Source: Opitutales bacterium (lineage in GTDB: Bacteria > Verrucomicrobiota > Verrucomicrobiia > Opitutales > JABSRG01). Taken from it: a stretch of DNA of 41,732 bases. This document shows, one piece after another, positions 1-41,732 of this stretch. The position numbers and the translations under genes are program-made. The stretch covers positions 1 through 41,732 of the forward strand of contig JANQKZ010000002.1 in the NCBI GenBank assembly GCA_028280845.1. The letters are read 5' to 3'. The notes under the pieces were generated by a model, which was not told the DNA's origin, ran no database searches, and saw only the letters and a program-made list of their open reading frames with translations. Position 1 is the stretch's first letter. Each line of letters opens with the position of its first letter.

Positions 1-657
1 CTCCTCAATCTCGAGGTGATTCAAGCCGGCCCCCATAAATTTCAAAATCTCCTCCCGCGTCCGAATTGAGTTTCCGTTGATCTTCCGGACCACGGTCCCG
101 GTGGATAACATGTCGCTGAACATGGAATCTTCGGCGATCGAAGTAATCACCAGACCAAAACTGTCTTCCCCAATCTGGTACTTGCGTTTCAGCGCAAAGG
201 TGAGTGGTTCCAACTGGATCATGGAGAAAAACGGTCCGAAGGTGGGGGCCTGCAGCAGGTAGGCTTCCCAACTGCCAATCCGAACCGGCAACGAAAGAAT
301 CCCGGCTTCCCGCACCAGCGTCAAATGCACCACACGACCTGGCTGCTTATTGGAGACTAAAATCTGGAGATGAGTGGTGGACTCAATGCTTTCCTCGTCA
401 ATGGCAAGGATAACGTCGCCCTGGCGTATCCCGGCCCGATCCGCAGGAAGCCCCGGAGTCACCTCCACCACCTGGGAGCCAAGGAAAGCATCGGAAGTTT
501 CCGTCTCCCCGTCCGTGCGAAAATCATCGAGCATGATCCCGAGCAGGCCTCTCGAATAGCTTTCCATCTCAGCTGACAGCAGGGAAAAGCCAAATAATCC
601 GAGCAAAAGAAGGCTGACTCCCAAAACTTTGCCTTGATTCTGCCAAATGCTTTTCAT
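1..657 (-). CDS. Signal-peptide PDZ-domain protein, 3' end cut off by the window
   Basis: Reading the minus strand from ATG at 657 gives 219 codons open to the window edge, with no stop reached, so the C-terminus is missing. Residues 1-29 form a typical Sec signal peptide (K near the N-terminus, hydrophobic LLLLGLFGFSLL, cleavage likely after LLSA). Residues about 36-118 form a PDZ domain with the carboxylate-loop-like segment RGLLGIML and the core motif GLPADRAGIRQGDVILAIDE. A second PDZ-like segment begins near residue 155 (GLVITSIAEDSMF...GTVVRKING). No trypsin-like protease domain precedes the PDZ domain, unlike DegP/HtrA, so this is a PDZ adaptor or scaffold, or a protein whose other domains lie beyond the edge. 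It is divergent from htpG across a 128-bp gap. Confidence 0.8.
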   Translation of the reverse strand, partial: MKSIWQNQGKVLGVSLLLLGLFGFSLLSAEMESYSRGLLGIMLDDFRTDGETETSDAFLGSQVVEVTPGLPADRAGIRQGDVILAIDEESIESTTHLQILVSNKQPGRVVHLTLVREAGILSLPVRIGSWEAYLLQAPTFGPFFSMIQLEPLTFALKRKYQIGEDSFGLVITSIAEDSMFSDMLSTGTVVRKINGNSIRTREEILKFMGAGLNHLEIEE

Positions 658-785
658 ATCCGAGACGACTTCAGCATATCAAAACGCATAGATTTGGCAA
701 GGACCTCCCACCTCTTGATTTTCAATAACTCCCCTGCTAATTTTATGAGCTTTGAAATTAGTTCCACTTATTTGTTTAACTGACT

Positions 786-2654
786 ATGTCTACATCCACT
801 CCGGAAACCCACGAATTTCAGGCCGAAGTAAAGCAGGTCCTGGATATTGTTGTTCATTCCCTCTACACCGATAAAGAGATCTTCCTCAGGGAACTCATCT
901 CCAATGCGTCAGACGCCACCGAGAAGCTACGCCACGTCCGGTTAACGGAGAAAGACGTTCTCGATGACAACCTGGATCTTGAAATCAACATCACGGGGGA
1001 TGATCAGGCTGGCACGATCACCATCCAGGATTTCGGAATCGGCATGACCCATGATGAGCTCATTGAGAACCTCGGCACCATCGCCCATTCCGGGTCCAAG
1101 GCCTTTCTGAAAGCCCTGGCCGAGGGCGGGGAGAAAAACGAAAACCTGATCGGTCAGTTCGGCGTCGGATTCTACTCCGTGTTCATGGTGGCCGATAAGG
1201 TCGATGTCTATTCTCGCTCCTGGGGCAAGGACAGCGAAGGCTGGCGGTGGACCAGCGATGGCTCCGGGTCCTACGAGATGGAGCTGACTGAGGGCCTACG
1301 CCGGGGCACGAAAATTGTGGCTCACCTCAAGGAGGAGTATAAAGACTTTTCCAAGGCGGAAACAATCAAAGGAATTATCCGCAAATACAGCGCCTTCGTC
1401 GCTTTCCCCGTACAGGTCGACGGAGAAAAGGTAAATACCGTCGAAGCCATCTGGCTGAAGAACAAGAGCGAGGTCAAAAAAGACGAGTATCAGGAATTCT
1501 ATAAATTCCAGGCCCACGCCTTCGATGAGCCTCGGTTCTGGCTGCACTTCAACAGCGATGCGCCCATCACAATCAATGCCCTCCTCTTTGTCCCGACTGA
1601 TAATCCCGAAAAATGGGGCATGGGCAAAGTGGACCCGGGCGTCGCTTTGCACTGCCGAAAAATCCTCATCGATAGCTCTCCCAAGAACCTCCTGCCCGAC
1701 TGGCTGCGCTTTGTCAAAGGAGTCGTCGACAGCGCAGATATCCCCCTGAATATTTCCCGTGAAAGCATGCAGGATAGCGCCTTGATCAACAAGATACGCG
1801 GGGTCCTGACCAAGCGCTTCATCAAAGACCTGGAAAATAAGGCAAAACGGAAGCCCGAGGATTACGAAAGTTTCTGGAAGGCCTTCAACCCCTTCATCAA
1901 AGAAGGGGTCACCACCGATTGGGAAAACCGGGAGGCTCTGGCCAAATTGCTCCGGTTTGAGTCCTCCATGACCGAGGCCGGGAAATTAACGAACCTCGAT
2001 GAGTACCTCACCCGGGCGAAAGAAGAACAAAAGGAAATCTACTTTCTCTTCGGCCCCAATCGGAAAGCCATTGAATCCGGCCCCTATCTCGAGGCCTTCA
2101 AAGCCCGCGACATCGAGGTCATCTTTGTCTACGAGCCTGTCGATGAATTTGTCATGAGTAATCTCGGCACCTTCCAGGAGAAACAACTGGTTTCCGCCGA
2201 CAATAAAGACATCGAATTGCCCGACCTCGACGACCCCTCCAAGGGTCGCCCCCTCGCCAAAGACAAACTCGAGTCCCTGACCAAGTGGATCAAAGCCACA
2301 CTCGGGGATAAAGTTGGCGATGTCTCCGCCAGTGAACGGCTGGTGGATTCACCGGCCATCGTCCTCAATGCCGACAAATTCATGACTGCGCAAATGCGCA
2401 AAATTATGGAACAGCTTGGCGATGAAGCCGGTACCATGCCCCCCGGCGAAGCCGTGGCCTTCCAGATCAACCCCCGACACAAACTGGTTCGCACCCTCTA
2501 TAACCTGACCCAGGAGAATGCCAAACAGGCCGAACTCTTCCTTCATACGATGTTCGACAACACCCTTATGGCCGCCGGCATGCTCGACGACCCCAAAGAC
2601 ATGATCAACCGGGTCTACTCCCTCCTCGACCAGATTGGTACAAAAAAGGAATAA
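786..2654 (+). CDS. htpG: Chaperone protein HtpG (Hsp90)
   Basis: ATP-dependent cytosolic Hsp90 chaperone of 622 residues, the usual bacterial length. The N-terminal GHKL ATPase motifs are all visible: ELISNASDATEKLR (N box), DFGIGMTHDELIENLGTIA (G1 and lid), and IGQFGVGFYSVFMVADKV (G2). The middle domain carries LPLNISRE-type sequence (PLNISRESMQDSALI), which contains the conserved catalytic-loop arginine, and the C-terminal dimerisation domain ends in a run typical of the family (NRVYSLLDQI). The ATG at 786 gives the normal N-terminus (STPETHEFQAEVKQVLDIV). No strong Shine-Dalgarno precedes it and no heat-shock operator (CIRCE) was recognised in the 128-bp upstream gap. Confidence 0.98.
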   Translation: MSTSTPETHEFQAEVKQVLDIVVHSLYTDKEIFLRELISNASDATEKLRHVRLTEKDVLDDNLDLEINITGDDQAGTITIQDFGIGMTHDELIENLGTIAHSGSKAFLKALAEGGEKNENLIGQFGVGFYSVFMVADKVDVYSRSWGKDSEGWRWTSDGSGSYEMELTEGLRRGTKIVAHLKEEYKDFSKAETIKGIIRKYSAFVAFPVQVDGEKVNTVEAIWLKNKSEVKKDEYQEFYKFQAHAFDEPRFWLHFNSDAPITINALLFVPTDNPEKWGMGKVDPGVALHCRKILIDSSPKNLLPDWLRFVKGVVDSADIPLNISRESMQDSALINKIRGVLTKRFIKDLENKAKRKPEDYESFWKAFNPFIKEGVTTDWENREALAKLLRFESSMTEAGKLTNLDEYLTRAKEEQKEIYFLFGPNRKAIESGPYLEAFKARDIEVIFVYEPVDEFVMSNLGTFQEKQLVSADNKDIELPDLDDPSKGRPLAKDKLESLTKWIKATLGDKVGDVSASERLVDSPAIVLNADKFMTAQMRKIMEQLGDEAGTMPPGEAVAFQINPRHKLVRTLYNLTQENAKQAELFLHTMFDNTLMAAGMLDDPKDMINRVYSLLDQIGTKKE

Positions 2655-2707
2655 ACAACAGAGCTAGGGCTGGACGACCCCGGCCAGCCGTTATATGTAA
2701 AGGACCT

Positions 2708-3058
2708 ATGAAACATCTCTTTCCAGCATTCCTCCTTTCCTTAGCAATGATTTGTCCGACCTTCGCCGATGACAAAGCGGAGACCAAACCCACCACCATC
2801 GTGGCCAAGGTCGATGGCATGACTTGCATGGGTTGTGTAAGCGCCCTCACCAAAACGATGGACAAGCGGGGCGGGGTTAAAGACATCTACGTCAATCTGG
2901 AAAAGGGAGAAGTCGTCTTTGCTCAGAAAAAGGAAAAGCCCCTCTCCAAAGATAAAATCATTGAACTTATCGAACTCAATGGGTTCACCGCAGGGAAAAT
3001 TTCAAAGGTCGAAAAGCCCTTTCCCGAAGTGAAGAAATCTTACGAAGCCGAAGGTTAA
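2708..3058 (+). CDS. Periplasmic heavy-metal-associated (HMA) domain protein
   Basis: 116-residue protein with a signal peptide at residues 1-20 (LFPAFLLSLAMICPTFA, cleavage before DDKAE), followed by one ferredoxin-like HMA domain (residues about 30-100). The metal-binding loop GMTCMGC places the two cysteines at residues 40 and 43. The domain is related to MerP, CopZ and the N-terminal domains of P-type ATPases; copper or another soft metal is the likely ligand, but no transporter lies beside it. A clear AAGGA-type ribosome binding site sits just upstream of the ATG, unlike most genes here. A weak GGCTGG/CCAGCC hairpin (2678-2699) lies between it and htpG; it lacks a T-run, so it is not a convincing terminator. 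Confidence 0.85.
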   Translation: MKHLFPAFLLSLAMICPTFADDKAETKPTTIVAKVDGMTCMGCVSALTKTMDKRGGVKDIYVNLEKGEVVFAQKKEKPLSKDKIIELIELNGFTAGKISKVEKPFPEVKKSYEAEG

Positions 3059-3192
3059 TCCCTAGAGCCACCCTCGGGCGCGGTTGAAAAAAGGCAGTCG
3101 GATCGGATAACCGAAAGGCTGGGAGGGATCCCTTATCCCGGTGCCGCAGGCCACAACCCGTTCGTTGCATTATCCTTTTCAGCCGCCCTAAT

Positions 3193-5406
3193 ATGCCAGC
3201 ACCTGGAAAAAAGAAAATCACCAAACGTGTCCCCTACTTTAACCGGGAACTGAGCTGGCTTGCCTTTAACCGACGAGTCCTCGAGCAGGCGCAGAATGAA
3301 GCCTATCCCTTGCTCGAGCGCATGAAGTTTCTCGCCTTCGTCAGCAGCAACCTGGACGAGTTTTTTGAGATTCGCGTGGCCGGGCTCCTGCAGCAAACCG
3401 AGTCGGGCGTTGTGGAAAAAGGGATCGATGGCCTCGGTCCGAAAGAACAGCTACGCCGGATTCACAGCATCGCCAACCGTCTGGTTACCGATCAATACGC
3501 CTGTTGGTTGAACCAGCTGGTCCCCCAGCTGAAACAGGAAGGCATCTATTTTAAATCTCGGCAGGAATTAACCCGAAGCGAACTGAAGTGGGTCGAGGAA
3601 TACTTTGAGAACGAGATCTACCCTGTCCTCACCCCCCTCGCGGTCGATCCCTCTCATCCCTTTCCTCAACTGGTAAATAAAGCGCTCAACATCCTCGTCT
3701 ACCTGGACAACCCGGAAACTCCGGGGAAGGAGGAACATATGGCCATCATTCCGGTTCCCCGCATTCTGCCCCGGGTGGTGGAGGTCCTGAATCGTAAACG
3801 TCAAAGCCGCTACCACCAGGTCTTTATCTTTTTGAGCGATATCGTACGCATGTATGCGCATCGCCTCTTCCCCGGGTACCGGATTCGGGCGGCCAACCCG
3901 ATCCGGGTCTCCCGCAACAGCGACCTCTATATCGACGAGGAGGAAGTGGAAAACCTGCTCCAGAAAATCGAAGAGGAACTCTACGCCGCCCGGCGAAACG
4001 CGGCGGTGCGCCTCGAGATCCGGGATCACCTGGAACCCAGCCTGCTCCAGGAACTCTTGGAGGCCATTAACCTCAAACGGGAGAATGTCTTCCCTATCGA
4101 GGGCCCCCTCAATCTCGTGCGGCTCATGAGTGTCTATGACATGATTGATCGGCCCGAACTCAAATTTGCCCCCTTTCACGCTCATACGCCCCCGGAGATT
4201 CACCATACCGACAATATTTTCGAGCAAATTGCCCGGAGGGACTTCCTGCTGCATCATCCCTTCGATAGTTTCCAACCGGTGGTCGACCTCTTAAGCCAGG
4301 CGGCCAGGGATCCCTCGGTTTTTGCCATTAAACAAACCCTCTATCGGACCAGTGGGGATAGCCCCATCGTCAAGGCGCTCATGGACGCCTCGGCCAACGG
4401 AAAGCAAGTCACAGCTCTGGTCGAAGTGAAAGCACGCTTTGACGAGATGAATAACATCCAGTGGGCCCGTCAGCTGGAAGAGGCAGGGGTTCATGTGGTC
4501 TATGGCCTGGTCGGCTTGAAAACACACTGCAAGTGTTGCCTCGTGGTCCGCCGCGAGCCCCAGGGCCTTCGACGGTATGCCCATCTGGGTACGGGTAACT
4601 ACAACCCCAAAACGGCCCGCCTCTACACTGACATGGGGCTCCTGACAGCAAAGGAGAGTTACACCACGGAGGTGGCTGACCTCTTTAATACCCTAACCGG
4701 GTTTGCCCGGGAACCCGTTTTCAAAAAGTTACTGGTCGCCCCCTTTAATTTGCACTCGAAAATGCAGCGCCTCATTCAGCGCGAGGCCACCCACGCCCGG
4801 GCAGGACGACCCGCCCGAATCATCGCCAAGTGCAATTCCCTTATCGATCAGGCAACGATCGACAATCTCTACAAGGCCTCCCAGGCCGGAGTGCAAATCG
4901 ACCTCATCATCCGCGGAATCTGTGGATTAGTGCCTGGAGTCAAAGGACTCAGCGAAAATATCCGTGTCCGGTCCATTCTCGGCCGCTACCTCGAACACAG
5001 CCGCATCTTCTACTTTGAAAACGGAAACAACCGGGCCGACATCTTTATCGGCAGCGCAGACTGGATGCCCCGCAACTTCTTCCGGCGGATTGAGGCCGTC
5101 TTCCCCATCGAGGAACCCGACCAGCGCGAAGAAATCACCCAGGCTCTCGAGATCTATTTAAGAGACACCACCAGCTCTAAAATCCTGCGTGCCAACGGCG
5201 CCTACACCTTCCCCCCAAAAACAAGAGACGAACCCTTCTCTGCCCAGGAATATTTCATGGCCGAGGCCGAAAAACTGCGCGCCCAGGCCGAAGCCGCCAT
5301 GAATGTCGAAAAAACCGATACCCTCAATCTGAAGACCGCCCCACCCTTCATCCAACCCATGGGCAACCCCAATCTGTCCCCTCTCGCCCCCAGTGACTCC
5401 AACTGA
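3193..5406 (+). CDS. ppk1: Polyphosphate kinase 1
   Basis: 737-residue enzyme that reversibly makes inorganic polyphosphate from ATP. The N-terminal domain starts with the family signature [19 protein letters not shown] and [15 protein letters not shown]. The catalytic part (phospholipase-D-like fold) contains [11 protein letters not shown] and the segment [15 protein letters not shown], whose histidine (residue 445) corresponds to the autophosphorylated histidine of the family. [19 protein letters not shown] and the C-terminal [19 protein letters not shown] complete the set. Length matches bacterial PPK1 (about 690-740). There is no ppx (exopolyphosphatase) neighbour. A 134-bp leader separates it from the HMA gene; it holds short palindromic stretches but nothing I can name. 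Confidence 0.97.
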
Positions 5407-5410
5407 CCCC

Positions 5411-5465
5411 TCCTACTCTCCCTCTCTTTCTTAATCTTGTTCCAAATCTTACTCCTACGCTCATC
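5411..5465. repeat. Degenerate tandem hexamer array, CTTACN family
   Basis: Immediately after the ppk1 stop there are about nine hexamers in phase (CCTACT, CTCCCT, CTCTTT, CTTAAT, CTTGTT, CCAAAT, CTTACT, CCTACG, CTCATC) with consensus CTTACN. The same consensus recurs at 10222-10244 and 16170-16193, so this is a dispersed family rather than chance pyrimidine richness. Function is unknown. Confidence 0.55.
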
Positions 5466-5588
5466 CAAGCTACGCAACAACCCTGAGCAAACAGCGTTAG
5501 CCGGAGGGCACGATGACACCGTGCCGCAACCCCACTCCTTCCCATTGACAAACGGAGGGAGACCCAACAACCTGCTCGTTTCTGGTTC

Positions 5589-5681
5589 GGAGGAGTGGCG
5601 GAGTCCGGTTGAACGCGCACGACTCGAAATCGTGTAGGCCCCACAAGGGTCTCGAGGGTTCGAATCCCTCCTCCTCCGCCA
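5589..5681 (+). tRNA. tRNA-Ser (anticodon CGA)
   Basis: Class II tRNA of 93 nt including an encoded CCA end. The acceptor stem GGAGGAG (5589-5595) pairs with CTCCTCC (5671-5677), followed by discriminator G and CCA (5679-5681). The anticodon stem CACGA/TCGTG encloses loop CTCGAAA, with anticodon CGA at 5625-5627, reading UCG codons. A long variable arm (about 5635-5653) is diagnostic for serine, and the T arm is GAGGG-TTCGAAT-CCCTC. The preceding 120 bp contains a TTGACA-like box near 5546 without a convincing -10. The 147 bp after it, up to the next gene, show nothing recognisable. Confidence 0.97.
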
Positions 5682-5828
5682 TTCTCACCCCTAGCATCCT
5701 TACAGGAGGGATGATAACCCGAGGAGAGGGTTTGTCGAAGCGCAACGGAGACGGGGTGATCGAAGGGCATCGCAGAGTGATTTCGCCACAGCGAGACCCA
5801 ATGCCTCCCACTCTCACCCGAGGCCCGG

Positions 5829-8800
5829 CTACTCCACCAAGGTAATCCGAATATAGACCGGCTCGGTCGGTATGGCATCCAACTCAAAGTCAAGCAGGGT
5901 CAATCCAGTAGAGTCTGCCCGGAATGCCTCGATTGAAGTCCAGCTCACCAGGTCAGTCGAGTATTCCACCTCATACCGACGACTTTTCACCAGATCCATC
6001 AGCAAGCTGAGGGTTTGCCCATCAAAGCTGTCGACGAGGTAATCCACACCAGCCCCATCCGCCACCAGAGGGTTCGAGCCCAGGATTTGTTCGAGCTTAT
6101 TGTTCACCCCGTCCCCATCAGGATCCGACCGTTTAAAATGGATACTGGTCCCGGTATCAAAGTTCTCGATGGAGTACATCATATAATGTCGGTCCGTAAT
6201 TTCTTCCACAGCTCCGGGGTTTATCCCGATGATTGGCGCCCGGTGTTCCATGGACCGAACCTGGGGTTGTTGGCGCCCATGTTCAGGTGGCCCCACTGAA
6301 TTCGGTGAGGCTACCGTCGAGGTCGTGACCACCGAGAATTGATTCGTTCCCACGGTCAACTGGTCATTATAGGCCAACATGTAAACCTGATAGGTCGAAT
6401 CCGCGTCGACCGCATAAAGCGTCCAGTCGCCTTCGATATCGGTGATGGCAAAGGTGTCCTTGCCTGGATTAAAAATCTCGTCTCCATCCTCATCGAGGTA
6501 GACCGTTACCCCGAAAACGCCGACCTCTCCAGTGTCTTGAACCCCGTTCTGGTTGGAATCCACAAAGACGGAACCCGTGATGTAATCCAATAACTGTAAA
6601 TTAATATTCTGGGTTACCGAAGATCCTGAAATGTATTCGACCTCAAATAGGTTCTCTTCTTCCCCCGTGGTTGAGTAGCCTTTTGTCACCACCACACCCA
6701 CGGTGTAAGTGCCATCTTCTAATCCATCAAAAGCATATCCGCCCAATTCATCGGTGATCGTACTCGGATCCGTCGATGAATCGTATTGGCCATTACCATT
6801 TTCATCCAGGAACACGCGCAATCCTGGCAGCGGGAAACCTACACTGACGAAATACACGGCACCATAAATCGCTGGGCTGATCCGGTAGGGCCCCATGTAA
6901 TCCGAATACACAATGGACTGATTTTTATTATTCAGCTTGGCATAGAAATAGAATTCATCATCCACATTCCCGGTCAGGTTTTCGATGGTCCAATCCACCG
7001 TCAGTTCCACCGAATCGGCTAAGTTCGGGTTAGAATAGGGGATATCTTTTTGGAGGGTCGTCCCGTTATATCCCGAATTGTTATTATCCAAATGAATACT
7101 GATGTTCAGATCGTTTTCATAAACGGGATCGGTAAAAGCATTTAAATGAATCGGCAGAGTCGTTCCACTGAACAAGGTAGTCACCCCATCCGCAGTTTCC
7201 GAATTCGAAGAGCTGGTTCCCAGGGATGCGATGGAAACGGTTGGATCCGGATAACCATAATAGAAGGCGACGGTCGGTGTATCGATAGTGAGTCCCGCAT
7301 CGTAAGCCCGATCGTAGGTCAAAGCGATAGTCACTTCCCCCTCGGCTAATGGTAGAAAGCTTATTTGTTCTCCCGTGACCGGGTCCGTTTCCACCAAGCC
7401 CTCACAACTGAACGTGATTCCGTTGGTATCCTCCAGGACGCTGATGACATCGGTCAGGAAAGCGCTGAAGGATTGCACCGACTCATCATAGGATAAGTTG
7501 TGCAAGCTCAGGATAGAGGCTTCGGTCGTTCCCGAATCAAGGTTCTGCACCATCCCTGACCCAAGCATCGTTACTGCGGGCAGAGGCAAATCCTCCTCGA
7601 CCCCATCATCAAAGGGATCCCACACCCAATCGAAATCCATCAGAAATGAGGTCGCACCCTCTGGAACATCAACGGTGTACTTCCTGGTGATGGTTTCCTG
7701 TGCAGATTCAGCATCTTTAATCTCATTCTTGATGTCCCCGATATCTCCACTGTCCAGATAGCTGATATCACTGCCCTTGAATTTATACTCAATCCCCGCC
7801 TCTTCCTTCGTAAAGAGGAGATTGATGGTGACCCACCCCGCCGCAAAGCTGTTCGACGAATCATTCATGTCGATCAACATGGCCGCGTCGATCGATCCCA
7901 GGTCATCTCCGCCAATGATCGGTATCCCTTTCGGCACCCGTACCTTGGCCTCTGCGGAAAAGACAATTTCCTCAGAAGCGAATTCCAGGTCTGTTTCGAT
8001 TTTCACTCCGTAATCCGTTGGGAGCTGAATGTCTCCGGAGATTTCATACAGAGAACGACTCCAGTTCAGATCAATTTCAGCCTCCCCTTTAAAAATAACC
8101 GAATTCCAATCCCCATTATCTTCCTGGTAGGCGCCGTAATATATCGTGTCCGAGAGCCTCAACTCATCGCTGTCAATATACACATCCCCTTCGATGTAAG
8201 CCAGGGTGACCGTCTCCCCTCCGATCTCAATCTGTCCCCCAAATTCCAACCCGATGCTCCCCGACATGATTAAATCCGATGGCTGGTCCAGGTTATCCAA
8301 GGCGACGGACATTTCTGCTATGTCGATTCCGGTATCCAGGATTTCCAACCCCTCAGAAGTCCCCGCTGCTTCAAACTCGATGTAGATATCGGTTATCTTC
8401 CCATTATCGATTACCACATCACCAGCCACCTCGATTTCCAGCTCAGGAATGGATACATCCAAATCCACCTCCACTTCGATATCGCCCTTACTATTTCTAG
8501 AGTAGGAAACCTTCAGCTCATTTAATTCGGCAAAGCCAAGGTCCAGGCTATCGATCTCGATCGAGAAATTTTCGATGTCCCATTTATTGTCAGTCACGAT
8601 GATTCCCGGATTATCCGTCGTCCCCAAATCCACGATGGTGTCCCATAGGGAGTCCAACTCAGCCTCACCAGAGACCGTATAGGTATCACTGTCTTTGGTA
8701 TAGGTTAGCGTCATCGAGTCATCGCCCGGAGAGATGAACTCAAAACCTCCCAGGTCAAAATCCGCCGCCAGGCTGATATTGACTGAGTCTACCACCCCAC

Positions 8801-9713
8801 TTTCGATTTCCAGCCCGGGGCTATCCTCATCCCCTAGAATAGCATCCAAGCTCTCCCCATCGATTTCCACATCGATCTCCCCATACACCTCGTAGAGGGA
8901 ATCCGAAGCATTATAAACAAAGGTCAGGCCATCATCGCCAGTTTGGATGTCTAAGCCATATAAGCTGATATCTTCGGTGACCGTCGCATCCAGGGACACC
9001 AACTGCAACTGCTTCCCTGAGTCTGCCTGGAGGATGAGGCCGGGTTCTGAAGAATCGCCCGCCTCTACTGTAAAAGATTGGTCCTCAAAAGAAACAGACA
9101 GCTCCCCAAACACCGAATACTGAACCTCATCCGAGGAATAACTCACCCCCAGAAAGTCCCCGACCGTTTCAATGGTGAGTCCAGATAAGCTGATCGACTC
9201 CGAAATCCCCAAGTCATAACTGGTCAGCTCCCCATCGGTTATGACGACGCCTGGATTGTCCGAGGTTCCCATGAACCCGCTGACCTCAATGTCCTCCACA
9301 CTCAGGCTTAAGGCCCCGTAGATGGAATAGGCGTTGTCCCCTGCATCAAACAGAAAGGTCAGTGGGTTGTCTTCATCGATGGTCAGGGTCACCCCATAAA
9401 ACTCAAAATCCGCGGTCACCTCGGCGTCCAGGTCGACAATTTCAAAGGTCCCGTTGTCTTCCTCCAAAACCAGCCCTTCTTCAGGGATAGTCAGAGTCAG
9501 GGTCTGTCCATCGAACTCAATGGACGAGGATCCTGCCCCATAACACAGGCCGTCATCCCCCAGAGTGAAATTCAGGGTATCGGTCCCAAAAGTAATTCCG
9601 CTTAAATTTAAATCACCGGTCGGAACGCCCGCAAGGAGCTGCCCTCCCGATAAAAGGATACCTACGATGGCTGCTCGCAGGGCTGGGAACAAAGGTTTGG
9701 TCTGGGTCATCAA
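5829..9713 (-). CDS. Large secreted acidic repeat protein with SdrD/Cna-B-like and calcium-binding modules
   Basis: 1294-residue, strongly acidic (D/E/S/T-rich) surface or secreted protein. Residues 1-29 form a signal peptide (ALRAAIVGILLSGGQLLAG). From about residue 35 to 380 a module of about 70-75 residues repeats; its marker 'PG-hydrophobic' turn appears near residues 154, 224, 299 and 369, each preceded by a VYGEL/VFGEL-type strand. Near residues 950-1110 there are two SdrD/Cna-B-like beta-sandwich repeats (GLRVFLDENGNGQYD and GVTVYLDEDGDEIFN). DPDGDGVNNKLEQILGSNP near the end is a thrombospondin-type-3-like calcium site. The C-terminus has the YEVEYSTDLVSWTSIEAF motif frequent in verrucomicrobial exported proteins. 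Likely an adhesin or cell-envelope structural protein; the exact role is unknown. Residues about 1137-1165 are unusually P/R/Q-rich (see findings). Confidence 0.8.
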   Translation of the reverse strand: MMTQTKPLFPALRAAIVGILLSGGQLLAGVPTGDLNLSGITFGTDTLNFTLGDDGLCYGAGSSSIEFDGQTLTLTIPEEGLVLEEDNGTFEIVDLDAEVTADFEFYGVTLTIDEDNPLTFLFDAGDNAYSIYGALSLSVEDIEVSGFMGTSDNPGVVITDGELTSYDLGISESISLSGLTIETVGDFLGVSYSSDEVQYSVFGELSVSFEDQSFTVEAGDSSEPGLILQADSGKQLQLVSLDATVTEDISLYGLDIQTGDDGLTFVYNASDSLYEVYGEIDVEIDGESLDAILGDEDSPGLEIESGVVDSVNISLAADFDLGGFEFISPGDDSMTLTYTKDSDTYTVSGEAELDSLWDTIVDLGTTDNPGIIVTDNKWDIENFSIEIDSLDLGFAELNELKVSYSRNSKGDIEVEVDLDVSIPELEIEVAGDVVIDNGKITDIYIEFEAAGTSEGLEILDTGIDIAEMSVALDNLDQPSDLIMSGSIGLEFGGQIEIGGETVTLAYIEGDVYIDSDELRLSDTIYYGAYQEDNGDWNSVIFKGEAEIDLNWSRSLYEISGDIQLPTDYGVKIETDLEFASEEIVFSAEAKVRVPKGIPIIGGDDLGSIDAAMLIDMNDSSNSFAAGWVTINLLFTKEEAGIEYKFKGSDISYLDSGDIGDIKNEIKDAESAQETITRKYTVDVPEGATSFLMDFDWVWDPFDDGVEEDLPLPAVTMLGSGMVQNLDSGTTEASILSLHNLSYDESVQSFSAFLTDVISVLEDTNGITFSCEGLVETDPVTGEQISFLPLAEGEVTIALTYDRAYDAGLTIDTPTVAFYYGYPDPTVSIASLGTSSSNSETADGVTTLFSGTTLPIHLNAFTDPVYENDLNISIHLDNNNSGYNGTTLQKDIPYSNPNLADSVELTVDWTIENLTGNVDDEFYFYAKLNNKNQSIVYSDYMGPYRISPAIYGAVYFVSVGFPLPGLRVFLDENGNGQYDSSTDPSTITDELGGYAFDGLEDGTYTVGVVVTKGYSTTGEEENLFEVEYISGSSVTQNINLQLLDYITGSVFVDSNQNGVQDTGEVGVFGVTVYLDEDGDEIFNPGKDTFAITDIEGDWTLYAVDADSTYQVYMLAYNDQLTVGTNQFSVVTTSTVASPNSVGPPEHGRQQPQVRSMEHRAPIIGINPGAVEEITDRHYMMYSIENFDTGTSIHFKRSDPDGDGVNNKLEQILGSNPLVADGAGVDYLVDSFDGQTLSLLMDLVKSRRYEVEYSTDLVSWTSIEAFRADSTGLTLLDFELDAIPTEPVYIRITLVE

Positions 9714-9851
9714 TGCGGTCTCGATAATCCTTTATTAGAAAACAAAATTAGGCAAACAAGCAATGCTTACCCAGACTACCCCCGAATTTTACCTTTTTTT
9801 ATCTATCCCGGATTCCCCGTTGGTTACCTTCCTTCCGCCAAAAAAACGATC

Positions 9852-10169
9852 CTAAAACCCCAACTCGTCCAAAATCCCGTTTAGCGTGTTGCGCACCCCA
9901 TTCTTTTTCTCCTCGTTCGCCATGATGCCCACAAACTTGGGGATATCTGCATAAATATTCAACATGTCCTCCGCTCCATCTTGAAGGACAATCCGCCAGC
10001 CCACCAGGGTCGTCTTCACTTCACAAATCCGTGCGTCTTCACTCCAGCCCCACCGCACCTTGAACTTCGACTTCGGTGCCTGCTCCCGAAGCTTATTCTC
10101 GATCACCTGAGCCGCCTCCATATCCAAGGGGCGCTTACTCTGCCGACTGACAAACAATTCAAAAGCCAT
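9852..10169 (-). CDS. Conserved-looking small protein of unknown function
   Basis: 105 residues from ATG at 10169 (MAFELFVSRQSKRPLDMEAA). An upstream in-frame start at 10265 would add a glycine/valine-rich stretch translated from a tandem hexamer array, so the shorter form is preferred. The sequence is a mixed alpha/beta domain without signal peptide or membrane segment; visible parts are ENKLREQAPKSKFKVRWGW, ICEVKTTLVGWRIVLQDG and IPKFVGIMANEEKKNG. I do not recognise the family. It is divergent from the ABC permease gene and separated from the following repeat protein by 138 bp. Confidence 0.65.
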   Translation of the reverse strand: MAFELFVSRQSKRPLDMEAAQVIENKLREQAPKSKFKVRWGWSEDARICEVKTTLVGWRIVLQDGAEDMLNIYADIPKFVGIMANEEKKNGVRNTLNGILDELGF

Positions 10170-10184
10170 GAGGCTTTGGGTATG

Positions 10185-10351
10185 CCAAACCCCATCCCCA
10201 ACCTCAATCCCAATCCCCTCTCCTACTCTTACACTTACTCTGTCAAAAAAGCCAAAGCCCCCCATCCCACCTCACGAATCCGGCATCCCGCATCCACATT
10301 TCACAGATCCGTCACCAAATCCCGCTAGACATTAGACACCAGACACGAGAC
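10185..10351. repeat. Composite intergenic repeat module: hexamer array, then two heptamer arrays
   Basis: Between two divergent genes the sequence is almost entirely phased repeats. From 10185 to 10244 run C-rich hexamers that end in CCTACT, CTTACA, CTTACT (CTTACN family). From 10275 to 10295 there are three heptamers CGAATCC, GGCATCC, CGCATCC. From 10324 to 10351 there are four heptamers GCTAGAC, ATTAGAC, ACCAGAC, ACGAGAC. The last array ends 28 bp before the permease start codon. The same hexamer-then-heptamer order recurs at 16170-16282. Confidence 0.6.
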
Positions 10352-10379
10352 ACTCCGCAGAGCCTCTAGCTCTGCCCTC

Positions 10380-12143
10380 ATGTCCCCCCGCTTAGCCAAA
10401 ACCGTATACGGGATCACCACCCTCTTTTTTCTCTGCTTTTTCCTCTGGCCAATCCTTCAAGTCCTGGGCGGTGGCTTCCTCGATGCTGATGGTAACTTTA
10501 CCCTCGCTTATTTCATCGAGGTGTTTCGGAACCCGCTCTACCTCGAGGGCCTGACCAACAGCTTCGGCATGGCGATTTACACCACCCTGCTATCCCTCTT
10601 GATCGCCGTCCCGCTCGCCTTTATCGCAGATCGCTACGACTTCCCCGGAAAGGGGATCTTCATCGCGCTGATTCTCCTCCCGATCATGCTGCCTCCCTTC
10701 GTGGGGGCCATTGGGATCCGGCAAATCCTCGGCCAGTACGGAGTCCTCAACGCCTTTCTCCAACTCACCGGATTCCTCGGCGAGGGCGAAACCATCGATT
10801 GGCTGGGCCAGGGCCGCTTCTGGGGCATCATCATCATGAATGCCCTGAGCCTCTATCCCATTCTCTATTTGAACGCGGTTGCCTCCCTGGCCAACATCGA
10901 TCCTGCCATGGAGGAAGCGGCCGAAAACCTCGGGTGCCGCGGCTTCAGGAAGTTCTTTAAAATCACCCTGCCGCTCATGCGACCCGGGCTCTTCGCCGGG
11001 TGCACCATCGTTTTCATCTGGGCCTTCACCGAGCTGGGTGTCCCCCTCATCTTTGATTACAGCCGGGTCACCTCCGTCCAGATCTTTAATGGCCTCAAGG
11101 ACATCGGCGGCAATCCGTTCCCCTACGCCCTGACCACCGTCATGCTGCTGTTCAGTGTGATTTTCTACCTCGTGGGCAAGGGCCTTTTTGGCCGGAATAC
11201 CTTTGCCATGATGGCCAAGGCCAGTCACATGCGCGAGCCGAGAAAACTCGGTGCAGCAGGAAAAACCTTCTGCCTCGGTGTCTTCGGGCTGGTGACCTTC
11301 CTCGCCTTACTCCCTCACATCGGCGTCGTCCTCATCTCGTTTGCCGGTGACTGGTATAACTCCATACTTCCGCAAAGCCTGACCTTTGGAAACTACGAAC
11401 TCGCCCTCGGGCATAGCCTTACGGTTCCTGCCATTCGCAACAGCCTCCTCTATTCCTCTATCGCGGTATGTTTAAATGTCGTTCTGGGAATCGGGGTCGC
11501 CTACGTGGTCGTCCGCTCCAAATTACCGGGGCGCAATGCCCTTGATACGATGGCCATGCTCCCCCTGGCTGTCCCCGGGTTGGTCATCGCCTTCGGGTAT
11601 TATGCCATGAGCCTTCCCGGAAACTTTTTCCAATTCCCCGTCAACTGGTCTGTCATGCCCTTCTCGACATGGAATAATATGATGGACTGGGTGCGCCTGA
11701 ATTTCTTCAACGTAGCCGAATTTCCCGTCTTTGCCCTCATCATTGCCTATGCCATGCGGAAACTCCCCTTCGTGGTCAGGTCCGCCGTCGCCGGACTCCA
11801 GCAAACCAGCGTCGCCTATGAAGAGGCCGCTCAGAACCTGGGATCGCCCCCCTGGAAAGCCGCCCTCAAAATCACCTTGCCGCTCATCACCGCCAACCTC
11901 CTGGCCGGCGCTCTCCTCGCCTTTTCCCAATCCATGCTGGAGGTCAGCGACTCCTTGATTCTCGCTCAAAAACAGGCCTACTACCCCATCACCAAAGCCA
12001 TTTATGACCTCATGGGCTTCCTCGGTGATGGCAAATTTATCGCCTGCGCCCTCGGGGTCTGGGCCATGATCTTCCTGGGTATCACGATCGGCGGCGCCAG
12101 CATGATCCTCGGCAAACGCCTCGGCGCCATCTTCCGCGTCTAG
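10380..12143 (+). CDS. ABC transporter permease, fused two-domain iron(III)/FbpB type
   Basis: 587-residue inner-membrane permease with about twelve hydrophobic segments. Two BPD_transp_1 domains are fused in one chain, as in FbpB/AfuB-type ferric-iron permeases. Each has an ATPase-contacting EAA loop: EEAAENLGCRGFRKFFKITL near residue 178 and EEAAQNLGSPPWKAALKITL near residue 481. Related permeases carry iron(III), thiamine, putrescine or phosphonates; the fused form favours iron(III), but the substrate cannot be fixed because no periplasmic binding protein or ATPase gene is adjacent. The ATG at 10380 lies just after a heptamer array with no clear ribosome binding site. It converges with the TPR gene downstream. 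Confidence 0.88.
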   Translation: MSPRLAKTVYGITTLFFLCFFLWPILQVLGGGFLDADGNFTLAYFIEVFRNPLYLEGLTNSFGMAIYTTLLSLLIAVPLAFIADRYDFPGKGIFIALILLPIMLPPFVGAIGIRQILGQYGVLNAFLQLTGFLGEGETIDWLGQGRFWGIIIMNALSLYPILYLNAVASLANIDPAMEEAAENLGCRGFRKFFKITLPLMRPGLFAGCTIVFIWAFTELGVPLIFDYSRVTSVQIFNGLKDIGGNPFPYALTTVMLLFSVIFYLVGKGLFGRNTFAMMAKASHMREPRKLGAAGKTFCLGVFGLVTFLALLPHIGVVLISFAGDWYNSILPQSLTFGNYELALGHSLTVPAIRNSLLYSSIAVCLNVVLGIGVAYVVVRSKLPGRNALDTMAMLPLAVPGLVIAFGYYAMSLPGNFFQFPVNWSVMPFSTWNNMMDWVRLNFFNVAEFPVFALIIAYAMRKLPFVVRSAVAGLQQTSVAYEEAAQNLGSPPWKAALKITLPLITANLLAGALLAFSQSMLEVSDSLILAQKQAYYPITKAIYDLMGFLGDGKFIACALGVWAMIFLGITIGGASMILGKRLGAIFRV

Positions 12144-12200
12144 GCGCGTGCATGGCCAGAATGCTCCAACACGGCCTGGCCGTATAAAAAACCACCGTAG

Positions 12201-12239
12201 GGCCACTTGCTTGCAAGTTGGCCAAAACGCCTTTTGGCG
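12201..12239. terminator. Pair of hairpins between convergent genes, possible bidirectional terminator
   Basis: GGCCACTTGC-TT-GCAAGTTGGCC (12201-12223) folds into a stem of about ten pairs with one bulged base. It is followed by AAAA and CGCC-TTTT-GGCG (12228-12239). The site lies between convergent genes, where a shared terminator is expected, but there is no long T-run on either strand. The ACTTGC/GCAAGT core recurs at 23311-23357, so it may instead be a dispersed hairpin repeat. Confidence 0.4.
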
Positions 12240-12272
12240 ATCTTCGCGCCCTTCTGTTAAAAACAAAACAGA

Positions 12273-13661
12273 CTATTGGCGATAAAGCTGTTCCACCTTA
12301 TCCGCTACATCCCGATACATCAGGTCTACGGAATACAAGGCTTTAAACTCTGCTGCCGCCAGCTCTCGGCTCCCCGCTGCTTCGTACGCTAAACCCAATT
12401 CATAAACGATTTCCTTTTTCAAATCGTCCATTTCCTCATATTCGGCTTTGGCCAGCGTCAACTGCTCCCCGGCCATGTCAGCAAATCCCTTCGCTCGATA
12501 CGCCTTCCCCAGATTCAGTAGGCTCATCACCCGCACCTTTGGATGCCGAACAGCCTGCTGAAACTGGGCAATGGCCTCATTCAATAAGCCGTCTTCAAGA
12601 AGCAGAACCCCGAGATCGAACCGGTGGGTCCCTTCATGGGGATATCGTTTCACCAATCGCTCCGCCTCCTCACGCCTGAACTCGCGCAGATCATTCTCCG
12701 CCTGCTCCAGGGCCTCCGCTTGCGGAGTGCCTTCCGCAGTTCCCGCAGCTCGTAGACGCCCCACTTCACCCTCATAATGGGACTTCCGATAATCTGACTC
12801 CAGCCGTTCCAGGGAAACGTCCACCTGCCCCATCGGCGTTGCCCGGGCTCGCCCAATCCACTCGATGGCCGCCTGCCAGTTGCCCACCTTCTGGTAGAGT
12901 CCCGCAATTTCTTTGAGCAGATTCACATCATCAGGCCATGCCTCCAGGGCGGCCTCCGCCCGGGCCAGTAATTGGTCTAACCCGCTCTGGTCCGTCTGAG
13001 CCCGGCTGGCTTGTTCCAACTCGCGGACCGTTTGTTCATCCTTCAGCTTCGACCGGAACCCGCCTTCCGATTCCCAGCCGCCGCTCTGGATCGAATGCGT
13101 CACCGATGCATGCTTCACCAGTTCCTGACCCGCGCTATCCCTGGGGTTGAGCAGCATGAGCCGTTCACCCACTCCAATCGCGGCGGCATGGCGGCCGAGC
13201 TTCAAATAGACCTGCCCCAGGGCTTTCAAATTACTCGCCTGGTCCGGATCAACGGCCCGAATCCCCTCATACGCCAAAGCCGCTGTATTCCAGAGGCCCA
13301 AAGCTTCCGCCGCCTCTCCCAACTGACGATGCGCCTGCACATTCCCCAGATCTTTGGCCAGTAGCATCTCTGCCTGGATCATTGCCTGCTCTGGGTCTTT
13401 ATTCCGCTTCAGACAACCCAAAAACATCGGCGCCCGCGTCACCTTACCCAGCAGACCTTTCGCCCCGCCGGCAGGCCCAGTCCCTTTCGTCTGGGCCTTA
13501 CGCAGAAGGGCCCGCACCTCGTAACACCCGGGAAACCGCTTCAGGATCTCGGTGCACACGGGCACCGCATAGGCCGGATTCCCGGAGTCGGTTGCTTTTT
13601 TTGCATGAGCCACCTGCTGCTGCAACCGCGGGTCCAGTTCAGATAAGGGTATTTCTTCCAT
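12273..13661 (-). CDS. Tetratricopeptide-repeat protein
   Basis: 462 residues, mostly helical TPR units. Visible repeats include NVQAHRQLGEAAEALGLWN, ALAYEGIRAVDPDQASNLKA, LGQVYLKLGRHAAAIGVGE, VNLLKEIAGLYQKVGNWQAA and FDLGVLLLEDGLLNEAIAQF. There is no signal peptide and no catalytic domain, so a cytoplasmic scaffold is likely; residues about 70-90 (GLLGKVTRAPMFLGCLKR) could associate weakly with membrane. It follows glmM on the same strand with a 46-bp gap, so it may be the last gene of a trpD-glmM-TPR operon. The specific role is unknown. Confidence 0.8.
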   Translation of the reverse strand: MEEIPLSELDPRLQQQVAHAKKATDSGNPAYAVPVCTEILKRFPGCYEVRALLRKAQTKGTGPAGGAKGLLGKVTRAPMFLGCLKRNKDPEQAMIQAEMLLAKDLGNVQAHRQLGEAAEALGLWNTAALAYEGIRAVDPDQASNLKALGQVYLKLGRHAAAIGVGERLMLLNPRDSAGQELVKHASVTHSIQSGGWESEGGFRSKLKDEQTVRELEQASRAQTDQSGLDQLLARAEAALEAWPDDVNLLKEIAGLYQKVGNWQAAIEWIGRARATPMGQVDVSLERLESDYRKSHYEGEVGRLRAAGTAEGTPQAEALEQAENDLREFRREEAERLVKRYPHEGTHRFDLGVLLLEDGLLNEAIAQFQQAVRHPKVRVMSLLNLGKAYRAKGFADMAGEQLTLAKAEYEEMDDLKKEIVYELGLAYEAAGSRELAAAEFKALYSVDLMYRDVADKVEQLYRQ

Positions 13662-13707
13662 CCCAACTCAATCGGGATATCAGATCCACGCCCTCCGCTG
13701 TCAATGG

Positions 13708-15066
13708 TCAACCCACAACCGACAGGTCTTTTGACGCCGCTGTAACAAGCGCTCTCAATCCCCGTTGGGCTTCATCCTCCAAGGCATGCTCCGTCAATAA
13801 TCTTAATTTGGGTTCTGTCCCGGAGTAGCGTACCAGGACGCGCCCTTTGCTGCCCCATTGTGTTTCGAGCTCTCGGACCGCAGCCGCAAGCGCAAGACAC
13901 GCTGTCAACGGAGCTTTCTCCTCCACCCGCAGACTCCCGGTTTTCTGGGGAAACAAAGGGATGGCATCCGCCAGTTCTCTCAGGGTTTTCCCCGTTTCCC
14001 GAACCACCTGCAAGGTCATCAATCCAGCCACGAGGCCGTCTCCAGTCATGGCATATTGACCGAAAATAAGGTGGCCACTGTTCTCACCCCCAAAACGGCA
14101 ACCCTCCGCCTTCATCCGCTGGGCGACATTTCGATCACCGATATCCGACCGGTAGACCTCACCTCCATGATCGCGAATAGCCTGATCCAGCCCCCCATTA
14201 CTCTGAACCGTAGCCACCAACTTACCGGAAGTATTCCATCCGGCCGTCATACTGGCCAACCCATGCAAGCCGAGAAGTTGATCCCCATCGATCACCTTCC
14301 CCGTATGATCTACAAAAATGACTCGATCTCCGTCTCCATCGTGCGCCAGGCCAAGCAATGCTGCCTCCGCCCGCACCCACTCCCCCAGCAGCCGAGGATG
14401 CTCGCTCCCGCAGTTCACATTGATTTGTGAACCATCCGGATCGTCCCCAAGCTGGACAACATCTGCCCCCAGCCGCCTTAAGACCTCCGGCGTGACCAGA
14501 CGGGTAGCCCCATTAGCGGTATCCACCACCAGTTTCATTCCGCTTAGATCGAGCTCAGAGAACTGCTTCAGCAGGCCCGCGATATAGCCCTCTACAATCG
14601 CCTCATCAGCATCGGAGTCTGAGCTGGCCTCCGCATCGAAATTGGAATCCAGGTTCCCCAAAAGCCCTTCGATCACAACCTCCTCCGCAGGTTCCAGTTT
14701 CTCTCCTCTCTCATTGAACAACTTAAACCCATTATCCGTTACCGGGTTGTGGGAGGCCGTTATCATCACCCCAAGCTTCGCTTCACGTGCCTTCACCGTC
14801 CAGGCAAGCACAGGGGTGGGCACAATTCCAATGCGTTCGATCCAAAAACCGGGGCCGCTTTCCTGAAGGCCGGCTTCCACCGCTCTCGCCAAATCGGCTC
14901 CCGAGGGTCGCGGGTCTCGACCTATATAGATCGTTCCCTCAGGAACGGATCCCGTGGTCGCAAGCCAACGCCCCAGAGCTTGACCAAAGGCATATGCGAA
15001 GCCGGGATTAATCACCGGTCCTCCCACGGGTCCCCGGATCCCATCAGTACCAAAATAGCGGGTCAT
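13708..15066 (-). CDS. glmM: Phosphoglucosamine mutase GlmM
   Basis: Converts glucosamine-6-phosphate to glucosamine-1-phosphate for UDP-GlcNAc, peptidoglycan and lipid A synthesis. The 452-residue length fits GlmM (about 445). Four family motifs are present in order: the phosphoserine loop MITASHNPVTDNGFK (Ser105), the magnesium loop AHDGDGDRVIFVD, the sugar-binding FGGENSGHLIFG, and the phosphate-binding RYSGTEPKLRLL. The N-terminus YFGTDGIRGPVG is typical of GlmM rather than of phosphomannomutase. Its start codon overlaps the trpD stop by 4 bp (ATGA), implying translational coupling. Confidence 0.95.
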   Translation of the reverse strand: MTRYFGTDGIRGPVGGPVINPGFAYAFGQALGRWLATTGSVPEGTIYIGRDPRPSGADLARAVEAGLQESGPGFWIERIGIVPTPVLAWTVKAREAKLGVMITASHNPVTDNGFKLFNERGEKLEPAEEVVIEGLLGNLDSNFDAEASSDSDADEAIVEGYIAGLLKQFSELDLSGMKLVVDTANGATRLVTPEVLRRLGADVVQLGDDPDGSQINVNCGSEHPRLLGEWVRAEAALLGLAHDGDGDRVIFVDHTGKVIDGDQLLGLHGLASMTAGWNTSGKLVATVQSNGGLDQAIRDHGGEVYRSDIGDRNVAQRMKAEGCRFGGENSGHLIFGQYAMTGDGLVAGLMTLQVVRETGKTLRELADAIPLFPQKTGSLRVEEKAPLTACLALAAAVRELETQWGSKGRVLVRYSGTEPKLRLLTEHALEDEAQRGLRALVTAASKDLSVVG

Positions 15067-16115
15067 CGCATAAAAAAGGACCGGGCATTTTCCAGCCAGG
15101 AAGAAACCGCTCCGCTCTCCACCAGGTCTTTAGCCAGTTCAATCCCGTGAGTCAGGGAATCGGATCGCCGCATCACCCAGAAACCAGCACCTGCGTTCAG
15201 GTAAATCGTTTCCTGAAGACCTGCGGGCCCGCGCCCGTCCAGCAAGGCCAGCAGAGTCTGGAAATTTTCCTCAGCATCCCCTCCGCGAATCTGTTCTACA
15301 TCAGCCAACTGCAAATTCAGGTCTCCCGGTTGATAAGTCACATTGAGATCCTTCAACTCTCCCACCCCTCGAACATAGGAAGGGCCCGCTGTCGTAAATT
15401 TATCCACCACGCCTTCTGGAAAAGTCTTTCCATGGACCACCAACCCACGCGCTAGACCCATCTGGTTCAACGTCTCTGCCAGTGGCTCTACCCAATGCTC
15501 CGAATAAACCCCCATAACCTGATACTTCGGACGAGCCGGATTGATCAGCGGACCTAGAATATTAAAAACGGTCCGCCGTCCTTCCTTGGCCAACTCCATT
15601 CGCACGGGAACAATATGCTTGAACGCCGGGTGGTAGGACCGGGCAAACATGAAAGCAAAATTCAACTCCCGGAGCGCTTGGGTCATCAATTCCACATCCC
15701 CGTCCAGCGGAACCCCCACTCGCTCGAGCAAGTCCGCGGTCCCACTCTTCGAGGTCGCTCCCCGATTCCCATGCTTGATTACCTTGATTCCCGCCGCGGC
15801 TAAAACAAAGCACGTCGTAGTCGAGATATTGAAAGCCCCACTGTGGTCACCTCCAGTACCGACGTAATCAATACCCTCCTGGGCCATTTCTAAAATGGCA
15901 TCACCTGGACTGATGGCCCGTGACAGGAAGGCCTTGGCCATCGCGGCAATTTCCTCTGGAGTCTCTCCCTTCTCACTCAGGGCCACCAGAAAGGCTTTCT
16001 TCGCCTCACCCGACACCGACTCTTGCGCCAGCGCCGCCGCCGCCGCTTCCACCGCGGCCACGTCCAACGACACCCCCTCCTTCAACTGTTCCGTTAATCC
16101 AAGCAGCGTTTCCAT
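15063..16115 (-). CDS. trpD: Anthranilate phosphoribosyltransferase
   Basis: Second committed step of tryptophan synthesis, joining anthranilate and PRPP. The 350 residues carry the PRPP-binding glycine loop VGTGGD (residues 85-90), NISTTTCFVLAAAGI, KHGNRGATSKSGTADLLE (residues 114-131) and the anthranilate-site region RSYHPAFKHIVPVR. The family alternatives (nucleoside phosphorylases) lack GTGGD-x5-NIST. No other trp gene is nearby; the partner is glmM, overlapped by 4 bp. It is divergent from uppP across a repeat-rich 190-bp region that must hold both promoters. Confidence 0.94.
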   Translation of the reverse strand: METLLGLTEQLKEGVSLDVAAVEAAAAALAQESVSGEAKKAFLVALSEKGETPEEIAAMAKAFLSRAISPGDAILEMAQEGIDYVGTGGDHSGAFNISTTTCFVLAAAGIKVIKHGNRGATSKSGTADLLERVGVPLDGDVELMTQALRELNFAFMFARSYHPAFKHIVPVRMELAKEGRRTVFNILGPLINPARPKYQVMGVYSEHWVEPLAETLNQMGLARGLVVHGKTFPEGVVDKFTTAGPSYVRGVGELKDLNVTYQPGDLNLQLADVEQIRGGDAEENFQTLLALLDGRGPAGLQETIYLNAGAGFWVMRRSDSLTHGIELAKDLVESGAVSSWLENARSFFMR

Positions 16116-16169
16116 ATTCCCCTACCCAAGTAAACCTCCCCCCCACTAACAAGCCCAAATCCACAATCC

Positions 16170-16282
16170 CTTACTCCTGCTCTTACGCTTACACCCCTCC
16201 CCACTTCCGGTTTCACCCGCAGGCATTCCCCTCCCCCGGCACTAGACACTAGACACCAGACACTAGACACTAGACACCAGAC
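16170..16282. repeat. Composite intergenic repeat module: CTTACN hexamers, then perfect ACYAGAC heptamers
   Basis: The trpD-uppP divergent gap contains CTTACT, CCTGCT, CTTACG, CTTACA (16170-16193). After a C-rich spacer come six perfect heptamers ACTAGAC, ACTAGAC, ACCAGAC, ACTAGAC, ACTAGAC, ACCAGAC (16241-16282). The array ends 23 bp before the uppP start codon. Both families and their order match 10185-10351. Confidence 0.75.
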
Positions 16283-16305
16283 ACAAAACCCCAAACACTC
16301 CCCAT

Positions 16306-17352
16306 GTGCTCAAAAAGTCCCTTCTCACCAGTCTCTCCTTGCTCCTCTTCTGCTCCACCCTGGGCGCCCAGCAACCAGAGGCCGATACCCGGAACCCAAC
16401 GGCCGGAGACCGGCGTCCGGAAACCACCGTCAACCAGGCACCATCCCGCCTCCTCACCCTGACCTATACCGACGCCGTCATCCTCGGCCTGGTGGAAGGA
16501 ATTACCGAATATCTCCCCATTTCCTCGACGGGCCACCTCATTCTCACCAATGAGCTCCTCGGCCTCAACCAGAACACCCCCCTTACTCCGGATTCCGCTT
16601 CCGCTCCATCTTCACCAAACCCCGAACCCTTCACCCTCAAAGAAGCCGCCGACGCCTACGCCATCATCATCCAGGCTGGAGCCATTGCCGCCGTCGTGCT
16701 GTTATATTGGAAACGGCTGCTCGGCATGGCCGCTGGCCTCCTCGGAAAGGACCCGGAGGGTCTCCGCCTCGCCCGAAACATCATCATTTCATTCATCCCG
16801 GCGGTCATCCTGGGCCTCCTGTTGGATGACCTCATCGAATTCTACCTGTTTGGGCCCGTTCCTGTGATTATTGCGCTGATTGCTGGAGGCATCCTCATGC
16901 TGGCTGTCGAGGGCTGGCGGAAAAAGCAATCTATCTCCACGGAGCAGGGTGGCAGCACGAAGGAACTCGATCTCCCGGATTTATCCGTCAAGCAGGCCCT
17001 CACCATAGGCTTGCTCCAATGTGTCGCCATGTGGCCCGGAACCAGCCGATCCATGATGACCATCGTCGGCGGCTACGTCGTTGGACTCAAACCGGCCCGC
17101 GCCGCAGAATACAGCTTCCTCCTGGGCCTCATAACCCTTTCTGCTGCAGCAGCTTATAAAACACTAAAGAGCGGTGAAATGATGATGCAGGTCCTTGACC
17201 CCGGCCCCGTCCTCCTCGGTATCCTCATCGCCTTTATCTCCGCTGCTCTCGCTATCAAGTGGCTGGTCGCCTACCTCACCAGACATGGCCTCGCCCTCTT
17301 CGCCATCTACCGCTTCTTCCTCGCCGCCCTCGCCGCCCTCTTCCTCCTCTAA
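16306..17352 (+). CDS. uppP: Undecaprenyl-diphosphatase UppP (BacA) with unusual N-terminal extension
   Basis: Integral membrane phosphatase that recycles undecaprenyl pyrophosphate to the lipid carrier used for peptidoglycan and O-antigen. The first catalytic motif EGITEYLPISSTGHLIL starts at residue 64, and the second, WPGTSRSMMTIVGG, near residue 242. Multiple membrane segments follow the normal order, ending in FAIYRFFLAALAALFLL. Two oddities: residues 1-20 resemble a cleavable signal peptide (LLTSLSLLLFCSTLGA) followed by a polar linker encoded by a heptamer array, and a P/S-rich insertion (residues about 84-104) lies between the first motif and the next helix. At 348 residues it is longer than typical UppP (about 270). 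The start used is GTG; an ATG at 16304 is out of frame. Confidence 0.93.
   Translation: MLKKSLLTSLSLLLFCSTLGAQQPEADTRNPTAGDRRPETTVNQAPSRLLTLTYTDAVILGLVEGITEYLPISSTGHLILTNELLGLNQNTPLTPDSASAPSSPNPEPFTLKEAADAYAIIIQAGAIAAVVLLYWKRLLGMAAGLLGKDPEGLRLARNIIISFIPAVILGLLLDDLIEFYLFGPVPVIIALIAGGILMLAVEGWRKKQSISTEQGGSTKELDLPDLSVKQALTIGLLQCVAMWPGTSRSMMTIVGGYVVGLKPARAAEYSFLLGLITLSAAAAYKTLKSGEMMMQVLDPGPVLLGILIAFISAALAIKWLVAYLTRHGLALFAIYRFFLAALAALFLL
16377..16425 (+). repeat. In-frame heptamer array inside uppP (consensus GGNNNCC)
   Basis: Seven consecutive heptamers AGAGGCC, GATACCC, GGAACCC, AACGGCC, GGAGACC, GGCGTCC, GGAAACC encode the polar linker right after the signal-like segment of UppP. Because seven is not a multiple of three, the array translates as a non-repetitive peptide (EADTRNPTAGDRRPETT), hiding the repeat at protein level. 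Confidence 0.5.
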
Positions 17353-17507
17353 CCCCCGCCAGAATCCCAGTCGAAATCGCCATCAACGGAACGATGCAGA
17401 GGTGGCGCATCAGATCCTCCCCGGGAAACCCGCTTCGCCTCAGCGACTCTGTGAGAAAAGCCCGCGTTCCTCGCCACCTCCCACCGACAAAAAACTCCTG
17501 ATCTTCC

Positions 17508-17536
17508 TTGACGCTGGGGGAGGCATTCCATACTAC
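17508..17536 (+). promoter_or_regulatory. Candidate sigma-70 promoter for rpmF-plsX-fabH
   Basis: TTGACG (17508-17513), a 17-bp spacer, then TACTAC (17531-17536): a good -35, ideal spacing and a moderate -10, about 65 bp upstream of the rpmF start. The rest of the 250-bp gap after uppP shows no gene. Confidence 0.4.
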
Positions 17537-17602
17537 CTACTCCTTTTAACAATTTCCGATTCGCCACGCCGATACCAATTTCTAGTTTAACCAAGCAATC
17601 CC

Positions 17603-17782
17603 ATGGGACAGCCAAAACGTAAACATTCCAAAATGCGCAGCCGTAAACGCCGCGGCGCAAACCGCTTTCAAGCTCCTCAGGTAGCCAAAGACCCCACCGA
17701 CGGTTCCACCTTCCTGCCCCACCGCATCAACCCGGCTAATGGGATGTATCGGGGGCGTCAGGTCCTTGACGTCGAACTCTAA
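17603..17782 (+). CDS. rpmF: 50S ribosomal protein L32
   Basis: A 59-residue basic protein from ATG 17603 to TAA 17782. The N-terminus MGQPKRKHSKMRSRKRRGAN matches the conserved L32 start (A-x-PKRK-x-SK-x-R...KRR), and the C-terminal part has THRI/PHRINPANGMYRGRQVL. L32 usually has four zinc-binding cysteines or none; this copy has none, so it is a zinc-independent (C-minus) form. Its place directly before plsX and fabH is the classic bacterial rpmF-plsX-fab arrangement, which confirms the call. The usual upstream yceD (DUF177) gene is absent. Confidence 0.9.
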   Translation: MGQPKRKHSKMRSRKRRGANRFQAPQVAKDPTDGSTFLPHRINPANGMYRGRQVLDVEL

Positions 17783-17840
17783 ATTGAGTCCCGCTCCTCC
17801 TTGGTCCCCGGCAACCTGGGAATAGCCTTCCCGCCGACCT

Positions 17841-18926
17841 ATGGATAACGATTTGTTTTTGGGCACCATCGCACTCGATGCCATGGGGAGCGATTTGGGC
17901 CCGGCGGAAGTCGTAGAAGGCCTCAAAATATCTTTCGAGGAGAATCAGGACACCGAGCCTATCATCCTCGTCGGACCGGAACACGTCCTCAGAGCCGAGC
18001 TCAAACGCGTCGGACTGGATCAAGATCCTCGTATTCAGATTCAGCACGCGAGCCAGGTCATTAACATGGACGAAAAACCCATCGCCGCCCTTAAGCGGGG
18101 AAAGGACTCCTCCATGGTCCGGGCCATCGAGCTGGTCAAAGAAGGTAAAGCCAAGGCCGTCATCAGTTGCGGCAATACCGGAAGCCTCATGGCCGGCGGC
18201 ACCATCAAGCTGCGCCCCCTCGAAGGCATTGAGCGGCCCGCCCTTGCCTGTGTCATGCCCCATCGCTCCGGACACTTCGTCCTCTGCGATGTCGGGGCCA
18301 ATCCGGAATCCAAGCCCCAACACCTGGTCCACAACGCGATTCTGGCCTCCCATTACGCCCAGGTCATCCTCAACATTCGCTCGCCGCGTATCGGCCTCCT
18401 CACCATTGGAACCGAGGAGGGCAAGGGCAACGAACGTATCCATGACACCCACGATCACCTCAAGAAACTAAAGGACCTGGGCATGATCAATTATCAGGGA
18501 CCCATCGAAGGCTTCCAGATTTTTGAAAATCACGTCGATGTCGTGATCTGCGATGGATTCGTTGGCAATATCGTCCTCAAATCCATCGAGGGCTTATTCC
18601 GCTTTCTCAAGGATACAGTCACCACTGAGTTGAAAAAAGACCTCATTCGCCAGGCCGGCGCCCTGCTCTCCATGGGGGCCTTCCGGGACATGAAGGCAAA
18701 ACTCAATCCCGAGCGCTATAGTGGAGCCCGGCTCCTCGGCCTGCGCGGCCACGTTTTTAAAGCTCACGGCTCCACGAATCGCCATGGAGTGGCCGGCGCC
18801 ATAAGAAATGCCCTTGACGTCGCCCATCATGATATGACCGATATTATCCGCGACGAAATTGAAAAGGCCAACCAGGTGATGAAGCCGTCAGACTACTCCG
18901 ATTCCCCCAAGGAATCTGCGAGCTGA
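17841..18926 (+). CDS. plsX: Phosphate acyltransferase PlsX
   Basis: Converts acyl-ACP to acyl-phosphate, the first step of phospholipid synthesis by the PlsX/PlsY route. The 361-residue protein opens with TIALDAMGSDLGPAEVVEGL, typical of PlsX, and contains ISCGNTGSLMAGG, RPALACVMP, LCDVGANPESKPQHLVHNA, IGLLTIGTEEGKGNE, VICDGFVGNIVLKSIEG and the C-terminal GAPLLG-like GARLLGLRGHVFKAHGST. A 58-bp gap after rpmF and the fabH gene downstream fit co-transcription of lipid-synthesis genes. No frameshift or missing motif is seen. Confidence 0.96.
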   Translation: MDNDLFLGTIALDAMGSDLGPAEVVEGLKISFEENQDTEPIILVGPEHVLRAELKRVGLDQDPRIQIQHASQVINMDEKPIAALKRGKDSSMVRAIELVKEGKAKAVISCGNTGSLMAGGTIKLRPLEGIERPALACVMPHRSGHFVLCDVGANPESKPQHLVHNAILASHYAQVILNIRSPRIGLLTIGTEEGKGNERIHDTHDHLKKLKDLGMINYQGPIEGFQIFENHVDVVICDGFVGNIVLKSIEGLFRFLKDTVTTELKKDLIRQAGALLSMGAFRDMKAKLNPERYSGARLLGLRGHVFKAHGSTNRHGVAGAIRNALDVAHHDMTDIIRDEIEKANQVMKPSDYSDSPKESAS

Positions 18927-18980
18927 AGGCCTCCTCCCCACCGGCGCCCAACGGCGCCCTGAGTATAGTATGCTATTAAT

Positions 18981-19988
18981 ATGACTGCTGGTAATAATCC
19001 CTCCGTTTACATCAAAGGCGTAGGATCGTATGTCCCCGAAAAAATCCTGACCAACCAAGACCTCTCCAAGGTGGTAGACACCTCCGACGAATGGATTGTT
19101 ACCCGCACCGGTATTAAAGAACGCCGGGTCTGCGAAAATGGGCAGGAGTGCAGCGATATCGCCGTCGCCGCCGGGCGCAAGGCCATCGAAAGCGCAGGCC
19201 TCCACCCGTCCGATATCGACGCCATCATTGTCGGGACCATTACCCCGGATATGATCTTTCCCTCCACGGCCTGTATGGTGCAGAAAAAACTCGGCCTCGA
19301 GAATATTCCCTGCACGGATGTCCAGGCAGCCTGCACCGGCTTTCTCTACGTCCTCGACATGGCCCGTGGCATGCTCCTGACGAACCACCGGTATAACAAT
19401 ATTTTGATCATCGGCGCGGAAAAGCTCTCCTCGATCATCGACTGGAGCGACCGCTCCACCTGCGTCCTCTTTGGCGATGGAGCCGGGGCCGCCGTCATCG
19501 CCCGCACCCCGGCCGGAGCCACCTACGGTGTCAACGATATCTACCTCGGGGCGGATGGTTCCAATCCGGAATTGCTCAACATTCCCGCCGGCGGCTCCAG
19601 CCTGACGGCATCCGAGGCCACCCTCGCTCAGGGGCAGCACTTCCTCAAAATGAACGGTAAAGAGGTCTTCAAATTCGCTTCCCGGGTCATCGTTCAGGCC
19701 AGCGAAGAAATTTTAAATGCGAACAATTTGTCCATGGATGATGTCGACATCATCATCCCCCACCAGGCCAACATCCGTATCATCGAAAACGCCAGCAAGG
19801 CCATGAAGGTCCCCATGGACAAATTCTTCATCAATTTAGACCGCTACGGAAACACCTCCGCCGCCTCCGTCCCCGTTGCCATGGACGAAGCGGTCAGCAG
19901 CGGGCTCATCCAGGCAGGCCACCATGTCCTCCTCGTAGCCTTCGGCGCTGGCTTGACCTGGGGCTCCGCCCTGGTGAAATGGCATTAA
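18981..19988 (+). CDS. fabH: 3-oxoacyl-ACP synthase III (KAS III)
   Basis: Condenses acetyl-CoA with malonyl-ACP to start fatty-acid synthesis. The 335 residues carry the full catalytic triad in family context: Cys118 in VQAACTGFLYVLDMARGM, His in IIPHQANIRIIENAS, and Asn in LDRYGNTSAASVPVAMDEA. The N-terminus IKGVGSYVPEKILTN and DTSDEWIVTRTGIKERR are typical of FabH. A single intact copy lies 54 bp after plsX. No ribosome binding site stands out before the ATG; an AT-rich TATAGT-like stretch sits about 20 bp upstream. Confidence 0.96.
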   Translation: MTAGNNPSVYIKGVGSYVPEKILTNQDLSKVVDTSDEWIVTRTGIKERRVCENGQECSDIAVAAGRKAIESAGLHPSDIDAIIVGTITPDMIFPSTACMVQKKLGLENIPCTDVQAACTGFLYVLDMARGMLLTNHRYNNILIIGAEKLSSIIDWSDRSTCVLFGDGAGAAVIARTPAGATYGVNDIYLGADGSNPELLNIPAGGSSLTASEATLAQGQHFLKMNGKEVFKFASRVIVQASEEILNANNLSMDDVDIIIPHQANIRIIENASKAMKVPMDKFFINLDRYGNTSAASVPVAMDEAVSSGLIQAGHHVLLVAFGAGLTWGSALVKWH

Positions 19989-19998
19989 GCAAAGTCCC

Positions 19999-21150
19999 AT
20001 GTTGTCTCCCCGAATCCTCATCCTGTTCCTCGTCAGCCTGGTAGCCACCAGTCTGGTTGCCTCCGCCGCCTGGTATAACCCCTTTTCCTGGCGTAAGTCC
20101 AAGGAGGAAATCCTCGAAGAACAACTCCGCGCCCCCACGCCGGAAGAAGAAGCCATGGCCAAGTTCAAATTTGAGGAGGCCATGGAGCATTACAACAACG
20201 GCAAGCGCAGCAAGGCCCACAACCAGTTCGAAAAACTCGCCAAGGACTATCGGCGCACCCTCATCGCCCCCGAGGCCCTCCTCATGAAAGGGCAGATCGA
20301 ATTTGAGTGGAACCGCTTCAAAGATGCCTTTGAAACCGGTATCTCGGTCGTTCGCCGCTATCCCGACTTTGAAGGCTTTGATCGGGTCCTCGCCATGCAA
20401 TTCAATGTCGCCACCGCCCTCATGGAAGGCCGCCGCGGCCGTATGTTTGGCTTTATCCCGAAAATGAAGACCCCGGGCAAGTCCCGCGGGTATTTTGAGA
20501 CGATCATCATCCAGGCGCCTTACAGCGCCTATGCACCCATGTGTCTCATGAACGTGGCCATGGTCTCTCAGAACGTCAATGAGCAGGACTACGCCATCGA
20601 CGCCTTGGACCGCCTCATCAACTTCTACCCCAACACCATGTTTGGTCCCGAGGCCTACTTCATGATGGGGGAAATCTTTTCTACCCTGGTCGACGGGCCT
20701 TTCTACGATCAGAGCGCCACCAACAAATCCATCAGTTTTTACGAAGACTTCCTCATCCTCTTCCCTGACAATCCCTTCGCCGGACAGGCGGAAGACGGCC
20801 TCGCCCAGATGCGCGAAGTCAATGCGCAAAGCAAATACCTCCTGGGTGAGTGGTTCTACAAATATCGAAACAACACCACCGCCGCCCTCGTCTTTTTCAA
20901 CGAAACCATCACCGTCGCCCCCAACTCCGAATCCGCCCAGGCGGCTCGCGACCGCATCGAACGCATTCGCACCGGGGGCCGCCCTCCACGCTACGGCCTC
21001 GGCATCACCCAATTCTGGAAATATATCCGCGGTCAACGTGAGGACGTCACCCGCTCTGCTGAATCCATTGCCCGCGAACAGGAAGAATTGCAACGCGCCC
21101 AGGAACTCGAGTCCGAAGTCCTGCCCGCCGCCCCTCGCCCACAGGGCTAA
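19999..21150 (+). CDS. BamD-like TPR outer-membrane assembly protein
   Basis: 383 residues starting 10 bp after fabH. A signal peptide (residues 1-23, ILILFLVSLVATSLVASA) lacks a lipobox cysteine, so the protein is probably periplasmic rather than a lipoprotein. TPR-type helices follow: AMEHYNNGKRSKAHNQFEKL, APEALLMKGQIEFEWNRFKD, YAIDALDRLINFYPNTMFGP, KSISFYEDFLILFPDNPFAG and AALVFFNETITVAPNSESAQ. The arrangement (pairs of helices with 'FP-N-PFA' turns) matches BamD/YfiO-type proteins that help insert outer-membrane beta-barrels. The C-terminal 50 residues are polar, with a coiled coil. The neighbouring LptE-like gene supports an envelope-assembly role. Confidence 0.75.
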   Translation: MLSPRILILFLVSLVATSLVASAAWYNPFSWRKSKEEILEEQLRAPTPEEEAMAKFKFEEAMEHYNNGKRSKAHNQFEKLAKDYRRTLIAPEALLMKGQIEFEWNRFKDAFETGISVVRRYPDFEGFDRVLAMQFNVATALMEGRRGRMFGFIPKMKTPGKSRGYFETIIIQAPYSAYAPMCLMNVAMVSQNVNEQDYAIDALDRLINFYPNTMFGPEAYFMMGEIFSTLVDGPFYDQSATNKSISFYEDFLILFPDNPFAGQAEDGLAQMREVNAQSKYLLGEWFYKYRNNTTAALVFFNETITVAPNSESAQAARDRIERIRTGGRPPRYGLGITQFWKYIRGQREDVTRSAESIAREQEELQRAQELESEVLPAAPRPQG

Positions 21151-21211
21151 GCATCGTCTTCGAGATGCTTGGGCATAATGTGAACTGGGGCTGAACTAAA
21201 TTGGAAAACCC

Positions 21212-21290
21212 AATCACACTTCACACTCACAAATCACAGTCTTCCGTGAAAAAATTTCCGACTTCTGATTTCTGCCTTCTAATTTCCGCT
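21212..21290 (+). repeat. Two abutting heptamer arrays spanning the LptE-like gene start
   Basis: Read in sevens from 21212: AATCACA, CTTCACA, CTCACAA, ATCACAG form one family; after two intervening units, ATTTCCG, ACTTCTG, ATTTCTG, CCTTCTA, ATTTCCG form a second family in the same phase. The second array (21254-21288) lies inside the signal peptide coding region. Confidence 0.6.
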
Positions 21291-21773
21291 GGCGCGCTCC
21301 TGTTGCTCTTGGCGACGGGCTGCGCCAGCTACCGGATGGGCTCTGGTAACGAACCGGTCGTCGACTCACTCTACATCGCGCCGGTCGTCAACGATTCGGA
21401 AGCGCCCCAGGCCGTGGTCCCCTTCACCATGGCCTTAAAAGAGGGCTTCATCGAAGACGGGCAAATTGAAATCGTCCTCAGCGAATCCGAGGCGGATGGA
21501 ATCCTCGAAGTCACCCTCTACGATTATGATCGCTTCGTCGGGGCTACGCAGGAATTCGACACCCGCCTCGGGGAAACCTTCCAGACTGTCCTCCGAGGCA
21601 AAGCCACTCTCCGCGAGCGGAACGGAACTATCATCTTCAAAGACCGCCGTTTCACAGTCGATGCTTCCATCATCGCTGGAGAAGACCTCGTCCAGGCCGA
21701 ATACCAGAATATGCCCGCCATCACGCGCGACCTCGCCGAAAAAATCCGCGACGCTGTCCTGGGATCCTGGTAA
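21246..21773 (+). CDS. LptE-like LPS-assembly lipoprotein
   Basis: A GTG at 21246 gives a standard lipoprotein signal: VKKFP, a hydrophobic core ISAGALLLLLATGC and a lipobox ending LATG-C at about residue 26. A TTG start at 21201 would only add residues translated from repeat DNA. The mature part resembles LptE, the lipoprotein plug of the LptD pore for LPS export: SLYIAPVVNDSEAPQAVVPF, SESEADGILEVTLYDYDR, and the closing NMPAITRDLAEKIRDAVLGSW. It lies about 95 bp after the BamD-like gene. Family assignment rests on overall pattern rather than on catalytic residues. Confidence 0.72.
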   Translation: MKKFPTSDFCLLISAGALLLLLATGCASYRMGSGNEPVVDSLYIAPVVNDSEAPQAVVPFTMALKEGFIEDGQIEIVLSESEADGILEVTLYDYDRFVGATQEFDTRLGETFQTVLRGKATLRERNGTIIFKDRRFTVDASIIAGEDLVQAEYQNMPAITRDLAEKIRDAVLGSW

Positions 21774-21864
21774 CCCGGGAAAAGGGAGTTTTTCAGTTGG
21801 AGAAAGATAAAGGAAAGGGCGGCCAACCAGGAAACCCTTCTTCCGTGATAAAAACCGCGGCAGA

Positions 21865-21882
21865 GTCCCGCAAACGCGGGAC
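21865..21882. other. Perfect GC-rich hairpin in the gap before rpe
   Basis: GTCCCGC-AAAC-GCGGGAC is a 7-bp perfect stem with a 4-base loop, about 90 bp after the LptE-like stop. No T-run follows, so termination is unproven. Flanking GGCAGAGTC and GACTCCGCC can extend pairing with one mismatch. Nearer to rpe (about 21950-21976) is ATTAGTGTCG-ATCAGTGGCT, a 10-bp phased repeat reaching the start codon. Confidence 0.4.
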
Positions 21883-21971
21883 GACGTCAGACTCCGCCAA
21901 ATCCTTTAAACTTCAATTCGCATCCATTCGTGATTTAAATCCTCCGCATCAGCGCGTATTAGTGTCGATCA

Positions 21972-22652
21972 GTGGCTAACCAGAACTCCATCCTCGTCGC
22001 CCCCTCCATCCTCGGAGGAAATCACGCCAACTTGGCATCCAGCCTCCGGACCGTGGCCCAGGCCGGGGCCACCTGGCTCCATCTGGACATCATGGACGGG
22101 CACTTTGTCCCTAACCTCACCTTCGGCCCGGGCACGGTCAACGCCCTCCGGCAGGCCGGGACCAAGGCCGGGCTCTTTTTCGACACCCACCTTATGCTCG
22201 ATAACCCGGATCAATATGTGGACGCCTTTGCAGCCGCTGGAGCAGACCTCATCTCCATCCACATCGAGCCCGCCGATCAATACCCCGTCGTCGACACCCT
22301 CAAACGCATCCGCGACCTGGGCAAACAAAACGGTATCGTCTTCAATCCCAAAACCCCAACTGAGGCCATCCGTCCCTTTTTAGCTGAAGTCGACCTCGTC
22401 CTCGCCATGACCGTACAGCCCGGCTTTGGGGGTCAGACCTTCGATGAGTCTGTCCTCTCCAAAATTGAGCAGCTCGCCAACTGGCGCGAAGCGGGAGCGG
22501 GCAACTTTCGCATCCAGGTCGACGGCGGCGTCGATCGAACCACCGCCCCCCGCTGCGTCAACGCCGGAGCCGACACCCTCGTCGCCGGCACCGCCTTTTT
22601 TAAAGACCCTCACCCCACCGACTTCATCTCCACCCTCCAAAACCTGAAATAG
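21972..22652 (+). CDS. rpe: Ribulose-phosphate 3-epimerase
   Basis: Interconverts ribulose-5-phosphate and xylulose-5-phosphate in the pentose phosphate and carbon-fixation pathways. The 226-residue TIM barrel has VAPSILGGNHANLASSL, the metal-site segment WLHLDIMDGHFVPNLTFGP, FDTHLMLDNPDQYVDAF, the phosphate loop MTVQPGFGGQTFDESVL, and IQVDGGVDRTTAPRCVNAGA near the end. Catalytic aspartates occur in DIMDG and VDGGV. The start is GTG at 21972, embedded in an intergenic repeat; no better start exists, since SILVAPSIL must be near the N-terminus. Confidence 0.96.
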   Translation: MANQNSILVAPSILGGNHANLASSLRTVAQAGATWLHLDIMDGHFVPNLTFGPGTVNALRQAGTKAGLFFDTHLMLDNPDQYVDAFAAAGADLISIHIEPADQYPVVDTLKRIRDLGKQNGIVFNPKTPTEAIRPFLAEVDLVLAMTVQPGFGGQTFDESVLSKIEQLANWREAGAGNFRIQVDGGVDRTTAPRCVNAGADTLVAGTAFFKDPHPTDFISTLQNLK

Positions 22653-22653
22653 A

Positions 22654-22752
22654 AAAAGACACCAGACATTAGACCTCAGACACTCCCCCGCCCAACTCCC
22701 AGCTCACCCCTCACAATAAACAATTTCGTGTCCTTTCGTATATTTCGTAGTT
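22654..22752. repeat. Three stacked tandem-repeat types between rpe and the VOC gene
   Basis: AAAAGAC, ACCAGAC, ATTAGAC, CTCAGAC (22654-22681) belong to the ACYAGAC heptamer family. CCCAACT, CCCAGCT, CACCCCT, CACAATA (22691-22718) are another heptamer run. TTTCGTGTCC, TTTCGTATA, TTTCGTAGTT (22724-22752) are 9-10-mers that end 13 bp before the next start codon. Confidence 0.6.
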
Positions 22753-22765
22753 ATAAACTAAACCC

Positions 22766-23284
22766 ATGAAACACCTCCTCCCCCTATTCTGCTTTTCTTT
22801 AGTGACCTTAAGTGGTTCTCTTCATTCAGCTATGCTCCCTAATACCAAAATGGCCCAGGTCGGCATCATCGTGCCCGACATCGAAAAAGCAAAACAGGCC
22901 TACGCCCAGCTCTTCGGCGTGGACGTTCCCGATACCATCCAGGCCGCCAACCCGGAAGACAATCCCACCACCTATCGGGGCGAGTTGACCGAGGGATCCT
23001 GCTACCTCGCCTTTTTTAACTTGGAAAACATCCAGCTCGAGCTCATCCAGCCCATTGGTGAAAACAGCACCTGGGCCGAATTTCTTGAAAAAACCGGCGG
23101 TAAAGGCGGCATCCACCACATCGCCTTTTGGGTCAAAGGGATGGATGGACACGTCAAAAAACTCAAGATGATGGGCATGACGGAAGCCCAGCATGGTGGC
23201 TGGGACGGTGGCCAGTACAGCTATGTCGAAGGCGCCGATGGCATGGGAGTCATCTTAGAACTCCTCGAAAACTTCAACGATTAA
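22766..23284 (+). CDS. Secreted VOC (glyoxalase/bleomycin-resistance fold) protein
   Basis: 172 residues: signal peptide 1-22 (LLPLFCFSLVTLSGSLHSA), then one VOC domain made of two beta-alpha-beta-beta-beta halves. Typical pieces are AQVGIIVPDIEKAKQAYAQL at the start and GIHHIAFWVKGMDGHVKKLK in the second half, ending GADGMGVILELLEN. The metal positions expected for methylmalonyl-CoA epimerase or glyoxalase I are only partly evident (HHIAF, ILELLE), so the substrate is open. An exported VOC protein is unusual, since most members are cytoplasmic. The stand-alone gene starts 114 bp after rpe. Confidence 0.78.
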   Translation: MKHLLPLFCFSLVTLSGSLHSAMLPNTKMAQVGIIVPDIEKAKQAYAQLFGVDVPDTIQAANPEDNPTTYRGELTEGSCYLAFFNLENIQLELIQPIGENSTWAEFLEKTGGKGGIHHIAFWVKGMDGHVKKLKMMGMTEAQHGGWDGGQYSYVEGADGMGVILELLENFND

Positions 23285-23371
23285 GAGCCTGCGAGCCAGA
23301 ATGCAGGGTCACTTGCTCCCTGACTCGGCAGAGCCGAAGGCGACGACGGCCGCAAGTCGGCCAGCCTCAGA

Positions 23372-23761
23372 TCACCCCTCCGGCCCCAGGCCCGGCTTTC
23401 CCTCCATCGCCTCGGTAAGCTCAACGATCTCCGCCTCTAAGGTCTGGCGATCCGCCTCCAGCCTCGCGATTTGATTCAGCAAACCTAAAGTATTCGCCTC
23501 GCAATCCGTGAGTGCACCTGTCGTCGACTGAACCTGGTCCTCCGCCGAGGTTAGCGCCGCTTGCATCGATGCCCGCTCGACCCGCAACCGCTCCAGCTCC
23601 TCAGATTGCGCATCCATCAACTCCTGTAGTAAATTCAAGTGCCCGGACATTACCTGTAAATCCATCCGCAGATTCCGGTTTATATGATACACCTCGTATG
23701 CGAAATACCCGGCAAACACCGCAAGCGCCACACATACCCCGACAAGAATCTTCGTAGCCAT
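23372..23761 (-). CDS. Small single-pass membrane protein with coiled coil
   Basis: 129 residues from ATG at 23761. A longer in-frame reading to 23887 runs through an inverted-repeat element and is rejected as a start. Residues 5-22 are a membrane anchor (ILVGVCVALAVFAGYFAY). The rest is an acidic coiled coil rich in L and E (LLQELMDAQSEELERLRVE, LLNQIARLEADRQTLEAEI). No catalytic motif. Topology and size resemble FtsL/FtsB-like or tail-fibre-like scaffold proteins, but no family is recognised. Confidence 0.6.
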   Translation of the reverse strand: MATKILVGVCVALAVFAGYFAYEVYHINRNLRMDLQVMSGHLNLLQELMDAQSEELERLRVERASMQAALTSAEDQVQSTTGALTDCEANTLGLLNQIARLEADRQTLEAEIVELTEAMEGKPGLGPEG

Positions 23762-23816
23762 AATTGAAAGTCTGCCTCCCCAATCCAAAAAATCCAAATC
23801 CAAATCCGTCCCCCTG

Positions 23817-23951
23817 TCATTGCGCCGTGTCAGCCAAAGCCCCCCCTCGTCATTGCGAGGAGCGTAGCGACGCGGCAATCCTATCATTTTCCTTGCGCCG
23901 TGTCAGCCAAAGCCCACGCGACGGCTGAAGGAGCGTAACGACACGGCAATC
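23817..23951. repeat. Two copies of an inverted-repeat element (ATTGC...GCAAT type)
   Basis: A 23-base word beginning TTGCGCCGTGTCAGCC occurs at 23820-23842 and 23893-23915. A second shared word, GGAGCGTARCGACRCGGCAATC, occurs at 23859-23880 and 23930-23951. In the right copy TTGCGCCGTGTC (23893) pairs with GACACGGCAA (23940-23949), giving a long hairpin. The left copy has ATTGCGAGG...CGGCAAT (23852-23879). Similar TTGCGAGGAGCG...CGGCAATC palindromes are dispersed in many bacterial genomes. The element fills most of the 300-bp gap before the NERD gene. Confidence 0.6.
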
Positions 23952-24076
23952 TCCTCGGAAACTTTCCCATATCCTGAGGGATATCCCCCAAGTTCCCCTC
24001 AAAAACCTGTAAAACAACCACTTACACACAATTCCCGCTTCAACCCTGAGGCCTCTCCCCTATAGTGATCCGGATC

Positions 24077-24997
24077 ATGAACCCCTCCGTTCTCCTCAGC
24101 TACTGGATCCCTGGCTTCCTGCTCATCAGCGGACTCATCGCCCTGGGAGGCCTCCTCCTCGCCATCGCCCTAAGCAAACAGGCAAATCCCGATCAGGTCC
24201 CGGCCATGCAGCCGCATCTGCGGCCTCCCGGCGAATCCATCCGTCATGAAATCAGACGCCTGGAGGACCAACGTATGGGACACATCCTTTCCGTCCTCTT
24301 CACCCCGGTGGTCTTCGGTGGACTCGTTATCGCAGTGGGACAATTCCTCCAACCGGACACCCTTCCGGACCTCGCCTGGATCGGGGGCCTCGGACTCCTC
24401 GTCGTGATCATCGCCACCTTCCTCCCCCTCCGCCGCTTCGGGAAGTGGGCCCAAGCTTACGGACAGGCCCAACTCGACTTCTACGGTGAACGCTATGTCT
24501 CCCAATTCCTCTTTCCCTTAGTCGGTGCCGGCTACTGCCTCTTTCACGATGTCGAACTGGGCTCCAACGGCAAGCGCTCCCACGTCGACCACATCCTCGT
24601 CGGCCCGGCCGGCGTCTTTGTCATCGAGACCAGGACCCGGCGTAAGCGAGGCCGGCAAGCCAAAGCATTGGAGGCCGACGTCACCTACGACGGCAAAGGC
24701 ATCCACTTCCCCTGGGGAGAGGACCGCGAAGGCATCGACCAGGCCTGGGCCAACGCCCGCAAAGTAAAAAGCCTCCTCGAGGACACCGCAAACATCGCCG
24801 GGTTTCCCCTCTACCCCATCCTCGCCCTCCCCGGCTGGTCCGTCGACGCCACCCGCGAATTCAAAAAGCCCGCCGTCATAAGCCCCCAACAAATCCGGGA
24901 CTACGTCCTCGCCCAACCCCGCGAACGCCTCATGAACACGGAGACCATCCGCAAACTCGCGCTTCAAGTTGAAAAACGGAACACAGTAAGCCCGTAG
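24077..24997 (+). CDS. NERD-domain membrane protein, paralogue 1 (nuclease lysine replaced)
   Basis: About 306 residues (start ATG 24077; a GTG at 24065 would add four). Three hydrophobic helices occupy the first 135 residues, separated by a cytoplasmic HLRPPGESIRHEIRRLEDQR loop. The NERD domain then begins at DFYGERYVSQFLFPLVGAGY and contains VDHILVGPAGVFVIETRTRR. NERD domains belong to the PD-(D/E)xK nuclease-like group, with D from (V/I)DH and E-x-K from VETK; here the lysine is arginine (ETR). This suggests lost nuclease chemistry with the fold kept, perhaps for binding. The convergent neighbour at 25305-26054 is a paralogue. Confidence 0.85.
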   Translation: MNPSVLLSYWIPGFLLISGLIALGGLLLAIALSKQANPDQVPAMQPHLRPPGESIRHEIRRLEDQRMGHILSVLFTPVVFGGLVIAVGQFLQPDTLPDLAWIGGLGLLVVIIATFLPLRRFGKWAQAYGQAQLDFYGERYVSQFLFPLVGAGYCLFHDVELGSNGKRSHVDHILVGPAGVFVIETRTRRKRGRQAKALEADVTYDGKGIHFPWGEDREGIDQAWANARKVKSLLEDTANIAGFPLYPILALPGWSVDATREFKKPAVISPQQIRDYVLAQPRERLMNTETIRKLALQVEKRNTVSP

Positions 24998-25304
24998 GGT
25001 CCACGCTCGTCGCGTGGCTCCTCCCCCCTTGTAGGAGCGACCTCTAGACACGCCGTAGCAAACGAAGGCGGTTGCGTCGCGATCCCTTCCATATCAAACG
25101 AAGGCAATCACATCGCGAAATAAGCCTGAATTGAAAATAGCCATACAGAGCCAAGCGACACCTCACTGCGGTGCAGTCCAAACAACACACAAAACACAAT
25201 AGGGAGGGCAGTGACCCTCGCCCCGGCGGAGCTTCCTGCAAATACGGGTCCGGGTCCGTCGTGGCTCTCTCGAAACTAAACTACAATTTACTACCTGGAA
25301 TGGA
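24998..25304. repeat. Gap between the NERD paralogues: tandem 24-mer repeat, no gene
   Basis: CAAACGAAGGCGGTTGCGTC... (25059-25082) and CAAACGAAGGCAATCACATC... (25095-25118) are imperfect copies 36 bp apart, both ending TCGCGA. A GTAGGAGCGA word (25031-25040) precedes them and can pair partly with the TCGCGA ends. The rest of the 307-bp gap contains only short unconvincing frames. Confidence 0.5.
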
Positions 25305-26054
25305 TCACCCCTTAATTTTATTCCGTTCTTCAATCACGAAAGCCAGTTGACCGATGACCGGGGTATCCATGGCAGGGTGATTGGGCTGCCGTGAAATATA
25401 GCGTTGTATGGATTTAGGAGACACCACAGCGGGGTTCTTAAAATCCTCCTTTTGCGAAATCATCCAACCCGGTAAAGTAAGAACGGAGTACACAGGAATC
25501 GATTTGAGCTGAGTGGCCCCTTCTAAAAGTCGCTTCAGGCTTTTTGCATTCGCCTGAGCCTGATTGATGCCGTAAGAATCCGTCCCCCAGGGAAAATCGA
25601 AATACTTCCCATTGTACTTCACCTCATGCTCCTTGTACCCAGGCCGCCCTTTACGTTTCCTTCTGGTCTTGGTCTCCACAACGAAGACTCCAGCAGGCCC
25701 CACGAGGATATGGTCAATGTTCACTGGCTTACCTTGTGCCTGAATTTCAAAGTCGTGGTAAACATAGTAGCCCTCCCGCATCAATGGATACAGAAATTGC
25801 GCGACATACCGCTCCCCATAGAAGCCTAAGTTATAGTCCATGGATCTTTTGAACCGTCGAAGGATCAAGACCCACACCAACCCCAATAATGCAAGGGTAA
25901 CCAAGGCTGCAGCACCAAAGCCTAAGGATAACTCAACATAAGAGCTTGGCCGGTGAATCCAAAAGGAGAATTGCCAGGTGGATAAGCCGACAATGATCGG
26001 GACCAAGGGGGCTACTATGATGAAGATCTCATCAAATCTGTCCGAAGATTCCAT
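25305..26054 (-). CDS. NERD-domain membrane protein, paralogue 2 (main part of a TGA-split gene)
   Basis: 249 residues from ATG 26054: two membrane helices, then the NERD domain FYGERYVAQFLYPLMREGYY with IDHILVGPAGVFVVETKTRR. The nuclease-like E-x-K is intact here. It aligns without gaps to paralogue 1 through the domain, sharing GINQAQANAKSLKRLLE/GIDQAWANARKVKSLLE, FPWG, LTLPGW and KNPAVVSP. The first helix and the LRPPGES loop of paralogue 1 are missing from this reading frame but lie directly upstream in the same frame beyond one TGA codon (see 26061-26210). Translation may restart at this ATG, six bases after the stop, or the gene may be a recent pseudogene. Confidence 0.75.
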   Translation of the reverse strand: MESSDRFDEIFIIVAPLVPIIVGLSTWQFSFWIHRPSSYVELSLGFGAAALVTLALLGLVWVLILRRFKRSMDYNLGFYGERYVAQFLYPLMREGYYVYHDFEIQAQGKPVNIDHILVGPAGVFVVETKTRRKRKGRPGYKEHEVKYNGKYFDFPWGTDSYGINQAQANAKSLKRLLEGATQLKSIPVYSVLTLPGWMISQKEDFKNPAVVSPKSIQRYISRQPNHPAMDTPVIGQLAFVIEERNKIKG

Positions 26055-26060
26055 CTTCAG

Positions 26061-26210
26061 TCACAGAGATTCTCCTGGAGGACGCAAATACGGCTCAAGA
26101 CTGGGCCGCCGAACTCGATTCCTTTTCTGGGTCCAGCCGTACAGCCCCAAGACAAGGCAGATGAAAACAAGAGAATACAGACACAGACCAACAATCCACC
26201 AAACGCTCAT
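26061..26210 (-). pseudogene. N-terminal fragment of NERD paralogue 2, cut by in-frame TGA
   Basis: Reading from ATG 26210 gives 49 residues: one membrane helix (WWIVGLCLYSLVFICLVLGL), a basic stretch, then LEPYLRPPGESL and TGA (26063-26061). Paralogue 1 has MQPHLRPPGESIRHEIRRLE at the matching place. The stop codon aligns with the arginine after GESI, so a CGA-to-TGA transition explains it. The frame continues past the stop (CTG AAG ATG) into the 249-residue NERD gene with no shift. The 289 bp from 26211 to 26499, before hsdR, are AT-rich and contain no supportable gene. Confidence 0.75.
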
Positions 26211-26499
26211 TTCTCCAAAGTATCAGACCCCCATCGCTCCCAAACAAGCATGAAATACCCACTCCGCTTTCATCCTTGCTCCCTCATTATCATACAGATA
26301 AAGAATTCTCTGAATTCCGTATCAGGAGGATGCATCAATTCTTAATACAGTTAGGGATTTCTGAGATATTGGAAGGAAGAGCCATGCCTACCACTAGTCT
26401 AGATTACCCATTGAGACATCAGGTTAAGTCCTGCTTGATCCGGATTGTATTATTCTCGATTGATATCCAAATCAGTCCGATTTTAGGAAAAGACTTTGG

Positions 26500-29400
26500 A
26501 TGAATACATCAAAACTCAAATATAACCAACAATCGGAACAAGAACCGACTGCTGTCAGTGAAGAAACCATCGAAAATAATTTCATCCAAAAACTGGTTAG
26601 CCTGAAATACACCTATCGTCCCGACATCCGGGACCGTAAGGCACTCGAGACCAATTTCCGCCAAAAGTTTCAAACCCTAAACGCGGTTAACCTCTCCGAC
26701 AGTGAGTTCACCCGTCTGCTCGAGCAAATCGTCGTACCCGACGTCTTCAAATCCGCTCAAACGCTCCGCCAGATCAACGCCTTCGAGCGTGACGATGGCA
26801 CTCCCCTCAACTACACCTTGGTCAATCTCAAGCACTGGTGCAAAAACACTTTTGAGGTAATCAACCAACTGCGTATCAATACCCGCAGCAGCTTCCATCG
26901 CTACGACGTCATCCTCCTGATCAACGGCATCCCCTGCGTGCAGATCGAGCTCAAGACCCTCGACATCAGCCCACGCCGCGCCATGCAGCAGATCGTCGAA
27001 TATAAGCAGGACCCCGGCAACGGCTATACCAACACGCTGCTCGCCTTCATGCAGTTGTTCATCGTCAGCAACCAGACACGCACCTACTACTTCGCAAACA
27101 ACAACGACCGCCACTTCGCCTTCGACGCCAAGGAGCTCTTCCTTCCCGTCTACGAATACGCTGACCGCGACAACAAGAAGATCGCCCACCTCGACCGCTT
27201 CGCCGAGCAATTCCTCCCCAAGTGCACCCTCGGCTACATGATCAGCCGTTACATGGTGCTCGTCGCCAGCGAGCAAAAGCTACTCATGATGCGCCCCTAC
27301 CAGATCTACGCGGTCAAAGACATCGTCGATTGCATCCACCAACACGCTGGCAACGGCTACATCTGGCACACCACCGGTTCCGGCAAGACCCTCACCTCCT
27401 TCAAAGCCTCCACCCTCCTCAAGGACAACCCCGATATCGACAAGTGCCTCTTTGTCGTCGACCGCAAGGACCTCGACCGCCACACCCGCGAAGAGTTCAA
27501 CAAATTTCAGGAAAACTGCGTCGAGGAGAACACCAACACCCACGCCCTCGTCCACCGACTCCTGTCCGACGACTACGCCGACAAGGTCATCGTCACCACC
27601 ATTCAGAAACTCGGCCTCGCCCTCGACGAGACCAGTAAGCGCAACCTACAAAAGAAGAAGCAGAACCGGGAAACCTACAAGGAGCGTCTCGCCCCCCTAC
27701 GCGACAAGCGAATCGCCATCATCTTCGATGAGTGCCACCGCTCACAGTTCGGCGAGAACCACAAGGCGATCAAAGACTTCTTCCCCAACTCGCAGCTCTT
27801 CGGCTTTACCGGCACCCCCATCTTTGAAGACAACGCCACCGTCAAACAAATTGACGGCACCGAAGCCAGCTACAAGACAACCGAAGACATCTTTCAGCAG
27901 GAGCTTCACAAATACACCATCACCCACGCCATTGAAGATAAGAACGTCCTCAAGTTTCACGTCGATTACTTCAAGCCGGAGGTCGAAGAGGGAAAACCCG
28001 CACCCAGGCCCGGCGAGCCCATCGCCAAGCGCGCCGTGATCGAGGCCATCCTTGAGCGCCACGACCAGACAACCGCTGGGCGCAAGTTCAATGCCTTCCT
28101 CGCCACCGCATCGATCAACGACGCCATCGCCTACCACCAGCTCTTCGCCGAAGTGCAACGCGAGAAGCTGGAAGCCGACCCCGACTACCAGCCCCTCCAT
28201 ATAGCCTGCGTCTTCTCCCCACCCGCCGACGGCAATGCCGACGTCCGACAGCTGCAGGAAGACCTTCCCCAGGAACAAGCTGACAACGCCGTCGAGCCCA
28301 ACAAAAAGAAACAGGCCCTCAAAACCATCCTCCGCGACTACAACGAGCGCTACGGCACCAACCACAGCCTTAGCGAGTTCGACACCTACTACCAGGACGT
28401 CCAGGACCGGATCAAAGCCCAGAAATTCCCGCTCGCCGACCTGCGTAAGGCGCACCCAAAAGCGAAGGCCCACAAGATCGATATCACCATCGTTGTTGAC
28501 ATGCTGCTTACCGGCTTCGACTCCAAGTATCTCAATACCCTCTACGTCGATAAGAAGCTAAAATACCACGGACTCATCCAAGCCTTCTCCCGCACCAACC
28601 GGGTTCTGAATGGAACCAAGCCCCACGGCCACATTCTCGACTTCCGCCAGCAGCAAAGCGCCGTCGACGAAGCCATCAAACTCTTCTCCGGCGAAAACGA
28701 AGAAACCGCCAAGGAAATATGGCTGGTCGATCCCGCCAACGATGTGATCGATCAACTCGCCGATGCCATGCAGCAGCTCAAAAGCTTCATGTCCGCTCAA
28801 GACCTCGACTGCGCCCCCGAAGAAGTCGCTAATCTCCGGGGCGACATCGCCCGCGTCGGCTTCTGCAAACATTTCAAGGAAGTGCAGCGCCTCAAGACCC
28901 AGCTCGACCAATACACCAGCCTCGAGCCCGAGCAAAAATCCGCCATCGAAGACCTGCTCCCCCACAACACCCACCGTGCCTTCAAAGGCGCCTACATCGA
29001 CACCGCCCGCCAGCTCAAGCAACAGCGCGAGACTGCGTTACACATGGATGTGCCGCCCGAGGTCGGTCAGCTCGATCTCGAACTCGTCCTCTTCGCCTCC
29101 GCCGTCATCGATTACGACTACATCATGACCCTCCTGGCCAAGAGCGACCACAAGACACCTGGCAAGCAAGCCATGACCCGCGAGCAGCTCATCACCTTCA
29201 TCGGTGCCGATGCCAACTTCGCCGAAGACCGCGACCTCCTCACCGCCTACATCAACCAGCTCGACCTCGGCCAAGGCCGCACCAAGGAACAACTCATCGA
29301 AGGCTTTGAAGCCTTCAAATCCAAGTCCGCTCAACAAGAGATCGACCGGCTAGCGAAAGCGCACGGCCTTGCGCCCGAAACACTCAGTGCCTTCGTCGCA

Positions 29401-29580
29401 GAAATCCTCCACCGTCACGTCTTCGACGGCGAACGCCTCACCGACCTGATGGCACCTCTCGAACTCGGCTGGAAAGCCCGCAGTCAAGCCGAACGCGCAT
29501 TGATGCACGAGCTAGTACCACTCCTAAAACAGCGCACTCAAGGTCAGGAGATCTCTGGACTATCCGCATACGATAGATAA
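26500..29580 (+). CDS. hsdR: Type I restriction enzyme, R (motor/endonuclease) subunit
   Basis: 1026 residues, full length. The N-terminal PD-(D/E)xK nuclease is seen as RYDVILLINGIPCVQIELKT (residues about 134-153: D then E-L-K). The SF2 translocase follows with Walker A IWHTTGSGKTLTSF (about residue 290), the DEAD-type box IIFDECHRSQFG (about 410), FGFTGTPIF, and the later motif VDMLLTGFDSKYLNTLYVDK with AFSRTNRV. The C-terminal helical region (for HsdM binding) ends at RTQGQEISGL. hsdS starts 5 bp later. An AGGA stretch 12 bp upstream may serve as ribosome binding site. The gene order (R first, M last) is unusual. Confidence 0.97.
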   Translation: MNTSKLKYNQQSEQEPTAVSEETIENNFIQKLVSLKYTYRPDIRDRKALETNFRQKFQTLNAVNLSDSEFTRLLEQIVVPDVFKSAQTLRQINAFERDDGTPLNYTLVNLKHWCKNTFEVINQLRINTRSSFHRYDVILLINGIPCVQIELKTLDISPRRAMQQIVEYKQDPGNGYTNTLLAFMQLFIVSNQTRTYYFANNNDRHFAFDAKELFLPVYEYADRDNKKIAHLDRFAEQFLPKCTLGYMISRYMVLVASEQKLLMMRPYQIYAVKDIVDCIHQHAGNGYIWHTTGSGKTLTSFKASTLLKDNPDIDKCLFVVDRKDLDRHTREEFNKFQENCVEENTNTHALVHRLLSDDYADKVIVTTIQKLGLALDETSKRNLQKKKQNRETYKERLAPLRDKRIAIIFDECHRSQFGENHKAIKDFFPNSQLFGFTGTPIFEDNATVKQIDGTEASYKTTEDIFQQELHKYTITHAIEDKNVLKFHVDYFKPEVEEGKPAPRPGEPIAKRAVIEAILERHDQTTAGRKFNAFLATASINDAIAYHQLFAEVQREKLEADPDYQPLHIACVFSPPADGNADVRQLQEDLPQEQADNAVEPNKKKQALKTILRDYNERYGTNHSLSEFDTYYQDVQDRIKAQKFPLADLRKAHPKAKAHKIDITIVVDMLLTGFDSKYLNTLYVDKKLKYHGLIQAFSRTNRVLNGTKPHGHILDFRQQQSAVDEAIKLFSGENEETAKEIWLVDPANDVIDQLADAMQQLKSFMSAQDLDCAPEEVANLRGDIARVGFCKHFKEVQRLKTQLDQYTSLEPEQKSAIEDLLPHNTHRAFKGAYIDTARQLKQQRETALHMDVPPEVGQLDLELVLFASAVIDYDYIMTLLAKSDHKTPGKQAMTREQLITFIGADANFAEDRDLLTAYINQLDLGQGRTKEQLIEGFEAFKSKSAQQEIDRLAKAHGLAPETLSAFVAEILHRHVFDGERLTDLMAPLELGWKARSQAERALMHELVPLLKQRTQGQEISGLSAYDR

Positions 29581-29585
29581 TTTCG

Positions 29586-30869
29586 ATGACACAAAATATT
29601 CTCATTCCTGAAATCCGTTTTCCAGAGTTTGCCAAAGATGGCGAGTGGAACGAATGGACTTTAGCTGACAAGGCATCGATAACTAAAGGCAAAGGAATTT
29701 CAAAAGCTGAAATTGTACCCGACGGCAAGCTAGAGTGCATACGCTACGGAGAACTCTACACAGATTATTCTGAAATAATAAGGAGAGTAAACTCCCGGAC
29801 AAATACACCTGCTACGGAGCTAGTCCTAAGCAAGAAAGGTGATGTAATTATTCCCGCCTCTGGAGAAACGAAAATTGATATTGCGACTGCTTCATGCGTC
29901 ACCTCAGCAGGTGTCGCCCTAGGTGGGGACTTGAATATCATAAGGTGCGATGTAGATGGCTCATTCCTAAGTTACTACCTCAATGGTCCCAAGAAAATAG
30001 ACATCGCTGGGCGCGCCCAAGGTGTCTCGGTAATGCACTTATACCCGAATCAACTTGGGAAGCTCCAGCTAGCTACTCCAAGTAAAGCCGAACAACAAAA
30101 AATCGCCGACTGCCTCGGCTCCTTGGATAATCTAATTGCCACGCACAACCGCAAGCTCGCCGCTCTCCAAGACCACAAAAAAGGCCTCCTCCAGCAACTC
30201 TTCCCCGCTGAAGGCGAAACAACCCCCAAGCTCCGCTTCCCGGAGTTTAAGAATACGGGTGAATGGAAGGAAGTTCAGCTTGGTAGAAAAATTGATATCA
30301 AGGGACGAATTGGCTACAGGGGTTATACTGTTAATGACATAGTTAATAAGGGTGAAGGTGCGATTTCATTGAGTCCTTCCAATATAAGCGATTCAGGAGC
30401 ATTATCCTTCGATAAGTCTACATTCATAACGTGGGATAAATATAGGGAATCACCTGAAATCATTCTCGAACCAGGACAGACCTTACTTGTCAAAACGGGG
30501 TCTACTTTTGGCAAAACAGCTTTCATCAAAAGTCTGCCCCAAGAGGCTACAATCAACCCGCAGATTGTCATACTGAAACCTAAGGACATAGATCCATATT
30601 TCCTTTATCTCCTAATGGCTGGAAATATCATTCAGGCAAAAATTAATGCGGCTGTTGTTGGAGGCGCGATCCCCACACTATCCCAAGAAGTAGTATCTAA
30701 ATTTAAGATACGCATACCTCCCACTACCGAGCAGAAGCGCATCGCAGAGTGCTTAAGCGAGATTGATATGCTCGTTTCATCACAGGCTGAAAAGATTTCC
30801 GGGCTAAAAGAGCACAAGAAAGGCCTGATGCAGCAGCTCTTCCCGAACCCTGACTTAAAGAAGCCATGA
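29586..30869 (+). CDS. hsdS: Type I restriction enzyme, S (specificity) subunit
   Basis: 427 residues with two target-recognition domains (about 10-165 and 215-375), each followed by a near-identical conserved helix: EQQKIADCLGSLDNLIATHN...ALQDHKKGLLQQLFP in the centre and EQKRIAECLSEIDMLVSSQA...GLKEHKKGLMQQLFPN at the end. This internal symmetry is the type I HsdS signature and sets the spacing of the bipartite target. The recognition domains are visibly more AT-rich than hsdR and hsdM, as expected for exchangeable segments. The stop overlaps the next gene by 4 bp (ATGA). The recognised sequence cannot be read from this. Confidence 0.95.
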   Translation: MTQNILIPEIRFPEFAKDGEWNEWTLADKASITKGKGISKAEIVPDGKLECIRYGELYTDYSEIIRRVNSRTNTPATELVLSKKGDVIIPASGETKIDIATASCVTSAGVALGGDLNIIRCDVDGSFLSYYLNGPKKIDIAGRAQGVSVMHLYPNQLGKLQLATPSKAEQQKIADCLGSLDNLIATHNRKLAALQDHKKGLLQQLFPAEGETTPKLRFPEFKNTGEWKEVQLGRKIDIKGRIGYRGYTVNDIVNKGEGAISLSPSNISDSGALSFDKSTFITWDKYRESPEIILEPGQTLLVKTGSTFGKTAFIKSLPQEATINPQIVILKPKDIDPYFLYLLMAGNIIQAKINAAVVGGAIPTLSQEVVSKFKIRIPPTTEQKRIAECLSEIDMLVSSQAEKISGLKEHKKGLMQQLFPNPDLKKP

Positions 30870-32029
30870 GTGAGACCTTTCCAACGCTCGACGCGGTTGC
30901 AACCGATCTTCGCAAAACACTTGAAGCAAAGAAATGTGTCTTACTCTACGCGCACAACGGCACCGGAAAGACACGCCTCTCAACCGCCTTCAAAGACCTA
31001 GGCAAAAGACTTGTGCCAAGCCCGCTGACAACCATTGCAGGTGAGCCTTTGGAAACTCTGGAAGGCGAGCAGATCGAGGTGGATGTTATGCAAGGAGACA
31101 CCCTCTACTTCAACGCATACACCGAAGACCTGTTTACTTGGGAGAACGATCTAGAGAATGACAGTGAGCGTTATCTAAAACTCAATACCGATTCATCCTT
31201 CTTCAGAGGCCTTGAGTCGATGGAGATGGATAATCGTGTTCGACCCATCCTAAACCCATTCGCAGACTACGATTTCAAGATCGATACCAACAAGTGGGTC
31301 GTCCGCTTCTCACGTGGATTCTATGATGGAGAAAATCGCTGGACCGAAGAAAACATCAAGATTTCACGCGGCGAAGAACGCATCTTCACCTGGTGTTTCT
31401 TCCTCGCGATTGCCAATCTCGCTCTGGATGAAAGCGAAGCCTACGACTGGGTGAAGTATATCTACATCGATGATCCCATCACCTCACTGGACGAGCAAAA
31501 CGCAATCACCGTCGCCAGCAATCTAGCCAAGATGCTGAAGACGTATGAAGGCGAATGTCGCTTCATCGTTTCCACTCACCACAACCTTTTCTTCAATGTG
31601 CTCTTCAACGAACTCGGCCGAGCAGAGAAAGTCTGCCTGAGCCACAATCGTGAAGACCAGAGTTACCGACTTGAAAAGACCGGAGAGAACGCCGTCTTCG
31701 GGCACATCCATGAGCTCGTTGAGCTCAAGCGACTCGCAGACGAGGGCCAACTCCAAGGCCACCACTTCAATCGCCTACGCTCTGTGCTAGAGCGAACAGC
31801 TGTCTTTCACGGCTATACCAATTTTTCCGTCTGCCTCCGCCCTCGCGAGGACGATCATCCAGAGACAACAATGGCGAGAATCATCAACATCCTCAGCCAC
31901 GGCAGCTACGATCTATACGCCCCTCGCCCACTGCAGCCCGACAACCAGAATCACTTCAAACGCGTTCTAGAAGACGTCCTGAGCTATTACCCATTCAACC
32001 CACAACTCTTCACCGCAGCTGATGCCTGA
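30866..32029 (+). CDS. PrrC-like anticodon nuclease candidate (ABC ATPase + HEPN ribonuclease)
   Basis: 387 residues, overlapping hsdS by 4 bp. ABC/SMC-type ATPase motifs: Walker A AHNGTGKTR (residues 29-37), signature ISRGEER (167-172), Walker B and D-loop YIYIDDPITSLDE (198-210), and switch histidine VSTHHN (235-240). No long coiled coil or zinc hook lies between them, so it is not RloC. The C-terminal domain holds R305-x3-E309 (RSVLE) and ARIINILSHG with R338-x6-H345, a HEPN ribonuclease motif. The R...E...H spacing (4 and 36) is close to the catalytic triad reported for E. coli PrrC (R320, E324, H356; 396 residues), which is also encoded inside a type I R-M locus. Inferred role: dormant tRNA anticodon nuclease held by the R-M complex and released when restriction is inhibited. 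tRNA specificity is unknown. Confidence 0.7.
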   Translation: MSETFPTLDAVATDLRKTLEAKKCVLLYAHNGTGKTRLSTAFKDLGKRLVPSPLTTIAGEPLETLEGEQIEVDVMQGDTLYFNAYTEDLFTWENDLENDSERYLKLNTDSSFFRGLESMEMDNRVRPILNPFADYDFKIDTNKWVVRFSRGFYDGENRWTEENIKISRGEERIFTWCFFLAIANLALDESEAYDWVKYIYIDDPITSLDEQNAITVASNLAKMLKTYEGECRFIVSTHHNLFFNVLFNELGRAEKVCLSHNREDQSYRLEKTGENAVFGHIHELVELKRLADEGQLQGHHFNRLRSVLERTAVFHGYTNFSVCLRPREDDHPETTMARIINILSHGSYDLYAPRPLQPDNQNHFKRVLEDVLSYYPFNPQLFTAADA

Positions 32030-32205
32030 TGCTCGTACTCTACACAACCGAAGACGGCAAAAGTCAGATCCAACTGCATGCCGGAAGCAGTTATCAAGGA
32101 TTACTTGACAACTGTCCTCTTGGCAAACGCTCAACTACCGAGGAATCCTCGGTAGTTCGACTTTTAATAACTTCTCGCTCAATTTCACCACATGCCACCT
32201 GTTAA
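32029..32205 (+). pseudogene. Possible RhuM-family remnant
   Basis: A 58-codon frame starts at an ATG that shares its A with the preceding stop (TGATG) and ends 14 bp inside fic. The first residues, VLYTTEDGKSQIQLHA, resemble the N-terminus of RhuM-family proteins, which are common accessories of type I R-M loci, and STTEESSVVR recalls a later segment, with the middle missing. It may be a scar of a deleted RhuM gene, or simply a short coupling peptide. The family assignment is from memory of the pattern, so confidence is low. Confidence 0.35.
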
Positions 32206-33319
32206 ATACCATCACGGAAAATTCCCGCCTCCCAGTAGCGAAATCGATTGGGAGCAGTTAGTGCCCTTGATCGGCCCCGCCACCATGGCACTGGGCGAGT
32301 TTAAGGGGCTACTGGATGCGATTCCGAACCCCATGGTTTTGCTTTCGCCACTGTCCGCCCAAGAAGCGGTGCTTTCCAGCAAGATCGAAGGAACGCAGGC
32401 GACATTGGGTGAAGTGCTCGAATATGAGGCCGGTGGCGACGCACCGCAGTCCGCCGAACGACTGCACGACATTCAAGAAGTGCTGAACTATCGGCAGGCC
32501 ATCAATCAGGCCACCCAGCGCATGAGTGAACTCCCGCTTTGCGGACGCCTGCTCAAAGAAGCGCATGCGATCTTGATGTCCAGTGTCCGCGGAAAAGATA
32601 AAGATGCCGGCAACTACAAGAAGACGCCCAATGCCATCGGTGCTCCCGGCTGCACGCTAGAAACTGCTAAATTCATCCCCATCGAACCAGAAGCCCTCGA
32701 CGAGGGCATGACCCGTTGGGAAAACTACATGCACAGCGAACAGCCCAACATTTTGGTGCAGCTCGGTATCGTGCACGCTGAGTTTGAATCGCTCCACCCC
32801 TTCCTTGATGGAAATGGCCGCCTAGGGCGCATGATTCTGCCGCTCTTTCTCTACGAGCGGAAAATGCTCAGCTACCCCGCGTTTTACCTGAGCGAATATC
32901 TGGAAGCCCATAAAGACGAATACACCGAGCGCCTACTTGCTGTCTCCCGTGATAACGATTGGACCGGCTGGTCGGTATTCTTCCTCAATGCACTCGAAAC
33001 CCAGGCTCGGGAGAACACCCGCAAAGCCCGGGCTATCATGCAGCTCTATGAGCAGCGTAAAGCCTGGATTCAGGAGAAAGCGCACTCTCAATATGGTGTC
33101 GCGATCATGGACTTCCTCTTTAGCCAGCCGATCTTCAAGGCAACCGACCTGGGAGCGCCTCAAGGTGTGCCAGCGCCAACGAGAAAACGCATCATTCGCG
33201 AAATCCGCGAGGACCTTCTCTTTGAATTACGACCTGCATCCGGCTCCAGACCAGCCATTTACGCCTATCAGGAGCTCTTAAACATCGCGGAGGGAAAGGA
33301 CATATTTAGCGGATCATGA
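32192..33319 (+). CDS. Fic family protein (AMPylase) with N-terminal inhibitory helix and winged-helix C-terminus
   Basis: 375 residues. The Fic core motif HPFLDGNGRLGR (residues 202-213) is complete, with catalytic H202, the metal-site D206 and the ATP-binding GNGR-x2-R. The inhibitory motif SSKIEGT (residues 62-68, S/T-x3-E-G) lies upstream, marking a class II Fic enzyme that is self-inhibited until E66 moves. The Fic_N domain begins KYHHGKFPPP...DWEQL. The last about 90 residues look like a winged helix (GVAIMDFLFSQPIFKATDLG, APTRKRIIREIREDLL), suggesting DNA binding. Its place inside the R-M operon suggests a regulator or toxin guarding the system; the AMPylation target is unknown. An operator-like repeat lies just downstream. 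Confidence 0.9.
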   Translation: MPPVKYHHGKFPPPSSEIDWEQLVPLIGPATMALGEFKGLLDAIPNPMVLLSPLSAQEAVLSSKIEGTQATLGEVLEYEAGGDAPQSAERLHDIQEVLNYRQAINQATQRMSELPLCGRLLKEAHAILMSSVRGKDKDAGNYKKTPNAIGAPGCTLETAKFIPIEPEALDEGMTRWENYMHSEQPNILVQLGIVHAEFESLHPFLDGNGRLGRMILPLFLYERKMLSYPAFYLSEYLEAHKDEYTERLLAVSRDNDWTGWSVFFLNALETQARENTRKARAIMQLYEQRKAWIQEKAHSQYGVAIMDFLFSQPIFKATDLGAPQGVPAPTRKRIIREIREDLLFELRPASGSRPAIYAYQELLNIAEGKDIFSGS

Positions 33320-33335
33320 AATAACTACTAATTTA

Positions 33336-33400
33336 TTTGTGGATCATATTTTTCATTTCGTGATCCACAAAAGGATTTGTCGCTCATAGATGATCCACAA
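33336..33400. promoter_or_regulatory. Operator-like inverted and direct repeats before hsdM
   Basis: TTTGTGGATCA (33336-33346) and TGATCCACAAA (33361-33371) form a perfect 11-bp inverted repeat with a 14-bp loop. TGATCCACAA recurs at 33391-33400, exactly 30 bp after the second arm (three helical turns). The 121-bp gap is the only sizeable break inside the island and separates the hsdR-S-prrC-fic unit from hsdM. Binding by the Fic winged helix is a reasonable guess, not shown. Confidence 0.65.
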
Positions 33401-33440
33401 CATACCGTCTCTTTTGGCTTCAAATTATTCACTTCTTTAG

Positions 33441-35057
33441 ATGACTCAACAAGACCAAGCCCAACTCGGCAAAACGCTCTGGAATATCGCAGATCAACTG
33501 CGCGGCGCGATGAGCGCGGACGACTTCCGCGACTACATGCTCTCCTTCCTCTTCCTGCGCTATCTCTCCGACAATTACGTCGAAGCGGCGCGAAAGGAAC
33601 TGGGCCGTGATTATCCGGAAGCTCAAGAAGACGATGCACGCATTCCACTTCAAATCTGGTATGATGCCAATACCGAAGACGTCACGGAGTTTGAAAACCA
33701 GATGCGCCTCAAGGTGCACTATGTGATCAAGCCTGACTACCTCTGGAGTAATATTGCCGAGCTGGCACGGACACAGAGTGATGAGCTCTTAAGCACCCTA
33801 CAAAAAGGCTTCAAATACATCGAGAACGAGTCCTTCCGCAGCACCTTTGGTGGTCTCTTCTCCGAAATTAATCTCAGCTCCGAGAAGCTCGGTAAGGACT
33901 ACACGCCCCGCAACAAGAAGCTGATCAAGATTATTTCGGAAATCGCCAAGGGACTGGATGCCTTCTCGGCCGATAAAGACACCCTGGGTGACGCTTACGA
34001 ATACCTCATCGGGCAGTTTGCCGCCGGCTCGGGCAAGAAAGCGGGCGAGTTCTACACCCCGCAGCAAATCTCCAACATCCTCTCCGCCATCGTCACCCTC
34101 GACAGTCAAGAGCCCAAGGAAGGCAAACGCGACAAGCTCGAGCGCGTGCTCGACTTCACCTGTGGTTCGGGATCACTGCTGCTCAACATTAAGCGCCAGA
34201 TCGAGCTATCTGGCGGCACCATCGGTAAAATCTTCGGGCAGGAAAAGAACATCACCACCTACAACCTCGCCCGCATGAATATGCTCCTCCACGGAGTCAA
34301 AGATGCCGAGTTCGAGATCTACCACGGCGATACCCTCGAAAACGAGTGGGACCGCTTCCGCGAAGAAAACCCGGCCAAGAAACCCGCTTTCGATGCCGTC
34401 GTCGCTAACCCGCCCTTCAGCCTCCGCTGGAGCCCCGGCCAAGAAACGGCCAAGGATGTCCGCTTCAAGAACCACGGCGTCGCCCCCAAATCCGCGGCCG
34501 ACTTCGCCTTCCTCCTCCATGGCTTCCACTACCTCAAAGAAGACGGCGTCATGGCAATCATCCTCCCCCACGGCGTGCTCTTCCGCGGCGGCGTCGAGGC
34601 TAAGATTCGTAAGAAGCTGCTCGACGATGGTCATATCGACACCGTCATTGGCCTGCCTGCCAACCTCTTCTACTCCACCGGCATACCCGTCTGCATCCTC
34701 GTCCTCAAAAAGTGCAAGAAACCCGATGATGTCCTCTTCATCAACGCCAGCGAGCAATACGTCAAAGGCAAGCGGCAGAATGTCCTCACCACTGACCACA
34801 TCAATAAGGTCTTGGAAACTTATAAAAACAGGAAGGAAGAAGAACGATTCTCGCGTAGAGTCAAGATGTCAGAAATCGCTGATGAACATGATTACAACTT
34901 GAATATCACCCGTTATGTTAGCACGGCTGAACCTGAGCCCATCATTGACCTAGCAAAAACACACACTGCAATGCTAAAGGCTGATAAGGACATCCTCAAA
35001 TGGACTGAGAAGCATAATGAATACCTTAAAGAGCTCGGTCTTCCCCCATTGCCATAA
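33441..35057 (+). CDS. hsdM: Type I restriction enzyme, M (adenine-N6 methyltransferase) subunit
   Basis: 538 residues. The N-terminal HsdM helical domain is evident (LGKTLWNIADQLRGAMSADD, YMLSFLFLRYLSDNY). The methyltransferase core has the SAM loop VLDFTCGSGSLLLNI and the catalytic motif IV ANPPFS (N323), followed by HGFHYLKEDGVMAIILPHGV. It forms the M2S methylase with HsdS and protects host DNA. Unlike common hsdR-hsdM-hsdS or hsdM-hsdS-hsdR orders, this gene is last and has its own upstream regulatory region. The HEPN-type gene follows after 30 bp. Confidence 0.97.
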   Translation: MTQQDQAQLGKTLWNIADQLRGAMSADDFRDYMLSFLFLRYLSDNYVEAARKELGRDYPEAQEDDARIPLQIWYDANTEDVTEFENQMRLKVHYVIKPDYLWSNIAELARTQSDELLSTLQKGFKYIENESFRSTFGGLFSEINLSSEKLGKDYTPRNKKLIKIISEIAKGLDAFSADKDTLGDAYEYLIGQFAAGSGKKAGEFYTPQQISNILSAIVTLDSQEPKEGKRDKLERVLDFTCGSGSLLLNIKRQIELSGGTIGKIFGQEKNITTYNLARMNMLLHGVKDAEFEIYHGDTLENEWDRFREENPAKKPAFDAVVANPPFSLRWSPGQETAKDVRFKNHGVAPKSAADFAFLLHGFHYLKEDGVMAIILPHGVLFRGGVEAKIRKKLLDDGHIDTVIGLPANLFYSTGIPVCILVLKKCKKPDDVLFINASEQYVKGKRQNVLTTDHINKVLETYKNRKEEERFSRRVKMSEIADEHDYNLNITRYVSTAEPEPIIDLAKTHTAMLKADKDILKWTEKHNEYLKELGLPPLP

Positions 35058-35087
35058 CTATTTTATCCATTTTGAACTAAGAATCCT

Positions 35088-35768
35088 ATGGGGGAAAAAT
35101 TAAAGGGAGTTTATAACATCGATGAACCGGATTTTCGGTCCAACATATGGATTCGTTTTGATGATAAATCCGGTCAGCAAAGACACGTTGAGCTAAAGGA
35201 CCACATTTCGGATATAGCCCAATTCAAATTGGGCTCCTCGGTTCCTGAGGGAATTTTAGATCTCTTTATCACCGCACAAAATCTCTACATCTACTCCTGG
35301 TATCATTATCCACTTCGGGTAGTAGCTGAATTTCATGTTCTCACCGTGTTAGAATTGGCACTAAAGGAGCGACTCTTTCCTGACAAAAGATCGAGACCAA
35401 AACGGACTAGCCTCCATAAACTCTTCAGTTGTGCGATCGAGGAGGGATATCTTGTTAATGAACGTCTGAGTCAATGGCGACGGATCGTCGAAAAGCGGTT
35501 CCAACAGAGGATCTACTCGGAGAAATTCGCAAAAGCACTCCAATCTGAGTCGCCAATCGGATTCAACCTAGATGACGCCCAACCCAATCAGGAAGACCTC
35601 AACTTTGATTACCTCCAAATCCTTCGAGAGTATTTCCCTAAACTCCGGAACCAGTATGCCCATGGGTCCGAATCTTTATACCCCCATGTCCTACTTACCT
35701 TCGAGGTAGTCTCAGAATTAATAAATCAGCTCTTTGGGGAGGAAAAAAGGGTCAAACGTAGTATTTAA
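35088..35768 (+). CDS. HEPN-type protein (putative RNase effector) downstream of hsdM
   Basis: 226 residues, not recognised as a named family. It is helical, with AEFHVLTVLELALKERLF and a final segment FPKLRNQYAHGSESLYP that contains R187-N-x3-H192. The R-N-x3-H (R-x4-H) motif near the C-terminus after an E-x-LK-rich helix is the HEPN ribonuclease signature. An N-terminal part (residues 1-75: IDEPDFRSNIWIRFDD...) looks like a small beta domain. Codon use and GC are lower than in hsdM. It is 30 bp after hsdM, so likely co-transcribed and functionally linked. Whether it is toxic, or needs an antitoxin, cannot be told. Confidence 0.65.
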   Translation: MGEKLKGVYNIDEPDFRSNIWIRFDDKSGQQRHVELKDHISDIAQFKLGSSVPEGILDLFITAQNLYIYSWYHYPLRVVAEFHVLTVLELALKERLFPDKRSRPKRTSLHKLFSCAIEEGYLVNERLSQWRRIVEKRFQQRIYSEKFAKALQSESPIGFNLDDAQPNQEDLNFDYLQILREYFPKLRNQYAHGSESLYPHVLLTFEVVSELINQLFGEEKRVKRSI

Positions 35769-35770
35769 AC

Positions 35771-35785
35771 ATCCGGCCTAGCCGG
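35771..35785. terminator. Short hairpin at convergent gene ends
   Basis: TCCGGC-CTA-GCCGGA is a perfect 6-bp stem with a 3-base loop, placed between the HEPN gene stop (35768) and the convergent AAA gene stop (35823). It is flanked by CAT/ATG that extend the symmetry. There is no T-run, so terminator function is only suggested by position. Confidence 0.35.
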
Positions 35786-35822
35786 ACATGAATTGTCTCC
35801 AACGAAAAAAGGGGAATGAGCC

Positions 35823-37001
35823 TTAAGCCCATTCCCCGAAGCCGACCCGGCGGGAGTTGGCCGGGGTATCGGAGGCAGCTGCATCCAAGGCTTCGCCGTT
35901 GTAGACTTCAGCCAGGGAGTAGGCCTCCTTTTCAGATGACCTCGCCAGGGGCTTGCCCAGCTTCCAGGACAGCCGCTGGGCCGCCTTCAGGTCCAGCAAG
36001 CCGAAGGTCCGGTGACCGACAAGGCGACCGGGCCGCCGCAGGGCGGGGTCGATCTGGCTGCACCGCCCATTCATCGTGGCGATGATGTGGAGCCGCAGGT
36101 AATTCCCCAGCAGTCCGTCGGTCAGGTTGAGCAACACACTGACGGCTTCTACCGAGTCACTACCGGTGTCCCGGGGGAGCAGGAGGGCTTCTGCGTCCTC
36201 CAGAACGACGACGAACTGGGCTTCCTTGTGCTTACGCCGCTCTTCGGCCCAGAACTCCATGAATTCCGGATCCTTCAAGGCATGGATAGGAGCACCCGGC
36301 AAGAAGTGGAAGCGGTGGGTGTCCTTCAGGCACCAGGCCAGGTGACGGATGTAACTGGTTTTTCCCGTTCCGGGCGGGCCGTCGAAGATGGAGATCCCGA
36401 AGGCTTGCCCCTGAAACTTATCCAGGTAGCGCGCATGCCAGGAAGGGAACGCGTCGCCATAGTGAAGCTTCATCCGTTCATCCTGGAGGAAGGCTCCGGA
36501 TTCAAGATGAAACTCCTCGGCGTAGAGCGAACCATATTGCCTTGACAGGATAAACATCCTCGCCCCCTTGGGTTGTTCGGGCCGACAGATGTTGGCCAAC
36601 TTATTGCCCAGGGAGGCCGCCTTATTGGGAGAGCTGGAGAATACGGTCAAACAATGGGAATACACCGTCACCCAGGTATCCGCCTTTTTGAAGTAGAGCA
36701 ACATACCGTGGTAACCGGGATCCGTGTCTCCGTCTTCCAGCTCACCCAGCACATCATTGAACTGGGAACGCACGATGTGCCCGGAATAGGCAAAGACCAG
36801 CTTCCGCATGTCCATGGCGCCGTGGATCTGGTGGGCGTGCACCTTAAGGTTGCCCAGCGCGGCATACATCGGGGCCAGCATCCACTGTTCCGCATCCACA
36901 TAGTAATGGGAGGCGGGATCTGATTGAACCGGGTTGGGCGGTTTGAACGTTGCCGGAAAATCCAACCAGGACTTCCGGTTAGATGTGGGGTTCGTCTTCA
37001 T
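35823..37001 (-). CDS. AAA ATPase, BCS1-like
   Basis: 392 residues from ATG 37001 (MKTNPTSNRKSW). An in-frame extension to 37178 exists but reads as low-quality sequence. The N-terminal half (residues 1-195) has no family I can name. The AAA domain begins with Walker A FDGPPGTGKTSYIRHLAWCL (near residue 207), then Walker B FVVVLEDAEALLLPRD, sensor 1 IIATMNGRCSQIDPA and arginine fingers LRRPGRLVGH. This layout (unique N-terminus plus a single AAA module with ED instead of DE in Walker B) is typical of bacterial BCS1-like ATPases, which remodel or translocate proteins. It is convergent with the defence island, so any link is by location only. Confidence 0.8.
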   Translation of the reverse strand: MKTNPTSNRKSWLDFPATFKPPNPVQSDPASHYYVDAEQWMLAPMYAALGNLKVHAHQIHGAMDMRKLVFAYSGHIVRSQFNDVLGELEDGDTDPGYHGMLLYFKKADTWVTVYSHCLTVFSSSPNKAASLGNKLANICRPEQPKGARMFILSRQYGSLYAEEFHLESGAFLQDERMKLHYGDAFPSWHARYLDKFQGQAFGISIFDGPPGTGKTSYIRHLAWCLKDTHRFHFLPGAPIHALKDPEFMEFWAEERRKHKEAQFVVVLEDAEALLLPRDTGSDSVEAVSVLLNLTDGLLGNYLRLHIIATMNGRCSQIDPALRRPGRLVGHRTFGLLDLKAAQRLSWKLGKPLARSSEKEAYSLAEVYNGEALDAAASDTPANSRRVGFGEWA

Positions 37002-37400
37002 GTTGGTCTTGGGGAAAGGGATAAGGAATCTGGAGAAACGAAAGGAGGGATAACTAAAAATGTATCCAGTGTTCAGGTACAGCATAGCCACGCAGGATCC
37101 ATGGGCGCAGAGAGGAGTCCCGGAAGCACGGGGGAACAGAGAGGGAGGGTCCTTGAACGGATCCCTATCGGCTTCCACCCACCAGCGACCCCAAAGCTAT
37201 CTCGCGGATGCTTTTTATCGTCATCGGGCATAGCCCGGTCTGCTGGTGGATAAACATGATAAAATCGGGGAAAGCCGTGGAAAATGAGCAAACCCTCTGA
37301 TCCGCACAAGTCAAAACTTGAGAGAAACCAGCAAAAAAACCGGCTCTCCGTGTCTGTTGGGATGAACAAACTCCCCGCCCCCCAGCACGATCAAAGGAAC
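37002..37400. other. 399-bp gap without a supportable gene
   Basis: The interval upstream of the AAA gene holds only short frames that lack family resemblance or run into the peptidase gene antisense. A CGGGC-ATA-GCCCG hairpin lies near 37227-37239. It must contain the AAA gene promoter, but no clear -35/-10 pair was found. Confidence 0.5.
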
Positions 37401-40322
37401 TCAGGGGGTGGTCGTCCCCAGTCCGGGGCCATAAACGATGGCATTGAGGAGCAGGCGCTCAGTGCCCGCGGTGGCGGCGCGGAAACCGGGAGCCGTGGCA
37501 AAGAGGATGATCTGGCCGCGGCCACGGCTTTCGCGCGTGACGACAGAGGCGTTGGCCAGCAAGGGGGCGGCTTCCGGCCAGAGGAGACCGCTGGCGCGCA
37601 GGCGCATCTGTTGGCCTTCCGGCAGGGCAGACCAACCCAGGCGAGCGGGTAGGGTCTCGGCGGCATCGTCAGCTTCGAGTGGATCCGCCGCTTCGGGTGG
37701 CGCATCCTCAAACACGCCGAGGCGCACGGGCGACTCCACCGGCAAACGCGACAGGAGCAGAGGGCCGCGTGAGGTTAAGACGGGGAGCTCGGGCCCGACC
37801 CCCGCGGTTAACCAGTGCTCCGGGTCGACACGTGCCGCCAACATCGCTCCGACGGGAAGGAATTTCTCTGCCCATTCCATTTCGCGTTTCCAGGTTGCTT
37901 CGCTGGGGCGCTCCGGCTCGTCGGACCAGGGGAAGGTCGCGGCTTCGGTCAACGCCACGTGGCCCCGGAAGGTATCCTCCGGCGGGAGCGGATCCCGATG
38001 GGCCATCCATTGGCGCAGCACATCCGTCTCGAAAGAATCGAGCTCCGCATAGGCATCGCCGAGGAGCTGTAATGCCGTATCGTCTTCATCTCTGGCGCGG
38101 ACCAGCGCAGTGGCAGACCTTCCCAGCGCGATGAGGGTCCCGCCATCCTCCACCCACTCCATCAGGCGCTTAAAAGTCGCTGGGGTCATGGCATCGGGAT
38201 TCATGCTGGGGAGTAGCAGTAGGTTGTAGCGCTCGAGGACAGGGCGGCGACGCGATGAACCCATCTCCAAGGCATCGCCATTGAGCAGGCTGTGCGGAAT
38301 GCCCAGGCGCTGGTCCAGGAGATACCAAAGTCCCCCCGCCGAATAAGCCGAGGTCTGGCCGCGGGTCAGGAGGCCGATCTCAGGCCTCTTGAGGTGGGTA
38401 AAGGTGCCTCCTCCGAGGTCTGCCAGATCCCCTTCGCCGAGACCGGAGTCAATCGGGAGAAGCTCAATGCCAAGCTCATCGGTCACGGCCTTGGCCCGCT
38501 GGGCGTCTTCGGCAAAAGTATCGCGGTTGTCGGGGGCCACCAGGAAGATGGAACCCCGGGGAAGCTCATGCCCGGACAGGGTCGTGGCTTCCCCGGATGC
38601 CCTCAGTTCCACACCCTGCGAAAGGAGGCGGGCGGCGGCCACCAGGGCCCGGTCGTCATGGCCGGCAATCGCATAGGCATAGGTGGCGGGCGCAAGCGGC
38701 TCAGAGGTAAAGCTGCGAAGCTCCCAGGGTTCGACCGAATCCGGGAGGGGAGCCTGGATTTCATAGGCTTCCAGGCCAAACATCATCGGAATATTCCAGG
38801 CAGTCACATCGTAAATCAGGGAGTCCGCTTTGTGGATGAGCTCCTTATATTCCTCCTGCGCAGCCTCGAGGGGATAGGGCGGATCAAACTCCATCATCGC
38901 CGCCACTAAGTACGCCTGAGGCTGCCGGGTCGGTAAAATGAGCGTCCCCACGGGAAAGGTCTTGGTCGCATGGATCCGCCCTAAGGTGTCGGTAACCTCG
39001 GCGACATCCCAGGGTTCCCTTAACTCGAAAAATTCAAAGCTCTGGGCTTTCAAAAGATGAATGAAGCGCTCGCGCCGCCCATCGTTGCCCTCCGAAAAGG
39101 GAAAGGCGAAGATCCGCTCGGCAAAGGGTCCGGTGGGGGAGACGGCTTCGCGCCGATGGGCCAGGTAGTCGGCCACGACATCTCGACGATGCTGAACGAA
39201 GGTCCGCAGGTTGGCGAGGGAACTGACAAATTGGGCATGAACCCCTTCCGCGTAGGTCGTAATGCGACCATCGGGGCGTTTTACGGCATCTTCCCCGATG
39301 TGCGACATCTCATAGAGCACCGGGACCGCGCCCCGGAGCGCCCCAAAGGCAGTCGTGTAGCCGGGATACCACTCTTCATGCCACTCGCCGGTGTAATAGA
39401 GCCAGCCCTGGTCATTGAACGCGGCGGCGTGGTCGGCTGCAAAGATCGTCCCCCAGTGTTCCAGGTGCGCGGGTCGGTTGATGTTGAGTGGCTCTCGTGG
39501 CGGTGAAAACAGAAAGGTGTCTTGCGAGCCCATCTCGTGAGCATCCACGATGAGCTGGGGCTCCCATTGATTCATCAACGCAATGGCGCCGCGCACTTCA
39601 GGGTGAACGGCGTATATCCAGTCGCGATTGAGATCGAAGAGGTAGTGGTTGGTTCGCCCGCCGGGCCAGTATCCGCGATTGGACACATCCCGATCGTCCA
39701 CATTGCCCACTTCGCTCCGGTTATCCACCACCATGGACAAGTAACGCTCCCGCCCGTCGGGATTGAGCATCGGGACGACAAGGACAACCGTGTTTTCCAG
39801 CCATTGGATCACGTCCGGGTCCTCCGACGCGGCCAGGTAGTAGAGAAAAGCCACCGCACCATCCGCCGCCGAGGTTTCATCCCCGTGAATGCCATAGCCG
39901 AACCAGGCAATGGAGGGGGTGTCCTCGATAATGCGCCGGGCTTCGTCCCGGGAGAGTCCCCGGGGGTCGGCGAGGCGGGCATTAGCGGCTTGGATGGCAT
40001 CCAGCCGGGCAAGATTGGCCGGAGACGAAACGATAGCGACATGCAAGGGACGATCCGTGTAACTCCGTGCGAATTCGTGCACGAGCACACGTTCGCTAGC
40101 CTCAGCCCACTGCTCCATTGCCACTTGAATTTCGTCTACCATGGCTGCGCGTGAGCCAAACTCGAACCCCATCGCAGCATCCGGGGTGGGCACGCTTTCA
40201 TCATAAGGGCCTGCCGGGAACAGGGGCACCTCGTAGGCGGGGACGATCGCCTGAAGCGTTGGGTTAAACAGCAGGCCCGCCAGGAGCGGCATCAGGATCT
40301 TGAGGAGCATCGGTTGTTTCAT
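37401..40322 (-). CDS. Secreted M14-family zinc carboxypeptidase
   Basis: 973 residues with signal peptide 1-25 (LLKILMPLLAGLLFNPTLQA). The M14 zinc site is seen as H146-x2-E149 in YGIHGDETSAADG and H262 in VDAHEMGSQDTF. PMLNPDGRERY and FDLNRDWIYAVHPE give the substrate-carboxylate arginine region, and VPVLYEMSHIGED is a candidate for the catalytic glutamate. After the peptidase domain (about 50-400), a long C-terminal part includes a ThuA/GATase-like fold (YNLLLLPSMNPDAM, LMEWVEDGGTLIALG), as in large M14 peptidases of Bacteroidota and Verrucomicrobiota. It probably trims extracellular or periplasmic peptides. Stand-alone gene; the 271 bp upstream contain no gene. Confidence 0.88.
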   Translation of the reverse strand: MKQPMLLKILMPLLAGLLFNPTLQAIVPAYEVPLFPAGPYDESVPTPDAAMGFEFGSRAAMVDEIQVAMEQWAEASERVLVHEFARSYTDRPLHVAIVSSPANLARLDAIQAANARLADPRGLSRDEARRIIEDTPSIAWFGYGIHGDETSAADGAVAFLYYLAASEDPDVIQWLENTVVLVVPMLNPDGRERYLSMVVDNRSEVGNVDDRDVSNRGYWPGGRTNHYLFDLNRDWIYAVHPEVRGAIALMNQWEPQLIVDAHEMGSQDTFLFSPPREPLNINRPAHLEHWGTIFAADHAAAFNDQGWLYYTGEWHEEWYPGYTTAFGALRGAVPVLYEMSHIGEDAVKRPDGRITTYAEGVHAQFVSSLANLRTFVQHRRDVVADYLAHRREAVSPTGPFAERIFAFPFSEGNDGRRERFIHLLKAQSFEFFELREPWDVAEVTDTLGRIHATKTFPVGTLILPTRQPQAYLVAAMMEFDPPYPLEAAQEEYKELIHKADSLIYDVTAWNIPMMFGLEAYEIQAPLPDSVEPWELRSFTSEPLAPATYAYAIAGHDDRALVAAARLLSQGVELRASGEATTLSGHELPRGSIFLVAPDNRDTFAEDAQRAKAVTDELGIELLPIDSGLGEGDLADLGGGTFTHLKRPEIGLLTRGQTSAYSAGGLWYLLDQRLGIPHSLLNGDALEMGSSRRRPVLERYNLLLLPSMNPDAMTPATFKRLMEWVEDGGTLIALGRSATALVRARDEDDTALQLLGDAYAELDSFETDVLRQWMAHRDPLPPEDTFRGHVALTEAATFPWSDEPERPSEATWKREMEWAEKFLPVGAMLAARVDPEHWLTAGVGPELPVLTSRGPLLLSRLPVESPVRLGVFEDAPPEAADPLEADDAAETLPARLGWSALPEGQQMRLRASGLLWPEAAPLLANASVVTRESRGRGQIILFATAPGFRAATAGTERLLLNAIVYGPGLGTTTP

Positions 40323-40593
40323 CTATATGTAAAATAACGGCGTGGAACATTCTACACCACGAGGGAGAAGACTCACGCTGATGGTGTTAAAGATTACATA
40401 GGGTGAGCGGGTCCGTGCCGCAACCCTCCAGGCGGCATTAAAAAAAACCCTTCCGGTTCATCCGTCCTTTCCGTAGTCCGCCTCTTCAGCGGCTTCCCCG
40501 GACTGGCCGGCGAACGGCTCGGGCCACCATGGAAACGGTTGATTTAACCTTGGGTTCCCTGGGAACAGGGAAGCAGATGAGAACAGCCCGGGG

Positions 40594-41202
40594 TTACTTA
40601 ATAAAGAGAGCCGCCACCGCAATTAACATGCTGATCGCAGCGATACCAATTGCTATATTCGATCTTTGCTGCTCCCGCAGCACTTTTGCGTTCGCTTCCG
40701 ACTGCCTGAGCAGCACCTTATTCAGTTCTTCACTGATGGCCTCCAGGGCTCGCCAGATTGAACAGAGTTCATCGGAATACCCCTCTAACTTCTCATACTC
40801 GTTGCTGGGATCCCGCCGATTGTTATCCCCTATAAAATCTAAAATCTCGTAGTACTTTCTGATGTAATCCTTGTATTCGGGAAGGTGTTCAGTGATCGGA
40901 ATCGTACTGTAGGTCTCCTGAAAATTCCGGATTTTTCCGAGGTAATAGACCGCTGAAACCTCAACCGAGTCATATATAGCTCTTTCAATATGCGTTTTCG
41001 CCTCGTTGAGCTCGACTTTGGGCTCTTTGCCTGACTCCTTCGGGCAAAGCGCATCGACGATATGCCGGCCGGCATATCGCAATTCATTCACCGCTGGAAT
41101 CACCAAGCTATCTGACGCCTGTTCAGCCCGTTTTAAGGCACTTTCAGCCCGATGATAAAGCTTCATCAACTCCAGCGGAGTTGGCCCCGTATCCCCTTCC
41201 AT
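40594..41202 (-). CDS. Tail-anchored protein with HEPN-like R-x4-H motif
   Basis: 202 residues, unknown family. ELRYAGRHIVDAL near the N-terminus contains R42-x4-H47, like HEPN active sites and like 'NELRYAGxH' proteins from mobile elements. The middle is helical and acidic (LPEYKDYIRKYYEILDFIGD). The last 22 residues (IAIGIAAISMLIAVAALFIK) are a single membrane anchor, preceded by a coiled coil (ISEELNKVLLRQSEANAKVL). It follows a small gene and an XRE regulator in the same direction. A membrane-tethered effector controlled by the upstream regulator is possible; this is inference. Confidence 0.55.
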   Translation of the reverse strand: MEGDTGPTPLELMKLYHRAESALKRAEQASDSLVIPAVNELRYAGRHIVDALCPKESGKEPKVELNEAKTHIERAIYDSVEVSAVYYLGKIRNFQETYSTIPITEHLPEYKDYIRKYYEILDFIGDNNRRDPSNEYEKLEGYSDELCSIWRALEAISEELNKVLLRQSEANAKVLREQQRSNIAIGIAAISMLIAVAALFIK

Positions 41203-41215
41203 AACCGTAACGGGA

Positions 41216-41425
41216 TTAGCGGGAAGCGAGAAGCTCCTTTTTCCGAGCCTCGATATCGGATTCAGTCGAATATTTGCCCTGAGTTAACCGAATATTGCCA
41301 CTCGAATATCCCGCTACCAGGTTACGGACATACTGACGCTCCCCCTCTTCCTTCTGTTGCTTTACCTCCTGAAGAGAGCTTTTTTTCCGTTTCACCTTTT
41401 GGAGTAACTTGCTCATATTAATCAT
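41216..41425 (-). CDS. Small basic protein in the edge operon
   Basis: 69 codons from ATG 41425, or 66 from ATG 41416 (MSKLLQKVKRKKSSLQEVKQ). The second start removes an 8-bp overlap with the regulator gene and is plausible. The sequence is highly charged and probably helical at the N-terminus (KVKRKKSSLQEVKQQKEEGE), with YSSGNIRLTQGKYSTESDI later. No known domain. Its position between the XRE regulator and the tail-anchored gene (13-bp gap) suggests one transcript. Confidence 0.5.
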   Translation of the reverse strand: MINMSKLLQKVKRKKSSLQEVKQQKEEGERQYVRNLVAGYSSGNIRLTQGKYSTESDIEARKKELLASR

Positions 41426-41639
41426 TGCTCACACGATTGGGAAAAAGTTGGGAAATAGAATAACCACCAGATGTCAAGGCGTTTAACCCGTTTAAGACTC
41501 GATACTGGAGCCGGGTACTCACGGTAATCTTTCCATTTGCTAGTCGGTTTACTGTTGGAAGTGAAACACCAGCCTCTGCCGCGAGTTCTGTCTGGGTGAT
41601 CCCCTCTTTATCAAGGAACGTTTTAAGGTTATTCTGCAC
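41418..41639 (-). CDS. XRE-family helix-turn-helix regulator
   Basis: 73 residues. The HTH spans residues about 12-41: GITQTELAAEAGVSLPTVNR followed by LANGKITVS. It has the compact layout of phage- and toxin-antitoxin-type Cro/XRE repressors. It is first in a three-gene minus-strand operon, and the upstream 93 bp to the window edge are AT-rich, with a short palindrome suitable as an operator. Confidence 0.85.
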   Translation of the reverse strand: MQNNLKTFLDKEGITQTELAAEAGVSLPTVNRLANGKITVSTRLQYRVLNGLNALTSGGYSISQLFPNRVSND

Positions 41640-41670
41640 TTTCTGACAAATTGAAAAGCCATAACGTGCT

Positions 41671-41683
41671 GAATAAGTTATTC
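41671..41683. promoter_or_regulatory. Palindrome upstream of the XRE regulator
   Basis: GAATAA-G-TTATTC is a perfect 6-bp inverted repeat about 32 bp upstream of the regulator start in AT-rich DNA. Autoregulatory operators of small XRE repressors have this form; binding is unproven. Confidence 0.45.
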
Positions 41684-41732
41684 ATACTCAACTAAATATT
41701 TATAATTAATTCTAAATAAAATCAAATTTTCA

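Follow-up and report, generated by a model that had tools for sequence, protein, structure and literature searches.

Heptamer arrays in the genome of an Opitutales-like bacterium are built of many unrelated words and obey one polarity rule: the G-richer strand almost always reads 5′ to 3′ outward from the nearest ORF, at gene starts and gene stops alike. The two arrays found before gene starts in the window (the whole stretch of DNA that was analysed, 41,732 nucleotides) are ordinary members of this genome-wide class. Such arrays have so far been described word by word and lineage by lineage, with separate ideas attached to them: quadruplexes, translation control and slippage. As several unrelated words here follow one outward rule in one genome, the rule is separated from any particular word, and both quadruplex formation and leader selection are removed as complete explanations. 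There is also a warning in these results: such arrays are not to be read as operators or promoter modules of genes that they precede by chance.

Heptamer arrays and hexamers in the window and the genome

A preliminary description of this DNA had proposed a two-part repeat module, a CTTACN hexamer array followed by an ACYAGAC-type heptamer array, in two divergent promoter regions. The heptamer half of the proposal stands. Heptamer arrays are present on the + strand at both sites (Table 1), in spacers that both separate divergent genes (a hypothetical gene and the ABC-permease gene; trpD and uppP), and the gaps of 28 and 23 bp to the start codons were given correctly. The first array ends approximately 28 bp 5′ of ATG 10380; for the second, it is the exact part that ends 23 bp 5′ of GTG 16306, the uppP start, which is followed by a signal-like N-terminus. 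From the sequence, the start codon of the hypothetical gene is probably at 10169, not 10265, which would place the hexamer-like stretch within the spacer; the count of shared spacers below adopts this start. Heptamers had also been reported after rpe, and a degenerate run is indeed found 4 bp past the rpe stop codon; its sense strand is C-rich, making it an exception to the outward rule. An Rfam scan of the window for known RNA families returned nothing but a tRNA.

Table 1. Repeats and adjoining genes in the window.
Feature	Position	Strand	Basis
Degenerate heptamer array, 4 units: CTAGACA TTAGACA CCAGACA CGAGACAC	~10325..10353	+	Sequence reading, TRF; approximate-array scan 10321-10359 (C58)
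Heptamer array ACYAGAC x6 + degenerate tail (6-7 units)	16241..16289	+	TRF score 76-90
ABC transporter permease gene with two domains, 3′ of array 10325-10353	10380..12143	+	Best match TIGR03262 PhnU2-like, below cut-off
uppP (undecaprenyl-diphosphatase), downstream of array 16241-16289	16306..17352	+	NCBIfam TIGR00753, NF001390, slightly below cut-offs
Heptamer array, other word family (TTCCGAC TTCTGAT TTCTGCC ...), spacer before gene called at 21336	21256..21286	+	TRF, approximate-array scan
Degenerate heptamer run AGACACC AGACATT AGACCTC AGACACT	22657..22682	+	TRF
Degenerate period-6 stretch (AATCCC / TACTCT type, not CTTACN)	10185..10245	+	19/24 matches at lag 6
CTTAC-containing stretch, weak 6-nt periodicity	16170..16193	+	Lag-6 score 14/24 for 16170-16199, attained by 1.6% of intergenic windows

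Across the whole genome (G000; 4.79 Mb in 62 contigs), the exact dimer (ACYAGAC)2, ACYAGACACYAGAC, has 33 matches on 14 contigs, and the reversed-pattern control has 0. A wider survey covered approximately 1.70 Mb on contigs chosen for ACYAGAC matches, a choice that overstates the density of ACYAGAC; comparisons between periods and between orientations should be unaffected by it. Genes were called by a simple codon-pair model with start codons picked by score, so that the calls are approximate; of the several thresholds applied, the principal ones are given here. Among exact noncoding tandem arrays in the 1.70 Mb, 40 have period 7, while every other period from 3 to 20 is represented by 0–2 arrays, except for the multiple 14 with 9; period 21 has 12. 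Noncoding location characterises 40 of the 43 exact period-7 arrays. Approximate period-7 arrays number 53, against 0.4 in shuffles, at a threshold of at least 18/24.

The exact period-7 arrays of this one genome comprise about 20 unit words, and unrelated heptamers such as ACACYAG, ATCCCGY, CTTCYGA and TCACAAY occur in it. When 8-mers are ranked by enrichment in the 90 nt 5′ of start codons, the top words are without exception rotations of ACACYAG in sense orientation; 8-mers of heptamer words before starts show a sense:antisense ratio of approximately 20:1 (for example, CTAGACAC with 20 vs 1). Sense-strand heptamers lie 0–60 nt before starts. More generally, the arrays are nearly confined to noncoding DNA and adjoin ORF edges, so those near starts are presumably part of the mRNA leader. 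The 33 genes adjoining arrays are mostly housekeeping genes without a visible theme, a judgement resting mostly on sequence reading, as do most of the names of those resembling pyrE, tyrS, queA, sucD, def, hisF, rnr, hflX and uppP. By eye, some leaders appear to combine several words in a single 7-nt phase, as in L005 (TTTTCAG TTTTCAG ACACCAG AACCCAG ACTCCAG), and the words seem to share a grammar in which the C-rich strand of each heptamer has a single G.

The hexamer half of the proposal did not survive the same survey. In favour of a conserved promoter module, both parts occur in order at the two window sites. However, the stretch at 10185–10245 is built of words other than CTTACN, the stretch at 16170–16199 reaches 14/24, and the hexamers claimed to follow ppk1 score 11/24 at lag 6, a value attained by 18% of intergenic windows. 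The exact dimer (CTTACN)2, CTTACNCTTACN, has 8 matches in the whole genome versus 26 for its reversed control. Only two of these copies stand beside heptamers, both in the window, and the other six are not near heptamers. A hexamer pair upstream of a heptamer 14-mer was found in one of 17 spacers in the sampled DNA, that one in the window; this count takes the exact 14-mer, which the other window site lacks, and hence leaves that site out. The hexamer-then-heptamer order, described as conserved, thus does not recur at other heptamer arrays.

Period-6 arrays as a whole form a weak, degenerate class (53 arrays vs 17 after shuffling; harmonics occur at 12 and 18), in which no polarity was seen, the numbers being small. 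Arrays of periods 6 and 7 occur together in one spacer in 5 cases, where 5.1 are expected by chance; at the strictest cut-offs their co-occurrence reaches p~0.04, uncorrected for the cut-offs tried. Because the hexamer word is unenriched and shared spacers are at chance level, the two-part module is unsupported; we consider it extremely improbable, and the CTTAC hexamers are incidental to the heptamer arrays. Genome-wide, then, the link to gene starts holds for the heptamers, and the link between hexamers and heptamers is absent. The heptamers are not placed at random: they show a strong link with gene starts and keep to a single strand. Even for the heptamers, 'promoter module' is the wrong frame: the arrays are start-linked, but the term is too narrow because heptamers of many words also occur at gene ends and in spacers between convergent genes.

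Polarity relative to ORFs

For fixed words, the orientation is outward in 57 of 61 spacers and inward in 4. Broken down by gene configuration, the outward:inward ratio is 33:2 for co-directional, 10:0 for divergent and 14:2 for convergent pairs. The 61-spacer set is made up of five words; it includes eight copies of a REP-like repeat that is not in tandem, each of them outward. With only the tandem words counted, the median distance is 24 nt to the near ORF and 130 nt to the far ORF.

Arrays show the same behaviour when they are grouped by ORF edge. At a loose threshold, arrays lying no more than 15 bp from a start have a C-rich sense strand in 30 cases and a G-rich one in 4; for those equally close to a stop, it is G-rich in 25 and C-rich in 4. 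With a stricter threshold and the same distance, the C-rich:G-rich ratios are 19:2 at starts and 2:11 at stops. Of random windows taken near stops, 43% (296/688) are G-rich, and the masked background after stops is slightly C-rich, opposite to the arrays. As this background is not G-rich, the arrays do not merely follow base skew, and a base-composition artefact at stops is ruled out.

Known repeats and other Opitutia genomes

Rehm et al. reported in 2015 a placement rule for the GGGNATC heptamer repeats of Xanthomonas and Nostoc, whose G-strand nearly always has the nearer ORF on its 5′ side, at 28 vs 160 nt (PMC4692102). The arrays described here share with those repeats the 7-nt unit, the intergenic location, the occurrence of inverted pairs, adjoining genes without a functional theme and the strand rule itself: the ORF nearest to the G-strand lies on its 5′ side, whatever the direction of that ORF. 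Unlike GGGNATC, they comprise many words rather than one, belong to a different phylum, are shorter and more degenerate and, in 61 of 63 cases, lack GGG-quadruplex potential. The distance of each strand's word to the nearer and the farther ORF is a simple genome-wide statistic that could be applied across all bacteria, and it makes the unexplained observation of 2015 directly testable.

MacGregor described TAACTGA direct repeats in Beggiatoaceae, Cyanobacteria and Bacteroidetes in 2015 and proposed a post-transcriptional regulator as their binder (PMC4679880). These, too, are directly repeated heptamers that keep one orientation and lie immediately 5′ of starts, usually without a Shine–Dalgarno (SD) site, with a patchy distribution among relatives and with heptamer mixtures in Microcystis. 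By contrast, one word dominates in Beggiatoaceae, whereas other words are used here (TAACTGA is absent among the period-7 words found in the genome), and polarity here is about equally strong on the stop side and the start side. In Geobacter metallireducens, heptanucleotide elements have the consensus sequences MTYCTGA and GGGACCG, and the CTTCYGA family found here is similar to a run of five MTYCTGA units in tandem. In the part of that account consulted, unlike here, the elements are annotated as putative regulator-binding sites and no polarity rule is stated (PMC2700814).

The preliminary comparison with the heptamer repeats of cyanobacteria (STRR) is apt. As cited in PMC4692102 and PMC4679880, this class includes the STRR of Calothrix and the heptanucleotide LSSR of Mrazek et al. 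(2007), who proposed an origin by 7-nt slippage. As far as those citations describe them, STRR and LSSR resemble the present arrays in favouring period 7 over other units, in having several word families and in being noncoding. Both marks of the class, an over-represented 7-nt unit and occurrence at many unrelated, mostly noncoding loci, are present in this genome. Among the papers searched, none reports such repeats in Verrucomicrobiota. The heptamer arrays are a new occurrence of a known repeat kind, with several words in a single genome and mostly no quadruplex potential.

A ppk1 search gave 80 further loci, nearly all from Opitutia metagenome-assembled genomes, which puts the present genome within or close to Opitutales. 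Strict arrays at these loci number 24 for period 7; apart from the multiple 14, period 6 comes next with 8, and periods divisible by neither 6 nor 7 have at most 2. The words vary between Opitutia genomes, while period 7 and a similar rule are kept: for arrays at ≤40 bp, starts are C-rich (9:0) and stops G-rich (7:1). When these loci are divided by configuration, the outward bias is significant only in co-directional pairs (27:10), the ratio in convergent pairs being 7:5. The exact ACYAGAC dimer is absent from all 131 other genomes of the order, and in 58 kb of intergenic sequence from a genome of the same family (G002), period 7 is not in excess.

Origin of the arrays

On balance, the arrays are probably STRR or long simple sequence repeats that are made by slippage and tolerated in untranslated regions. 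Replication slippage that strongly favours 7-nt steps would create and homogenise them, and they would survive where they are harmless. Polarity at starts may then stem from selection that keeps leaders open and poor in G, SD sites being little used in this genome; an SD 4-mer is found in 15% of genes, versus 10% in shuffles. Flipping the arrays in silico reduced the accessibility of the start region from 0.558 to 0.443 (p=0.001), while letter-shuffled arrays gave 0.577, so that native arrays are no more open than shuffled ones. Orientation and composition therefore matter at starts, and heptamer order itself gives no structural gain.

Two observations stand against slippage as the whole account: the same words recur at unrelated loci, and polarity is left over. 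Convergent spacers contain no start codon and yet are polar (14:2), which rules out leader selection as the sole cause. Polarity at stops and between convergent genes would need a further cause, one possibility being that arrays act as arms of spacer-spanning hairpins, as in some spacers. Alternatively, a direction-blind process might lay down and renew short repeats with one strand always outward from the ORF edge, across unrelated words and phyla; we consider this unlikely. Candidates for such a process are fold-back template switching within spacer hairpins and repeat addition at DNA ends; it would imply that each genome has its own heptamer vocabulary under one common polarity rule.

Other explanations assign the heptamers a function. 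They could be putative binding sites through which an RNA- or DNA-binding protein regulates many genes, as MacGregor suggested for TAACTGA in Beggiatoaceae; consistent with this, they lie on the sense strand shortly before starts, TAACTGA is placed similarly (PMC4679880), and identical words recur beside unrelated genes. We nevertheless consider it rather improbable, as a single polarity rule governs many unrelated words, arrays also follow stops and lie between convergent genes, the words differ among related genomes, and the adjoining genes, read from sequence, have no visible theme. G-quadruplex or i-motif elements, suggested for GGGNATC repeats, would fit the placement rule shared with Xanthomonas and Nostoc, and the ATCCCGY family could qualify. 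A GGG quadruplex is possible in only two of the 63 arrays, however, which rules it out as a general cause, and 56 other arrays with a clear G/C skew are still polar (43:13); this explanation is very improbable. Still less credible are contingency repeats that switch genes by phase variation through leader length. Start-near tandem repeats do so in pathogens, according to cases cited in PMC4679880, but most arrays here are short and degenerate, and no association with surface or antigen genes was seen among the 33 adjoining genes or for uppP and the ABC-permease gene in the window.

The remaining alternative takes the arrays as arms of spacer-spanning inverted repeats (stop, G-array, C-array, start) that form RNA or DNA hairpins, for example terminators or processing sites. 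Fold-back template switching would keep the arms alike, and single arrays would be remnants left after the other arm had decayed. This would account for polarity at both ORF ends together, and Rehm et al. reported 70 convergent pairs in Xanthomonas campestris (PMC4692102). Paired inverted arrays are found at C59 37500/37616 and C26 35279/35372. At a score of at least 12, and with other repeat families included, matching inverted spacer ends number 10 versus 1.7 in cross-paired controls in the bacterium's own genome, and likewise 10 versus 1.7 in relatives. Against this, most arrays in the genome have no partner arm, and at the same score inverted partners (4) are no more frequent than direct ones (5). 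As a general rule in this genome, the spacer hairpin is thus unsupported given the few partner arms, although it is supported in some spacers, and we regard it overall as an unlikely explanation.

The spacers that support it best are those of Opitutaceae. In many genomes of this group, the spacer 5′ of a gene whose sequence looks like serine hydroxymethyltransferase has a heptamer arm after the stop and an inverted arm before the start. In 16 orthologous spacers of this kind, the arms of one genome match each other more closely than they match those of other genomes (13.5 vs 9.8, p=0.006), although several of the 16 are one-armed. Between L198 and L200, whose flanking coding DNA is 91–94% identical, both arms have changed, and the arrays there changed words, not clear copy number.

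Heptamer arms and hexamers at an orthologous position

In the Opitutaceae spacer upstream of a serine hydroxymethyltransferase-like gene, the heptamer words of the inverted arms match within one genome and are unlike between genomes. The genes flanking this spacer are 91–94% identical between loci L198 and L200, despite their differing arm words. In a further locus, L236, a hexamer array (CTCGTT CTCGTT CTCCTT ...), located within the 40 nt preceding the start codon at ~1505, occupies the orthologous position of the heptamer arms in other genomes. Because hexamers stand here where others carry heptamers, periods 6 and 7 may be interchangeable. The only exact noncoding period-6 array in the sampled ~1.70 Mb of the Opitutales genome is a perfect run of three AAATCC units in the window.

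Coordinates of repeat-bearing spacers and arrays
Feature	Sequence	Position	Remark
Orthologous spacer, inverted heptamer arms	L198	18320-18420	
Same	L200	18885-18979	
Same	L224		
Same	L228		
Same	L233		
Inverted phrase copies at spacer ends	C13	42407-42848	
Same	C22	66886-67287	
Same	L157	4742-4881	
GTAGGAGCGACCTTGCGTCGCGA REP-like repeat	C13	130552	spacer start
Same	C22	180604	spacer start
Same	C42	25004	spacer start
Same	C42	26113	spacer start
Same	C50	71526	spacer start
Same	C53	96738	spacer start
AAATCC x3, perfect hexamer	window	23790-23807	between divergent genes

Other repeats in spacers

GTAGGAGCGACCTTGCGTCGCGA is a REP-like dispersed repeat with eight noncoding copies in the Opitutales genome, all of which (8/8) have the nearer ORF on their 5′ side. 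Its polarity is that of the heptamer arrays, even though the repeat is no tandem heptamer.

Some spacers carry inverted copies of further dispersed phrases (types CACGGAG..ACACAGAG, GCAAAGACGC and CAGATGAACACAGAT) at both ends, in a layout resembling the heptamer pairs.

Composition ahead of start codons

Genome-wide, the sense strand is C-rich directly ahead of starts and depleted in G (~0.19–0.22) over the 40 nt upstream, where just 15% of genes contain a Shine–Dalgarno-like 4-mer, compared with 10% in shuffles.
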